A stretch of 64,000 bases of DNA from Anaerolineales bacterium (lineage in GTDB: Bacteria; Chloroflexota; Anaerolineae; Anaerolineales; UBA4823). The stretch is taken from the NCBI GenBank assembly GCA_020060465.1, contig JAGVAD010000001.1:19871-83870 (forward strand), in the 5' to 3' direction. A program made the translations under genes and the position numbers. This document shows, piece by piece, positions 1 through 64,000 of the stretch (position 1 is the first letter of the stretch; every line of letters starts with the position of its first letter). Under the pieces are notes generated by a model. That model did no database searches and was not told the origin of the DNA. It saw only the letters and a list, made by a program, of their open reading frames with translations.

Positions 1-726
<726 letters not shown>

Positions 727-737
727 TGGAGGAGACT

Positions 738-1682
738 ATGCCCGTGATCATCCCTGATACACTGCCAGCGAAAGACATCCTGGAAAAGGAAAATATCTTT
801 GTCATGGGCAATCGCCGCGCCCTGCACCAGGATATTCGCCCATTGAGAATGGCTATTCTCAATCTGATGCCTACCAAGGTTGCCACCGAGACCCAATTGC
901 TTCGCTTGTTAGGCAACTCGGCGCTTCAGGTAGAGGTGATTTTGCTACACATGGCTTCGCATGATTCCAAAAACACGCCGCAGGAGCATCTGCTGAACCA
1001 TTACCGCACATTCGACCAGGTGGAAAACGAAAAATTCGATGGTTTGATTATCACCGGCGCGCCGGTTGAGCATTTGCCCTTTGAAGAGGTGGATTATTGG
1101 TCGGAGCTTCAAGAATTGCTGGATTGGAGCGCAACCCACGTCTATTCGACTTTCCATATCTGCTGGGCGGCGCAGGCTGACCTGTATCACCGTTTTGGCG
1201 TGCCGAAGTATCCCTTGCCGGCGAAGAAATTCGGCGTGTTCGAACATCGCGTGCTGGCGCAGAACGAAAGCCTGTTGCGCGGTTTTGACGATACCTTCTA
1301 CGCGCCGCACTCCCGGCATACCGAAATTCGCCGTCAGGACGTTGAACGGGTAGCAGGGCTGGACATTCTGGCCGAATCCGACGAGGCCGGACTCTACATC
1401 CTGGCGACGCGCGACCGCCGCCGCTTTTACATCACCGGCCATTCAGAGTATGACCCCTTGACACTCAAGAGCGAATACGAGCGAGATCGGCAGAAAGGGT
1501 TGCCTATTGACCTGCCTAAAAATTATTTCCCTGACGATGACCCCCAAAAAGAGCCGCAAGTGCGCTGGCGCGGTCATGCGCATTTACTCTTTTCGAACTG
1601 GTTGAATTACAACGTCTATCAGATTACCCCGTACGATATTGGCAAGATTCCCGATGGAGGTACATATTCGTCTTTCTACTGA
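738..1682 (+). CDS. metA: Homoserine O-acyltransferase (MetA family), predicted acetyl-CoA specific
   Basis: [23 protein letters not shown]...LNLMPTK...[10 protein letters not shown]...[17 protein letters not shown] at 738 preceded by ggaggag. Glu falls at residue 111. Confidence 0.95.
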
Positions 1683-1705
1683 GCTTCGGACAATTGGGTT
1701 ATGAT

Positions 1706-1745
1706 CGTCCCGCAGGTTTGTTTTAGGGAACCTGCGGGACGTTTT
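1706..1745. terminator. Intrinsic terminator downstream of metA
   Basis: CGTCCCGCAGGTT-tgttttaggg-AACCTGCGGGACG followed by TTTT; perfect 13-bp stem between convergent genes. Confidence 0.9.
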
Positions 1746-1809
1746 GCTGCGTAAGCGCCGATGAGAATATGATCTTGAGTAACGCGAAATTTACTTCGCC
1801 CCCGTATTT

Positions 1810-2940
1810 CTAACTGCCAATTTCGCCCAGAATGCGGATGTAGTGCAGAATGTGCTCGCGGGAAATCACCCCCACGATTTGGTCGGCTTTGACGACCGGT
1901 ACCTGGGCTACCTGCGCATTGTCCATCGTTTGCAGAAGTTCCAGGATGTGCATGTCTGGGTTTGCCAGGATCAATTTCTCGCGAGGTACCATGGCCTGTT
2001 CAGCCAGGACTCTGCTCCAATTGGCACGCGGGATGGCGGTGACATCGCGCAAGGTGAGCATCCCGCGCAGCCGGTCGCCGTCCTCGGTCACCAAGAAGCA
2101 GCGATGTCCGCCGGTCAGGATTTTCTCTTCAACCAGTTGATCGAGAGGAATATTGCCGGGCACTTGATTGCACTCCGGCGACATGACCTGAGCGACAGTG
2201 ACATCTCGTAACATGCGTTGGAGGTTCACCTGGGCGTAGCTGCTTGCCGCGGCGTTTTGCAGAAACCAACCGATGAAAGCTAACCAGAGGCCGTTGAAGA
2301 AATTGCCACGTAAAATGGTCAGCAGGCCCAGTCCAATGAAGCCAAATGCCACCGCCTGACCGGCGTAACTGGCAATCTGTGTGGCGCGGTAAAAATTAGC
2401 GGTGATTTTCCAGATAATGGCGCGCAAAACTCTGCCGCCGTCTAAAGGGAAACCAGGGATTAAGTTGAAGAGGCCTAGGATTAAATTGATGCGCGCCAGC
2501 CAGATGCTAGGCGCAGCCAGGTATGGCTGCGCTCGATCCAGAAGCCACAGGCCGCCGAACAAGCCAGCCAGCGCCAGGCTGGTCAAGGGGCCGGCGATGG
2601 CGATGCGAAACTCTACGCCCGGAGTTTGCGGCTCCTTGCCGATCTGCGCCACCCCACCAAAAATGAAGAGGGTGATGCCGCGCACTGGGATTTTGTTGCG
2701 CAAAGCCACAACGGAATGACCCAGCTCATGCAGCAATACTGACATAAAGAACAGCAAGCTGGTCGCGCCCCCCAGCAACCACTGGGCGGTTTTGGGCAAG
2801 TCTGGATATTCGGTGAGAAAATAACCCGAAGCCAGCGACCAGGTCACTAACCCAAAGACCAAGAACCAACTGATATGCAATCCAACCGGAATGCCCCAAA
2901 TCCGTCCTAGTTTTACGCTGGCGTCCATTTGTCCCTCCAT
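1810..2940 (-). CDS. Site-2 protease-like M50 family zinc metalloprotease with C-terminal CBS pair
   Basis: HELGH motif in a membrane segment (LLHELGHSVVALRNKIPVRGITLFIFGG), NLIPGFPLDGGRVLRA, then CBS-like repeats. Confidence 0.9.
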   Translation of the reverse strand: MEGQMDASVKLGRIWGIPVGLHISWFLVFGLVTWSLASGYFLTEYPDLPKTAQWLLGGATSLLFFMSVLLHELGHSVVALRNKIPVRGITLFIFGGVAQIGKEPQTPGVEFRIAIAGPLTSLALAGLFGGLWLLDRAQPYLAAPSIWLARINLILGLFNLIPGFPLDGGRVLRAIIWKITANFYRATQIASYAGQAVAFGFIGLGLLTILRGNFFNGLWLAFIGWFLQNAAASSYAQVNLQRMLRDVTVAQVMSPECNQVPGNIPLDQLVEEKILTGGHRCFLVTEDGDRLRGMLTLRDVTAIPRANWSRVLAEQAMVPREKLILANPDMHILELLQTMDNAQVAQVPVVKADQIVGVISREHILHYIRILGEIGS

Positions 2941-3215
2941 TGGGAACCGAACTTCATCCTTGCCCGGGCCAAACCGTCACGACTTTCAGGTACCAAAGTA
3001 GCACTTGAGACGATTATAAAACATTTGCGCGCTTCAACGGAAGTTTCTTGCAAACGTCGAGAGCCATTGTTGTTTGGCGCAAATAAAGCGGTGTGTTAGA
3101 TCATTGTGAACTCTTTCGTTGAAGCAGCCGTATCTACGGCTTGATTTTGTCGTCCTATAAAGCAGGACAGATTCTATAGTTGGCACAAAAAATATGACGA
3201 ATTCAGGAGAAAACG

Positions 3216-3608
3216 ATGAAAAAAGCCTTGCTAATGCTTGTTTTACTTATCTTTTTAACCGCCAGCGTTTCACCAGCTTATGCGGCTGGGCCGCGGCCCA
3301 ATGATAGAACGCGGGGCAGAACACCCTTTGCGTTGGTTGGAACAATCACAGCAATTGATGGCAGCACAGTTACCGTTCGTGTGGTGGTTGGGAATCGCCT
3401 GGTGAAGCGATATTATGGTCAGGAAGTGCCTCTTGAGACGAACGCAGCCACGCGGTTTTTGATGAAAGATGCAAATGGGGTGGTCTATCCGATTATCCTA
3501 GGTGATTTGGAAGCTGGCCAGAACGTTAGCGTCAATGGCGTCTTGACCGATAATCGCTGGGTAGCCACGCGGATTACCGTCGGGGCGCGGCTGATTCATC
3601 TGCCCTGA
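3216..3608 (+). CDS. Small secreted protein, DUF5666-like
   Basis: Signal peptide MKKALLMLVLLIFLTASVSPAYAA then a beta-rich domain (LVGTITAIDGSTVTVRV). RBS-like aggaga upstream. Confidence 0.6.
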   Translation: MKKALLMLVLLIFLTASVSPAYAAGPRPNDRTRGRTPFALVGTITAIDGSTVTVRVVVGNRLVKRYYGQEVPLETNAATRFLMKDANGVVYPIILGDLEAGQNVSVNGVLTDNRWVATRITVGARLIHLP

Positions 3609-3628
3609 GTAGTGCTGTAATGATTTCG

Positions 3629-3670
3629 ACTACCTGAGACCACGCGCCGGAGTGCGTGATCTCAGGTAGT
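3629..3670. terminator. Hairpin terminator
   Basis: ACTACCTGAGA-c-CACGC...GCGTG-a-TCTCAGGTAGT, just after the stop of 3216-3608. Confidence 0.75.
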
Positions 3671-3868
3671 TTCGCGCTTACCGTCGGATGATACTCTGCA
3701 ATACGAATTCATTTGACCAGCCGAACAAAAACTTGCCCGGTGGATGATACGAGCGCCGCGTTTAGGTGGTGGGCGCCCCGGTTTGCATTATAATCAAAAA
3801 GGTATTACGCCTGATCGAATCATTCACTCCTTCCATATATCCTTCAAACCCTTTATCGGAGGTATTCT

Positions 3869-4174
3869 ATGCGCAATTTGGCGATCATCCTACTGGCAAT
3901 CTGGCTGATTGCAAGCGGTCTCTTGCCGTTGCTGAATGTTTCGATCCCATCCTCGGATGTAATTCTGGCTGTGCTGGCAGTCGCCGCCGGCGTTCTGCTG
4001 TTGCTCAACCGCGGCGAGTTTCGTTTGCCGCGCAACCTGGGGGTTTTGTTGTTGGGCGTTTGGTTGATTCTGGCGGGGGCGTTGCCATTGCTTTCCATCA
4101 GCTTCCCTTCCAGCGAAGTTGTCCTGGGTGTTCTGGCGGCCGCGGCAGGGGTTTTGATTCTGCTGAAGCGATAA
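3869..4174 (+). CDS. Small membrane protein made of two tandem about 50-aa repeats
   Basis: RNLAIILLAIWLIASGLLPLLNVSIPSSDVILAVLAVAAGVLLLLNR and RNLGVLLLGVWLILAGALPLLSISFPSSEVVLGVLAAAAGVLILLKR; ggaggt RBS. Confidence 0.75.
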   Translation: MRNLAIILLAIWLIASGLLPLLNVSIPSSDVILAVLAVAAGVLLLLNRGEFRLPRNLGVLLLGVWLILAGALPLLSISFPSSEVVLGVLAAAAGVLILLKR

Positions 4175-4324
4175 CAGGCAAGGGCATCGCTATTGCACAA
4201 CGCTGATGGAATTCTAATTTTCATGTTGCAGAAATTAATGCAGTCGGGGGAAATTGTGGTACACTATTAAATGGCGATTTCGACCATTGTGAGTACATTT
4301 AGCCAGTTCGAGGAGGAAATAAGG

Positions 4325-5140
4325 ATGCTAAAGAAGTCAATCGTTGCTGTAATTTCGGTTTTCACCATCTTGATTTTTGCTGTCGGCCCGGTGGGGGCGG
4401 TAACCGATGGGGAGCTGGATGGCAATGGTCATCCCTATGTTGGGCTGATGGTAGCCCAGGATGCTAACGGCAGACCCCTGTGGCGTTGCAGCGGAACGCT
4501 GCTTTCTCCCACCCTGTTTCTCACCGCCGGCCACTGTACGGAATTGCCCGCCGCTCATATAGAAATTTGGTTCGACGCGGATGTCGAGTCCGGCATTCCA
4601 GCGAACGGTTATCCCTTTACGGGCGACGTGGGGGGAACACCATTTACACACCCGAACTATGACCCCAACGCTTTCTATCTCTTTGATTTGGGTGTGGTCG
4701 TGTTGGATGAACCGATGGTCATGAGCGCCTACGGCACTTTGCCGCAGCAGGACGTGCTGGACAGCCTCTCTCGCCGGCGTGGTTTGCAGAACACCCTGTT
4801 CACCGCTGTGGGTTACGGCCTTCAGGAGAGTTTTCCCGATGCGGCTTCCTGGAAGGAGCACAACCAGAGAGTTCGCATGGTAGCATATCCCCATTTGATC
4901 CAAATCAATGGCGGGCTGGTGGGTGATTTCTCCTTGCTGCTCTCGAATAATCATGCGACAGGCGGAACCTGCTTTGGCGATTCTGGCGGCCCCAACTTCA
5001 TTGGAGATTCGAATGTTGTTGCCGGAGTTACTTCCTTCGGCCTTAACGGCAATTGCGCCGGCACTGGCGGTGTCTATCGCGTGGATAGAGCAGATGATTT
5101 AGGGTGGCTCTACAGCCAGTTTGGCGATCACCTGCCTTAG
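4325..5140 (+). CDS. Secreted trypsin-like serine protease (S1 family)
   Basis: Signal peptide MLKKSIVAVISVFTILIFAVGPVGA; LTAGHC (His), DLGVVVLD (Asp), GDSGGP (Ser). Gaggaggaaataagg RBS supports ATG at 4325 over 4271. Confidence 0.88.
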   Translation: MLKKSIVAVISVFTILIFAVGPVGAVTDGELDGNGHPYVGLMVAQDANGRPLWRCSGTLLSPTLFLTAGHCTELPAAHIEIWFDADVESGIPANGYPFTGDVGGTPFTHPNYDPNAFYLFDLGVVVLDEPMVMSAYGTLPQQDVLDSLSRRRGLQNTLFTAVGYGLQESFPDAASWKEHNQRVRMVAYPHLIQINGGLVGDFSLLLSNNHATGGTCFGDSGGPNFIGDSNVVAGVTSFGLNGNCAGTGGVYRVDRADDLGWLYSQFGDHLP

Positions 5141-5199
5141 CCATTCAATCTGATTCAGATCGAGATCGCCTGACAACTATCTGATCGTTACAACAATGA

Positions 5200-5234
5200 T
5201 AGCCGCCCCTAAGATTATGGTTGTGGGGCGGCTA
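5200..5234. terminator. Bidirectional hairpin between convergent genes
   Basis: TAGCCGCCCC...GGGGCGGCTA perfect 10-bp stem. Confidence 0.7.
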
Positions 5235-5239
5235 AGCTA

Positions 5240-6187
5240 TTAATTTGAGTGGAAGATCGAGATTGATTTGCGCTGATCGAGACGCTTCAGACCAGCGTCG
5301 TGTGCTGCCTGGACGGCGGTCTGATATTCCTGGCGCGTGATCGGGCGCGCCAGGCGTGGGTATTGGTTAGGATGGCGGCGCACGTTGTACTCAGGCCGAT
5401 ATTGATCCATGAGATTGAGGTAAGTATTGAGAGAAATATCTTGCGCCAGGAAGCGGACAATCTCTGCTGTCCCTGCCAGGTCGTTGGGCAGCACCAAATG
5501 ACGCACCAACAAGCCGCGCAACGCCAGACCCTGTTCGTTGATTTGCAGATCGCCAACCTGGCGATACATTTCCTTGACCGCTGCCTGGTTGACCTGTGGG
5601 TATCGGGGGACTTTGGAATAATTGCGGGCAATTTGGGCGCTGGCGTACTTCATATCGGGCATGTAGATGTCAATAACGCCGTCCAACATTGCTAACGCAG
5701 TCAGCGAATCGTAACCGCCGGTGTTATATACCAACGGTAAGCGCAGGCCGTTTTCGGCTGCGATCTTCACCGCGGCCAATATTTGCGCTACAACGTGGCT
5801 GGGAGAGACCAGGTTGATGTTGTGGCAGCCGTACGCTTGCAGTTCCAGCATGACCTTTGCCAGTTCCTCCGGCGTGACCAATTCACCGGCGTCCGTCTGG
5901 CTGATGTCATAATTTTGACAGTATTGACAACGCAGGTTGCAGCGGGCGAAGAAGATCGTTCCCGAACCGCGCCAACCGCGCAGTGGGTCTTCTTCGCCCA
6001 GATGCGGCCCATAACTGCTCAGGCGCGCCTGGATGCCGGTGCGACATACGCCCAATGCACCTGCCGTCCGATCTACCTTGCACTCCCAGCCACACAGGTC
6101 GCAGCGTTTAAGATGCTCGGCAGCGATTTTTACCCGCTGTTCAAGCTGACCATCGCGCAGTAATCTTTGGTAGGCTGGTTCAAACAT
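5240..6187 (-). CDS. Radical SAM protein, PflA-related (COG1313-like)
   Basis: CxxxCxxC motif CNLRCQYCQN, LVSPSHVVAQI, MPDMKYA. ATG at 6187 (MFEPAYQRLL) preferred; the ORF track start at 6274 is a TTG inside a repeat-like segment. Confidence 0.88.
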   Translation of the reverse strand: MFEPAYQRLLRDGQLEQRVKIAAEHLKRCDLCGWECKVDRTAGALGVCRTGIQARLSSYGPHLGEEDPLRGWRGSGTIFFARCNLRCQYCQNYDISQTDAGELVTPEELAKVMLELQAYGCHNINLVSPSHVVAQILAAVKIAAENGLRLPLVYNTGGYDSLTALAMLDGVIDIYMPDMKYASAQIARNYSKVPRYPQVNQAAVKEMYRQVGDLQINEQGLALRGLLVRHLVLPNDLAGTAEIVRFLAQDISLNTYLNLMDQYRPEYNVRRHPNQYPRLARPITRQEYQTAVQAAHDAGLKRLDQRKSISIFHSN

Positions 6188-6266
6188 CCATCGCCGCCGA
6201 AGGTACAGGATGTCAGGAAGTATATCAGAATCTGATCTGCTGCGTTGGTTATTCGTAATGCGGGAT

Positions 6267-6306
6267 GTGCTCAAAAGTTGTTGTTAGCGTTCGCTCGGCG
6301 TCGGTT
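6267..6306 (-). repeat. Truncated inverted copy of the dispersed hairpin element (see 26386 and 39045)
   Basis: GTGCTCAAAAGTTGTTGTTAGCGTTCGCTCGGCGTCGGTT matches the reverse complement of 39166-39207 (GTGCTCTAAAGTTGTGGTTACGCTCACCCGGCATCGGTT) with few differences and one indel. Confidence 0.7.
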
Positions 6307-6329
6307 CCCAGGGAAAATCTACCACGGCA

Positions 6330-6397
6330 TGTTACAATAGCCGGAACAAGTTGGCTGCAAGGAAGAAACGCTGACTTACAGCGTCGAAGCATCCAAC
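6330..6397 (+). promoter_or_regulatory. Candidate extended -10 promoter (TGtTACAAT) plus structured leader
   Basis: TGnTACAAT at 6330-6338. Leader stem GTTGG(6350-6354)/CCAAC(6393-6397) encloses hairpin ACGCTG-actta-CAGCGT (6368-6384). Confidence 0.4.
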
Positions 6398-6437
6398 CTT
6401 GGAGAACACTTTTTCGATGATCTAAGGAGAGGCGAAG

Positions 6438-7313
6438 ATGGAAATCTCGCTGCGTGAATATCTATCCAGCGGCAAGGTTTTATTCGCGGATGGGGCTACT
6501 GGCACCATGCTAATGGCGGCAGGTTTGCCGCCTGGTCAGGCGCCGGAAATTTGGAATGTGGAACAGCCGGAAAAAATACTTAGTTTGCATCGCGCCTACC
6601 TGGATGCCGGTTCGCAGATCATCTTGACCAATACCTTTGGCGGCAGCCGCATCAAGTTGGATAAGGCTGGCATAGGGGAGCGCGTGGTGGAGCTAAACCG
6701 CGCCGCGGCGGGTCTGGCGCGCCAGGCGGCGGGAGCGCGCGCCTACGTGGCCGGCGATATTGGCCCCAGCGGCGAGCTGATGGCGCCCATGGGTCCGCTG
6801 ACCTACGAAAAAGCGTTCGAGGCTTTCGCTGAACAGGCGGCTGCGCTGGCGGAAGGCGGCGTGGATGCAATTTGGGTGGAGACCATGACCGATCTGGAAG
6901 AAGCCCGCGCTGCCGTGAACGCCGCTTTGCAGGTCTCAGATTTGCCGGTGTTCTGCTCTTTGAGCTTTGGCAAACGTGGGCGCACCATGATGGGAGTAAG
7001 CGCCCGGCAGGCGGCGCAGACCCTTTGGCCGCTGGGTTTGGCTGCAATTGGCGCCAACTGCGGCGAAGGCCTGGACATGATCCCAGAAGTGTTGGCACAG
7101 ATGCGAGAAGTCGCCCCTGAGGCGCCGTTGATCGTCAAACCCAATGCAGGATTGCCCAAGCTGGTCGCCGGGGCGACGGTTTACGATCTTACGCCGCAGG
7201 ATTTTGCCGCTCGCATGAGCGAATTCGTCCTTCAAGGAGCGCGCGTCATTGGTTCATGCTGCGGCAGTAGCCCAGATTTTATTCGGGAGCTACGCCAGCG
7301 CATTGCCGCTTGA
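6438..7313 (+). CDS. Homocysteine S-methyltransferase family protein
   Basis: DGATGTMLMAAGLPPG, IILTNTFGGSRIKL, GANCGEG and zinc-site GSCCG. Confidence 0.9.
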   Translation: MEISLREYLSSGKVLFADGATGTMLMAAGLPPGQAPEIWNVEQPEKILSLHRAYLDAGSQIILTNTFGGSRIKLDKAGIGERVVELNRAAAGLARQAAGARAYVAGDIGPSGELMAPMGPLTYEKAFEAFAEQAAALAEGGVDAIWVETMTDLEEARAAVNAALQVSDLPVFCSLSFGKRGRTMMGVSARQAAQTLWPLGLAAIGANCGEGLDMIPEVLAQMREVAPEAPLIVKPNAGLPKLVAGATVYDLTPQDFAARMSEFVLQGARVIGSCCGSSPDFIRELRQRIAA

Positions 7314-7342
7314 ATCTTTCGAAGGTTCGGCGCTTCTGAACG

Positions 7343-8716
7343 CTAAAAGGCGAACAGGAAGGTCAAGTCGTTGACGTTTGTACGGGTGGGGCCGGTGCGG
7401 AGCAAGTCGTTAAGTTGTTGAAAGAAATGATAGGAATCGTTCCGTTGCAGATAATCTGCGACGTTTAAACCAGCTTGAGAGGCCCGCGCCTGCGTTTCAC
7501 CGGTGACGACGGCGCCCGCGGCGTCGGTGGGACCATCGCCGCCATCGGTGGCAAGAGTAATCAGAGCTATATCGGGCAGTCCGGCCAGGTCGGGGATAGC
7601 TGCCAGCGCCAGTTCCTGGTTGCGCCCACCGAGGCCATCGCCGGTGAGCGTCACAGTGGTCTCTCCGCCAGCGATGATGCAAGCCGGACGGCCAATTGGC
7701 TGGCCAGTCGTCGCTGCCTGGCGTAAAACCGCAGCCAGAAAACGTCCCGCCTGGCGCGCTTCTCCTTGCAAGAAAGTGGTCAGCAGCAAGATGTTGAACC
7801 CTTCCCGCTTCGCTTGTTGCATGGCGGCGACTGCAGCTTGATAATTATTGCCAATGATGAGGTTCTGCACACGCTGGAAAACTGCGTCACCGGGTTTGGG
7901 TGTTTCCGCTTCCTGGCCGCGCAAGCCGCGCTCCAGATGCTCTCTCACCGAGGCAGGCACACGATCCGTCAAGTGATAGCGTTGCAAGACCGCCCAGGCA
8001 TCCTGAAAGGTGGTTCGATCCGGCGCAGTCGGACCGGAGGCGATCATATCCAGGGGGTCGCCGATCACATCCGAAAGGATCAAGGTTGCTATTTGCGCTG
8101 GAAAGACGAAACGCGCCAGGCCGCCGCCCTTGAGCTGCTCCAGGTGCTTACGCAAGGTGTTGATTTCATTGATACTTGCGCCGCTGGCTAAAAGCATGGA
8201 GGTGAGAGCCTGCATATCCGCCAGGCTCACTCCGCTCACCGGGGCGGTCAAGAGCGCCGAGCCTCCGCCGGAGATCAGGCAGATCACCAGATCATCCCCC
8301 GTGCAATCGGCTAACAGCGCCGCCATGCGCTGTGCCCCTTCCACGCCGCGTTCATCTGGCAACGGGTGACCGGCCTCGATCAGTTGCAGTCTATCCGAGA
8401 TTGTTTGCGGCGGCGCGCCGTAGCCCTCTTTGACGATTACCAAACCGGCAGTCAAATCATCGCCTAAGATGACGGCGGTCTGCGCCGCCATGGGTGCGCC
8501 CGCTTTGCCGGCCCCCACCACCAGCAGGCGGCGAATACGATCCAGAGCGTAGGTTCTCCCGTTGATGGATAACCGGTGTCCGCGGCGTTGAAGATGCGCA
8601 GCGACCGCTTGCGCCGGATCCACTGCGATCAGCGCGGCGGATAGGATGTTCTTGACTGCCTGACCCCAGCGGGCGGCGTCCAGCGTTTTAGACGGGCTGA
8701 ATACAGGCTGCTGCAT
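7343..8716 (-). CDS. Glycerate 2-kinase (GckA/MOFRL family)
   Basis: LLVVGAGKAGAPMA, LISGGGSALL, GGETTVTLTGDGLGGRNQELAL, TDGGDGPTDAAGAVV. Confidence 0.93.
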   Translation of the reverse strand: MQQPVFSPSKTLDAARWGQAVKNILSAALIAVDPAQAVAAHLQRRGHRLSINGRTYALDRIRRLLVVGAGKAGAPMAAQTAVILGDDLTAGLVIVKEGYGAPPQTISDRLQLIEAGHPLPDERGVEGAQRMAALLADCTGDDLVICLISGGGSALLTAPVSGVSLADMQALTSMLLASGASINEINTLRKHLEQLKGGGLARFVFPAQIATLILSDVIGDPLDMIASGPTAPDRTTFQDAWAVLQRYHLTDRVPASVREHLERGLRGQEAETPKPGDAVFQRVQNLIIGNNYQAAVAAMQQAKREGFNILLLTTFLQGEARQAGRFLAAVLRQAATTGQPIGRPACIIAGGETTVTLTGDGLGGRNQELALAAIPDLAGLPDIALITLATDGGDGPTDAAGAVVTGETQARASQAGLNVADYLQRNDSYHFFQQLNDLLRTGPTRTNVNDLTFLFAF

Positions 8717-9356
8717 CGTTCGCCGGGCTGTTGATCAGCGTGGAAACCGGATAAGCCGTCATTTCATCCGCCGGATAGGGTTGAAGCAGCGCCTGTAAGC
8801 GTTCAATCGGCTGCTCGCCGGGCGTCAGCCAGAAATCATAGGCGGCTTCGGGCAAAATGACCGGCATACGGTTGTGGATGGTTTGCATCAAATCGTTGGG
8901 GGCGGTGGTGATGATGGCGCAAGAAAGGATGTTCGAACCATCCGGCGCGTTCCAACTTTCCCACAAACCGGCAAAGGCAAAAGGCTTGCCAGATTTCAAA
9001 TGAATGTACATCGGGGTTTTGACTTTACGCCCGGCTTCTTGTCTCCATTCAAAAAAACCGCTGGCGGGTATCAGGCAGCGCCGCCGACGAAAAGCCGTGC
9101 GAAAAGAGGGCTTTTCTGTTAGCGTTTCTGCACGGGCGTTGATCATACGGTTGCCAATGGATGGGTCCTTAGCCCAGCTCGGGATCAATCCCCAGGAGAA
9201 GAAATCCAGTACATTTCTGCCATCATTGGGGATGACAGCTACCGGCTGGGATGGGGCAATGTTGTAGCGGGGAGCGACTGCATCGGGAATTTGCACGCCG
9301 TTAAAAACCTGGCGTAGTTGTTCGGGGCTGGCGATCAAGGTAAATCTTCCGCACAT
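8688..9356 (-). CDS. SOS response-associated peptidase (SRAP, YedK/HMCES family)
   Basis: N-terminal MCGRFTL catalytic Cys2, PRYNIAPSQPVAVI, MINARAET, RRCLIPASGFFEW. Confidence 0.95.
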   Translation of the reverse strand: MCGRFTLIASPEQLRQVFNGVQIPDAVAPRYNIAPSQPVAVIPNDGRNVLDFFSWGLIPSWAKDPSIGNRMINARAETLTEKPSFRTAFRRRRCLIPASGFFEWRQEAGRKVKTPMYIHLKSGKPFAFAGLWESWNAPDGSNILSCAIITTAPNDLMQTIHNRMPVILPEAAYDFWLTPGEQPIERLQALLQPYPADEMTAYPVSTLINSPANDAAACIQPV

Positions 9357-9450
9357 AACTCACCTGCTTCGATTTGCTGAATTTAACGCTTCAAACTGCC
9401 ATTGCCAGCCGCAAACGCGTCTGGTATCTTTATCATAACACAAGACAGAG

Positions 9451-10899
9451 TCAGGGGATGACGTTCAGGCGCGCCAGGTCGGCTCCGAGATATAGTTCAA
9501 CATCCACGCTGGCGTTCGGCTGAAACTCGATATAGATTTTCCCGGCCGCGATGCGCAGGAGTTCGACCAAATATTTCATCGCGTATGGGCTGCCGGAATG
9601 GTCTATCACGGTTGTAGAGGGATAAGATTTATCGGCCTCCGCCGTTTGAACCACGTTCACCCCCAACCCTTTGAGAAAAGCGGCGGCGCGCGCTCCCAGG
9701 TTGGGGTCGCCGCTCCCGTTATAAACCGCCACACGGGCATTTTCCGCCTTCATTTGCGCCTGGGCGTCGCCGGGCGTGTGCGGTTGGATGGCGCCTGAGG
9801 AAGCGAAGACCTGATCGCGCACATTATGAATATCATCCGGTATAGGTACCAGAATGCTCAAACCGTCTGGCGATTGGCCGAAGATGACGTTATCTTTGTT
9901 GATGATAGCGCGGTGGATATTTTGTTCGGGGATCGTTTCAGCCAGCAACGCCAGGCGGATCACGTCATCCAGACTCAGGTTGGTGCGAATGCCGCTGGAT
10001 AGTTTGTTGTACAGTTGCGGCGCTTTGGTGATCAGGGTGGGCAGCATCTTAAAACTCAAGATCTGCTTACGGATCGCCATGATCACCTGCTGCTGGCGGG
10101 CGGCGCGATCGAAGTCCCCATTTTCGGTGTGACGGTTGCGGGCATAAGCCAGCGCCCATTCGCCTGGCAGCACCTGTACGCCGGGCTGGAGCCTCTTCTT
10201 GGTGCTGGGGCCTTTGCCGAGCAGGTCAATGGTGATCGGCGCAGGCACGTCAATTTTGACACCGCCGATCTCATCAATGAAGCGCACAAAAGCGCCAAAG
10301 TCAATCTGGGCGTAATAATTGATCGGCACGCCCAGGAATTGCTCTACCGTTTTAACAGCCAGCGCCGGGCCGCCGCCGGGCAGTTTGTAAGCGTCGCCCA
10401 GGTAGTAAGCGGTGTTGATTTTGCCATGTTTAAAGCCGGGTATGGCTACCCACAGGTCGCGTGGAATGGACAGAATGCCAGCAGTTTTGGTTTGTGGATC
10501 CAGCGTGAGGAGAATCATGGTATCGCTGCGCGCCGCCTCGCTCTGCGATTCCCAATCACGATAGTCCAGGCCAAGCAACAGTACGGTTACCCGTCCGGCG
10601 CCATCCCAAGGGGCGAGCATAACAGCGGGCATCACGGGGGTGTTGCTCTCCGAGCCAGGCGGAGAGGGCAAAGGCGTGCCCTGCGCGTTTTGCAGCGCGG
10701 TTGGATTGCCTTTCTGGATCACAGGGCCGAGCAAACCGCCTGTCCCTGACCAATCCAAAGCGACCTGCCGCATGAGGTAAAACCCCGAGGCAGCCGCTAG
10801 GCAAGAGGCGCCGATGGTTAAGCTCAAGAACAGCAAGCGTAAAATCAGCCGCTTCGAACCGGTTTTCTTGTTGCTTGTCTTGATCACCATCCGTTCCAT
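9451..10899 (-). CDS. LytR-CpsA-Psr (LCP) family protein with C-terminal LytR_C domain
   Basis: N-terminal TM; SDTMILLTLDPQTKTAGILSIPRDLWV, KINTAY, RNRHTENGDFDRAARQQQVI; C-terminal VAVYNGSGDPNLGARAAAFLKGLG. Confidence 0.92.
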   Translation of the reverse strand: MERMVIKTSNKKTGSKRLILRLLFLSLTIGASCLAAASGFYLMRQVALDWSGTGGLLGPVIQKGNPTALQNAQGTPLPSPPGSESNTPVMPAVMLAPWDGAGRVTVLLLGLDYRDWESQSEAARSDTMILLTLDPQTKTAGILSIPRDLWVAIPGFKHGKINTAYYLGDAYKLPGGGPALAVKTVEQFLGVPINYYAQIDFGAFVRFIDEIGGVKIDVPAPITIDLLGKGPSTKKRLQPGVQVLPGEWALAYARNRHTENGDFDRAARQQQVIMAIRKQILSFKMLPTLITKAPQLYNKLSSGIRTNLSLDDVIRLALLAETIPEQNIHRAIINKDNVIFGQSPDGLSILVPIPDDIHNVRDQVFASSGAIQPHTPGDAQAQMKAENARVAVYNGSGDPNLGARAAAFLKGLGVNVVQTAEADKSYPSTTVIDHSGSPYAMKYLVELLRIAAGKIYIEFQPNASVDVELYLGADLARLNVIP

Positions 10900-10940
10900 C
10901 GAGGCAACCTTTTATAAGCCTGGCGTTTCTGATAGAAGCA

Positions 10941-12176
10941 TTAACCTGGCGCGGGAGGTGGATATACAGGCGGTGTATCGGTAGGCGGCGGAGGCGGGAG
11001 AGTGTTCGTCGGGGGCAGCGGTGTGGCGGTCGGTGGAGGCGGCGTATCCGTGGGCGGGGGAGGGGGCAACGTATTGGTCGCCGTGGGCGGCAAGGGGTTG
11101 GTAGCAGTTGGGGGAATAGGCGTAGCTCCCGGCTCTGTGCTGGTGGGGGTCAATGGTTCGGTGGGCTTAGGCGTTTTCGTCGGCGGAGAGCATAGCAGGG
11201 CAGCCTGATCCCGCTTTTGCTGCACCGTCGCGTCCGCGCCCATGGAAAGCGCCAGCTCATATTGCACCTGCGCCTTGCACCAGTCCTTCAAGCCCATCAT
11301 ATAATCGCCGTATTGCACCAAAGCGGCGCGGTAGCGCGCCGCGGCGGTCCAACCCGAAGCATCGCGCAAACCAGGCGCGGCGGCAGCCACCTGGCTGAAA
11401 TAGTACACCGCCTGTTCGGGATAGATTTCCCAAAAGCTGGAGCCGAACAAATACAAACGCGCCAGCTCGCGCGCTGAATTGGCCTGCACATCCAACGGCC
11501 CGAAACGCGCCGCCAACGTCAGATCGTAAATGCCGCCTTCCAGGTTGCCTTGCCGCCAGATCTTATCCACGCCGCGTTGACGCAAAGAAAGATACAACAT
11601 GCCATCCACACGGGCGGTCTCGTAATTGGCATCCGCCTGTCGCAATGATAAGAGAGTGTCAATTGCTTCACTCCACTTTTGGTCAGATAGCAGGGTTTTC
11701 GCCTGAGCAAATAGCTCCTGCACGGGGCGTAAGTCGCGAGTGGGAGTGGGGGTGGTAGTAGGCGCAGGCTGGGTAGGAGTGGCAGTGGCGTAAAGGACAG
11801 CCATAGCCTGCGCCAGACGATCGGCCACGTCAGGGTAATCCGGGTCAATCGTCAGGATATATTCCAATCGCTGGCGCGCCATCTCGAATCGTCCACTTTC
11901 CATGTCTTCAACCGCCAGATCATATTGCTCTTTGAGCGATAGCGAGGCTAATTCGGTGGCAATTGCCTGGCGAGTTTGCGCGCCCGAGCGGTATCCAGCT
12001 AACGCGCCGGCTGCGGTCGCAATGAGCAGCAATAAGGCAATGAGCAAGATCAGCGCGGCGGATTTCCACCAGCGGCGTCGAGATCGTTTATTCGCTTTTC
12101 CCCCGCGCCTTTCAGCAGGTTTTTGATCAACGCCTGGTCCTTTCATTGGTTCAGGCGTCTGGTCAGAACGCTCCAT
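10941..12176 (-). CDS. Single-pass membrane protein with TPR-like repeats and a Pro/Thr-rich tail
   Basis: TM ALILLIALLLLIATAAGALAGY, helical repeats, tail PTATNPLPPTATNTLPPPPPTDTPPPP. Confidence 0.75.
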   Translation of the reverse strand: MERSDQTPEPMKGPGVDQKPAERRGGKANKRSRRRWWKSAALILLIALLLLIATAAGALAGYRSGAQTRQAIATELASLSLKEQYDLAVEDMESGRFEMARQRLEYILTIDPDYPDVADRLAQAMAVLYATATPTQPAPTTTPTPTRDLRPVQELFAQAKTLLSDQKWSEAIDTLLSLRQADANYETARVDGMLYLSLRQRGVDKIWRQGNLEGGIYDLTLAARFGPLDVQANSARELARLYLFGSSFWEIYPEQAVYYFSQVAAAAPGLRDASGWTAAARYRAALVQYGDYMMGLKDWCKAQVQYELALSMGADATVQQKRDQAALLCSPPTKTPKPTEPLTPTSTEPGATPIPPTATNPLPPTATNTLPPPPPTDTPPPPTATPLPPTNTLPPPPPTDTPPVYPPPAPG

Positions 12177-12258
12177 ATCTCTTTCGACGACTTGTCCGTC
12201 GGTTTGGTTCCTCTCTCACCTTACATTGGTGGAGGCGCGTACTTGCCAATAAACGCTT

Positions 12259-12298
12259 CAGGGTTTTGAGGGGGAGCTTACCGCGCCTCAAAACCCTG
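12259..12298. terminator. Hairpin terminator
   Basis: CAGGGTTTTGAGG...CCTCAAAACCCTG perfect 13-bp stem. Confidence 0.75.
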
Positions 12299-12374
12299 TT
12301 TATTATAAACCGATTTGCGCTGATCGTTGGCTGCGCCGGCTGGTTACCGGCTTTATCGGACGTTCATCACCCAA

Positions 12375-12803
12375 TTATCTGAAGGTCAATAAACGGGCAG
12401 TCAGGGTAATCTCCACCGCCGAGAGCGCCGCCGAGACCGGACAGCCGCTTTTGGCTGCTTCAGCGATGGATTGGAAGGCTTCGTTATCAATGCCGGGCAC
12501 CTGCGCTTCGCAGTCCAGATGAATGCGGGTGATGCGACTTTTGCCCTCCACCCGCTCCAGGTAAACGGTTGCCTGGGTCTGGATGCGCTGCGGGGTGAAG
12601 CCCGCCTTGCCCAGGTTGGAGCTAAGGGACATTGAAAAGCAACCAGCGTGCGCCGCGCCGATCAGTTCTTCCGGGTTTGTGCCTGTCCCTTCTTCGAATC
12701 GAGAGGCATACGTGAATGCGCCCTCGAAGGTGCCGAACTTCATCGTTCCTTGACCATCCTTCAAACTGCCTTGCCACACTGCTTGAGCCTTACGAGTTGC
12801 CAT
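12375..12803 (-). CDS. OsmC family peroxiredoxin-like protein
   Basis: MATRKAQAVWQGSLKDGQGTM, NPEELIGAAHAGCFSMSLS, SGCPVSAAL. Confidence 0.92.
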   Translation of the reverse strand: MATRKAQAVWQGSLKDGQGTMKFGTFEGAFTYASRFEEGTGTNPEELIGAAHAGCFSMSLSSNLGKAGFTPQRIQTQATVYLERVEGKSRITRIHLDCEAQVPGIDNEAFQSIAEAAKSGCPVSAALSAVEITLTARLLTFR

Positions 12804-12850
12804 GCGCTTTTTCCTCCATAACCAGACCAGAATCAACCAGTATTTGGGAA

Positions 12851-12873
12851 GCAGGCCGGGTATTCCGGCCTGC
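12851..12873 (-). terminator. Hairpin downstream of rpoC
   Basis: GCAGGCCGG-gtatt-CCGGCCTGC. Confidence 0.6.
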
Positions 12874-12908
12874 CTCTTCTCAAAACTTTTCGGACTGAAC
12901 CGCCCTGC

Positions 12909-15900
12909 TTAATCCGTCAGGCCGTAATCGAAATCCCCTATGTTGTCGCCTTCATAATAGGAGTCAGAATACATGCTGGATTCGGGCCGCTCAATGGGCT
13001 TTTCTTCAGCAAAACGTCCGCGCACAAAACCTGTGCCTGCCGGGATCAACTTTCCGATGATCACGTTTTCCTTCAAACCGAAGAGTGGATCTTCTGCGGC
13101 AGCGATCGCCGCGCCCGCCAGCACCTTGATCGTGTGCTGGAAGGATGAGGCAGACAGGAACGAATCGGTGCTTAGCGAGGCCTTGGTGATGCCCAACAGC
13201 ACCTCGATGAACTTTGCCGGGCGTTTCCCCTCAGAAAGCAATTGCTCGTTGACGCGTTTCAGCTCCAGGAAGTCAACCAGGTCGCCGGGCAGATAGTTGG
13301 TATCGCCTGGGCGAGTTACCTGCACTTTGGAGATCATCTTACGGATGACTACCTCAAAGTGTTTGTCGTGGATGTTCTGGCCTTGCGAGCGGTACACCTT
13401 TTGTACTTCGCTCAGCAGATACATTTGACAGGCATTGCGCCCCTGAATGCGCAAGATGCGATGCGGATTGAGCGAACCTTCAGTAAGTGGCTGTCCGGCT
13501 TCTACGTGATCGCCATCCTTGACCACCATGCGGGCGGTGCTGGGGATGTCGTAAGAGGCCTCCTGGCGGCTCTCATAGGATACGAATACTTTCGCTCCAC
13601 TGGACGCGCCGTTGCTACTTTCGCCTTCTTCAACACGCACACGGCCGGCGTTCGATGCGGTGATTACGGCATCTTCGCTCATGTAGGCCAATATGTCGCC
13701 CTGGCTGACCTGATCGCCGTCCAATACGGCGATCTTCCAGCCGCCGGGGATATTGTATTCGTCGTGGATCATCTCGCTATGCTCAACACGAGCGATGCGC
13801 AGGTCGCTGTAGCGGTCGGATTGGGTGACATGCACCACACCGCTAATTTCGGAGACCACCGCTTCACCTTTAGGAGTCTTGCGCGCTTCAAATAGTTCTT
13901 CCACGCGCGGCAGACCGGTGGTAATATCGCCGCCGGCAGCGACGCCGCCGGTATGGAAGGTGCGCAGGGTGAGCTGCGTGCCTGGCTCGCCAATGGACTG
14001 CGCGGCGACAATACCCACCGCAGCCCCAACTTCGACCATTTTGCCGCGCCCCAGATCCATACCATAACAGCGGGCGCAGATGCCGTGAGTCAACTCGCAG
14101 GTGAGCGGCGAGCGAACTTTCACTTGTTCGATGCCGGCAGAAACGATTTTGCGCACCTCTTCATGGTCCAGCATGTCATTGCGCTCGACGAGGATTTCGC
14201 CTGTGCGAGGGTCAACGACATTTTCCGCCGCCAGACGGCCAAACAGGCGTACGCCCATGGACTGTCCGGCTACATCGTCTGTTTTACGGATCCAAACGCC
14301 ATCCAGGGTGCCGCAATCATCGTCGTTGATGATCACATCCTGAGCCACATCTACCAGGCGGCGGGTCAGGTATCCTGCGTCAGCGGTGCGCAGAGCGGTG
14401 TCGGCCAGTCCTTTGCGTGCGCCGTGGGTGGAGATGAAGTATTCCAGGGCGGTCAACCCTTCGCGGAAGTTCGAGCGGATGGGCAGCGGGATGATGCGCC
14501 CGGAGGGGTCAGCCATCAAGCCGCGCATGCCTGCAAGCTGCGAGATAGGGCCGAAACCGCCTTTAGTAGCACCAGAAATGGCTTGCGCTGCCAGGTTGCC
14601 ATCGGGATCCATGGCGCTTTTCACCGCATCCGCAACTTGCGTGGTGGTGCGCTGCCAGATTTCAATCACGCGCTCGTTCTTTTCTTGTTCGGTCAGGAGA
14701 CCGCGGCGGAAATCGCGCTCGATCGTCTCTGCTTCAGCCAGGGATTTCTCAATGATCTCTTTCTTTATCTCCGGCACGGTGATGTCTGAGACTGCCAGGG
14801 AATAGCCGGAGCGGGTAGCGTAGGTGAAACCAATGTCCTTGATCGCGTCAGCGACTTCGGGCGTCCGCTCGTCGCCGCAGATTTCGTACAGGCTGGCCAT
14901 CAGATCCTTTAACCCGCCTTTATCCAGTTCCCAATTGACGAAGCGTATATCTTCAGGCAAAACGCGGTTGAACAGTACGCGGCCAGGAGTCGTTTCGATG
15001 ATGCGCTCTTCTGGGTTGCTGAGGCGATTATGGTGATCGTCGTACCAGGTCTTGACCCGCAAGCGGATGTTCGCGTGGATGTCCACCTGTTTCAGATCAT
15101 AAGCCAGCTCGACTTCGTCCATGTCGCTAAAGATGCGACCATCGCCTTTGTGCGCGCGTTTGGCAGGCAGCTTGGTGAGATAGTAAACGCCCAAGACCAT
15201 GTCTTTAGAGGGGCTGATGATGGGTTCGCCGTCGGCGGGCTTGAGCAGGTTCTTGGCGGAAAGCATGAGCTGACGCGCTTCCATCACCGCTTTTTGCGAA
15301 AGCGGTACATGAACTGCCATTTGATCGCCGTCGAAGTCAGCGTTGAAGGCGGTGGTTACCAGGGGGTGAAGTTGAATGGCGCTGCCTTCGATCAACACCG
15401 GCTCGAAGGCCTGGATGCCCAGGCGGTGCAAGGTAGGGGCGCGGTTGAGCAGCACCGGTCGTTCTTTGATCACCTCTTCAAGCACTTCCCATACTTCGGG
15501 GCGGCCGCGTTCAATAAAGCGCTTGGCGCCTTTCACATTCGCGGCGTAGTTGTGTTGCACCAGTCGGGAAATGACAAACGGGCGATACAACTCCAGAGCC
15601 ATGGTTTTGGGCAAGCCGCACTGATAGAGCTTGAGTTTTGGACCCACAACGATTACCGAACGGCCGGAATAATCCACGCGCTTGCCCAACAGGTTGCGGC
15701 GGAAACGGCCTTTCTTGCCTTTGAGCATGTCGCTCAACGACTTGAGTTCGCGGCGGCCGCGGCGCGAAAGCGCCTTGCCGCGCTGGGAGTTGTCAATCAG
15801 CGAGTCGACCGCTTCTTGCAACATGCGCTTTTCGTTGCGCACAATGACGTCTGGCGCGCCCAGTTCCAACAGGCGCTTCAGGCGGTTGTTGCGGTTGATC

Positions 15901-17216
15901 ACCCGGCGGTAGAGGTCGTTCAAGTCCGAGGTGGCAAAGCGCCCACCGTCGAGTTGCACCATCGGGCGCAAATCCGGTGGGATAACCGGCAGAACAGTCA
16001 GGATCATCCATTCGGGGCGGTTGCCCGAACGGCGGAAGGCTTCCACTACTTTCAGGCGTTTGGTGGCTTTCTTGCGCTTCTGCTTGCTGCGTGAAGTGCG
16101 CACTTCGTGCCATAGCTCTTCAGCCAGCTTGTCCAGATCGAGGCGGCGCAGGATGTCGTAAAACGCCTCTGCGCCCATATCGGCGCGAAATACCTGACCC
16201 CAGCGAGATTTGAGTTCGCGATAGCGCGTCTCGCCCATGAAAGTGAGTGGGCGCAGTTCTAACAACTCATCGCGCAGGCGCGAATTCTCGTCGCGCACCG
16301 CCACAGATTGGTCGTCGAGCTGGCCGCGCAATTCCTCCATGCTAAGATCGGCCTCGGCGCGGATCCTGTCTTTCTCTTGCTGCAATTGTTCGTATTCGCG
16401 CTGCTTTTGTCCCTTTAGATCTGCCTCGATTTCATCCAGGCGGTTTTTGACTACTTTCTGAACGCTGGTCAGGTGCTGGGTGGTAATTACTTCGCCGGCT
16501 TCTACAATGACGATATCCGTATCCGGGAAATGGATTGCCGTGCGCGGGGCTTCGCCCATATTCTCGCGCAGGGTATTCTCCAAACGCTTACCGGCTTCGA
16601 TCACGGGTTCAAGCTGTTCGGAGATGCGGTCAATATAAAGCTGCTCAATAGCGGCTTGCTTTTGGCTTAGCTCATTAAGGTTGCGGTCGCGCGCGGCTTT
16701 GATCTCGGCGATACGGGCGTTGATCTTGGCGGCCTGTTCGCGCTCGGTGACGGTGATTTTGTCTTCCAGACGCTGCAAGGCTTTTTTACGCGCATCCTCA
16801 TCCACAAACGTGACCACATATTGAGCGAAATATAGCACACGGTCCAGGTTGCGGCGGGAAATATCCAACAGCAGGCCCAGATAAGAGGGGATGCGCCGTG
16901 TGTACCAGACGTGCGCCACCGGCGCGGATAATTCGATATGCCCCATGCGTTCGCGGCGAACCGATGAGCGCGTCACTTCTACGCCGCATTTGTCGCATAC
17001 AATGCCTTTATAGCGAATGTTTTTGTACTTACCGCAGTAACATTGCCAATCGCGCGTCGGACCAAAAATCGCCTCGCAAAACAGTCCATCTTTTTCCGGG
17101 CGCAAGCGCCGATAGTTAATCGTCTCTGGTTTCAATACTTCTCCATACGACCAACTACGAATAGTTTCGGGAGAAGCCAGGCTGATCCGAAGTGAGGTTA
17201 ATCCCTTAGTTTCCAC
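12909..17216 (-). CDS. rpoC: DNA-directed RNA polymerase subunit beta'
   Basis: Zn site [23 protein letters not shown], catalytic [30 protein letters not shown]. Confidence 0.99.
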
Positions 17217-17313
17217 TATTTAGTTGCCTCCTGTGCAAGAAAAGCGCGCGGTCGGCGCAGATGGGTGAAGTTTACGCAATAGAAAAAGTTCAATGGTTTC
17301 AATAAGTCAGAAA

Positions 17314-17341
17314 AGCCCGTTCGCCGGCCAGCGAACTGGCT
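17314..17341 (-). terminator. Candidate attenuator terminator in the rpoC leader
   Basis: Minus strand: AGCC-a-GTTCGC-tggccg-GCGAAC-g-GGCT followed by TTTT. Overlaps alternative hairpin GCCAG-TTCG-CTGGC (17340-17327). Confidence 0.5.
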
Positions 17342-17513
17342 GAAGGAAACGGACTGCAAGTTTTTACGCGAAGACCTGAGCATTACTTCGCTTAAGGCGC
17401 CCCGCGCCTCATCCTGTTAGCTGCGAGAACCACGCAGCGAGTTTCTCGATCTATATGTAGCGTGATCTTCTTTCACCCGGCGCGCGGCAGAGCGCCTATT
17501 AGACAGACATTGC

Positions 17514-17543
17514 ATTATACAGGGAAGTACACAATATCGTCAA
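17514..17543 (-). promoter_or_regulatory. Sigma70-type promoter for rpoC
   Basis: Minus strand: TTGACG (17543-17538), 18-bp spacer, TATAAT (17519-17514). Confidence 0.75.
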
Positions 17544-17612
17544 GATAATTCAGGCGGGATTAATAAAGTCTAATCGTTTGCCAAATCAGTTATCGGCGCA
17601 GCGCGCTGTGCG

Positions 17613-18257
17613 CTAACCAAAGCGCTCTTCTTTCCACACATCCGCTTCATTGTGATAACCGGCTTGTTCCCAAAAGCCGGGGCGGTCTTGAGCCATAAAC
17701 TCCAGGCCGCGCAACCACTTGGCGCCCTTCCAGAAATAGGGGGTTTTCAAATCATCGCGGCCGGGGATATAGCCCACCACGCCGCGCAGAGGGTAACCAT
17801 GATCTGGAGTAATCGGTTCGCCGTTTAAATGCGTCGCCAGGAGAAAGTTATCTTGAAGGACGACTTCCAGGGGCAGGTTGACCGTGAACCCATACTCGGC
17901 GTGTTGCATCACATATTTCGCCGTTGGCTTGAGCTTGATGTAGCCCTGATCAACCAGATCGCGCACAGATACGCCCTCCCATAAAGTATCGAACTTGCTC
18001 CAGCGTGTGACGCAATGGATGTCCATGACCAGCCTGGCGCGCGGCAGTTTCTGGAATTCATCCCAGCTCCAGCGCACTTCCTCTTCTACCTCGCCCCAAA
18101 CACGAAAGCTCCAGGTCGCCGGATTGAACGACGGTACGGGTCCATAATGCAACACCGGGAATTTCTGCGTCAACGCCTGTCCAGGCGGCAGCCGGCCAGC
18201 CTGGGCAAAGCGCGCTTCATCTTCTTTACGGCGGAAGAAACTATCCAACATCATCAC
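17613..18257 (-). CDS. Sulfite oxidase-like molybdopterin-dependent oxidoreductase
   Basis: MDIHCVTRWSKFDTLWEGVSVRDLV, PDHGYPLRGVVGYIPGRDDLKTPYFWKGAKWLRGLEFM. Confidence 0.9.
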   Translation of the reverse strand: MMMLDSFFRRKEDEARFAQAGRLPPGQALTQKFPVLHYGPVPSFNPATWSFRVWGEVEEEVRWSWDEFQKLPRARLVMDIHCVTRWSKFDTLWEGVSVRDLVDQGYIKLKPTAKYVMQHAEYGFTVNLPLEVVLQDNFLLATHLNGEPITPDHGYPLRGVVGYIPGRDDLKTPYFWKGAKWLRGLEFMAQDRPGFWEQAGYHNEADVWKEERFG

Positions 18258-18385
18258 CTCCAGATCTGGCTCTCATTATAGCAGACCTGTGTTGTCCAAT
18301 AAATTAACTATCTATAAAGATTACACCGGCCGGCGTAATCTTTGCGTCATCATTCTGCGAGGTGAGTTGTGGGCGCTTTGCCAGG

Positions 18386-19069
18386 CTAGATTTCGAAGCT
18401 CTCGCCTGGTTTAAGTACATGTACTTGAGCAGGCGTCTCCGCTTCAACGCGCCGCGCCCAGGCATTTGGGTCCTGGGCGATGATGTCCCAGGTGTTGTAA
18501 TGCACAGGGATCACATGCTTGGGGCTCAGCAAGCGCACCGCGCGCAGCGCATCGTCTGGCCCCATGGTGTAGTTGTCGCCGATAGGCAATACTGCCAGGT
18601 CGAGGCCTTCCTCGCCGATCAAGCGCATATCGCCAAACAAACCGGTGTCGCAAGCGATATATACTTTTTTGCCGTCCTTGCTGGTGAGCAAGAAACCGGC
18701 CGGATTGCCGCCATAGGAACCGTCCGGCAGACCGGAACCATGCACAGCCTGGGTGAATTTGAGATAGCCGAAGGGGTGATGATAGCCGCCGCCGATGTGC
18801 TGGGTGTGATTTTTGACCCCTTTTTTGTCCAGCCAGCCGCCGATCTCGAAATTGGTGATCACGGTTGCGCCTGTGTGCTGGGCGATTTCCACTGTGTCGC
18901 CGACGTGATCGCCGTGACCGTGGGATAGCAATATATAATCCGCCTGCGCTTCAGCAGCGCTTAGCGCCCCCATCGGGTTGTCAGTCAAGAAAGGATCAAC
19001 CAGCAACTGATAGCCGCCAGTTTCCACGCGGAGTGAAGCATGTCCAAGCCAGGTGATTTTGATGCTCAT
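18386..19069 (-). CDS. Metal-dependent hydrolase, metallo-beta-lactamase fold (UPF0173-like)
   Basis: ITWLGHASLRVETGGYQLLVDPFLTDNP, LLSHGHGDHVGD, LPIGDNYTMGPDDALRAV, PVHYNTW. Confidence 0.93.
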   Translation of the reverse strand: MSIKITWLGHASLRVETGGYQLLVDPFLTDNPMGALSAAEAQADYILLSHGHGDHVGDTVEIAQHTGATVITNFEIGGWLDKKGVKNHTQHIGGGYHHPFGYLKFTQAVHGSGLPDGSYGGNPAGFLLTSKDGKKVYIACDTGLFGDMRLIGEEGLDLAVLPIGDNYTMGPDDALRAVRLLSPKHVIPVHYNTWDIIAQDPNAWARRVEAETPAQVHVLKPGESFEI

Positions 19070-19418
19070 CATTGCCTCCTGTAAAATTTATCGGATTCAG
19101 AAAGCGTTCGGACACGATTGATTTATCAACGACAAAACGCTGACAAAGTATTACGGAACGAATGATTTGCTTATTAGAAATTATACCGATATTTCGCGCC
19201 TAAGACGATAACGACTTTGCTGTTCTTTTAACGTCCGCTCGCCTAGAACTGTCTGTAATGGATCGTATGACAATGCCCCCAAAAGCCACTGTGAGCTATT
19301 TCCGACCGGCAAGGTGGGCGGGTTGTTATGATGATTGCGACAGCACTACCGCCAAGGCAAGCACGGCGTCAAGTGAGGGAAACCCCATCACTTGATCTGC
19401 GGATGGTAGAATTGCCCT

Positions 19419-20435
19419 ATGCCGGTTGTATCTGTGTTGATGCCCTGTTACAACGCCGCGGCGACGTTGCCCGATGCTTTGAGAAGTCTCAAGCAGCAGA
19501 CATTGACCGATTTTGAGATCATCGCAGTGGATGATGGCTCCAGCGACGACACTTTGGAGATCTTAGGATCGTGGGCTGCTGCTGATTCGCGCCTGCGCGT
19601 CCTGGCTTGTAGGCATGGCGGCATCATCGCTGCTCTAAATGAGGGTTTGGCAGCGTGTTCCGCGCCCTATATCGCTCGCATGGACGCAGATGACTGCTCC
19701 CATGCGCAGCGTCTGGAATATCAGGTGGCTTTTCTGAACGATCACCCTGAGATAGACGTGGTCAGTTGTCGCGTGACGGGTTTCCCAGCGGGTCAGGTGC
19801 GCCAGGGTTTTGCAATTTATTTGGATTGGCTCAACGCCTTGTTGACGGATGAGGATATCCGCCGCGAAATTTTTGTCGAGAGCCCTCTCCCACATCCCAG
19901 CCTGACTTTCCGCAGGGAAAGCCTGTTGCGCGTGGGCGGGTATCAGGATCGGGGTTGGGCGGAGGATTATGATCTGCTGCTGCGTCTGTATCTGGCTGGG
20001 GCGCGCTTTGCTAAATTGGAGGGGTATTTGCTCGAGTGGCGCGAGCATCCTCAGCGTCTGACGCGGGTGGATAGCCGCTATTCCTTGGAGAATTTCCTGC
20101 GCGCCAAGGCTTATTACCTGACCCGCGGCCCTTTGGCGGGCCGCGATTCAGTGATTGTGTGGGGGGCGGGCATGGTTGGACGACGATTGGGGAAACATCT
20201 GCTTCGCCAGGGCGCGCCGCTAACGGCTTATATTGATATTGATCCGCGCAAGATCGGACGAACGCGCCGCGGTTTGCCCATCCTGTCGCCGGAAGCGCTG
20301 CCTGAGCTGTGGCGGCGTTCTTCGTCTCCGGTTGTATTGGCCGCGGTGGGGGCGCGAGGGGCGCGTCAACTCATCCGTCAGCGTCTGACGGTCATAGGAT
20401 TGCGCGAGGGGCAGGATTGGTGGGGTGTGGCTTGA
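19419..20435 (+). CDS. Family 2 glycosyltransferase with C-terminal Rossmann-like domain
   Basis: VSVLMPCYNAAATLPDALRSLKQQTLTDFEIIAVDDGSSDDT, ARMDADD; C-terminal VIVWGAGMVGRRLGKHLLRQGAPLTAYIDIDPRKIGR. Confidence 0.9.
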   Translation: MPVVSVLMPCYNAAATLPDALRSLKQQTLTDFEIIAVDDGSSDDTLEILGSWAAADSRLRVLACRHGGIIAALNEGLAACSAPYIARMDADDCSHAQRLEYQVAFLNDHPEIDVVSCRVTGFPAGQVRQGFAIYLDWLNALLTDEDIRREIFVESPLPHPSLTFRRESLLRVGGYQDRGWAEDYDLLLRLYLAGARFAKLEGYLLEWREHPQRLTRVDSRYSLENFLRAKAYYLTRGPLAGRDSVIVWGAGMVGRRLGKHLLRQGAPLTAYIDIDPRKIGRTRRGLPILSPEALPELWRRSSSPVVLAAVGARGARQLIRQRLTVIGLREGQDWWGVA

Positions 20436-20469
20436 ATAAGAGACAAAGCTCATTTCATTGGAGGAGTGT

Positions 20470-20883
20470 ATGGATTATTCTGCAATGATTCCGGTCGGTT
20501 TGCGCAATGAAGCCATATTCGTCGTCGAAGAGCAGTACACGGCGGCGCACATTGGCAGCGGATCGCTGCGGGTTTTGGCAACCCCTAGCATGATCGGCAT
20601 GATGGAACGCGTCTCACATGCGCTCATCGCACAGCAATTGCCAGAGGGATATTCCAGCGTAGGGACGCTGGTTAACGTCCAGCATCTTGCGCCCACGCCC
20701 ATGAACGCCAGAGTGCGCATTCTCAGTCAGGTGATGGAAGTGGATGGGCGGAAAGTGACGCTGCATGTAGAAGCCTGGGATGATCAGGAAAAGGTAGGCG
20801 AAGGGCAGCATCAACGTGTAATTATTGAAGTCCAACGTTTCCTGCAACGGGTCACCGAGAAGCAACGCCAGATCGAATCTTGA
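20470..20883 (+). CDS. Thioesterase, FlK-like hotdog fold
   Basis: AAHIGSGSLRVLATPSMIGMMERVSHALIAQQLPEGYSSVGTLVNVQHLAPTPMNARVRI. Confidence 0.82.
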   Translation: MDYSAMIPVGLRNEAIFVVEEQYTAAHIGSGSLRVLATPSMIGMMERVSHALIAQQLPEGYSSVGTLVNVQHLAPTPMNARVRILSQVMEVDGRKVTLHVEAWDDQEKVGEGQHQRVIIEVQRFLQRVTEKQRQIES

Positions 20884-20886
20884 ACC

Positions 20887-22008
20887 ATGAAGGTCTTTTA
20901 CGATGGCTGGTCATTAACCTATCAGCCGAACAGTCCAGAGGCGATCCATTTGATGACCCTGCTGGCGGCTCATCCGTTGGAGCATTCAGCGGTGATTGCC
21001 CTGCCGGGGGAATCATTCCATCGCCTGCCTGAATGGGTGGAGGCGCGGTTCGTTCCAACGCCGGATTCAGAGCGATCCAGGTTGCGTTGGGAACAACAGA
21101 CGCTTCCGGCGCTGGCAGCTCAATCCGAGGTGGGTTGGATGCACGCGGTGGGCAGCGGTTTACCACTTTTTGGGCGTTTGCCGCGCATGGTCAGCCCTGC
21201 TGGCTTCTCCGCTGATTTGGGGAGAGGACCGGGTCTGGGCGGTCGGCGGGGGTTCATCGCTCGCCTTCGGGATGCACTGTCGCAGGGCGGATTGTCTCGC
21301 GCCCGGTTATGGCTATGGCCGCAAGACCTCCCTGCGGAACAGGTGGGCGGCGCGGTGCATTATCTGCCGCCAGCAGTGCATCCATTGTTTGTTCAGAGTG
21401 ATTCAAGCGAAGACGATTTCCTGCAAGACTGCCTGGAACTGACGGCTTTGGATTTGCCCGAAGCCTATATTCTGTATCATGGTCCAGCTTCAGAACCGGC
21501 GCTGCGGCAAGTGTTAGATGCCTGGAGCTGGGCGGCGGGTTCAATAGGAGAAAATTATCCACTCTTGCTGGTAGGTCTGAACATCTCAGCTCAGGAGCGA
21601 CTGGCGGCTTTACTGGCGGAATATCAGTTGACCGGTTCGGCGCGCCCATTACCGCCGCTTTCATTGCCTTGTTTGGCGCTGCTCTATCGGCGTTGCAGCG
21701 CGTTGTTTCATCCGGTAGCCGCCTTGCCCTGGGGCGACCCAATGCGCATAGCGTTGGCTTGCGCCCGACCAATCGTCGGTCTGGAAGATGAACGTTCCTC
21801 GGCGTTGGTTGGTCCGGCGGCGTACCTGTCATCCAGTCAGCTACCCTATACAGCCAGCCGTCGGGCGTTAGGAGCGGCGTTGATCACTGTTATCGTTGAG
21901 GAAAGCGTCGCCGCTTCACTGTCTCAAGCAGCGCGCCAGCGTTCGGCGGAATGGGATGTAGAAAAATTGAGAGCAGGGTTGCGGATTTTGTATGCCGCAC
22001 CGCGTTAA
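20887..22008 (+). CDS. Degenerate GT4-like (glycosyltransferase group 1-related) protein
   Basis: GT-B style pattern LALLYRRCSALFHPVAALPWGDPMRIALACARPIVG, resembling the GT4 donor-site region but without the EX7E glutamates. Confidence 0.6.
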   Translation: MKVFYDGWSLTYQPNSPEAIHLMTLLAAHPLEHSAVIALPGESFHRLPEWVEARFVPTPDSERSRLRWEQQTLPALAAQSEVGWMHAVGSGLPLFGRLPRMVSPAGFSADLGRGPGLGGRRGFIARLRDALSQGGLSRARLWLWPQDLPAEQVGGAVHYLPPAVHPLFVQSDSSEDDFLQDCLELTALDLPEAYILYHGPASEPALRQVLDAWSWAAGSIGENYPLLLVGLNISAQERLAALLAEYQLTGSARPLPPLSLPCLALLYRRCSALFHPVAALPWGDPMRIALACARPIVGLEDERSSALVGPAAYLSSSQLPYTASRRALGAALITVIVEESVAASLSQAARQRSAEWDVEKLRAGLRILYAAPR

Positions 22009-22028
22009 AGGTCAGCGGCCAGGGTTTC

Positions 22029-22865
22029 TTAACGCCCGCGCAGCATACGCCCGGCGAAGATGGCCACCCCCACGCCAGCCAGTAGAAACAATCCCCCAAT
22101 AATGCCTAACAGCGGCGATCTGCTTCCCTCTGTAGCCGGGATGGTCGGCGCCTCGGCCAGGGCCTGCGAGTTTGCTTGAGCGCCAAAGTTAATATAAAAT
22201 TGCTCGCCCGCCGACAGTTTGGTTTCAACGTCGGTTGCAGTGGTGGGGTTATAGCCTTCGGGCAGCGCCACACTGATGGTGTAGTTTCCTTCGGGTAGGT
22301 TCTCAAAACATTGGTGTTCCTCGCCTGCGCCGGTGGTTGTTGTTTGAGAGACGGTGCCGACGCGGTTGCCAAAGCTGATGGCGCCGTTGGGTATGGAAGG
22401 TTCATTATCCTGACGGATTGAATCTCCGTTCAAGTCGTTAAACAATAACACGCACAAGGTGCCTAAACCAGGCTTTGGCGAGGGGGTAGGTAAAACCGGC
22501 GTTGGCGTGGGAGTTGGCCCGCTGGTCGGCGTCACCTCCGGCGGTCCTGCCAATCCCAAGAGCAACTGCTGACCTTCAAAGATGGTGTCGCTGGTCAGAT
22601 TGTTCAGGGCGCGCAGTTGATCTACCGATACACCGGTGATTAATGAGATGCCCAGCAATGTATCGTTGGCTTTGACGATATATATGATGCGACCATCTGG
22701 GCCAGGCGTGGGGGTATAAATGGGGATCTGGCGAGCCGGAGCAGCATAAACGGCAGTTGCGCCGTCCTCACCCGTCAACAGGCTGACCAGGCGGGGGAAA
22801 GTCAGCGCGCAAACCGCCGCCAGGCAAACCTGAACGAACGTTCGCAGTTTCATCGAGGGTCTCAT
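22029..22865 (-). CDS. Secreted LysM-domain protein with SdrD_B-like domain and C-terminal TM
   Basis: IIYIVKANDTLLGISLITGVSVDQLRALNNLTSDTIFEGQQLLLG; LCVLLFNDLNGDSIRQDNEPSIPNG. Start set to avoid overlap with the MFS gene. Confidence 0.8.
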   Translation of the reverse strand: MRPSMKLRTFVQVCLAAVCALTFPRLVSLLTGEDGATAVYAAPARQIPIYTPTPGPDGRIIYIVKANDTLLGISLITGVSVDQLRALNNLTSDTIFEGQQLLLGLAGPPEVTPTSGPTPTPTPVLPTPSPKPGLGTLCVLLFNDLNGDSIRQDNEPSIPNGAISFGNRVGTVSQTTTTGAGEEHQCFENLPEGNYTISVALPEGYNPTTATDVETKLSAGEQFYINFGAQANSQALAEAPTIPATEGSRSPLLGIIGGLFLLAGVGVAIFAGRMLRGR

Positions 22866-22944
22866 TACAGCATAGATTATACCGAAGAAGAAGCGCTTGC
22901 AGAAGCCTGAAGTTCGCTTGAGCCCTTTGCGTGGTTGACTGCGC

Positions 22945-24126
22945 TCAAGTTTGACGCTCCTCATGGATGCTTCGTAGAGCCAGGATCGCAATCAGGTTCA
23001 GCGCTGTTACAGCCAGAGCGATGATGAATAAAGGCGACCCGCTGAGTAGTAAACGCCCAAGATTATACAGCGCTGGCGCGACCAGCGACCCCAGCGAGCG
23101 GCCTAATGCCGTGCTGGCGATAAACGTTGCCATGAAAGTTGCGCGCGCCGCAGGCAACACTTCCGTCATCAAGGGCAAGCAACTGACGATAGTGAACTCA
23201 AAGGTGATATAGAAAAGGAACAATCCGATCAGCGCTCCGTTCAGGCTGCGCCCCAAAGCGAGCAGCGCCAGCGCAGCCAGGATGTTTGCAATCAGTCCGA
23301 AAGTCGCCGCACGGCGTTTCCCCAGGCGGTCGGCGAATAGGCTGACCAGGGATTCGCCGCCCAATTCTGAAAAGCCAATAATCATGGAAGCAATTGCCAG
23401 AGCGGCGATTTTCACCTGGAACGCGTCCTCCAGCCATACGCCAAAGATCAGGTTCACCAGCTCGTTGGAACCGCTTATCGAAGCGCCGATGAGAACGCCT
23501 GCTAACGTCGCGCCCGGGGCAAAAACCAGACGCAGGTTTTTCCACAGGCTGCTATTTTGGGTGGGAGAAGGATCATCCCTGGGTAACAGCCAGAATAATC
23601 CAATGAGGGTTAAAAATCCCAGCCCGGTCAGCCATAGGAAAGGCGCCTGCCAGCCCGATCGATCAATCACCAGCCCAATAGCTGGCATGCCCAGGATAAA
23701 GCTAAACGACCAGCCAAATTCGGTCAGCGCCATCACCAAACCACGCCGCCGGTAGGGCACCTGGTCGCCCAGGTAGGCTTGCATGGAGGGCAGGAAGACG
23801 AAGTTCGCCAGAATGCCCAGGATGAGCATGACGACAAAGGCCGGATAAGAGGGCCAGATTACCATCGCGCCGGCGCCGGCGGTGAACAATGTCGCCCCAA
23901 ACAACATACCCGTCTTGCGGCCGTGCCGGTCGCCCACCGAGGCCAGAAATGGGCCCAAAAGGCCTGTAGCTGAGCGCAGGGTGAGCGCCAGGGATAACCA
24001 GTATAAGTCTACGCCCAGGCCGCGGCCAAACACCGGTAAGAACGGATACGCCATGCGCACCAATGTATTCAACACCGTACGGATGGCGATAAAGACGGGT
24101 AATTGTATGTAAAGGGGCTTTTTCAA
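22945..24126 (-). CDS. MFS transporter
   Basis: About 12 hydrophobic segments; LFADRLGKRRAATFGL and VGDRHGRKTGMLFGATLF loops. Confidence 0.88.
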   Translation of the reverse strand: MKKPLYIQLPVFIAIRTVLNTLVRMAYPFLPVFGRGLGVDLYWLSLALTLRSATGLLGPFLASVGDRHGRKTGMLFGATLFTAGAGAMVIWPSYPAFVVMLILGILANFVFLPSMQAYLGDQVPYRRRGLVMALTEFGWSFSFILGMPAIGLVIDRSGWQAPFLWLTGLGFLTLIGLFWLLPRDDPSPTQNSSLWKNLRLVFAPGATLAGVLIGASISGSNELVNLIFGVWLEDAFQVKIAALAIASMIIGFSELGGESLVSLFADRLGKRRAATFGLIANILAALALLALGRSLNGALIGLFLFYITFEFTIVSCLPLMTEVLPAARATFMATFIASTALGRSLGSLVAPALYNLGRLLLSGSPLFIIALAVTALNLIAILALRSIHEERQT

Positions 24127-24803
24127 TGCGCGCTTCTGTGTTTCGCCGTTGTTGCGTGTTCAGGGAGAGGTTCTTTCTCATGCCACCACCTGGCAACCTG
24201 CCAGGCGGCCAGTAAGGTGGTTGCAAACAGGATCATAAAATAAAGCTGGATGCGCGGCGCGTCCGAATTCAGGATGGGCGATGGAGGGTGCATCACATTT
24301 TGCGTGGAGCGCAAAGCGACGAATAGCACAATGACGTAGCCCAGATTGCCGGCTGAATTCCAGGCCAGGCGATTGATCAGAGCCAACCCAACTTGCAACA
24401 GCAAGCCGACGACGGAGAAAATCACCGCCAGGCGGAAGCGCGGTTCAGCCAGGTAAAGCCCATTCCAGCTCGTTTGCATCGCCCACATCGAGATAGGCAG
24501 GTAAGTGATCCAGAAGAATAGGCCCGTCCGGCCAAGCGCGCGTGACCAGGCGTGCAACGCATGGCGACGATAGACCAGGCCGATCAATCCGGTTGCTGCC
24601 GCCGCGGTAAAAGCTGCCAGCGCAGCCCAAACCCAAACGCCTTGTAAATATACGATGCGGGCGTTAGCCCCTAACACTTTCTCTTCCGGGCTGATCAAAG
24701 TGATTATGAAGATTGCGAATAACGAGGCCGCAAACCAGAGCGCCGGGCGAGTCGCCCAGGGGCGTAGTGGTCGAATGGAGATGCCTGTTGAGTTTCGTTG
24801 CAA
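24123..24803 (-). CDS. Polytopic membrane protein, divergent CcmC/CcsA-like
   Basis: RIVYLQGVWVWAALAAF...LFFWITYLPISMWAMQTSWNGLYLAEPRFRLAVIF. 4-bp overlap with the MFS gene suggests translational coupling. Confidence 0.5.
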   Translation of the reverse strand: MQRNSTGISIRPLRPWATRPALWFAASLFAIFIITLISPEEKVLGANARIVYLQGVWVWAALAAFTAAAATGLIGLVYRRHALHAWSRALGRTGLFFWITYLPISMWAMQTSWNGLYLAEPRFRLAVIFSVVGLLLQVGLALINRLAWNSAGNLGYVIVLFVALRSTQNVMHPPSPILNSDAPRIQLYFMILFATTLLAAWQVARWWHEKEPLPEHATTAKHRSAH

Positions 24804-24887
24804 CGTTTTCGCCGATTCCTGTTTCCTTCTCGTCAGATTCCATTAAAAAATAAGTGGGTTGACTTCACCGCCGCTGCCTGACGGCGT

Positions 24888-26327
24888 TCAGTCATCTGTA
24901 TCCTCGCGTGGTGGGCGAGAGGTGGGGGTGGGCGTCGCCGGTTTGAGGGTAACTGTAGGGCTTGGGCTGGGTGATGGCGTAAGCGTTGACGTACGGCTGG
25001 GGCTGGCTGTTGGCGTGCTGGAAAGCGTTGGGCTAACGGTTGGGGTGTGTGTTGGTGAACGGGTGGGGCTGGCGGTGAACGAGGCAAAAACCGACGTGAC
25101 AGCGACGCTTGCCTGGGTGAATGTGGGGGTGGGAGTTTTTGCGATCAGTCCAGTGATGGGGATAAGTCCATTAAACATTGCCCAGGCGAGGGCTGTAAAA
25201 AACAGCGCGGCGAACAACCAGAACATCCCTCTCGTTGCCCTTTTTGCGCGCCGTTCCGTTTCGGCGGATTTGGTCGCCCGCCGCGTGGCTGACGGCGCCT
25301 CTGTTAGGGTCTCTGCTGTCAGCGTCGCCTGCGAAGCCTGAGTGAGCGTTTCAACCTGCTGGCGCACCTGTTCTTCCAGTTCGCGTTTCGCCTGTTCCAG
25401 GGCAGCCAAACGGGCGGCCTCCTCGGCAGCGCGTCGCGCCTCTTCTTCGGCAGCGCGTCTCTGAAGAGCCATTTCTGCGCGCCGTCGGCGCTCCTGTTCA
25501 TCCCCGCCGGTCAGAGCAGCGAGCTGCTGCGGCGCGGCGGCGAAGTCGGAGACGCTTGCGTAGCGAAGCGCCGGCTGTTGCGCCAGGGCGCGTTCCAGAG
25601 CCAGTTCGATTTGCCAGGGGGTTCCCGACGGCCAGGTGTGTGGCAGTTTTAATGCGGATAGATGTCGCGTTCGAATCTCCTCTACCGAGGCGCCATCGAA
25701 GAGCGGTTTGTCGGTCAACATTTCGACCAGGATACAAGCCAGCGCATATTGATCGGAAGCCGGCGAAGAGGGCTGACCCTGCCAGATCTCTGGCGCAAGG
25801 TATTTCGCCCGCTGCAGGCGTTCACTTTCCGATCCTTGCTCCGCCAGGCTTTGTTCGGTTAGCCCGGAAAGCGCCAGACCAGACAGAACCGCGCCCAGTT
25901 CCGAACTGAGGAAAATGCTCTCTGGCGTCACCGCGCGATGCACCCAGCCGCGGGAATGGGCAAAATCCAGGCCCTGCGCCAGTTGCGTGGTCGCCTCAAT
26001 TGCTTCTTCCCAACTCAAAGGCCCAGACTCGGCTAACCGTTGCGCCAGGGTGGGGCCGCTCACATATCGTTCAACGACGTAGTACTGTCCTCTATCTTCG
26101 CCAATTTCCCATACCCACGCCAGGCGAGGATGCACCAGCTCCGCAGCCGTTTGCGCCTGCTGACGGAGACGGCGCATCCCTGTTTCATCGCTCAGCGCGC
26201 TGGCTTTGATGGTATGTAAAAACACGACGCGCTTGCGCACCACGTCGTAGGCGCGATACGTCTCTGCCACGCGGCTGCTGCTCAGATGTTCTTCCAGGCG
26301 ATATTGCCCCAATGGCTGCAGGCTCAT
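24888..26327 (-). CDS. Serine/threonine protein kinase-like membrane protein, probable pseudokinase
   Basis: Kinase fold pattern from MSLQPLGQYRLEEHL; HSRGWVHRAVTPESIFL, YLAPEIWQGQPSSPASDQYALACILVEMLTDKPLF; C-terminal TM and Ser/Thr/Pro-rich tail. ATG at 26327. Confidence 0.8.
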   Translation of the reverse strand: MSLQPLGQYRLEEHLSSSRVAETYRAYDVVRKRVVFLHTIKASALSDETGMRRLRQQAQTAAELVHPRLAWVWEIGEDRGQYYVVERYVSGPTLAQRLAESGPLSWEEAIEATTQLAQGLDFAHSRGWVHRAVTPESIFLSSELGAVLSGLALSGLTEQSLAEQGSESERLQRAKYLAPEIWQGQPSSPASDQYALACILVEMLTDKPLFDGASVEEIRTRHLSALKLPHTWPSGTPWQIELALERALAQQPALRYASVSDFAAAPQQLAALTGGDEQERRRRAEMALQRRAAEEEARRAAEEAARLAALEQAKRELEEQVRQQVETLTQASQATLTAETLTEAPSATRRATKSAETERRAKRATRGMFWLFAALFFTALAWAMFNGLIPITGLIAKTPTPTFTQASVAVTSVFASFTASPTRSPTHTPTVSPTLSSTPTASPSRTSTLTPSPSPSPTVTLKPATPTPTSRPPREDTDD

Positions 26328-26385
26328 GGCGTTGATTATACTCTGAGATGACGAGCGCCGAGTGCGCGTAGATTGCCCGAGTGCA

Positions 26386-26533
26386 CGCAAAGGTTGTTGC
26401 CCGCTGCGATGGCAGCGACTGGAAGTCGCCGTCTGGAGGCTTACAAAGTCGGCTGCGCCGACTCTCAGCCCGCCCCAAGCGGGCTTCATAACCTGAGGCG
26501 TCGGTTTCCAACCGATGCCGAGCGAACTTTTGA
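26386..26533 (+). repeat. Dispersed hairpin-rich intergenic element, copy 1
   Basis: 26388-26520 aligns without gaps to 39048-39180 (22 differences in 133 bp). Contains AGTCGGC-tgc-GCCGACT and GGCGTCGGTT-tcc-AACCGATGCC. Confidence 0.9.
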
Positions 26534-26645
26534 CCGTACCCGATTGCCTGAGTAGATGGACCGGCTACGAATGGATTGACACAATCCGGCGAATGTGTCA
26601 AGATAGAGGGGCGAATCAGACCCCTCGTTCATCCTTTATCATCTC

Positions 26646-28037
26646 ATGAACCTGGATTTTGAGACCTACCTTTCCCCTTACACCTGGCGGTACGGCAGTC
26701 AGGAGATGCGCCGCATCTGGAGCGAGGCGTACAAACGTCGGCTTTGGCGGCGCATTTGGCTTGCCCTGGCCGAAACTCAGGCGGAGTTTGGATTAATCAC
26801 CCCCGAACACGTTGCGGATCTGCGCGCCCACGTGGAAGAGGTTAACGTCCCCCGCGCCCTGGAGATCGAGGCCGAACTGCGCCACGACCTGATGGCTGAA
26901 CTGAAAACCTATGCTGAACAGGCCGCATTGGGCGGCCGCATCCTGCATCTGGGCGCAACCTCGATGGATATCGAAGACAACGCCGATGTGCTGCGTATGC
27001 GCCAATCCCTCGACCTGCTTCTGGTTGAGCTGCGCAAGCTGTTGCTGGAGTTTGCTGACAAGATCGAAACCTGGGCGGACGCGCCTCTGATCGCCTTCAC
27101 TCACTTGCAACCCGCCGAACCCTCCACGCTGGGGTATCGGCTGGCGAGTTATGCCCAGGATTTACTCGAAGATTGGGGCGCTTTGAATGCGACCCGTCGT
27201 GGTCTGCGCGGCAAAGGTTTCAAAGGCGCAGTGGGCAGCGGGGCAGCCTACGCGGAGTTGATCGGAAGCGAGGCTTTGCCGCGCTTTGAACAACGCCTGT
27301 CTGAACGCCTGGAATTGCCATTTTATTTAATCGCCAGTCAGGTCTATCCACGCAAGCAGGATTATCAGGTGCTCAGCGCCCTGGCTGGGCTAGGAGCCAC
27401 GCTCTACCGCTTTGCTTTCGACCTGCGTTTCTTGCAGTCGCCGCCGATTGGCGAATGGCGCGAACCTTTTGGCGAGAAGCAGGTAGGCTCTTCTGCGATG
27501 CCGTTCAAACGCAACCCTATCAACGCCGAAAAGATCAATTCGCTGGGACGATTGCTGGCGCAGGCGCCGCGCCTGGCCTGGGATAACGCGGCTCATTCGT
27601 TGTTAGAGCGCACGCTGGACGACTCGGCCAATCGGCGCACTCTGCTGCCCGAATCGTTTTTGATTGCCGATGAATTGCTGCACGTCGCCGGGCGTATTTT
27701 GCACCATCTGCAAGTGGATCAGGCTGCCATGCAGCGTAATCTGGCAACGTATGGACCCTTTGCAGCCGTGGAACGCGTTTTGATGGCTCTGGTCAAAGCT
27801 GGCGCGGATCGCCAGGAGATGCATGAACATCTGCGGCGGCATGCTTTGACCGCCTGGGAGATGATCCAGAGCGGCGGCGCAAACCCTCTGGCTGCAAACC
27901 TTACTGCGGATGCTCACATTCTTCAGTATTTGGATGCCGGTCAAATCAGCGCGCTGATGGATTATAGCCAGTACCTGGGCAATGCTGCGCAACGGGCGCG
28001 CCAGTTGGCGGTGGAAATTCGAGAATTGGAAGCATAA
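26646..28037 (+). CDS. purB: Adenylosuccinate lyase
   Basis: HLGATSMDIEDNADVLRMRQ, FTHLQPAEPSTLGYRLA, GSSAMPFKRNPINAEKI. Confidence 0.95.
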   Translation: MNLDFETYLSPYTWRYGSQEMRRIWSEAYKRRLWRRIWLALAETQAEFGLITPEHVADLRAHVEEVNVPRALEIEAELRHDLMAELKTYAEQAALGGRILHLGATSMDIEDNADVLRMRQSLDLLLVELRKLLLEFADKIETWADAPLIAFTHLQPAEPSTLGYRLASYAQDLLEDWGALNATRRGLRGKGFKGAVGSGAAYAELIGSEALPRFEQRLSERLELPFYLIASQVYPRKQDYQVLSALAGLGATLYRFAFDLRFLQSPPIGEWREPFGEKQVGSSAMPFKRNPINAEKINSLGRLLAQAPRLAWDNAAHSLLERTLDDSANRRTLLPESFLIADELLHVAGRILHHLQVDQAAMQRNLATYGPFAAVERVLMALVKAGADRQEMHEHLRRHALTAWEMIQSGGANPLAANLTADAHILQYLDAGQISALMDYSQYLGNAAQRARQLAVEIRELEA

Positions 28038-28072
28038 GAATCTCCGCGCTCTCTTGGCGCGGAGATTCTTAT
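28034..28072. terminator. Bidirectional terminator between convergent purB and purA
   Basis: ATAAGAATCTCCGCGC-tctcttg-GCGCGGAGATTCTTAT, perfect 16-bp stem that includes the purB stop codon. Confidence 0.9.
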
Positions 28073-28106
28073 TGCAAATAAAGGTCAAGGTTGTCAAAAG
28101 GCTGGT

Positions 28107-29396
28107 TCAGTCCGCGGCAATTTGAATGGTGGCATTGCGTTCCGCGCCAACCGAGACGTAACCAACCGGCGCTCCGACAAGCTCCTCGATTTTATGCACG
28201 TAAGCCTGCGCCTGAGGCGGTAGATCTGTAAAGCGCCGCGCGGCGCGTGTGGACTGTTGCCAGCCTTCCATCTCGATGTAAACTGGTTCACACTGTTCCA
28301 GGCGCGTTGCGTCGATTTCCCAATAACGTCGTAACCGCTCGCCGCTCTCTGGCAAGCGATAGCCGATGCAAATTTTGATCTGAGGCAACGTGTCGAGCAC
28401 ATCCAGCTTTGTCAGGGCAAGCCGGGTTACGCCGTTCAACTGGACGGTGAAACGCACCAGTTCGGCATCGAACCAGCCGCAGCGGCGCGGCCGACCGGTG
28501 ACAGTGCCATATTCCTGCCCCTCAACCTGCAAGGTTTTGCCCACTTCATCTTCAAGCTCGGTAGGCATCGGGCCGGCGCCGACGCGGGTGGTATATGCTT
28601 TGGCAATCCCCACGATTTGCGTGATGCACTGCGGCGCAATGCCCAAACCAGCACTGGCACCGCCCGCCAGAGTCACCGAAGCTGTACAGTATGGATAGGT
28701 GCCCCAAATGTTATCCAATAAAGCACCCTGCGCTCCCTCCAGCAGGATTTGGCCGCCTCGCGCCAGCATGTCTTGCACCAGACCGTACGGTTCACGCACA
28801 CATTCCTGGATTTGCAGGTAAAGATTACGGATCTCGTCAAACACGGCTTCGAAAGACAACGCTGGCATACCAAAGGCTTGCAAGAAGGGGTTTTTGATTG
28901 AGAGTTGTACGCGCAATTTCTCTGCAAAGACCCTTTCATCAGCCAGGTCGAACAAGCGAATGCCGTTGTAACTCACTTTGTCGGCGAAAACCGGACCGAT
29001 GCCGCGTCCGGTAGTGCCGGTGCGAGATGCGCTCTTGGCTTGTTCGTAAATCTTCTCAACCAGCGGGTGGTAGGGCATGATCACATTGCAGCGCGGAGAG
29101 ACCCACAAACGGCTGCGCACGTCTATTCCACTGCTTTCGATAGACTTGACTTCATTGACCAGCGTAGCCAGGTTGACCACCACGCCGGGACCGATGACAC
29201 AGGCAGCGTGCGGATTCGAAAAGCCGTTTGGCGTCAGGCGCACCTTAAAGGTTCCCATCGGATTGACCACGGTGTGACCGGCGTTGTCGCCGCCGTTGAA
29301 CCGCGCCACCAGATCCGCCTCGGTGGATAGAAGATCAACAAATTTCCCTTTCGCTTCGTCGCCCCATTGCAATCCAACCACAGCAGTAACGCTCAT
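28107..29396 (-). CDS. purA: Adenylosuccinate synthase
   Basis: VVGLQWGDEAKGKFVDLL, NGGDNAGHTVV, TTGRGIGPVFADKV, EGAQGALLD. Confidence 0.97.
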   Translation of the reverse strand: MSVTAVVGLQWGDEAKGKFVDLLSTEADLVARFNGGDNAGHTVVNPMGTFKVRLTPNGFSNPHAACVIGPGVVVNLATLVNEVKSIESSGIDVRSRLWVSPRCNVIMPYHPLVEKIYEQAKSASRTGTTGRGIGPVFADKVSYNGIRLFDLADERVFAEKLRVQLSIKNPFLQAFGMPALSFEAVFDEIRNLYLQIQECVREPYGLVQDMLARGGQILLEGAQGALLDNIWGTYPYCTASVTLAGGASAGLGIAPQCITQIVGIAKAYTTRVGAGPMPTELEDEVGKTLQVEGQEYGTVTGRPRRCGWFDAELVRFTVQLNGVTRLALTKLDVLDTLPQIKICIGYRLPESGERLRRYWEIDATRLEQCEPVYIEMEGWQQSTRAARRFTDLPPQAQAYVHKIEELVGAPVGYVSVGAERNATIQIAAD

Positions 29397-29426
29397 AGCA
29401 GCGCCTCCTTTTCTGAAATGATGCGT

Positions 29427-30383
29427 TTAGGCCAAGTTTTGCTGGCGAACAGCCAGATCTTTCTTGAAACGCGGATCGCGCTCGAGGGTGAGCCGTAGCC
29501 CTTCTTCCAATGTGAAATGGGGCTGATAACCAAGCCGTTCGCTGGCCAAAGTAAGGTCGGCGCGCATACGCGAGACGCCTGGGTCGCTACGGGGGTTGGC
29601 GATGGCTTCCACCTTCACGCCCAACACTTCCATGATCAGACGCACCAAATCGCGCACGCTGGTTTCAACTCCACTGCCGATATTCAGGACCATCTGGTTA
29701 ATCCCCGGCGCGGTGGCGGCGGAAATCATGGCGCTGACCACATCGTCCACATAGACATAGTCGCGGGTCTGGCTGCCATCGCCGTGCATGACCAGTGTGC
29801 TGCTGCGCAGCGCCTGGCGCAAATAATGCGGGATCACCGGTGCATGAGATGGCGGCAGATGTTGACCTGGTCCATAGGCGTTGAAAACCCGCAGAATGAC
29901 GGTCTCGATGCCCCATAAATCGCCGATGGTGCGCACATAATATTCCGCCGCCAGTTTTGATACAGCATAAGGCGAGCGGGGGTTTGGGCGAGCATCTTCT
30001 TTCAACGGCTGCTCACCGCGGTCGCCATACACTGCGCCGGAGGAGATGAACACCACCCGACGCACGCCCACATCACGCATCGCTTCCATCAGGCTGACGG
30101 TGCCGCCAACGTTAACCGCGTTATATTCACGTGGGTAAAGCACCGATTCGGGGACGGAAACACGCGCCGCTAAATGATAGACGCAGTCCACCTCCTGGAG
30201 CAATGTCCATAACTTGGGGCGATCGTTGACATCGCCGCGGGTGAAAAGCACGTGCGGCGAGAGCGCCTGGGGATCGCCGGCGGAAAGATCGTCCAGTCCG
30301 CGCACCTGGTGCCCCTCCCGCACCAGGTAATTTGCCAGGTTAGAGCCTAGAAAGCCGGCTGCACCGGTAATTAAAAAGTTCAT
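29427..30383 (-). CDS. NAD-dependent epimerase/dehydratase (UDP-sugar epimerase-like)
   Basis: FLITGAAGFLGSNLANYL; SSGAVYGDRGEQPLKEDARPNPRSPYAVSKLAAEYY (YxxxK). Confidence 0.93.
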   Translation of the reverse strand: MNFLITGAAGFLGSNLANYLVREGHQVRGLDDLSAGDPQALSPHVLFTRGDVNDRPKLWTLLQEVDCVYHLAARVSVPESVLYPREYNAVNVGGTVSLMEAMRDVGVRRVVFISSGAVYGDRGEQPLKEDARPNPRSPYAVSKLAAEYYVRTIGDLWGIETVILRVFNAYGPGQHLPPSHAPVIPHYLRQALRSSTLVMHGDGSQTRDYVYVDDVVSAMISAATAPGINQMVLNIGSGVETSVRDLVRLIMEVLGVKVEAIANPRSDPGVSRMRADLTLASERLGYQPHFTLEEGLRLTLERDPRFKKDLAVRQQNLA

Positions 30384-30489
30384 AGGTCATTCCTTGATCG
30401 GAGCTGCGTATAGATGAGGGTCAACATCCAACACTGCATTATAGCATGTTCGCAGACCTTTCCCGCGGCGCAAGCGTAAAAATCGGGTT

Positions 30490-31797
30490 ATGGTACAATC
30501 TTCTTCTGTGCAAAGGGTTATGCATCGAATTGTGCCGATTTTGCGTCGCGGCGTCTTGTTTCTGGCGCTTTTGACTCTAGTAGTAACTGGATTGGGCAGT
30601 AGTAGTTCTCCACCGCCCCTGGATATACGCCAAAAAGCGCGCGCTTTTACGCGGCATATCGAGTTCGATTACGTTGGTTGGACGCTCGATGCGTTGCGCG
30701 TTAAGTTCCTGGAATTTTCGGTAGGAGCAAGCAACTTTCTTCCAGATGACAAGCGCCGCCGCCTGGTGTTTGAGTATCTGGAATTGGTGAGGCAGATCCA
30801 GAATACAGAGGGGCAAATCCGCATGATTTACGCCGATCCGGGTGTCGCTGACCCACAGGCAGTTTCGCAGCCGGCTCGACGGATGTTACAAGAATTGCGC
30901 GCCCAATATAAACAGACCGCCCCGCTGGCTGAGGCGGTCCTGCAAGATCAAATCAACACAGTGGTCAGCGAGTTAGGGCTAGATATTGGCGGTCAGGCTT
31001 TCCCGCCTGTGTTGTATCATAGCTCGCCGTTGCCAATGGCGTTGATCATCAGCCCCCGCCAGGTCATTCGGCAGGAGGCGGACATTTCGCTCATCCCGGA
31101 TCTACCCATAGATCAACAAATTGCGCTGGAGGAGCGAGTGGATCGCGCCTTAAACGTTTCGTCTTTGGTGGTGAATATCGGCGGGGTAGGGGTGTACCCA
31201 ACCATGGTTATGCAGACCAGCGATTTGAATTGGTTGAGCGAGGTGGTCGCTCATGAATGGGTGCATAATTACCTGACGCTCCGCCCGCTGGGGATGAATT
31301 ACCTGGAATCGCCAGAATTGCGCATCATGAACGAAACAGCCGCCTCTATTGCTGGAAAAGAGATCGGGTGGGCGGTGATTGAACGCTATTATCCAGAGCT
31401 TTTGCCGCCCCCACCGCAGGCGGCGCCGCGCCAGGATGAAGCTTCGCCCGAAGAACCGCCGGTTTTTGATTTTCGCAAAGAGATGCATCTCACGCGAATA
31501 ACCGTAGATCAATTGCTGTCCGAGGGAAAGGTGGAGCAGGCAGAAGCCTATATGGAGGCAAGGCGCAAAATTTTCTGGGATCATGGGTATCGAGGTCTGC
31601 GTAAACTGAATCAGGCGTATTTTGCATTCTACGGCGCTTATGCGGATGAACCGTTAGGGCCGGCTGGAGAGGATCCGATCGGCGCTGCGGTGCGCAAATT
31701 GCGCGCCCAAAGCCCCACTTTGGCGGCGTTTCTACAAAAGATCGCCTGGATGACTACTTTTGAAGATCTGCTTCGGGCAGTTGGTGAAGGAAATTGA
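30490..31797 (+). CDS. Uncharacterised exported protein with HExxH zincin-like motif
   Basis: N-terminal hydrophobic signal; VVAHEWVHNYLTLRPLGMNYLESPELRIMNETAASIAGKEIG. Confidence 0.7.
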   Translation: MVQSSSVQRVMHRIVPILRRGVLFLALLTLVVTGLGSSSSPPPLDIRQKARAFTRHIEFDYVGWTLDALRVKFLEFSVGASNFLPDDKRRRLVFEYLELVRQIQNTEGQIRMIYADPGVADPQAVSQPARRMLQELRAQYKQTAPLAEAVLQDQINTVVSELGLDIGGQAFPPVLYHSSPLPMALIISPRQVIRQEADISLIPDLPIDQQIALEERVDRALNVSSLVVNIGGVGVYPTMVMQTSDLNWLSEVVAHEWVHNYLTLRPLGMNYLESPELRIMNETAASIAGKEIGWAVIERYYPELLPPPPQAAPRQDEASPEEPPVFDFRKEMHLTRITVDQLLSEGKVEQAEAYMEARRKIFWDHGYRGLRKLNQAYFAFYGAYADEPLGPAGEDPIGAAVRKLRAQSPTLAAFLQKIAWMTTFEDLLRAVGEGN

Positions 31798-31860
31798 TCG
31801 CCGGGGATGGGTAATTCCGCTCTTGCGTCTAATGAATTGCTCTGGCGAGGGGCTAGAGAG

Positions 31861-33102
31861 ATGTTGAAACAAAGTATTCGGATCATTGCGCTTTTGCTTG
31901 CGTTCTTGTCCAGCGCGTGTGCTGGAGCTGCGTCAACCCCTCAACCGATTACCCCTACCAGCCGGTCGCCTGACGACATACGCTCCGCGCCGACCCGCGA
32001 GCCAGGTTGCACGGTTGTCACCCGCAAACCCACGCCAGGCCCCACACGACCAGCGCAGGCGCCCGCGCCGGGTGCTAAGGATTGGTCGAGGGGCGCTTCA
32101 GATGCAGCAATAACGATTATTGATTATAGCGATTTCCAATGCCCCGGCTGCGCCTATGTGGAGCCTGTGTTGGCGCGGCTGGTTGAGAATTTCCCGCATG
32201 ATGTGCGCGTGATTTATCGCCATTATCCTTTGATCAGTGTTTATGACAAGTCAGCGTTGGCGGCGCAGGCGGCGGAGGCGGCGGGTTTGCAGGGGCAATT
32301 TTGGCAGATGCATGATTTGCTTTTTGCACGACGCGAAGAGTGGGCGCCGATGTCGGTTGACCAGTTTCAAGAATGGTTAGGATTGCGCGCTAAGGATCTG
32401 CGTTTGGATGTTGAACGATTTTCCCAGGACTTGACCAGTAAGAAACTGGTGGATGCGATCCAGGCTGCTTATTATCAGAATCTCGCCGTTCAGATGCCAG
32501 GCACACCCTATCTGTTGATCAATGGCGAACCGTATGAGGGGCCGTTGGGTTATGGCGACCTGGAAGCGGTTGTCACGTTAACCTTATTAGAGAAGCGACA
32601 GTTCACCGATTGCCCTCCGATGACGATTGATCCAACTCGGCAATATCTGGCGATATTGCATACCGAAAAAGGCGATATTGTTCTGGAATTGTTCGCCGAT
32701 ATTGCGCCGTTGGCGGTGAACAATTTCGTCTTTCTGGCGCGCCAGGGGTGGTACGATGGCGTTACGTTTCACCGCGTGATCCCTGGTTTTGTCGCCCAGG
32801 CGGGCGATCCAAGCGGGACAGGGCTGGGCGGTCCGGGTTATGCGTTCGACAACGAGATTTCGGAGTTGAAGTTCGACCGGCCCGGGGTAGTGGGTATGGC
32901 AAACGCCGGACCGGGTTCGAACGGCAGTCAGTTTTTCATCACATTTGCCGCCGCGCCTCATTTGAATGGCGGTTATACAATCTTCGGACAAGTGATTTCT
33001 GGGATGGATGTGCTGGCGCAGCTTACCCCGCGCGATCCTTCAAAACCAGGGGATTGGCCGCCCGGCGATCGCATCTTGAGCGTCGAAATCCAGGAGAAAT
33101 AG
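31861..33102 (+). CDS. Lipoprotein: DsbA-like thioredoxin domain fused to cyclophilin-type peptidyl-prolyl isomerase
   Basis: Lipobox-like LLAFLSSAC; IIDYSDFQCPGCAYVEPV (CPGC); then ILHTEKGDIVLELFADIAPLAVNNFVFLARQGWYDGVTFHRVIPGFVAQAGDP...GSNGSQFFIT. Confidence 0.9.
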   Translation: MLKQSIRIIALLLAFLSSACAGAASTPQPITPTSRSPDDIRSAPTREPGCTVVTRKPTPGPTRPAQAPAPGAKDWSRGASDAAITIIDYSDFQCPGCAYVEPVLARLVENFPHDVRVIYRHYPLISVYDKSALAAQAAEAAGLQGQFWQMHDLLFARREEWAPMSVDQFQEWLGLRAKDLRLDVERFSQDLTSKKLVDAIQAAYYQNLAVQMPGTPYLLINGEPYEGPLGYGDLEAVVTLTLLEKRQFTDCPPMTIDPTRQYLAILHTEKGDIVLELFADIAPLAVNNFVFLARQGWYDGVTFHRVIPGFVAQAGDPSGTGLGGPGYAFDNEISELKFDRPGVVGMANAGPGSNGSQFFITFAAAPHLNGGYTIFGQVISGMDVLAQLTPRDPSKPGDWPPGDRILSVEIQEK

Positions 33103-33107
33103 AGATT

Positions 33108-34418
33108 GTGACTGAACCAATAAATCCATCCGCAACATCCAGGCGAACAGTGCATTGGCCGTCGGCATTCCAATTTGGCTGCAGCGCCCTGGCTCTGGTT
33201 TTCCTGGTGAGCGGCGCCTGGTTGTTGTGGATGATCGGCTTTTCCGCTGCGTTTGCTTCGAATTGGGCGTCGCTGGAACCGCTTTCGGCGTTGTTAATGG
33301 CAGCTTCCTTTTTTGGCGTCGCCCTGTTGTTGTTTCCATCAGCGTATTATGCGCTTTTGCGCTTGCTGAATAAACCAGCCCCGGATCTGCGCGCTTTCTT
33401 GCGTCATTCTCATCCAGCGCTGTGGATCTGGATCTTTCCCTGGGTGATCTTGGTCGGTTTTCTGGCTTCGCAAACAGCAATCACCTCAATCTTGATCCTG
33501 CCTGTTTTCCATTTATTCGGGGTGGGTCTGCCAATTGGCTGGGTGGTTTACCTGGCGACGAGAAATCTACCTTTGGGTTCACCGCAGCGCATGTGGGGGG
33601 TGTTTGGCTGCGGATTGGTTCTTGCCCCGGCAATGATTTCAATTTTGGAAGGATTGGCGGTGTTGGGAATGATATTGCTGGGCGCGATCTATGTCTCCAC
33701 ACAGCCAGCGTTGATGACCAAACTGATGAACCTGATGGAGACAGCCCAATATGCCCCGCCGGCGCCGGAAGAGATCATGCAAATCTTTGGCCCCTATCTT
33801 TTGAAACCGGGGTTCATCCTGGCGGCGTTAGCGTTAGGAGCGGTGATCGTACCTTTAATCGAGGAAGCAGTTAAGCCAATCGGCGTCTGGCTGCTGGTTG
33901 GTCGTCCTTTGTCGGCGCGGGCAGGTTTTGCCGCCGGCGCGTTGAGCGGCGCGGGATTTGCATTTAGCGAAAGCCTGCTTCTCACCAGCAATGGCACAGA
34001 CTGGGCGTCTCTGGTGGTGGTGCGCCTCGGTACAGGCGCCATTCATATTTTCACCACAGCGTTAATGGGTTGGGCGTTAGCGGTCGCCTGGAAACGCGGT
34101 CACTATCACCGTTTGGGCGCGGCTTACCTTTGCGCGGTAACCATCCATGGTCTTTGGAACGGTCTGACAATCTTGACCGTCTTTGATCAGCTTTCTCGGA
34201 TGCTGGGAGAGGGCGCTTATTCGCTGCTTATCGGCCGGGCAGCGCTAATCGCCCCGGCGGCGCTCATTATGTTAGCCGTTGGCGCTTTGGGGTTATTGGT
34301 ATTCTTCAACCGCCGTTTGACGGCGCGTCGCCCGACGGCTGAAGCGTTGGGGGATCCCTTGACGGCCGCGTCAATGGCTGCTGATCCAGAGACGCAGCCA
34401 GGAGAAAAGATGCTATAA
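33108..34418 (+). CDS. PrsW family intramembrane metalloprotease
   Basis: GTG start at 33108, 5 bp after the upstream stop. VPLIEEAVKPIGVWLL, GFAAGALSGAGFAFSESLL, TGAIHIFTTALMGWALA. Confidence 0.85.
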   Translation: MTEPINPSATSRRTVHWPSAFQFGCSALALVFLVSGAWLLWMIGFSAAFASNWASLEPLSALLMAASFFGVALLLFPSAYYALLRLLNKPAPDLRAFLRHSHPALWIWIFPWVILVGFLASQTAITSILILPVFHLFGVGLPIGWVVYLATRNLPLGSPQRMWGVFGCGLVLAPAMISILEGLAVLGMILLGAIYVSTQPALMTKLMNLMETAQYAPPAPEEIMQIFGPYLLKPGFILAALALGAVIVPLIEEAVKPIGVWLLVGRPLSARAGFAAGALSGAGFAFSESLLLTSNGTDWASLVVVRLGTGAIHIFTTALMGWALAVAWKRGHYHRLGAAYLCAVTIHGLWNGLTILTVFDQLSRMLGEGAYSLLIGRAALIAPAALIMLAVGALGLLVFFNRRLTARRPTAEALGDPLTAASMAADPETQPGEKML

Positions 34419-34489
34419 TCGGGCATGTTTTGTCGGAAAAGTGTGCTGATGGATAGCACGGATTAAAGAAATGTGGAGACCATCGCCGA

Positions 34490-35170
34490 ATGATTGAGTT
34501 ACTTCAGTATCTGATTGATCTGTTTCTGCACCTGGATGAACACCTGAGCGGTATCATCCAGACCTATGGGGTTTGGACTTACGCCCTGCTGTTCCTGGTT
34601 ATCTTCATGGAAACCGGTTTGGTGGTAACGCCCTTCTTGCCGGGCGATTCACTGTTGTTTGCGGCGGGCACGTTCGCCTCTCCAGCCCTGGCGCAGCCCG
34701 GTCAGGCGCCGCCGATGAACATCTGGCTGTTGTGGTTTTTGCTGATGGGGGCGGCAGTGCTGGGCGATACGGCGAATTATTGGATCGGCCATTATATTGG
34801 CCCGCGTGCTTTTAGCGGCGAAGTGCGCTTCCTAAAGAAGGAATATCTCGACCGCACGCATGAGTTTTATGAAAAACACGGCGGCAAAACGATCATCCTG
34901 GCGCGTTTCATCCCCATCATCCGCACCTTTGCCCCTTTTGTGGCCGGTGTAGGCGCCATGAATTATGGGCGATTCCTTTCCTTCAATGTAATAGGCGGCA
35001 TTTTGTGGGTGACCATCTTCACCTGGGGCGGTTATTTCTTTGGCAACCTGCCCTTTGTGCAAGAAAACTTCTCTTTCGTGGTGCTGGCGATTATCTTGAT
35101 TTCGGTGCTGCCAGCGGTATATGAGGTATTGAAAGAGCGCATTCAGCCGGCGCGCAAGGCAGAAGCCTGA
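34490..35170 (+). CDS. DedA family membrane protein
   Basis: ETGLVVTPFLPGDSLLFAAGTFAS, YWIGHYIG, GGKTIILARFIPIIRTFAPFVAGVGAMNY. Confidence 0.95.
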   Translation: MIELLQYLIDLFLHLDEHLSGIIQTYGVWTYALLFLVIFMETGLVVTPFLPGDSLLFAAGTFASPALAQPGQAPPMNIWLLWFLLMGAAVLGDTANYWIGHYIGPRAFSGEVRFLKKEYLDRTHEFYEKHGGKTIILARFIPIIRTFAPFVAGVGAMNYGRFLSFNVIGGILWVTIFTWGGYFFGNLPFVQENFSFVVLAIILISVLPAVYEVLKERIQPARKAEA

Positions 35171-35195
35171 TGTTCTGGCGCGAGAGGCGGCGCCT

Positions 35196-35564
35196 TTAAT
35201 TTCCTACAGCCAACGCCACCGCGGCGGCGGTCTTTTGGGTGTGGCTGATACTGATTGTCCAGTATTGCAACCCTTGTTGGGCGGCGATCTGCGCGGCGCA
35301 GCCGCAAAGACGTAAGATGGGCTGGCGAGCTTCGCCGCGTTGCACTTCAATCTCGCGCCAACCAACCGCCCCAATGCCGGTCCCCAATGCTTTAGCCACG
35401 GCTTCTTTGGCGGCGAAACGCGCTGCCAAAGAAGCAATATTTGCTCCAGCCTCTGCCAGTTCGGCTTCGGTGAATATTCTCTCCAGCAAGCGATGACCGT
35501 GACGGTCAACGGCTTGTTGGAAGCGTTCTATTTCCACCAGATCAATCCCAGAAGCGATTTTCAC
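35196..35564 (-). CDS. acpS: Holo-[acyl-carrier-protein] synthase
   Basis: IASGIDLVEIERFQQAV, FTEAELAEA, LAARFAAKEAVAKALGTGIG, ISISHT. GTG start at 35564. Confidence 0.93.
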   Translation of the reverse strand: MKIASGIDLVEIERFQQAVDRHGHRLLERIFTEAELAEAGANIASLAARFAAKEAVAKALGTGIGAVGWREIEVQRGEARQPILRLCGCAAQIAAQQGLQYWTISISHTQKTAAAVALAVGN

Positions 35565-35604
35565 GCCCAGGCTCCATGAAAAGTTGTGATGTCCTCGCGC
35601 TCGG

Positions 35605-36909
35605 TCAAGGCCCGGCAATGGCAATCGCCAGACGATTAACATCCAGATATTTTTGAGCGACCTCTAAGATCTGTTCAGCCTCGACCGCACGAATAAGATC
35701 GGGGTAACGTTGATAGTAATCCAGGCCGAGCTGATAACGCTCCAGGCGAATCAGCGCAGCCGCGACGCCAGAATTAGATTCCAGGGAAAGCGGCAACCTG
35801 CCGATGAAATTCGTCTGGACATCTGAAAGCTCTTCATCGCTGACCAGTTCAGCGGTAAAATGAGCGACTTCTTTCAAGATCAATTCAATCGCCTTTTCGA
35901 CATTTTCCGGATCCACCCCGGCGGAGATGCTCCATGGGCCAGGCCCCGGACCGCCGGACAATCCGCTGGCGGCGTAATACGCCAGACCGGCTCTTTCCCG
36001 CACGCTCTTGCCGATGCGACCCATCATGCCAAATTGCCCCAGGATACTGTTGCCGATGGAGGCGGGCAGGAAGTCTGGCGAGGTGCGTGCTGGCCCCGCT
36101 GCGCCGATCAAGAGATCTGCCTGTGACTTGCCAGGCAAAGTTATCTTCTCGCGCTTGATCGAATCAAGCGGCTGAAGAGGCGGCAGTTGATACGGATCGG
36201 GTTGGTCGGGATTTTGCCAGTTTTCGAATATACGGCGCGTCGCCTCTATCGCTGCCTGGGGTTCGATCCCGCCTGTGATCGCAATCACCATGCCGCGTGG
36301 CCCGTAGTGTCGTTGATGAAAAGCGAACAGATGCTCGCGGCGGATCGCCTGAATGGTTTCAGGGTAACCATCCTCTGGCCGGCTGTATGGATGCTGACCA
36401 TAAACGAGCTTGTCGAAGACCAAGCTGGCCATTTCGGCGGTGTCTTGAGCGCGGATCGCCAGATGGGTCAACAGTTGGGTGCGCAGCCGTTCGACATGCT
36501 CGCCTGGAAAGGTTGGTTGGCGCAACGCTTCGTTGAGTAATGACAATATCAACTCAAGGTCCTCAGCCAGAGCCTTGCCGCTGAAAGATACGGTATGCGT
36601 ACCGCTGGAAAATCCCAGGCTCGCGCCGCATGATTCCAACAGGTCGTAAATTTCCTGAAAGCTGTGCTGCTGTGTCCCCCTCATCAACGCCGCGGCGGTA
36701 AAATCCGCCAGCCCCAGCTTGTCATCTGGGTCGAACAGTGCACCAGCGTGCACAAAACCGCTGATTGCGACGGATGGGCTGTTGGGGTTGGCGCGGCTGA
36801 GCGCTACGATGCCGTTAGTCAACTCGCTCCGCAGGATGTCGTTAGGGCCAGGCAGCGTCTGGATTGCGTTTTGCTGTGGGTGGTCGGTTGGCATAGGTTT
36901 ATGTTCCAT
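35605..36909 (-). CDS. M16 family peptidase-like subunit lacking HxxEH (non-catalytic partner)
   Basis: M16 architecture (SNSGVAAALIRLERYQLGLDYYQRYPDLI) but no HxxEH in the N-terminal region (GLADFTAAALMRGT). Confidence 0.87.
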   Translation of the reverse strand: MEHKPMPTDHPQQNAIQTLPGPNDILRSELTNGIVALSRANPNSPSVAISGFVHAGALFDPDDKLGLADFTAAALMRGTQQHSFQEIYDLLESCGASLGFSSGTHTVSFSGKALAEDLELILSLLNEALRQPTFPGEHVERLRTQLLTHLAIRAQDTAEMASLVFDKLVYGQHPYSRPEDGYPETIQAIRREHLFAFHQRHYGPRGMVIAITGGIEPQAAIEATRRIFENWQNPDQPDPYQLPPLQPLDSIKREKITLPGKSQADLLIGAAGPARTSPDFLPASIGNSILGQFGMMGRIGKSVRERAGLAYYAASGLSGGPGPGPWSISAGVDPENVEKAIELILKEVAHFTAELVSDEELSDVQTNFIGRLPLSLESNSGVAAALIRLERYQLGLDYYQRYPDLIRAVEAEQILEVAQKYLDVNRLAIAIAGP

Positions 36910-38200
36910 GATTCGCATGCGGCGCAGCGTTTTGCTGAGGGAGATAAACGCCAATCACCCGGTTCTGCGGCTTCAGATAGGTTTGAGCAACTCTTTGCAC
37001 ATCTGCGGGAGAGACGATAGCCAATCGTTCCAAAAAGCCGGTGTACCATTCATAGGAGGCAAACATTTCGGCAAAACCCAGCCAAAACGCCTGATTGGTG
37101 ATGCGTTCGCTGCCATAGGCAAAAAGGGCGCGCGCTTGCTTCACCGCGCGGGCAAGCTCGTTCTCGCTGGGCGGGTTCTCCTGCAATTTTTCGATTTCTC
37201 GATCTATGGCTTCGATCACTTGCGAGGCTTTTTTCTCTGGATGAACGATGGCGGTTAGCTGGTATAGATATGGATCAATCGTTGCCTGCGCGCCGCCGTA
37301 GACGCTCACTGCCAGCTCGCCCTCCACCAGGGCGCGATATAAGCGTGAGGTCTTATTGGAGATGCCCTCGCCAAAGAGATTCAAGTTCCCTGGGCCACTG
37401 AGCAGGCTGTCTAATGCCAGGAGCGGCATAAAATCTGGATTGGTAGCGGCAGGTGCATGATAAGCCAACTGTAAATAGGTGGTATCGCCTGGCCCTTCCA
37501 CGGTCACACGGCGCTCGCCGCTTTGGGGCGGTTCAGGGCGCGCAGGATGAGGCGCAGGCGGTCCCGCAGGGAGGCTTTCATAATGTTGCCGGATGCGTTC
37601 CAACATTTGGTCGGCGATGAAATCGCCGGCCAGCGCCAGCACAGCATTGTTGGGGTTGTAATATATGCGGTAGTGACGGTATAGGTCATCGCGCTGCATG
37701 GTTTCCAGGTCTGCCAGATCGCCAATGACCTCGTGGTGATAACTGTGTACGCGAAAGGCTGCCGCCTGAATTTCCTCGCTCAAACGGAAAAGAGGCTCGT
37801 TTTCATTTCCCTGGCGCTCAGAGATGATTACGGTGCGTTCCGCCGCCACTTCCTGCGGATCAAAAACGCTGTTCATCATCCGGTCAGCCTCCAGGCGCAG
37901 CGCCAGGTCAATCTTATCGGCGGGCAAGGTTTCGAAGTAGGTTGTCCAATCCAGATACGTCAGCGCGTTCCAATAGCCGCCGTCGCGGGAGATCGCCCGG
38001 TCTAACGCGCCGGCTGGAAATTGGGGTGTGCCCTTGAATTGCATGTGCTCCACCCAATGCGATGCGCCGGTATTGCCCGGCCTTTCATCGCGCGATCCGA
38101 CGCGATACCAGACCCAATGGCTGACCAGCGGCGCGGTATGAATTTCTTTTAATAAGACCAGCAGGCCGTTCGACAATGTAAGACGGGTGATCGGTTGCAT
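36899..38200 (-). CDS. M16 family zinc peptidase, catalytic subunit
   Basis: HxxEH motif in GASHWVEHMQFKGT; ERTVIISERQGNENEP; YNPNNAVLALAGDF. Confidence 0.93.
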   Translation of the reverse strand: MQPITRLTLSNGLLVLLKEIHTAPLVSHWVWYRVGSRDERPGNTGASHWVEHMQFKGTPQFPAGALDRAISRDGGYWNALTYLDWTTYFETLPADKIDLALRLEADRMMNSVFDPQEVAAERTVIISERQGNENEPLFRLSEEIQAAAFRVHSYHHEVIGDLADLETMQRDDLYRHYRIYYNPNNAVLALAGDFIADQMLERIRQHYESLPAGPPAPHPARPEPPQSGERRVTVEGPGDTTYLQLAYHAPAATNPDFMPLLALDSLLSGPGNLNLFGEGISNKTSRLYRALVEGELAVSVYGGAQATIDPYLYQLTAIVHPEKKASQVIEAIDREIEKLQENPPSENELARAVKQARALFAYGSERITNQAFWLGFAEMFASYEWYTGFLERLAIVSPADVQRVAQTYLKPQNRVIGVYLPQQNAAPHANHGT

Positions 38201-38224
38201 TGAGTGAGTATAAAACGGATTGGC

Positions 38225-38929
38225 TTATTTACATAGGGTGTCTGGCAACGCTCCGCAGAACATCTCCCCCCAGGAGCTTGGCAATTGATCGAAAAGATTT
38301 TTATAGGGGGCGATTACCCGTTGTAAACCGTCGAATGGGGTATGTAGTTCGGTTTCTGCTAATGGGATATCCACCGGCACCTTTAGGCTCACCGGCACCT
38401 TCAATTCCACCGGGATGGTCTGGCTGACCGGGACGGTTAGATCCAGGTAAATGTCCAGTTTTGTCCCCTGGCGCAATACCAGGTCAGTGGGTACCGCCAC
38501 GCCGTTGAGAAAGACGGTGGCTCTTCTGATCGGTGTATCACGGGTGAGTATGACAGTCGTTTCCTGCTTAAGGCGTAGAGGAAAGACCACGGGGATTGAG
38601 TCTTTGACCCATATCGTATCGTTTACCTCTATAGTGGAGACAATATGCGCCTGATCCATTTTGACAAAGTTTTCGTATAGGCCATTAATCAACTGATCGC
38701 CAAGCATGGTTTTAATTTTGAAAAACTGGCTGCCCAGAATCAACAAGATGACGATCAAAATGATGTTCACTGCTAATGAAAGCGCTCCGGTGATCGTCCA
38801 AAACGCCGGTTTAAGCTCGCCTAACCGCAAGAATGGCCGTCCCTGGTTGGGCGGTGTTCCTTCGGGCTGAAGCGGTTCTTCGTTTCCCGGCGAAGCGGGT
38901 TCGCGAAAAGGCGCTGCAGGGGTGGTCAT
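38225..38929 (-). CDS. Hypothetical single-pass membrane protein
   Basis: TM ALSLAVNIILIVILLILGSQFF; repetitive VPVSQTIPVELKVPVSLKVPVDIPL segment. Confidence 0.65.
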   Translation of the reverse strand: MTTPAAPFREPASPGNEEPLQPEGTPPNQGRPFLRLGELKPAFWTITGALSLAVNIILIVILLILGSQFFKIKTMLGDQLINGLYENFVKMDQAHIVSTIEVNDTIWVKDSIPVVFPLRLKQETTVILTRDTPIRRATVFLNGVAVPTDLVLRQGTKLDIYLDLTVPVSQTIPVELKVPVSLKVPVDIPLAETELHTPFDGLQRVIAPYKNLFDQLPSSWGEMFCGALPDTLCK

Positions 38930-39044
38930 AGAGTCTCCTCAGCATTTGCACGGATGATGATCATTCGTGTTCGACTATAGCATATTTTGAAGAATTTCGC
39001 TACAGAATGTCAATAAAAGTTTAATGATGCAGTTATTCAGGATC

Positions 39045-39206
39045 ACTCAAAGGTTGTTACTTGCCGCAATGGCAGCGACTGGAAGTCGCTGCCTGAAGGT
39101 TCACAGAGCTGGCTACGCCGGCCTCCAGCCCGCTTCAAGCGGGCTTTGTAACCTGAGGCGTCGGTTTCCAACCGATGCCGGGTGAGCGTAACCACAACTT
39201 TAGAGC
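39045..39206 (+). repeat. Dispersed hairpin-rich intergenic element, copy 2 (fullest copy)
   Basis: GGCAGCGACT-gga-AGTCGCTGCC (39071-39093), AGCCCGCTT-c-AAGCGGGCT, GGCGTCGGTT-tcc-AACCGATGCC; imperfect terminal inverted repeats ACTCAAAGGTTGTTAC / GTAACCACAACTTTAGAGC. Confidence 0.9.
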
Positions 39207-39321
39207 ACCCCATTTGTTTGGACTACTTGTGCAAATAATCTCAAGCGGCTATAATGGCAAGAACGCGAAAAATATCTGGGAATTGTAGCACACTGCCTGT
39301 ACCATCTTTTTGGAGGAACCA

Positions 39322-40662
39322 ATGTCGAGCGCAGGAAACCGTCATGTTGTTGCTGTAATTGGAGCTGGGCCAGCGGGCATGTTTGCCGCGCGACAGCTTG
39401 CTATGGAAGGCGTGCATGTCGTCTTGATTAATCGCGATATCAAGCCAGGCGGGTTGGCAGAGTATGGCATTTATTACGATAAATATAAAATGAAAGATGG
39501 GCTGCGAAAACAATTTCGCCAGATTCTTGAAATGCCCGGAATTGACTATTATGGCAATGTGACCGTTGGGAAAAACGGCGATATAACTTTGGATGAACTG
39601 CGGAGTATGGGTTTTCAAGCCATTATGGTCACGGTGGGCGCGCAAGGCACCAAGTGGTTAGGACTGCCGGGCGAGCAATTGAGCGGCGTTTATCATGCCA
39701 AGGACATCGTCTATCACTATAACAAGCTGCCGCCCTACAGCACGCAAGAATTCCATGTGCGCGGTCGGGTGGCTCTGGTGGGGGTAGGTAATGTGATGAT
39801 GGACATTGCCCATTGGGCGATCCGCGATTTGAAGGTGGATGAGGTGATTGCCGTCGCTCGTCGCGGGCCTGCGGAGGTCAAGTTCACCAAGAAGGAAATG
39901 GAGTATGTGATTGCCAACCTGGATATCGCTGCTCTGGATGAGGAACTGGCGCGTTGTGCGCCTTATATGCAGGAAGTGGGTCAGGATGTTCAAGCGGCGC
40001 GCGAATATATTCTATCGGCCCTACCAAAGGCTATTCCCCCAGTCTCTAATACGCGTTTTCGCTTCGATTTCCTCGCCTCGCCGACCCGGATGATTGGGGA
40101 TGAGCAAGGAAGAGTGATTGGTTTGGAGGTCGAAGATACCAAGTTGGTCCTGAAAGGTAATGACACCAAAGCCGTAGGGCTGGGCACGCGGCGAGTTCTG
40201 GATGTTGATACGGTTGTTTTCTGCATTGGCGATAAGGTGGATGAGAACTTCGGCCTGCCAGTTCAGTGGAATGAGTTCGTTAAGAGTCCCCAGCCTTGCT
40301 ACCCGGTGGATGGCTTGTCCTATGAAGCCTATGATCCTGAGGCTGAAAAGCCCATTGAAGGCGTGTTTGTCGCCGGCTGGTCGCGCGAAGCCAGCAGTGG
40401 GTTGGTAGGAGTGGCGCGTAAGGATGGCGAACTGGGGGCGCGGGCGATGTTGCAATACCTGAGCACGATGCCTGGCGTAGATGACCCGGCGGCGATTATT
40501 TCCTGCCTCGAAGAGCGGCTGGAACATAATCACAAACGGGTTGTAATGAAAGACGATGTAGAGCGTTTATTCGCTGCTGAACAGGCGGAAGCGGCGCGGC
40601 GAAATCTGGAGGAGTATAAATTTAAGACCAACGAAGAAATGCTGGCTGCAATCGGTTCATAG
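39322..40662 (+). CDS. FAD/NAD(P)-dependent oxidoreductase, ferredoxin-NADP reductase / GltB-small-subunit-like
   Basis: VAVIGAGPAGMFAARQLAMEGVHVVLINRDIKPGGLAEYGI, VALVGVGNVMMDIAHW, EGVFVAGWSREASSGLVGVARKDGE. Confidence 0.88.
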   Translation: MSSAGNRHVVAVIGAGPAGMFAARQLAMEGVHVVLINRDIKPGGLAEYGIYYDKYKMKDGLRKQFRQILEMPGIDYYGNVTVGKNGDITLDELRSMGFQAIMVTVGAQGTKWLGLPGEQLSGVYHAKDIVYHYNKLPPYSTQEFHVRGRVALVGVGNVMMDIAHWAIRDLKVDEVIAVARRGPAEVKFTKKEMEYVIANLDIAALDEELARCAPYMQEVGQDVQAAREYILSALPKAIPPVSNTRFRFDFLASPTRMIGDEQGRVIGLEVEDTKLVLKGNDTKAVGLGTRRVLDVDTVVFCIGDKVDENFGLPVQWNEFVKSPQPCYPVDGLSYEAYDPEAEKPIEGVFVAGWSREASSGLVGVARKDGELGARAMLQYLSTMPGVDDPAAIISCLEERLEHNHKRVVMKDDVERLFAAEQAEAARRNLEEYKFKTNEEMLAAIGS

Positions 40663-40708
40663 CTTATTTCGGGTGTCGAGATAGGCCCTCGCCAGCGCGC
40701 CGCCTCGC

Positions 40709-41191
40709 TTATGGTTGGGTGGTTGTTTGCTCCGGGGGCCTCTTATTTTTCGTTTTAGGCGGTGAAGGGACCATCAGAACAAGTCCGAAAATGATAATGA
40801 TCTGACCTGCCATCACTCCAAAAGCTTGCCATTGCCCAAAGTAGGGAACGGCTGGAAACGGTTGACTGCCAAAGCCGAATACATCCGCCATACCGGATGC
40901 CGCAGCCACGACATAACCTGTAGCCACCAGGCGATAACCAATATCCGCGATGATGGTCTTTTCCAGGCCTTCCCATAGCGTATTGAGAGAAGTGAAGCCG
41001 CCAACGCAGATCATTGCCAGCCCAACCAGCAATACTGCAATCTGCACAAAACCTACCACTGGACTGCGATCCAGGTTAAACAGCCCTGGGTCGGCGCCCA
41101 AAGTGAACAATAGTAATCCTACAATCACTACCCCCAGACCAAGGCGCAATCGAGCTCGCCAACCGCTGCGACGTATCGTAGTATTGTTCAT
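40709..41191 (-). CDS. Hypothetical membrane protein, about 4 TM
   Basis: Several hydrophobic segments; 4-bp overlap with the upstream dipeptidase stop. Confidence 0.6.
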   Translation of the reverse strand: MNNTTIRRSGWRARLRLGLGVVIVGLLLFTLGADPGLFNLDRSPVVGFVQIAVLLVGLAMICVGGFTSLNTLWEGLEKTIIADIGYRLVATGYVVAAASGMADVFGFGSQPFPAVPYFGQWQAFGVMAGQIIIIFGLVLMVPSPPKTKNKRPPEQTTTQP

Positions 41192-42375
41192 GAACTCTCT
41201 GGCAGGACATGTTTCAGCACGCGTAGCCAGTTCTCGCCCATCACGGCTGAAACATCGGTTGTAGTATAACCTTTTTCCTTGAGTGCAGGGATCAATTTGC
41301 GCAGGTCTGCAATGCTGTCTATGCCGGGCGGGACGGATTGCAAACCGAATCCGCCGTCAAAGTCGGTGCCAAAACCGACATGTTGAGCGTCGCCGGCCAT
41401 CTGGCAGATGTAGTCAACTTGTTTAAGAATATCCTCGATTTGAACTTCCTGGCGATGGTCGCCGCGTTTCCAGCCGCTTTTTAGAAATCCATTGAAGGGT
41501 ACAATGCCGATGACGCCGTTCCGTTCGATAATGCCGCGGATCACACGATCCGAAAGGTGGCGGTTACTGCTCATATTCTTGAGCAAACTGGCGGCGTTGC
41601 TGTGCGAGGCGAATAACACGCCGGGGTAGAAGTCCAGGGCTTGCAAAACTGCTTTCTCGTCCATGTGGGAAAGATCCAGCCCCATGCCCAGATCGGCCAT
41701 GCGCTCCAGCAGTTCGAAACCCTGCGGAGTCAGTGGGCCCGGTTCAAGCGTGCCGCCGCAATAGGCGGTGCTGCGCCAGGCTGGACCGATCATGCGCACG
41801 CCGCGTTCCCACCAAACTTCCACTTCCGCTGCTTCTAATATTGCGTCTGCTCCTTCCATCAAGAGTGCTAAGCCAATTGCCGGTTCAACGAGGCTTTCTC
41901 CTTCTCGAAGGTCCTCTGGCGGCTCGCTCTGGCTCTCTTGTTCGGTCTCGGGCCTCTGGCTGGCGTCTTCAACCTCGGCGGAGAGTTCGGCGATACGTTC
42001 CTTCCAATCCGCCAGCGTCTGCTCAAGGTCTTTGCGCCAGCGAATCAGTCGGAATTTGTCGGAGTTTTCATCAGCCAGCCGTTCGTACAGGTCAATCTGC
42101 GCGTGATACAAGCGGTTAGCCCCGCGAGCGTCGTGGTATTGTAAGATTTCCCATTCACCGGCTAAGGCGCGGACTGGCGAGGCGAATAGTGATGCAAAAA
42201 TGATCCCTACGCCCCCGCGCTGATACTCCTTCCAGCCCAGCAGCGTATCATCATTACGCGCGGGCGTCAGCGAGCCAGCCTCTCTGCGCCTAGTTTCTAG
42301 CGCGGAGCGTGTGTAGTCTCGCTCGAACGTGAGCATATTCCAGGCCAGGTCTTCATGGGCGTCAACAATCAGCAT
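41188..42375 (-). CDS. Dipeptidase, M19 (renal dipeptidase) family
   Basis: MLIVDAHEDLAWN, GLDLSHMDEKAV, LFASHSNA, HVGFGTDFDGGFG. Confidence 0.93.
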   Translation of the reverse strand: MLIVDAHEDLAWNMLTFERDYTRSALETRRREAGSLTPARNDDTLLGWKEYQRGGVGIIFASLFASPVRALAGEWEILQYHDARGANRLYHAQIDLYERLADENSDKFRLIRWRKDLEQTLADWKERIAELSAEVEDASQRPETEQESQSEPPEDLREGESLVEPAIGLALLMEGADAILEAAEVEVWWERGVRMIGPAWRSTAYCGGTLEPGPLTPQGFELLERMADLGMGLDLSHMDEKAVLQALDFYPGVLFASHSNAASLLKNMSSNRHLSDRVIRGIIERNGVIGIVPFNGFLKSGWKRGDHRQEVQIEDILKQVDYICQMAGDAQHVGFGTDFDGGFGLQSVPPGIDSIADLRKLIPALKEKGYTTTDVSAVMGENWLRVLKHVLPESS

Positions 42376-42394
42376 GGCTGTTCTACCTGGTTCC

Positions 42395-43540
42395 TCAGCA
42401 TGGCTGCTCGGCTGGCAGATGATGGATTGAAGCCGGAACACTGTGTATCGGAGAGCCGGTTTCTTGGGTTTTCGCTTGATGGATCAAGTCGCGCGCGATC
42501 AACCGGTCTATCTTGCCCATAGGGTAATCTTTGAGCGCAGCAAGCGACGCCCAGCACAGATCTTCAACCTGTAGCGGACGAGGAAGCGCGCCATCTTTCA
42601 GGCTGCAATGATAAGCATGTAACGTCACGCGAAAATGAGTGTAAGCGTGGCGATAAACCCCAATTTCTTGATGGACGCAAATTTCGGCGCCCAGCTCTTC
42701 TCGAATTTCGCGCTGCAAGCATTCTATGAGATTCTCGCCGGTTTGAAGTTTGCCGCCGGGAAACTCCCATAGCCCGCCTAACAGCCCATTTTTGGGGCGT
42801 TGCGCCAACAATACATGTTCTCCGCTGCGGATCACCGCGGCGGTGACAATATAATGCGGCGTAACCGGCTTTTGCAGTTTCACTGGGCGCTCCTCTTGCA
42901 CACCCAATTGCCGCGCCTGGCAGAATTGCCGGATTGGACAGCGGTCGCAAGCGGGCTTTTGAGGCGTGCAGATCGTTGCGCCCAGATCCATTAAAGCCTG
43001 GTTGTATTCGCCAACCTTGCCTGGCGGCAGGTTGGCCGCGGCCAGCTCCCATAAACGCCGTTCGCCTTGTGGCGAACGCGCCGGTGCGGTCACGTTGAAC
43101 AAGCGCGCCAACACCCGTCGGATGTTGCCATCCAACGCCGGTGTATCCATGCCAAAAGCAATCGAAGCGATGGCGCTTGCAGTGTAACGCCCCACGCCGG
43201 GTAAGCGGATCAAGTCAGTTAAGTTGCGGGGAAACTCACCGCCCATTTGATCCACCACCTGGCGAGCGGCGCGGTGCAGGTTGCGCGCCCGACTGTAATA
43301 GCCCAGCCCTTCCCACATCCGTAAGACCTCTTGTTCGCTTGAACGCGCCAGTACCTGGATGGTGGGAAAGCGTTCCATCCAGCGGGTGAAATAGGGAATG
43401 ACAGCCTCGACGCGGGTTTGCTGTAACATAATCTCCGAAACCCATATAGCGTAGGGGTCATTTAGCCCGCGCCAGGGCAAAGAGCGGGCATGTTGAGCAT
43501 ACCAGGCGATCAGTCTTGCGGTAAATTCAGTTGAGGTCAC
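42395..43540 (-). CDS. mutY: A/G-specific adenine glycosylase
   Basis: SLPWRGLNDPYAIWVSEIMLQQTRVEAVIPYF, LPGVGRYTASAIASIAFG, C-X6-C-X2-C-X5-C cluster CTPQKPACDRCPIRQFC, C-terminal Nudix-like domain. GTG start overlaps the upstream stop. Confidence 0.95.
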   Translation of the reverse strand: MTSTEFTARLIAWYAQHARSLPWRGLNDPYAIWVSEIMLQQTRVEAVIPYFTRWMERFPTIQVLARSSEQEVLRMWEGLGYYSRARNLHRAARQVVDQMGGEFPRNLTDLIRLPGVGRYTASAIASIAFGMDTPALDGNIRRVLARLFNVTAPARSPQGERRLWELAAANLPPGKVGEYNQALMDLGATICTPQKPACDRCPIRQFCQARQLGVQEERPVKLQKPVTPHYIVTAAVIRSGEHVLLAQRPKNGLLGGLWEFPGGKLQTGENLIECLQREIREELGAEICVHQEIGVYRHAYTHFRVTLHAYHCSLKDGALPRPLQVEDLCWASLAALKDYPMGKIDRLIARDLIHQAKTQETGSPIHSVPASIHHLPAEQPC

Positions 43541-43839
43541 ATCTGGAATCCGGCGCGCGCCTGTACAACCTTGAATTGATAATTCTCTACATAATCCAAC
43601 AGACGTTGGATAAGCTCTTTCCATTCCGCCGAGGCCAGGACGCGCTGCAAGGAGACGATGCTGGGCATTTGCATCGCCGCCAGGATTTGCGGTTGACCGC
43701 CATACATGGTAAACCAGGCGTCGCTTGGCTCCATACCCATGCGTTGCACGCCGGGGATAAAATCGCGAACCACAAACTCGAAATATTCCTGCTCGCGCCC
43801 AGGCAAAATATCCCATGTCATCAGCAATTTAACAGCCAC
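43537..43839 (-). CDS. Small conserved-type hypothetical protein (about 100 aa, ABM/NIPSNAP-like)
   Basis: MAVKLLMTWDILPGREQEYFEFVVRDFIPGVQRMG; 4-bp overlap with mutY. Confidence 0.7.
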   Translation of the reverse strand: MAVKLLMTWDILPGREQEYFEFVVRDFIPGVQRMGMEPSDAWFTMYGGQPQILAAMQMPSIVSLQRVLASAEWKELIQRLLDYVENYQFKVVQARAGFQM

Positions 43840-43865
43840 GGCTCATACTCCTGGAGATTGTGTAC

Positions 43866-44513
43866 TCATGAACGCTCGCAATTCAGGACTACGACGCGTG
43901 TTTCATCGGGTATGCTGCTGGCAGAAATCTTAAGCGAAGGCTGGCTCTCGCTGCTGGCAACCCCCATCTCTTTGAGGAATTTGCTGAGCGGGCCCAGTTT
44001 TAGATTTGTACCGGGGATGTGATAATGCATGGGGATCACAATGCCCGGCTCTAACAGGCTGATTACCTCAACCGCTTTGGTGGGGGTTAAGCCGCCGCCG
44101 CCGCCCACCGGCACTAGAGCAACATGAACGTTGCCAAGCGCCTCGATTTCGGCCTGACTGGGCACACGGCGCAGATCACCCAGATGTGCAACCGTGATCC
44201 CTTCAAAGTCGAACACATACAGGGTATTGCGTGGCTCTTCGAGGGAGCGCCTGGCATACCCGTTGGTTTGCACACCGGTGATGAAAACGCCGCCGATCTC
44301 ATATTCTCCCGGCCCGGTGATGACGTGACTCTTGCCTTTCACAGCCGCAGCGTAATTATGTCCGGCGGCGTCATGGCTGATGGTAACAATATCTGCTTTC
44401 AATTTCAAGGGTTCGTAACCGGTCACTCGATGGTCAAACGGGTCGGTGACCACGCTGGCCAATCCGCGTTCGGTGAGCCGGAAACATGAAAGTCCGTACC
44501 AGGTAATTTCCAT
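43866..44513 (-). CDS. MBL-fold metal-dependent hydrolase-like protein with altered metal motif
   Basis: ITWYGLSCFRLTERGLASVVTDPF, TISHDAAGHNYAAAV (not HxHxDH), GPGEYEIGGVFITGV. Confidence 0.8.
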   Translation of the reverse strand: MEITWYGLSCFRLTERGLASVVTDPFDHRVTGYEPLKLKADIVTISHDAAGHNYAAAVKGKSHVITGPGEYEIGGVFITGVQTNGYARRSLEEPRNTLYVFDFEGITVAHLGDLRRVPSQAEIEALGNVHVALVPVGGGGGLTPTKAVEVISLLEPGIVIPMHYHIPGTNLKLGPLSKFLKEMGVASSESQPSLKISASSIPDETRVVVLNCERS

Positions 44514-44577
44514 TTACTCTCCTAAAATTCAAGGTAGATTATACTTCATTCTTGTCAGGGTAAGACAGACCGCCCTG

Positions 44578-45426
44578 ATGAGTGATGGTTATCTGGCGGC
44601 TGATGATAAACTGATGGATATTCAGAGCGCTTTACCGCTGGAATTAACGCCCAACTTAACGGCTGGGGCAGAAGTTATTTCCATGGGGCCGCAAACCTGG
44701 CGGCTGCAAGTCCCTCCAGTTGTTAAAGGGTATCGCCTGGCGCAATTGGATGATACGCGCGGCCGCCGGCGCCAGGATTTTCGCTGGCAGCCGCCGCTTA
44801 GTTTGCAAGTACGCGCCCGCGCTTCAGCGGAAAACATTCCCGGTACATGGGGATTTGGCTTTTGGAACGATCCTTTTAGCATGGGCTTTCTTGCCGCCGA
44901 TCGCGCTTTGCGGTTGCCCGCCTTGCCCAACGCGGCGTGGTTCTTTTTCGCCTCTCCGCCGAATTATCTTTCTTTGCGCGACGACCTGCCCGCGCAAGAC
45001 GGGCTGGCGGCGACGTTCTGTTCGCCGCTTTGGCCGCCTGCCTTGCTGATGCTGGGGATTCCGTTATTGCCTCTTCTGGCTTTGCCGCCAGGCGCTCGCC
45101 TGTTGCGCCGCCTGGCGCGCCGATTTGTTCAGCAAGACGCGGCTTCATTAGCGTTGAACCCAGTGGATTGGCATACCTTTCGCCTGGAGTGGCAGGCAGA
45201 AATGGTGCGCTTCCTGGTGGATGGCAACCAGGCGCTATCCACGCCGGTCGCCCCCTTGGGGAGACTGGGGCTGGTGATTTGGGTTGATAATCAATACTTG
45301 GCGTTCCCAAAGGACGGACGCTTACGCTACGGCGTGCATCCATGCCCGGACGCGGCCTGGATTGAAATCGCCGATCTGACGATTAGCACAGACCATTCAT
45401 CATCGCACGGTCGGAGGCTATCGTAA
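44578..45426 (+). CDS. Hypothetical protein, possibly concanavalin-like
   Basis: Long ORF with DPFSMGFLA...NAAWFFFASPPNYLSL...HTFRLEWQAEMVRFLVDG pattern. Confidence 0.55.
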   Translation: MSDGYLAADDKLMDIQSALPLELTPNLTAGAEVISMGPQTWRLQVPPVVKGYRLAQLDDTRGRRRQDFRWQPPLSLQVRARASAENIPGTWGFGFWNDPFSMGFLAADRALRLPALPNAAWFFFASPPNYLSLRDDLPAQDGLAATFCSPLWPPALLMLGIPLLPLLALPPGARLLRRLARRFVQQDAASLALNPVDWHTFRLEWQAEMVRFLVDGNQALSTPVAPLGRLGLVIWVDNQYLAFPKDGRLRYGVHPCPDAAWIEIADLTISTDHSSSHGRRLS

Positions 45427-48400
45427 TATGATTGGCATACGGATAGCCGTAAAATAGAAGGCTAAAGGACCTTCGAAGGTAACCCGTCCTTCATAGCCCA
45501 ATATTTGCAGCCAATAATAACTCTGTCCGGGTTCTACTGTAGAATCGAGGAATTCGTACAGAATGCCTACACCGTGCGGCGCAATGATGGTTGAGTTGAG
45601 CTGCTGGCGCGGCCCATCAATGGAACTTGAGCGCAGGATGTTGAAACCCTGGAAATTCTCCTCTTGCGAAGTCGTCCAACGCAGCCTGGCAGATAGGAGT
45701 TCCCGGGTAACAGTAAAGCTGGTCACAGTTACGCTGGGCGGCAGATTTCCGCCGGTGAAATCTGTGAGGGCAGCGACAGTCATCGAAAACCGATTGTTGA
45801 CGGTATCCACCGCGCCGCCGATTTCGGGCGGCGCGCCGCTCTGCAATCTCATGGCATAAATGTAGGTCTCTTCTCCAACGACATCTTCGGCGTCGGAGGC
45901 GTAGTCAAAGGTGAGGTTGGCTGAGAAATTGCTGATCCCACTTGTGTTTGTCTTCCAATAACGGCTGAGATAATTCTGCGAATTGTTGTTGGGGTGACGC
46001 GCATCAATCACGCCCATGCAGGCTTGTCCACTGGAAAAACTGCCGCTGGTAAACTGCAATGTCCCTGGCGTGTAATTCACTGCGCCGCTGTCATCGCCGA
46101 CGGGGAAAAGAAAGCTGCTGGCAGAGGCGAACTGCTTGCAAACCAGCCCGCCGTCATCCGCAACGATCATATTGTTGACGCCAAAAGAGCCCGAGATTGT
46201 TGCGCTCTGTCCCAGGGTTAAATTATAGGCAGAAAGAGCCAGGCGGGTGTTGTTTAGCGCTAGCGTGCTGTTCACCTGGATGCTGTTGCCCAGGTTGACG
46301 CCGTTCGAATTGTTCAAGGTCAGGTTATGGAAAGTGGTGGCCAGGCCGCCGCCAATGGTTTGCGCCGCAGCCCCGTTCAAGATCAGCTCACCGTTGTTGT
46401 GGGTAAATACGCCTCCTGAACGGGTGAAATTGCCGCTGAGGGATAAGGTTGTGTTGGGAGCGATCACCGTCCCTTGCTGTATATTCAGACTTCCGTTGAG
46501 GGTGAGCGGCCCGGCGAGCGTCAGTGTGGCGTTTTTGTTCAAGGTGACCGACTCCGCATATACGCCGGGTTGCACATTGAGCGCTCCGCCGGACGAGACC
46601 AGCCCAATTCCTTCAGTGATACGTCCCTGGCTGCCGGATTGCGGGCTGTCGTCGTCCACCCACAGGGAGGCGTAATTCCCCTGAAATCCGGGGGAGGCGC
46701 TGGAGTCGCCGCCGCTGGAGAACCAGGGGGTGAAATCTACGTTCGAGCTGACCTCGGCTGTCACGCCGGCGGTGGTGTTGCTGCCCCACCAATTGGCGGA
46801 GGCGTTAACCAAGCTGCCTGTGGTGTTGTTCAAACCAAGCCCGCCATTGGCGGAAAGATCGTTGTTTTCGATGTTCCCTGCCGTCCCGCTAATCAGTTGA
46901 ATGCCATCCCCGGTGTTCCCGGTAATGAAGTTGTTGCGCGCCTGGGTCAGAGCGCCGCCGCCATCTATACGGACGCCTACCCCATTGTTGCTAACCGTGT
47001 TGCCGGTCAATGAAACACGCCCACCGTTGGCGATGTCCACGCCGATGCTGTTGGAAGTGAACGAATTGTCATTATTCGAAATTGTTGCAAAAGCATCTGA
47101 TCCACTGACCAGGATGCCGGTCCCTGCGCCGATCACTGAAGTATCGTTGGTAACCGTGATCTGTAAGGTCTGGGTGAGTGTATTAGCCAGGCTATCCACA
47201 ACCTGGATGCCGAAGAGACCGCCGTTAATGGCGACATGATCCACGGTAACTCGCGCCGCGTAGCCTGAGGAAGGGATGCCTGTTCCGGGTCGTACGTTGA
47301 CGAGGAGAATGCCGCTATCCAGCGATGCCCCAATCGAGCCTCCTTGTATGCGAATATCTGATGTAGTGGAGAGATTCCATAACTGGACGCCATTCAGAAC
47401 GCCGGAATTGATCGTGTTGTTTTGCATCAACACATTCGAAGTGTCTTTTATCGTGTACAGACGAACGCCGACGTTGATGGTTGAGCCAGCCTCGGTGTCC
47501 ATCGTATTATTGCTGATCGTGAAAGGTGAGGTGTTTTGGGTGAACTGTTGTAGCCAGATGCCATCCCGTACCGAAGATATGGCGTTGCCAGAAATGCTCG
47601 CCGCGGCGCCCGGATTTGGGGCGCTATAGATGCTGGCAGCGACACCAACCCGCACGCGGGTGAATTTATTGTTCACCACGCTGGCGTATTGATTGTTGCG
47701 CAGGGCTACGCCGCGGCGGCTGCCGTAAGGCGTATCGCCGCCAGCCATATTATCGAAAACATTTTGGGAAATCAAGTTGTCGCCCTTAGGGATAGCCAGG
47801 TCGGAAGCCAACATGACGCCGTAGATGTTGAAATTCGTAAAGACGTTGTTCGAAACTGTCAGACCGCTGACGGGATTTTGCCAGTTATTTAAAGGAGATT
47901 CTGTTCCGTTAGCAACACCGCCGGCGATATGCAGATACACTCCGTTTGACTGTTCCCCCACCGCGCCCAGCGCCGGGTTGTTGCCATTCAGGTAAAATCC
48001 GTCAATGGTTACATTATTCGCAGTCACGGTGATCAGGTTCTTTTCGGCGGGTTGGAAAGATGGCGGTCGTAAAATTGACTCGCCGCCTGACCGTTCCGCT
48101 ATTCCGGTAGGACGAGGATCAACGCCAAACTGGGCGCCTTTCAAGCTGAGAGTTTTTGAGATTATGACGGTCTCAATATACTCGCCAGCGGCGACAATCA
48201 CCTGGCCGTTGGCTTCCACGGCGTTGACGCCATCCTGGATGGTAGCAAAGCGATCCACGCCCCAACCCGGCGTACCTGAATCGTAATCGTCATCTACGTA
48301 AACCGTCAACGGGCCTTGTAGAAGCCTGGAGGAAATCGGTTCGAAAGAATGCGCTTGAGGCAGAAATGGATCGGCAGCTAAATGATGATTGCTGGCTGAG

Positions 48401-48558
48401 ACGGGCACAACCCCCAGACTGTTCGCCGCCAGCGCTAAAACCGCGCTGGCGATCAGCATGACGGCGACCTGGACTGCACGAGTGGTTCGCTTTCGCAGTA
48501 CAGGCAAGATTCGCTTGTAAGAGGATAAGGGCGCTCCGACCTTGTTCATGATGTTCAC
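45418..48558 (-). CDS. Large secreted right-handed beta-helix protein with Fn3-like C-terminus
   Basis: YVDDDYDSGTPGWGVDRFATIQDGVNAVEANGQVIVAAGEYIETVII start of a beta-helix, many N-rich repeats (GVYLHIAGG, NNTINSGVLNGVQLWN). Confidence 0.88.
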   Translation of the reverse strand: MNIMNKVGAPLSSYKRILPVLRKRTTRAVQVAVMLIASAVLALAANSLGVVPVSASNHHLAADPFLPQAHSFEPISSRLLQGPLTVYVDDDYDSGTPGWGVDRFATIQDGVNAVEANGQVIVAAGEYIETVIISKTLSLKGAQFGVDPRPTGIAERSGGESILRPPSFQPAEKNLITVTANNVTIDGFYLNGNNPALGAVGEQSNGVYLHIAGGVANGTESPLNNWQNPVSGLTVSNNVFTNFNIYGVMLASDLAIPKGDNLISQNVFDNMAGGDTPYGSRRGVALRNNQYASVVNNKFTRVRVGVAASIYSAPNPGAAASISGNAISSVRDGIWLQQFTQNTSPFTISNNTMDTEAGSTINVGVRLYTIKDTSNVLMQNNTINSGVLNGVQLWNLSTTSDIRIQGGSIGASLDSGILLVNVRPGTGIPSSGYAARVTVDHVAINGGLFGIQVVDSLANTLTQTLQITVTNDTSVIGAGTGILVSGSDAFATISNNDNSFTSNSIGVDIANGGRVSLTGNTVSNNGVGVRIDGGGALTQARNNFITGNTGDGIQLISGTAGNIENNDLSANGGLGLNNTTGSLVNASANWWGSNTTAGVTAEVSSNVDFTPWFSSGGDSSASPGFQGNYASLWVDDDSPQSGSQGRITEGIGLVSSGGALNVQPGVYAESVTLNKNATLTLAGPLTLNGSLNIQQGTVIAPNTTLSLSGNFTRSGGVFTHNNGELILNGAAAQTIGGGLATTFHNLTLNNSNGVNLGNSIQVNSTLALNNTRLALSAYNLTLGQSATISGSFGVNNMIVADDGGLVCKQFASASSFLFPVGDDSGAVNYTPGTLQFTSGSFSSGQACMGVIDARHPNNNSQNYLSRYWKTNTSGISNFSANLTFDYASDAEDVVGEETYIYAMRLQSGAPPEIGGAVDTVNNRFSMTVAALTDFTGGNLPPSVTVTSFTVTRELLSARLRWTTSQEENFQGFNILRSSSIDGPRQQLNSTIIAPHGVGILYEFLDSTVEPGQSYYWLQILGYEGRVTFEGPLAFYFTAIRMPIILR

Positions 48559-48812
48559 CTATGGTTTAAGTTAATATGCCTGGCAGAATTTAGCTCGTCT
48601 CGCACGGCATTTGCGATAGACGCGCTACGCAGTTGTGCAGTCGGGGTAATCACCCGGAGCATATTCAACCATCCCTGTTTTTATTATAACGGCAATCAAT
48701 TAAAGATTCAAATTAACATTCTGTGATGAGTACGCGAAATTGCGCACCATTGACTATAAAGATAGTAAAATTGATCCGATCTAATTATCCCGAATTCGGG
48801 ATCAGGTTTTAG

Positions 48813-48892
48813 GTGTCATCGCGAGCCGCCACAGGCGGCGAAGCAATCCCCTTGCAGACTGAGAGATGGCTTCGCTACGCTCGCCATGACAC
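48813..48892. repeat. REP-like palindromic intergenic element
   Basis: GTGTCATCGCGAGCCGCCACAGGCGGCGAAGCAATC...TGGCTTCGCTACGCTCGCCATGACAC; ends are inverted repeats. Confidence 0.75.
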
Positions 48893-48950
48893 GCGAAGGA
48901 CGTATATATTCGTTATCCCGAACCGGCGTTCGTTAGTGGTATATTGGAAG

Positions 48951-50084
48951 ATGGTGAGCAAGGACTGTAGGCAAAAGATGAGGATTTATACCCGTTGGAT
49001 TTGGTCTATCCTGCGCGCGATGCTGCTGGTTACGCTGGTTTTCGCCAGCTTAAGCGATTCTGTCTATCCGCTTCGCCAGGCCAGGGCGCAAGAAGTATTT
49101 TGTAGCCAACCGCATCAGGATGTTAGCACGCCTTTAAACGATCTGGGCGCACAGGTTTATATCAGGAGAGATGGTCAGAACACCGGTTTTACGGGCGGTC
49201 TGTACCCGAACGGCAGCAACCTGCGCCCGGCAGCGCATGAAGCGGCTGGTGTTGCCATCGCGCGGCAAATTACTCCCTTGTCTGCCGAGGGTGCGCCAGA
49301 CCCGCTCAATGGGAAGATCGTCCTGATCTCCATCGGCATGTCCAATACCTCGCAAGAATTCCTGACGTTCATCCGCGCCGCGGAAAATGAGCCGTTGATC
49401 AATCCGAAAGTTCTGTTGGTGAACGGCGCCTCCGCGGGTCAGGTGGCGGAATATTGGACTTCTCCCGATGCTCCCAACTGGCAGGCGGTGAAAGATCGGC
49501 TGGCGCACGAAGGCGTCACCCCGCTGCAAGTACAGGCGGCCTGGGTTAAGCTGACGCGCACCGGCAGCGGCGATTTTCCGGCCAAGGCGCAATTATTGCA
49601 GTCGGACCTGAAAGCTGTGGTGCGAAACCTCAAGTTCCATTTTCCGAACATCAAGCTGACCTATTTATCCAGCCGCACTCGCTCCTATTTGACCGGAGAA
49701 GGCCTGTCGCCGGAACCGGCTGCTTTTGAAACCGGTTTTGCTGTCAAATGGCTCATCGAAGACCAAATCAACGGGGATCCGGAATTGAATTATGATCCTG
49801 GGAAAGGGACGGTGGTTGCCCCATTTCTTTCTTGGGGTCCGTATATCTGGGCGGATGGCATGAACCCCCGTTCGGATGGGTTGATTTGGAGGCAGGAAGA
49901 CCTGGCGCGGGATTGCGTCCATCCTTCCAGCAACGGCAAGCAAAAAGTCGCTGTAATGTTGATGGACTTCTTTCTCCACGATAGCACAACGCGCTGGTTC
50001 CTGGCTAATCCGATTGACATCTTTTATCTGTATTTACCCTGGCTGAGTCATTATCTTCCCGAATTCCCCATGTTGATCCGCTAG
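48951..50084 (+). CDS. Exported SGNH-hydrolase-like protein
   Basis: TM/signal WSILRAMLLVTLVFASLSDSVYPLRQARAQ; VLISIGMSNTSQEF and C-terminal DCVHPSSNGKQKVA. ATG at 48951 or 48978. Confidence 0.65.
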   Translation: MVSKDCRQKMRIYTRWIWSILRAMLLVTLVFASLSDSVYPLRQARAQEVFCSQPHQDVSTPLNDLGAQVYIRRDGQNTGFTGGLYPNGSNLRPAAHEAAGVAIARQITPLSAEGAPDPLNGKIVLISIGMSNTSQEFLTFIRAAENEPLINPKVLLVNGASAGQVAEYWTSPDAPNWQAVKDRLAHEGVTPLQVQAAWVKLTRTGSGDFPAKAQLLQSDLKAVVRNLKFHFPNIKLTYLSSRTRSYLTGEGLSPEPAAFETGFAVKWLIEDQINGDPELNYDPGKGTVVAPFLSWGPYIWADGMNPRSDGLIWRQEDLARDCVHPSSNGKQKVAVMLMDFFLHDSTTRWFLANPIDIFYLYLPWLSHYLPEFPMLIR

Positions 50085-50194
50085 ACAACCTTTTCAGCCA
50101 ATATTTTATTGGTGGGCAGGTCTTCTATGGCGTCCAATGTTATAATGTGGACAATAAATATCCTTTTATAGTTGAATGGGCGAGGTTTACAGGT

Positions 50195-51058
50195 ATGGAC
50201 GTTCCACGCAAAATTAAACAGATCATCGAGCCGCAGTTTGTGATCGAAGGGGCAGGCGTGTTGCTGCGCCGCTCTTTTGGCCCCAACCGCGCCAACCTTT
50301 TTGATCCGTTTCTGTTGTTCGATCATTTCGCTTTTAACGACCCAATTGAAGGCCCGATCCGCGGTTTTCCCACCCACCCGCACCGCGGCATTGAAACGGT
50401 CACTTATATGCTGGAGGGCAATGTGCGCCATCGGGACAGCCTGGGGAACGCCGGTGTCATTGGACCGGGAGACGTTCAATGGATGACCAGCGGACGAGGT
50501 ATTTTGCACGAGGAAATGCCGCGGCGTGGTCCCAGCGGTTTAATCATTGGTTTTCAGCTCTGGGTGAACTTGCCTGCCGCTCAGAAGATGAGTCAGCCGC
50601 GCTATCAGGAAATTAACGCCGAAAGCATTCCCATGATCGAGGAGAATGGGGCTAAGGTGCGCGTGGTGGCCGGTGAATATCACGGTGTGACGGGACCCGT
50701 GACCGAAATCGCTGCCCGCCCGCTATACCTGGATGTTGCCCTCGAAGGCGGGGCGCAAATTCACCTGTCGCTCGCCGCGGGCCATTTCGCGCTGGCGTAT
50801 GTCTTTGAAGGCGAGGGACTCTTTGGCGAATCGGGTCAATCAGAGGAATTTGTCCAGGCTGTCCGCATGCTCGTCCTGGGGGAGGGCGACTCTCTGGATG
50901 TTCAGGCTGGCAGGGGAAGCGGGGTGCGCTTCATGCTCATGGCGGGCGCGCCGATCCGAGAGCCGATCTTCCCTTACGGTCCTTTTGTGATGAACACGCA
51001 AGAGGAAATTCAGCAGGCTTTATTAGACCTGCGCAATGGGACGTTCGTGCAGAATTGA
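50195..51058 (+). CDS. Pirin family protein
   Basis: LFDPFLLFDHFAFNDPIEGPIRGFPTHPHRGIETVTYMLEG, GPGDVQWMTSGRGILHEEMP. Confidence 0.95.
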   Translation: MDVPRKIKQIIEPQFVIEGAGVLLRRSFGPNRANLFDPFLLFDHFAFNDPIEGPIRGFPTHPHRGIETVTYMLEGNVRHRDSLGNAGVIGPGDVQWMTSGRGILHEEMPRRGPSGLIIGFQLWVNLPAAQKMSQPRYQEINAESIPMIEENGAKVRVVAGEYHGVTGPVTEIAARPLYLDVALEGGAQIHLSLAAGHFALAYVFEGEGLFGESGQSEEFVQAVRMLVLGEGDSLDVQAGRGSGVRFMLMAGAPIREPIFPYGPFVMNTQEEIQQALLDLRNGTFVQN

Positions 51059-51081
51059 AGCGGAACTTTCGAGCCAGAATC

Positions 51082-51118
51082 AAAACAGCAGGCGCAGCAC
51101 ACGCCTGCTGTTTTCTTT
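51082..51118. terminator. Intrinsic terminator between convergent pirin and clp genes
   Basis: AAAACAGCAGGCG-cagcaca-CGCCTGCTGTTTT, perfect 13-bp stem. Confidence 0.9.
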
Positions 51119-51132
51119 GTCAATCCAGCGCC

Positions 51133-53616
51133 TCAGTTCTTGGCTCCAACCTGACCCAACTCGTGGGCTGGGATGCTTTGACCAACCTGGCGAAAGACCA
51201 GTTTGTCGCTCGCCTCATCCACATCCACGATGATCGTGTCGCCCTCCGAGAATGCCCCGCCAAGCAGGTTGATCGAAAGCGGGCTTTCCACGTGTTTCTG
51301 CAAAGCGCGCTTCAGCGGGCGAGCGCCGAAGGCAGGATCGAACCCCTCTTTTGCCAGCCAATTGCGGGCGGCGTCGGTCAATTCGACATTCAGGCCGCGT
51401 TCTCTTAACCGTTCAGCCACTTCTTTCATGTTCAGGTCAACAATCTGCGTCATTTGCTCCAGCGTCAGCGGCGAGAAGGTGATAATCTCATCAATGCGGT
51501 TGAGGAACTCGGGGCGGAAAGTACTCTTCAACGCTTTCTCGATCTTTTCGTGTTCCTGACGTTCATCGCTGTCGCCGCGGTTTTGTAGAAAGCCCAAGCT
51601 GCCCGAGCGGCGCACGTATTCGGTGCCCAGGTTGCTGGTCATAATCAGAACGCTGTTGCGGAAGTCCACCGTGCGACCCTGACCATCGGTTAAGCGCCCA
51701 TCGTCGAGAATTTGCAGCAGCGCGTTCCATACTTCGGGGTGCGCTTTTTCGATTTCATCGAACAAAATCACCCGATAGGGGCGACGACGCACCGCTTCAG
51801 TGAGCTGTCCGCCTTCCTCATAGCCTACATAGCCGGGCGGCGCACCGAACAGACGCGAGACGGTGTGCTGTTCGCGATACTCGCTCATGTCAATACGCAC
51901 CAGTGCATCCTCGTCGTCGAACAAGAACCAGGCCAGCGCCTTGGCCAGTTCGGTTTTGCCTACGCCCGATGGGCCAATGAAGATGAATGAGCCGATGGGT
52001 CGGCGCGGATCTTTCAATCCAGAGCGCGCCCGCCGGATGGCGTCGGAGATGGCCTTGATGGCTTCCTCCTGACCAATGATGCGCTCATGCAGACGCTCTT
52101 CCATGTGCAGCAGTTTTTCGGCTTCGGTCTCCATCATCTGGCTCACCGGGATGCCAGTCCATTGAGCAACCACTTCGGCGATGTCTGCGGAATCCACGAC
52201 CTCATCCAATTGATGCTCGCTCTCCCATTGATCGCGCAAAGCATTGAATTCGCTTTCCAGCCGCAGGCGCTCAGATTTCTTTTGAGCCGCGCGTTCGTAA
52301 TCTCGTTCGGCGCCGGCCTGTTCTTCTTCAGCCGCCAGGCGTTCGATCTCAGTCTTTTTCGCCTTCAGATCCGGCGGCAGCGAATACAGCGCCACGCGCA
52401 ATTTAGCCGCTGCCTCATCTATCAAATCAATGGCTTTATCCGGCAGTCGGCGTTCGGTCACATAGCGCGAGGATAGCCGGGCTGCATCTATCAGCGCCTG
52501 GTCAGAGAAACGCACCTTGTGATGCGCCTCATAGCGGTCGCGCAGCCCGCGTAGCATTTGGATGGTCTCTTCCACGCTTGGCTCTTCCACATACACCGGG
52601 GCGAAGCGACGCTCCAGGGCGGCGTCTTTCTCAATGTACTTGTGGTATTCATCCAGCGTGGTGGCGCCCACACATTGCAATTCGCCTCTGGAGAGCGCCG
52701 GCTTGAGCATGTTCGAGGCGTCCATGGCGCCCTGAGCGGCCCCGGCGCCCACCACCGTGTGCAACTCGTCAATGAACAGGATCACCTCGCCCTGGGCGCG
52801 CTGGATCTCCTCCAAGGCGGCCTTGAGGCGTTCCTCGAATTCGCCGCGGAAGCGAGAACCGGCGATCATGGCTCCCAAGTCCAACGCCAGGACGCGCTTG
52901 CCAGAAAGGATTTCCGGCACATCGTTGGTGGCAATCTTCTGCGCCAGCCCTTCGACGATGGCGGTCTTACCCACGCCAGCCTCGCCGATCAGCACCGGGT
53001 TGTTCTTGGTGCGTCGGCACAGGATTTGGATCACGCGTAAGATCTCCGTATCCCGCCCAATCACGGGGTCGAGTTTGCCTTCGCGCGCCAACTGCGTCAG
53101 GTCGCGCGAGAAGCGTTCCAGCGTGCGGTAACGGGTTTCGGCTTGCGGGTCGGTGACGCGCTGGCCGCCGCGAATTTGCTGGATGGCATCGTACACTCGT
53201 TCGCGGGTTACCCCGGCGCCTTCCAACAGGCGCGCCGCAGGCGTGCTGCGCTCACTCAAGATCGCCAGAAAGATATGCTCGGTGGAGATATACTCATCTT
53301 TCAAGCGGTTGGCTTCTTCGTTGGCCAGATCAATGATCCTCTTCACCCGAGGCGTGATAAAGATTTGCCCCGCCCCGCCGCCAAAGATGTTCGCTTTGGG
53401 GCTGGTGCGCAAAATGTAATCCAGGCGTTCGGTCAATGCCTGGGTGTCCACTTTCAGATATTCTAAAATTTGGGGGATAACCCCCTGCGGCTGCTCGATC
53501 AGCGCGAGCAAAATATGCTCGGTGTCAATCTGATTGTGACCATAGCGCTGAATAATCTCAGCAGCCCGCTGAGCAGCCTCCTGGGCTCGCTCAGTGAAAC
53601 GGTCAAATCGCATCAT
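51133..53616 (-). CDS. clpC: ATP-dependent Clp protease ATP-binding subunit, ClpC-like
   Basis: N-domain [36 protein letters not shown], two AAA+ modules ([30 protein letters not shown]), ClpC-type short middle domain. Confidence 0.93.
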
Positions 53617-53881
53617 CGTCGTATCCTTTTCTACACAAATAACCCATAAAATCTATCCGAAGGAATTATAACATTTCACTAGTTAACATTCTACAATCAA
53701 CACGTTAGAAATCTATATGAAACAAGCGGAAGTAGCTCGCAGATTGGGAAATCATTGTCATTCGGGAACCAGCATTGCACTCAATGCGTCTTATCCGGCA
53801 GATGTAAAAATTCAATATTGTATTGCGGGTTATCGCCCGCATTGGCATATCTTTTATTCAACTACCAGGAGGAGGTTTATC

Positions 53882-54619
53882 ATGCGTACCAAAAACTATT
53901 GGATGGTTGCTGTTTTGTTGTTGGCGGTGTTGCTGAGCGGTTGCGCGGGGACGGCTTTTGCCCAGACAGGATCCTCAGGCGAACCGATCAACCGCACATT
54001 GACGGTCAACGGGAGCGGTAAGGTTTATCTGACGCCCGACATCGCCTATGTCACCATCGGCGTTCATACGGAAGGCGAGAATGCGGCTGAGGCTGTGGAA
54101 GCCAATAACCAGCAAGCGCAGAAGGTCAGCGATGCGCTGATAGCGCAGGGCATTGCCGACAAAGACATTCAGACAACCAACTTTAGCATTTACCCTCAGC
54201 AAGAGTATGATGACCAGGGTAAACCGACCGGGAAGATCAGATATATTGTAGATAACTCGGTCTTTGTCACCGTGCGCGATGTCAATAAGGTCGGCGCTGT
54301 GTTGGATGCCGCCGTTAAGGCGGGCGCCAATTCGATCAACGGTGTTCAATTCGACGTAGCGGATAAAACTGCCGCTCTATCCGACGCTCGCAAAGCGGCT
54401 GTGGCAGATGCCCGAACCAAGGCGGAAGAACTGGCGAGCGCCGCCGGCGTCGAGTTAGATGAGGTGCAGACGATCAGCGAGTTCACCAGCGGCGGACCCA
54501 CCCCCATGTACGATCTACGCGCCGCAGCGCCGGTCGCTCAGGAAGCGGCTTCTGTACCTGTGCAGCCAGGGCAAATGCTGCTGACGGTGGATGTGAATAT
54601 CGTATTCACCCTGCGTTGA
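53882..54619 (+). CDS. SIMPL (DUF541) domain lipoprotein
   Basis: Lipobox LLAVLLSGCAG; LTVNGSGKVYLTPDIAYVTIGVHTEGENAAEA. Strong aggagg RBS. Confidence 0.92.
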   Translation: MRTKNYWMVAVLLLAVLLSGCAGTAFAQTGSSGEPINRTLTVNGSGKVYLTPDIAYVTIGVHTEGENAAEAVEANNQQAQKVSDALIAQGIADKDIQTTNFSIYPQQEYDDQGKPTGKIRYIVDNSVFVTVRDVNKVGAVLDAAVKAGANSINGVQFDVADKTAALSDARKAAVADARTKAEELASAAGVELDEVQTISEFTSGGPTPMYDLRAAAPVAQEAASVPVQPGQMLLTVDVNIVFTLR

Positions 54620-54646
54620 TCGAGATTTTCGTCCTGAAATGAACGG

Positions 54647-54674
54647 GTCCCCAGGCTAGCCTGGGGACTTTTTT
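54647..54674 (+). terminator. Intrinsic terminator
   Basis: GTCCCCAGGCTAGCCTGGGGAC palindrome followed by TTTTTT. Confidence 0.95.
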
Positions 54675-54710
54675 ATTCCAAGTTTGGGGCGCTGTGGTAT
54701 AAATCGGTGC

Positions 54711-55616
54711 ATGGCCGATGAATACATCTTCCAGCCCGACCGTCGCCTGGGGATTGTTTTCCATCTGGCGGCGCTGCTGTTCTTTGGATTTATTGGCTTA
54801 TTTGGTTTATGGCAGGCTTCGCTGGCCGATATAGGGCCGGCGTTCTTGTTGTACCTTCTGCCAGCCCTGGGGGCGATTGTAATTTTGCCGGCGCTGGCTT
54901 ATCGCTTGTTTGCTCTGCGCAGCGCCATGTATTCGCTGGAGCGCGAGGGGGTGCATCTCAAATGGGGGCTGCGGGTGGAAGATATTCCCATCGCGAATGT
55001 GACAGGGGTGTATTTGGCGGCTGAACAAAATTGGCCGCTTCCTCTGCCGCGCCTGCGCTGGCCTGGCGCGGTGTTGGGGCATCGTCGCTTGCCCGGCGGC
55101 GAAAATATCGAGTTTTTGGCTGCCGATGTGCGCAAACTGATCTTGATTGCCACGCCTGGGCGGGTGTACGCCATTTCTCCTGCCAACCCGCAAGCCTTTC
55201 TGTTTGCTTTTCAACGCTGCACAGAACTGGGTTCGCTCTCGCCAATCGCTGGCCGTTCGGTCTATCCGACCCTGATCCTCTCGCAAGTCTGGCAATCTGC
55301 GCTGGCGCGGTTTTTGCTGCTGGTCGGGCTGATTTTTAGCCTGGTTCTATTGATCTGGGTTAGCCTGGCTATCCCTGGACGGTCTCAAGTGATTTTAGGA
55401 GCGCGGCCTGGCGTGACGGGCGATGCAGCACCGGCGGTGCGTTTGTTGCTGCTGCCGGTGATCAATTCGGTATTCTTCCTGATGAATTTTTTCCTGGGCC
55501 TGTATTTCTACCGGCGATCAGAAAGCCAGGTGTTCTCCCACCTGCTCTGGATGAGCAGCGCAGCGACAGCCTTTTTGTTTCTGATGGCGGTCTTTTTTAT
55601 CTTGCGAATGGGATAA
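54711..55616 (+). CDS. Membrane protein with PH-like (bPH) domain
   Basis: Two N-terminal TMs, then YSLEREGVHLKWGLRVEDIPIANVTGVYLA, C-terminal TMs. Confidence 0.75.
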   Translation: MADEYIFQPDRRLGIVFHLAALLFFGFIGLFGLWQASLADIGPAFLLYLLPALGAIVILPALAYRLFALRSAMYSLEREGVHLKWGLRVEDIPIANVTGVYLAAEQNWPLPLPRLRWPGAVLGHRRLPGGENIEFLAADVRKLILIATPGRVYAISPANPQAFLFAFQRCTELGSLSPIAGRSVYPTLILSQVWQSALARFLLLVGLIFSLVLLIWVSLAIPGRSQVILGARPGVTGDAAPAVRLLLLPVINSVFFLMNFFLGLYFYRRSESQVFSHLLWMSSAATAFLFLMAVFFILRMG

Positions 55617-55675
55617 AGCGCCACGTAGTTCTGCGCCGATTCGCCGATCATTGTTGAGCGACATTTCTTCGATAC

Positions 55676-56494
55676 ATGCATCTCACTAATCTCGTTCTCG
55701 GTTTTACCATGGGGGTGGTCATTGCCTGGTTGGCGCAACGAGCTGGGGCGCTGAACCGCAGCGGTGCGGTCGCTGCGGCGCTCACTGGCGGGTTGATCTT
55801 CGGCCTGGGCGGCCTGGCCTGGGCGACATTGTTGCTTACCTTCTTTGTTTCCTCCAGCGCGCTCTCGCGCGCTTTTGGACGGCGTAAAGTTGCGCTAAGC
55901 GAGAAGTTCTCGAAAGGTCATCAACGCGACGCCGGGCAGGTCCTGGCGAATGGCGGCTTGGGAGCGTTGTTGGCGCTTGCGCATCTGCTCTTCCCAGAGC
56001 AGATCTGGCCATGGATTGCCTTTGCTGGGGCAATGGCGGCGGTGAATGCCGATACCTGGGCGACTGAATTGGGAGTGCTGAACCCAACGCTGCCGCGCTT
56101 GATCACCACCGGTAAGCGCGTTGAGCGTGGCTCGTCGGGTGCCATCAGCTTGTTAGGAAGTCTGTCGGCGGTGGGCGGCGCAGCGCTCATTGGCTTGATT
56201 GCCGCCAGCTTTACGCTGCGCATGACTTCTTCCCCCGGCGCGTCGGCGCGGGTCTATTGGGCGGCGCTGATCGGCGGCGTGTGCGGGGCGTTTGCCGATT
56301 CCTTGGCTGGGGCTGTTGTACAGGCAATCTACTGGTGTCCGCGTTGTCTGAAGGAGACCGAACGGCATCCGCTGCACACTTGCGGCGCGCAAACGACGCA
56401 GCGCCGCGGCTGGCGCTGGCTGAACAATGACATGGTCAATTTACTTGCCTCGCTGGTGGGGGCGGTTATCGCCGTCCTGCTCTACAGTTTATAG
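55676..56494 (+). CDS. DUF92 family membrane protein
   Basis: ALTGGLIFGLGGLAWATLLLTFFVSSS, AVNADTWATELGVLNPTLPRLITTGKRVERGSSGAISLLG, DSLAGAVVQ. Confidence 0.9.
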   Translation: MHLTNLVLGFTMGVVIAWLAQRAGALNRSGAVAAALTGGLIFGLGGLAWATLLLTFFVSSSALSRAFGRRKVALSEKFSKGHQRDAGQVLANGGLGALLALAHLLFPEQIWPWIAFAGAMAAVNADTWATELGVLNPTLPRLITTGKRVERGSSGAISLLGSLSAVGGAALIGLIAASFTLRMTSSPGASARVYWAALIGGVCGAFADSLAGAVVQAIYWCPRCLKETERHPLHTCGAQTTQRRGWRWLNNDMVNLLASLVGAVIAVLLYSL

Positions 56495-56537
56495 AGAACG
56501 CTTCTCTCGATCAGCAGGCATTTGTCCTGAAAATCGC

Positions 56538-57518
56538 TCATCCCCCGATTTCGCTCATCACCCGGTTCAGCGGAATCACCCCTTCCGCCAGACCGTGTCC
56601 CCACGGTTTCCACCAGATGCCGTCCAGGATCAACTGGCGCAAGTCATCCAGCGTTGCGCCGGCGCGCAGCGGGGTGAGCAGATCTACCTCACCTTCGCGC
56701 AGCAAGCACAGACGCAGACGCCCATCCGCGGTAAGGCGCGCCCGCGTGCAGGCGGCGCAAAACGGGGCAGTGACCGAGGAGATGAAGCCAATTTCGCCTT
56801 TGGCGTCTTTGAGGCGATAGAGGCGCGCCTCGCCGTCCAGTTCGCCGCCGTTGGCGATCTCGACTTCGCCGAGCTGCGCCTGAATGCGCTGTAACATTTC
56901 TTCCGCGGTGACCGTCTGTTTCACCTGAAGGTCGGTTGCGCCAGCAAAAGGCATCATTTCGATGAAACGCACCTGCCAGTTATGCTCCAATGTCAGGCGA
57001 GCTAAATCCACCACGTCGGCTTCGTTATAGCCACGCACAACCACTGCATTGAGTTTAATGGGGCGCAAGCCGGCTTGCTCGGCGCTTAGAATGCCCTGCC
57101 AGACATCCTCCAGCGTTCCCCAGCGGGTGAGGCGGCGGAATTTCTCGGCATCCAGTGTATCCAGGCTGATGTTGAGGCGTTGTAAGCCAGCCTCGGCCAG
57201 GGGGCGCGCCAGCCGACCAAGCAACACACCGTTGGTGGTCATGCTGAGGGAACGCACCCCTGGGATGTGAGCCAGCTCGCGCACCAGATCCACCACATGC
57301 GCCCTCACGGTTGGTTCGCCGCCAGTCAGGCGAAACTTGTCGAACCCCAGGTTAACGAATAGCTGCACCAGGCGGAGGATCTCATCATCTTGCATCAATT
57401 CCGCGTTGGGACGGAAGATCATATCTTCCGGCATACAGTACACACAGCGTAAGTTGCAGTGATCGGTCAGGCTGATTCTGAGATAATGGATATTCCGTCC
57501 GAAACGATCCAGCGCCAT
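56538..57518 (-). CDS. moaA: GTP 3',8-cyclase (molybdenum cofactor biosynthesis)
   Basis: RISLTDHCNLRCVYCMPEDM, FRLTGGEPTVR, C-terminal CAACTRARLTADGRLRLCLL. Confidence 0.95.
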   Translation of the reverse strand: MALDRFGRNIHYLRISLTDHCNLRCVYCMPEDMIFRPNAELMQDDEILRLVQLFVNLGFDKFRLTGGEPTVRAHVVDLVRELAHIPGVRSLSMTTNGVLLGRLARPLAEAGLQRLNISLDTLDAEKFRRLTRWGTLEDVWQGILSAEQAGLRPIKLNAVVVRGYNEADVVDLARLTLEHNWQVRFIEMMPFAGATDLQVKQTVTAEEMLQRIQAQLGEVEIANGGELDGEARLYRLKDAKGEIGFISSVTAPFCAACTRARLTADGRLRLCLLREGEVDLLTPLRAGATLDDLRQLILDGIWWKPWGHGLAEGVIPLNRVMSEIGG

Positions 57519-57536
57519 TTTTCACCACCAATAAAG

Positions 57537-57585
57537 ATTATCATATTTTTATGATAATTATACTCTAATTTGGTATTAAAGGCAA
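57537..57585 (-). promoter_or_regulatory. moaA promoter with overlapping palindromic operator candidate
   Basis: Minus strand: TTGCCT (57585-57580), 17-bp spacer, TATAAT (57562-57557); palindrome ATTATCAT-N6-ATGATAAT at 57537-57558. Confidence 0.55.
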
Positions 57586-57756
57586 CGAACTGACAACCCG
57601 CGGTACGTAAAAAGTTGTTCGCCCGCTGTCACAAAGATGGCTGCTCTCATCGGATGAGCGCCGATTTTCTCTCCCCACTTCGCTTGGGGCGAGGGGAGCA
57701 CAACCCACATTTTCAACACAACATGCCGTTGGCGGCCTTTTGCGCTGCCTCCAGCC

Positions 57757-58242
57757 TCAGATCTGCTTGATGGCAGCCACCACCCCGCCGGTCATCTTCG
57801 CCAATTCGTCTGGCGTGAGGCGGAACACGGCGTGCGGTGTTCCGGCGGCAGCCCAAATCTCTTGATATTGAAACAAATCTTCATCAATAATGGTTTCCAG
57901 CTTTTGGATGTGTCCCACCGGCGGCACGCCCCCGATGGCGAAGCCGGTCTGTTCCCGCACAAAGTCGGCATCGGCTTTGCCCAACGGTTCGCCGATCAAC
58001 GCCTCCAGTCGCCGCTCGTCCACCCGATTCGCTCCACTGACCGCCGCCAGGATGGGACGCTGGCTGCGTTTGCCCTTGAACACCAGGGATTTCACAATCT
58101 GCCCCACCTGGCAACCCACCGCTTGCGCCGCCTCTACGGCGCTGCGGGTGGAGTCGGGCAGCTCAACCACTTGAAGATCCATTCCTAACGATTGCAGAGC
58201 CTCTTGCACCCTGCGGGCGCTGGCGCTGAGTTCTTGGGTCAT
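57757..58242 (-). CDS. YbaK/EbsC-type aminoacyl-tRNA deacylase family protein
   Basis: VGCQVGQIVKSLVFKGKRSQRPILAAVSGANRVDERRL, GFAIGGVPPVGH. Confidence 0.93.
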   Translation of the reverse strand: MTQELSASARRVQEALQSLGMDLQVVELPDSTRSAVEAAQAVGCQVGQIVKSLVFKGKRSQRPILAAVSGANRVDERRLEALIGEPLGKADADFVREQTGFAIGGVPPVGHIQKLETIIDEDLFQYQEIWAAAGTPHAVFRLTPDELAKMTGGVVAAIKQI

Positions 58243-58263
58243 ACTTCCTCCGTTTGTTATGAA

Positions 58264-59250
58264 TTATCCTTGCATCCACCCCATGCGGCGCATCCAAATA
58301 TACATCGCCGCCGGCATGGCGATCATGAGAACGCCCGCCAGGACGAACATCGGACGCGTCATCCACTCGGTTAGAGGGTCGGGAGTGGCAAAGAAGTTCA
58401 TGCCAAAAAAGCCAGCCACAAACGAGATTGGCATAAAGAAGGTCGTAATCAAGGTAAGCGTCTTCATGATATCGTTCATGCGGTTGTTGGTTACAGAGAG
58501 ATAAGTGTCCAATGTGCCGCTCACCAGGTCGCGCACGCTTTCGATGATTTCGTACAGACGCACATAATGGTCGTAAACGTCGCGGAAATAGATGCGATCC
58601 TTCTCGTCTATCATCTGAAATTCGTCCCGCGCCAGTTTGTTCAATACCTCTCGTTGCGGGGCGATGATGCGCCGCAGATGCAGCATGGAGCGTTTGATGG
58701 CGAAGATGCGCTCCACCAAAATCGGCCTGGGTCGTTCAAAGACCTCGGCCTCGATGGCGTCGGTCTCGTCGTCCAGCAGCTCCACGGCGAGCATGGTGGC
58801 AGAAGCGGTTTCGTCAGCCAGGCGATACAATACATGATCTGGCCCACCCCGCAAATAACGTGGGTCGCGCTCGATGGAAGACCATACTTTTTGCACCGCT
58901 TCGATCGGCGCGTCGTGGTGGGTGACAATGAAGTTATCGCCCAGGAAAATATCCAGCTCCAGGGTCTCCAGCCGGTTTTCGGGCGTGGATCGAGGCGTAT
59001 GCAGGACAATATACAGATACTTTCCCCAATCGTCTAATTTCGGAAAGTGAGATTCTTCCAGAGCGTCGTCCACAGCCAGCGGGTGAAAACCAAACGTATT
59101 GAGCAGCATGGGTTGACATTCTTCGGGTGCCATGCCCTCGAAGTCCACCCAGAACAGTCCATGCGGATCCTGCAGGGCGAAAGCGATGTCTATGGGCTCC
59201 AGGCCGGTGCGCAAAGCGCCCTGGGCGGGTAAGTACATGGTCCTCAACAT
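58264..59250 (-). CDS. corA: CorA family magnesium transporter
   Basis: C-terminal TM pair with GMN motif FVAGFFGMNFF; YLSVTNNRMNDIMKTLTLITTFFMP. Confidence 0.95.
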   Translation of the reverse strand: MLRTMYLPAQGALRTGLEPIDIAFALQDPHGLFWVDFEGMAPEECQPMLLNTFGFHPLAVDDALEESHFPKLDDWGKYLYIVLHTPRSTPENRLETLELDIFLGDNFIVTHHDAPIEAVQKVWSSIERDPRYLRGGPDHVLYRLADETASATMLAVELLDDETDAIEAEVFERPRPILVERIFAIKRSMLHLRRIIAPQREVLNKLARDEFQMIDEKDRIYFRDVYDHYVRLYEIIESVRDLVSGTLDTYLSVTNNRMNDIMKTLTLITTFFMPISFVAGFFGMNFFATPDPLTEWMTRPMFVLAGVLMIAMPAAMYIWMRRMGWMQG

Positions 59251-61820
59251 GGGTCAATCTCCTGGTAGATGGATGCTGATGGTCGCCACACACGCTCATA
59301 CCATTGCTGGTCTTCCAACAACCATCCTTCAATGGTTTCCGCGCCGTCGGTGAGCAGACGAACGTACCACCAGGTCGAACCACCCTGGCGGGTTGGGCCG
59401 GCGAGGATTTGAAAAATATCTCCTGGGTACAGGCGGCGCGCCGCTTTGGATGATCGCCCTGGCTCGACGCGCAGATTCAACTGGCCGGCGGCCGGCGTCA
59501 GGCGGTAGACATCTCCGATGCGGAAAGCCAGCACATCCACGGCGTTGCCCTCCGCCAGGTAGAGCGCCGCAGCCCATTCGGGCGGCGTTGCCTGGTTGTT
59601 CGCCAACATCTTGCGCCATTCATTGTCGCCCAGCGGTTGGTTCAGCGTGTTGACAAATTCGTAGAACGAAAACACGCCTCCCTGCGCCACGAGCAGTTCT
59701 CCGCCGACCGGCGTCAATACATAGATGCGATCTACGCCGCCCAGCGCGACTTGCAAATCTTTGCCGTTCGCATCTTTTAAAGTAATCATGGTGGCGACGG
59801 GCGGCATTTGTAACGGATTGCCCGTCGAGGCGCGCTGACTGGCGGCCAGCCTCTCTTCCGCCGGCCCGAGGGGCGCCAGAATCAGTGCCCAGTCGTCGGC
59901 GTCCAGAGCTGCGCCGGATAGTTCCTTCGCCGCCAGATCGCCCAGGCGCTGGATCCGGTCGCCCAAATCCAGCAAATCCAGCGTTAATTGCTTCAATCCC
60001 GTTGGGTTGGGCGTAGTGGAGAAGACGCCGGTCAGCCCACGTTGATCCAGTCCCTCGGCAAAGGCAGTCGCCAGCCGCGCCAGGCGGTAAAAGACCTCTG
60101 GGTTTGGTTCAACATAGGCGGGCGGCGCGCCAGATACGAGCTGCGGTTCCGGCGCCGACGTCTCCTGCGCCGGAAGGGTTTCAACGGTCTCGCGGCGCAG
60201 GCTGACCCAGCCGCCTAATGCGCTGTTCAGGTCTTTGACTGCCCAGGAAGAGGAGCGCATCATTGCTGGGTAGCGTTCATCTTTTTCGGCGACCTGCGCC
60301 CGAAAACTGTAGAGCCAGGAGTTGCCCGTGGAGCCAAACCAATCCTCCGCTCTTTGGCTGGCGAGCAGCCCGCTCAGATGAGCCACTCTCTCTGGGTAGC
60401 TTGGGTCGCTGGCGCCGAACGCCTTTTGACGGATGTCCAGAGCCGCTGGGGATCCGAGGGCTGCCATCAGATCCAGGCTGCTCGGCGGGGGATTTTCACC
60501 TTCCGCAGATGATTTTGCTTTCTCTTGTTGCAGCGACTGTAAAATAAAATGATCCAGGCGAAACCCCTGCCCCATAAATCGCCAGTCGTTCAGCGGCTGG
60601 GCGGCTGCCAGGGGGCTGGTGGAAGAACCGCCGAGTTGAGCGGCGGGCATTTCGCGCACAAAGCGTAAAAACTGATCCCACTTGCCCGCATCCGCCAGCC
60701 CGACCACGGTCACGCCGCGCCCATAGATCTGATCCATCAGCGCCGCGTATTCAGCAGGTCCATACCCTGGCCCGGCGCCTCGCAGGAAAGCCAGGGTTTC
60801 GCGCACAATCGCCCATTCCTGCGCCGCCGCGCTGGATCCAGAAGGGAACGCCTCATCCATCGGAGCGCGGCGCAGCGCCAACGTCAGGATCAAGGGGACG
60901 CGCCCTGGCGCGCCTCGAGCGTCTATGGGGAAAGCAGCCCGTTCAAACCAGGTCATGCCGCGATAATAGGCTTGTAAGTTGGGGTCGTCCTGGTAGCGCC
61001 CGCCAGGCTGGTAGGCGCGGAAATCGTCTCGATAGCCCGGAATCAACACCGACTCCTGTAAGCCGCCCGCTTCTGAAATCTGGGCGACCTGGGCGTTTAC
61101 CGCGCTTTCAAGGATTGGATTGATCGCCGCTTGCGGGTCGAGCAGGCGCAACCCCACCCCTAAGTACGCAGCCGCCAGGTGGATCTCCTGTTCCAGTTCG
61201 CCGCCTTGCGCCAAAGGAAGATAACCCAGGGTCTCGTTCATCATCGCGCGAACGACGGCGGTCATGCGGCGGTGCAGCTCCTCTTTTTCGAGGGCGGCGA
61301 GCAGCTCGTCCAGGGTCAAATCCAGGGCGTGATAGACCGCATCGGTGGTCAAAAAGTAGGGCTGACCGAAGCGCAGCGCCACCCGCTCACGCACCGCGCT
61401 GAATTGAGCTTCCTGCGAATGCAGGATGACAAAGCCGTTCTGCGCCAGTTGCGCTTGCTGCCGCAGCGTCAAGCCAGCCAGCACTTGCCGGTTGGCGATC
61501 TGTTCCACGGAGGCTGGCAAAGCGACCTCTGCGGATTGCGCTGGTCGGCCTGGCTGCCATTCCACGGATTGTATTTCTGCGAAGGGGCGACCAGCCTGGT
61601 ATGGAAAGGGCGGTAGGTCGCTGGGTGGGCGCGTTTCGGCGGTTGGCAAAGAGGCCGCACGCGCGGCGGCAGTCACGGCGATCGTCGTCTCAGGGGAAGC
61701 CAGGGCGGGCGTGGTGGGGCTGCTGCGCGGGGTTGTCTTCAATGCTGGCGGGGTCGGGATGACCTGACAGGCCAGGATCAGCAGCAGCGCGGTAACCAGA
61801 ATTGCTTTCGTTTTATTCAT
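59244..61820 (-). CDS. DUF3160-type lipoprotein with C-terminal SH3-like domain
   Basis: Lipobox LLLILACQ; FLTTDAVYHALDLTLDELLAALEKEELHRRM; LNLRVEPGRSSKAARRLYPGDIFQILAG. Confidence 0.85.
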   Translation of the reverse strand: MNKTKAILVTALLLILACQVIPTPPALKTTPRSSPTTPALASPETTIAVTAAARAASLPTAETRPPSDLPPFPYQAGRPFAEIQSVEWQPGRPAQSAEVALPASVEQIANRQVLAGLTLRQQAQLAQNGFVILHSQEAQFSAVRERVALRFGQPYFLTTDAVYHALDLTLDELLAALEKEELHRRMTAVVRAMMNETLGYLPLAQGGELEQEIHLAAAYLGVGLRLLDPQAAINPILESAVNAQVAQISEAGGLQESVLIPGYRDDFRAYQPGGRYQDDPNLQAYYRGMTWFERAAFPIDARGAPGRVPLILTLALRRAPMDEAFPSGSSAAAQEWAIVRETLAFLRGAGPGYGPAEYAALMDQIYGRGVTVVGLADAGKWDQFLRFVREMPAAQLGGSSTSPLAAAQPLNDWRFMGQGFRLDHFILQSLQQEKAKSSAEGENPPPSSLDLMAALGSPAALDIRQKAFGASDPSYPERVAHLSGLLASQRAEDWFGSTGNSWLYSFRAQVAEKDERYPAMMRSSSWAVKDLNSALGGWVSLRRETVETLPAQETSAPEPQLVSGAPPAYVEPNPEVFYRLARLATAFAEGLDQRGLTGVFSTTPNPTGLKQLTLDLLDLGDRIQRLGDLAAKELSGAALDADDWALILAPLGPAEERLAASQRASTGNPLQMPPVATMITLKDANGKDLQVALGGVDRIYVLTPVGGELLVAQGGVFSFYEFVNTLNQPLGDNEWRKMLANNQATPPEWAAALYLAEGNAVDVLAFRIGDVYRLTPAAGQLNLRVEPGRSSKAARRLYPGDIFQILAGPTRQGGSTWWYVRLLTDGAETIEGWLLEDQQWYERVWRPSASIYQEIDPC

Positions 61821-61910
61821 CCTGATACGATCTTCCCGCGCCGATCATTCCAGATGGGTGGAGGTGGTCAAAAGGCGATTCATCTACAGACGAAATTCTA
61901 CCATGTCCAC

Positions 61911-61944
61911 CGCGAGCTTGCCGCGTAGGGACGGCGAAGCAATC
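61911..61944 (+). repeat. Possible half-copy related to the 48813 REP-like element
   Basis: GCGAGC-N-GCC...GGCGAAGCAATC shared with 48820-48847. Confidence 0.4.
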
Positions 61945-61997
61945 TTCGATTGTCTCCCTCTTGAGCGTTGGCATTGCCCCGAAGGATGAAAATATCG

Positions 61998-63030
61998 CCA
62001 CCGAGTTCACAGAGTTCACAGAGAGATTATTTTCCTCTCAGACGCAGCATCGGCGAAGATTTCCTTCCATTCTCTCTGGCTCTCTGTGGCTCAAAACCGA
62101 GTTCACCGAGAGACGATTTTCCTCTCAGACGCAGCATCGGCGAAGATTTCCTTCCGTTCTCTCTGGCTCTCTGTGGCTCAAAACCGAGTTCACCGAGAGA
62201 CGATTTTCCTCTCAGACGCAGCACAGGCGAAGATTTCTTTCCACTCTCTCTGGCTCTCTGTGGCTCAAAACCGAGTTCACAGAGGTCACCGAGAGACTGT
62301 TTTCCCTCTCAGACGCAGCATCGGCGAAGATTTCTTTCCATTCTCTCTGGCTCTCTGTGGCTCAAAACCGAGTTCACCGAGAGACGATTTCCTCTCAGAC
62401 GCAGCATCGGCGAAGATTCCCTTCCGTTCTCTCTGTGCTCTCTGTGGCTCAAAACCGAGTTCACAGAGATCACCGAGAGACGATTTTCCTCTCAGATGAA
62501 GCATAGGCGAAGATTTCCTTCCATTCTCTCTGGCTCTCTGTGGCTCAAAACCGAGTTCACCGAGAGACGATTTTCCTCTCAGACGCAGCACACGCAGGGA
62601 TTTCCTTCCATTCTCTCTGGCTCTCTGCGGCTCAAAACCGAGTTCACAGAGGTCACCGAGAGACTGTTTTCCCTCTCAGACGCAGCACACGCAGGGATTT
62701 CCTTCCATTCTCTCTGGCTCTCTGTGCTCTCTGTGGCTCAAAACCGAGTTCACAGAGGTCACCGAGAGACGATTTTCCTCTCAGACGCAGCATCGGCGAA
62801 GATTTCTTTCCATTCTCTCTGTGCTCTCTGTGGCTCAAAACCGAGTTCACCGAGAGACGATTTCCTCTCAGACGCAGCAAACGCGAAGATTTCCTTCCGT
62901 TCTCTCTGGCTCTCTGCGGCTCAAAACCGAGTTCACAGAGTTCACCGAGAGACGATTTCCTCTCAGACGCAGCATAGGCGAAGATTTCTTTCCATTCTCT
63001 CTGGCTCTCTGTGCTCTCTGTGGCTCAAAT
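61998..63030 (+). repeat. Tandem repeat array, 11 units of 86-105 bp
   Basis: CTCAGACGCAGCATCGGCGAAGATTTCCTTCCNTTCTCTCTGGCTCTCTGTGGCTCAAAACCGAGTTCACCGAGAGACGATTTTC repeated; anchors GACGCAGC at 62041, 62128, 62215, 62312, 62398, 62495(var), 62582, 62679, 62784, 62871, 62966. Confidence 0.97.
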
Positions 63031-63233
63031 ATCAATCCCATTGGTCATCAACACTACGCAGGGAGAGGATCCGACCTTCCGGCAGCCAGAAAACGACTTT
63101 GGCAGGGGATTGCTTCAGTCGCTGCGCTTCTTCGTAAGGATATTTTTCCATCTAACGACCACCTTGACGCCCTTCCCCTGCCGCCTTAAAATGGGGTGAG
63201 AAATCCACGCCGCTCGTTTGGGGAACATTCGCC

Positions 63234-64000
63234 ATGCCACTGACTACTGGGACCGTCCTGAATAACCGCTATCGCATCGTCAGGCTGCTGGGACAAGGGG
63301 GTTTTGGCGCCGTCTATCGCGTTTGGGATTTGAACATGGAATGCCCGCGCGCCCTGAAGGAGAACCTGGAAACCTCCCCGGAAGCGCAACGTCAGTTCAA
63401 GCGCGAAGCGCAGCTCCTGGATAAGCTCATTCATCCGCATCTGCCGCGCGTGATTGACCATTTCATCCTTCCTGGTCAGGGGCAGTATCTGGTGATGGAC
63501 TTCGTGGAAGGCGAGGATTTGCAGCAGCGGCTGGAGCGCGCCGGCGCGCCGCTGACGGAGAGCGAAGTTCTGCCCTGGATCGAGCAGGTATGCGACGCCC
63601 TGAGCTACCTGCACCGCCAGAACCCGCCGGTGATCCATCGCGATATCAAGCCCGCCAATATCCGCATCACGCCCGAAGGCAAGGCGCTGCTGGTGGATTT
63701 TGGCATCGCCAAGCTTTATGACCCCCACGCCCCCACCACGCTGGGGGCGCGGGCAGCCACGCCGGGATACTCGCCGCTGGAACAATACGGGCGCGGCGCG
63801 CACACGGATGCGCGCAGTGATGTGTACGCCCTGGGGGCGACGCTCTACACCCTGCTCACCGGTCAGGTTCCGCCGGAAGCGCCAGAGCGGGTTTTGGGAG
63901 AGGCGCTGACCCCGCCGCGCCGGTTGAACCCGGCGCTCTCGCCGCGCCTCGAGCAGGTCATCCTGAAGGCATTGGCGATGCAGCCGAGATCGGAAGAGCA
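63234..64000 (+). CDS. Serine/threonine protein kinase, active-site intact (3' truncated by window edge)
   Basis: MPLTTGTVLNNRYRIVRLLGQGGFGAVYRVWDLNMECPRALKE, VIHRDIKPANI, LVDFGIAKL. No stop before the window end, so it is missing from the ORF track. Confidence 0.95.
   Translation, partial: MPLTTGTVLNNRYRIVRLLGQGGFGAVYRVWDLNMECPRALKENLETSPEAQRQFKREAQLLDKLIHPHLPRVIDHFILPGQGQYLVMDFVEGEDLQQRLERAGAPLTESEVLPWIEQVCDALSYLHRQNPPVIHRDIKPANIRITPEGKALLVDFGIAKLYDPHAPTTLGARAATPGYSPLEQYGRGAHTDARSDVYALGATLYTLLTGQVPPEAPERVLGEALTPPRRLNPALSPRLEQVILKALAMQPRSEE

Follow-up and report, generated by a model that had tools for sequence, protein, structure and literature searches.

A four-hairpin dispersed repeat of an Anaerolineales genome is a transposable element, very probably a MITE, inserted upstream of predicted promoters

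The four-hairpin repeat that we followed up in a 64,000-nucleotide stretch of an Anaerolineales genome (contig JAGVAD010000001.1; the whole stretch is called the window below) is a transposable element, as its terminal inverted repeats (TIRs), its target-site duplications and an empty insertion site demonstrate. Very probably it is a MITE, a non-coding element with TIRs of about 20 bp and duplications of 7-9 bp, which docks at promoters and is presumably mobilised in trans by a transposase of the ISKra4 group.

The first-pass annotation of the window had described two copies, at 26388-26520 and 39048-39180, that align without gaps over 133 nt and differ by transitions only, and our pairwise alignment reproduced this exactly, with 22 differences, 22 of 22 being transitions. 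The four consecutive hairpins that it reported are likewise present in both copies. In the 39-kb copy, fold prediction places them on the plus strand at 39071-39093 (P1), 39108-39122 (P2), 39128-39144 (P3) and 39157-39179 (P4), with P1 and P4 alike in inverted orientation. Compared with dinucleotide shuffles, the RNA fold of this copy reached -80.7 kcal/mol (z = -5.2) and that of the 26-kb copy -76.9 kcal/mol (z = -4.0), P1 of the latter being missing from its minimum-energy fold. The 162-nt span first assigned to the 39-kb copy contains the hairpin core, but paired ends extend the unit on both sides. Brought into one orientation, the copies have similar inverted ends, GGGnGCRCTCAAAGGTTGTTA on the left and AACAACTTTTnAGTGCACCC on the right, that is, imperfect TIRs of about 20 bp and of the type GGGnGCRCTCAAAGGTTGTT at both element ends. 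Because these inverted ends are common to the copies, the whole elements in the window are 39039-39210 (copy 1, 172 bp, plus strand) and 26379-26541 (copy 2, 163 bp, plus strand, a full-length copy with a short right-end variant). The limits of copy 1, which holds the reported hairpins, come from an alignment of 12 host copies, with the ends set by the family TIRs and by the target duplications of better-kept copies; its left TIR is AGGATCACTCAAAGGTTGTTA (39039-39059, plus strand) and its right TIR, the promoter-facing end, is AACCACAACTTTAGAGCACCC (39190-39210, plus strand). A decayed fragment of a third copy, comprising the right TIR and half of P4, lies on the minus strand at 6262-6312.

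The repeat had been proposed to belong to a dispersed structured family, and further copies were indeed found when we searched the host assembly (3.18 Mb in 64 contigs, 83% complete): at a threshold of E<=10 there were 36 matches, of which about 22 are strong, with 12 copies near full length and at least 10 decayed or partial ones among them. The covariance-model search suggested in the first-pass annotation gave the same picture as the sequence search. Elements are about 160-178 bp long, too short for a transposase gene, and no match pointed to a phage or plasmid origin. Both full window copies sit between divergent genes, while none of the classifiable copies lies between convergent genes, which is close to expectation since only 13% of the intergenic DNA of the window is convergent. 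At three loci (L015, L016 and L082) the same TIRs enclose other sequence in place of P1-P2 (AGGCGCAGGAAACCGGCTG / GGAGATGGATGCCGC), forming a sub-family with a different cargo. One insertion site is occupied both in the host (L014) and in the sister species (L109/L132), although it has decayed differently, with P3-P4 retained in one species and P1-P2 in the other; the family therefore appears to be older than the species split.

Flanking sequences bear the mark of insertion. Recognisable direct repeats of 7-9 bp flank seven of the eight two-ended copies, one pair being exact and the remainder differing by one or two changes; in a permutation test on these eight copies, true pairs of flanks matched better than re-paired ones (1/20,000). 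The copy at L010 has an exact target duplication, CTAGATGA, copy 2 is bordered by GATTGCCC on the left (26371-26378, plus strand) and GATTGCCT on the right (26542-26549, plus strand), and the 39-kb copy has a weak duplication, CAGTTATT/CATTTGTT. Both full window copies are absent from the genome of the sister species, which has about 86% DNA identity to the host. At the 26.4-kb site the sister has a clean empty site in which GATTGCCTGA, with a single GATTGCC, occurs once, where the host has GATTGCCC, the element and GATTGCCT. At the 39-kb site the element is absent as well, and because some 70 nt could not be aligned at that point, we count this site as an absence and not as a clean junction.

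The insertions keep a regular position relative to predicted promoters. Of 21 host right ends, a set that includes decayed copies and one locus (L026) that probably lacks a true TIR and is a hairpin doublet, 15 are followed 36-41 nt outward by a -10 hexamer matching at 5 or more of its 6 positions, while each of the other 6-nt bins within 100 nt holds 0-2 right ends (binomial P ~2e-18, with the other bins as reference). In the host, the combined score for -35 and -10 boxes is highest with the -35 box at 16 nt from the right end (z = 5.3). Little overall signal was found at the left end, and the insertion is therefore oriented; in the 26-kb copy and at L007 the -10 hexamer lies on the left side instead, 38-39 nt off. 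For the 26-kb copy this is the TATAAT of the leftward gene, which encodes a protein kinase domain (26335-26340, minus strand); it lies at a distance of 38 nt from the element's left end and is kept at the empty site. Downstream of copy 1, the predicted promoter of an oxidoreductase gene (39227-39255, plus strand) has its -35 box TTGTGC 16 nt after the element, a 17-nt spacer and its -10 box TATAAT at 39250-39255, and the fragment at 6262-6312 ends 37 nt from a TATACT -10 hexamer at 6219-6224 on the minus strand. TTGTGC-17-TATAAT is unchanged in the sister species, which has it without the element, so the promoter predates the insertion at comparable sites. Our results show that the elements insert at a near-fixed distance, leaving about 16 nt between the right end and the -35 box of a predicted sigma-70-type promoter downstream.

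Elements with the same ends occur outside the host genus. In a search for the TIR across 38 genomes of the family, one genome of another genus (G025) yielded 127 copies of a single-hairpin MITE of about 80 bp with the same TIR. This MITE has 8-bp duplications, perfect in 7 of 22 cases and in none of the re-paired controls, and on either side its promoter score peaks at 15-16 nt. Its 127 copies (among them loci L162, L171, L178, L183 and L211-L230) look like a recent burst. Single-hairpin MITEs with the same TIR were also present in G035. A possible link to a transposase comes from two further genomes: in G013 a similar TIR precedes an ISKra4-type ORF, a 142-aa N-terminal fragment that matches the NCBIfam ISKra4 model with E = 1.9e-14 and, at 53.6 bits, stays under the 205-bit cut-off set for the whole protein, and in G037 a matching TIR-type end lies about 46 nt past the C-terminus of an ISKra4 transposase. 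These IS ends lie at or near contig edges and no full-length autonomous element was recovered. The MITE ends resemble the IS ends without being identical to them, so that mobilisation would be due to a relative of the IS elements seen here. No ISKra4 transposase was detected at E<=0.001 in the host (64 contigs, 83% complete) or in G032, none was found in the sister species, and G031 contains a partial one, near which no TIR of this type was seen. Insertion 13-17 bp upstream of sigma-A promoters has been reported for part of the ISKra4 group, as it has for TnGBS and ISLre2; elements with nearly symmetrical repeats insert on either side, and those with asymmetrical repeats in an oriented manner (PMC3942029). 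The host family (oriented) and the G025 family (either side) fit these two published patterns, and we infer that the transposase belongs to the ISKra4 group.

In the first-pass annotation the all-transition pattern was taken to reflect conservation of an RNA or single-stranded DNA fold through G-U wobble, which would make the repeat a structured non-coding or cis-regulatory RNA whose fold is under selection. Such an RNA would agree with the stable predicted folds, with the lower divergence of stems than of unpaired linkers (8.6% versus 17%; p = 0.07 for variable columns) and with the transition excess across the family, the interior of 11 copies having 50 transition types and 11 transversion types. 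However, selection on one RNA strand predicts that at G-C pairs C-to-T changes, which give G-U, outnumber G-to-A changes, which give A-C, and we counted 11 of the former versus 10 of the latter (p = 1), so that neither strand's pairing is favoured. No Rfam family matched the repeat at its gathering score, the only hits being far below it. Covariation was not above the shuffled controls, with 5 pairs changed on both sides versus 3.8 +/- 1.5, an outcome that the first-pass annotation itself had listed as speaking against its RNA claim. The compensating change that it noted in hairpin 2 is present, but it amounts to a single T-A to C-G pair in one copy. Unpaired DNA has a similar transition excess (transitions to transversions 29:7 in unpaired columns versus 21:4 in stems), by which transition bias as a structural signature is ruled out, and the wobble reading of the pattern was not upheld. 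The empty site, the target duplications and the location of the element upstream, not downstream, of the predicted promoters adjoining it also argue against an RNA, which we consider extremely unlikely. As to the pattern itself, the probability of 22 transitions in 22 differences is 1e-5 to 3e-4 at genome-like ratios and 0.025 at the family pairwise ratio of 710:130. Fourfold sites of host/sister orthologues gave 290:198 transitions to transversions, uncorrected for saturation, and the larger transition share of the family thus indicates some mutation-spectrum effect. An all-transition difference between stable hairpins thus counts as evidence of RNA conservation only when covariation and strand-specific wobble have been tested as well.

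The hairpins raise a different alternative, a REPIN/BIME-type element moved by a RAYT (a Y1 HUH transposase) that acts on single-stranded hairpins. The host has two Y1 transposase loci, and at C29:179553 (L084) a RAYT-type Y1 transposase gene lies inside a REP-like hairpin array (GACGGCCTTTCCAGGCCGTC / GACAGGCTGGAAAGCCTGTC) whose loops, TTTCCA/TGGAAA, are similar to those of the element. P3-P4-like doublets without these TIRs occur in the host as well as in five further genomes sampled from the class, all of which is in keeping with such an origin, and outside the host the exact P4 palindrome recurs almost only in genomes labelled Chloroflexi. We also observed four tandem repeats of about 106 bp, each with a P3-P4-type doublet, in a more distant Chloroflexi genome (L036, JAIOAU010000013.1, 1603-1944), and an array of about 12 repeats with a spacing of 87-106 nt (GCTCTCTGTGGCTCAAAACCGAGTTCACAGAG...) at 61983-63029 of the window. 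However, the hairpins linked to the RAYT have sequences other than those of P1-P4, and TIRs, target duplications and promoter docking are DDE features, not those of RAYT/IS200-type elements. RAYT mobilisation of the full unit is ruled out by the target duplications at its ends, and the REPIN/BIME-type explanation as a whole is very improbable; a RAYT may have been the source of the hairpins, not of the unit's movement, and we suggest that ends of the ISKra4 type captured REP-like palindromes between them. It is also conceivable that, after insertion of the MITE, some copies were retained by the host as an upstream module serving as a transcription block or insulator near promoters. The fixed position upstream of promoters, the decayed copies still located at promoters, the reduced divergence of the stems, which purely passive cargo does not predict, and the placement of the full window copies between divergent genes are consistent with this use. 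Insertion targeting, however, accounts for the positioning, sister species differ in their insertion sites, and many copies are degraded. A role as transcription terminator was rejected, no terminator-like site being present at either window copy, which also counts against a transcription block, and retention by the host seems to us quite unlikely.

Returning to the MITE explanation, we propose that an ISKra4-group (Mutator-like, DDE) transposase would act in trans on the MITE ends and that targeting would occur via recognition of promoter-bound RNA polymerase, a mechanism put forward earlier for TnGBS and for elements of the ISKra4 group. The four hairpins would be REP-like palindromes carried as cargo between the TIRs, for which an RNA function is unnecessary, and the transition-only difference of the two window copies would reflect divergence under a transition-rich mutation spectrum. 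A broader scenario, in which lineage-specific MITEs use a promoter-recognising Mutator-like transposase to deposit a four-hairpin module about 16 bp upstream, some copies being retained for an insulating or tuning effect of the hairpins on the adjacent promoter, is speculative and rather unlikely. Copies inserted in this way mark promoters: in the genome of this uncultured organism, most of the 21 right ends point to a predicted one.

A 2024 review of prokaryotic MITEs mentions neither ISKra4 nor Chloroflexi, the paper on promoter targeting (PMC3942029) does not mention MITEs, and our literature search, which had partial coverage and is hence provisional, returned no paper combining ISKra4, MITE and terminal inverted repeats. 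Provisionally, then, the element is apparently an undescribed variant, a promoter-targeting MITE with four REP-like hairpins. With bacterial MITEs such as NEMIS, Nezha, ERIC and RUP (PMC10969869, PMC3733652) it shares a length in the range of 70-300 bp, TIRs, target duplication, a non-coding and intergenic nature and strong secondary structure, while it differs from them in being promoter-targeted at a fixed spacing and in having four internal hairpins. REP/BIME/REPIN elements with their RAYTs (PMC2817692, PMC3733652) are similar in their GC-rich hairpin doublets and in loop motifs found near a host RAYT; here, however, the hairpins are enclosed by DDE-type TIRs and duplications, and the whole unit of about 170 bp is dispersed. 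ISKra4-group ISs (p-MULT 4, Mutator-like DDE; PMC3942029) resemble the element in a target duplication of about 8 bp and in inserting upstream of sigma-70-type promoters at a fixed spacing, and the IS fragments seen here have TIRs that are similar to those of the element, though not identical. Unlike these ISs, the element has no transposase, its hairpin interior is unrelated to the IS fragments that we saw, and in the host it is the right end that is oriented to the promoter. Promoter-targeted insertion has already been reported for whole ISKra4-group and TnGBS/ISLre2 elements (PMC3942029); as the same targeting rule is found in non-coding MITEs from two genera within one family, the ends alone would seem to be enough for targeting, with no need for the mobilising enzyme to be encoded close by.
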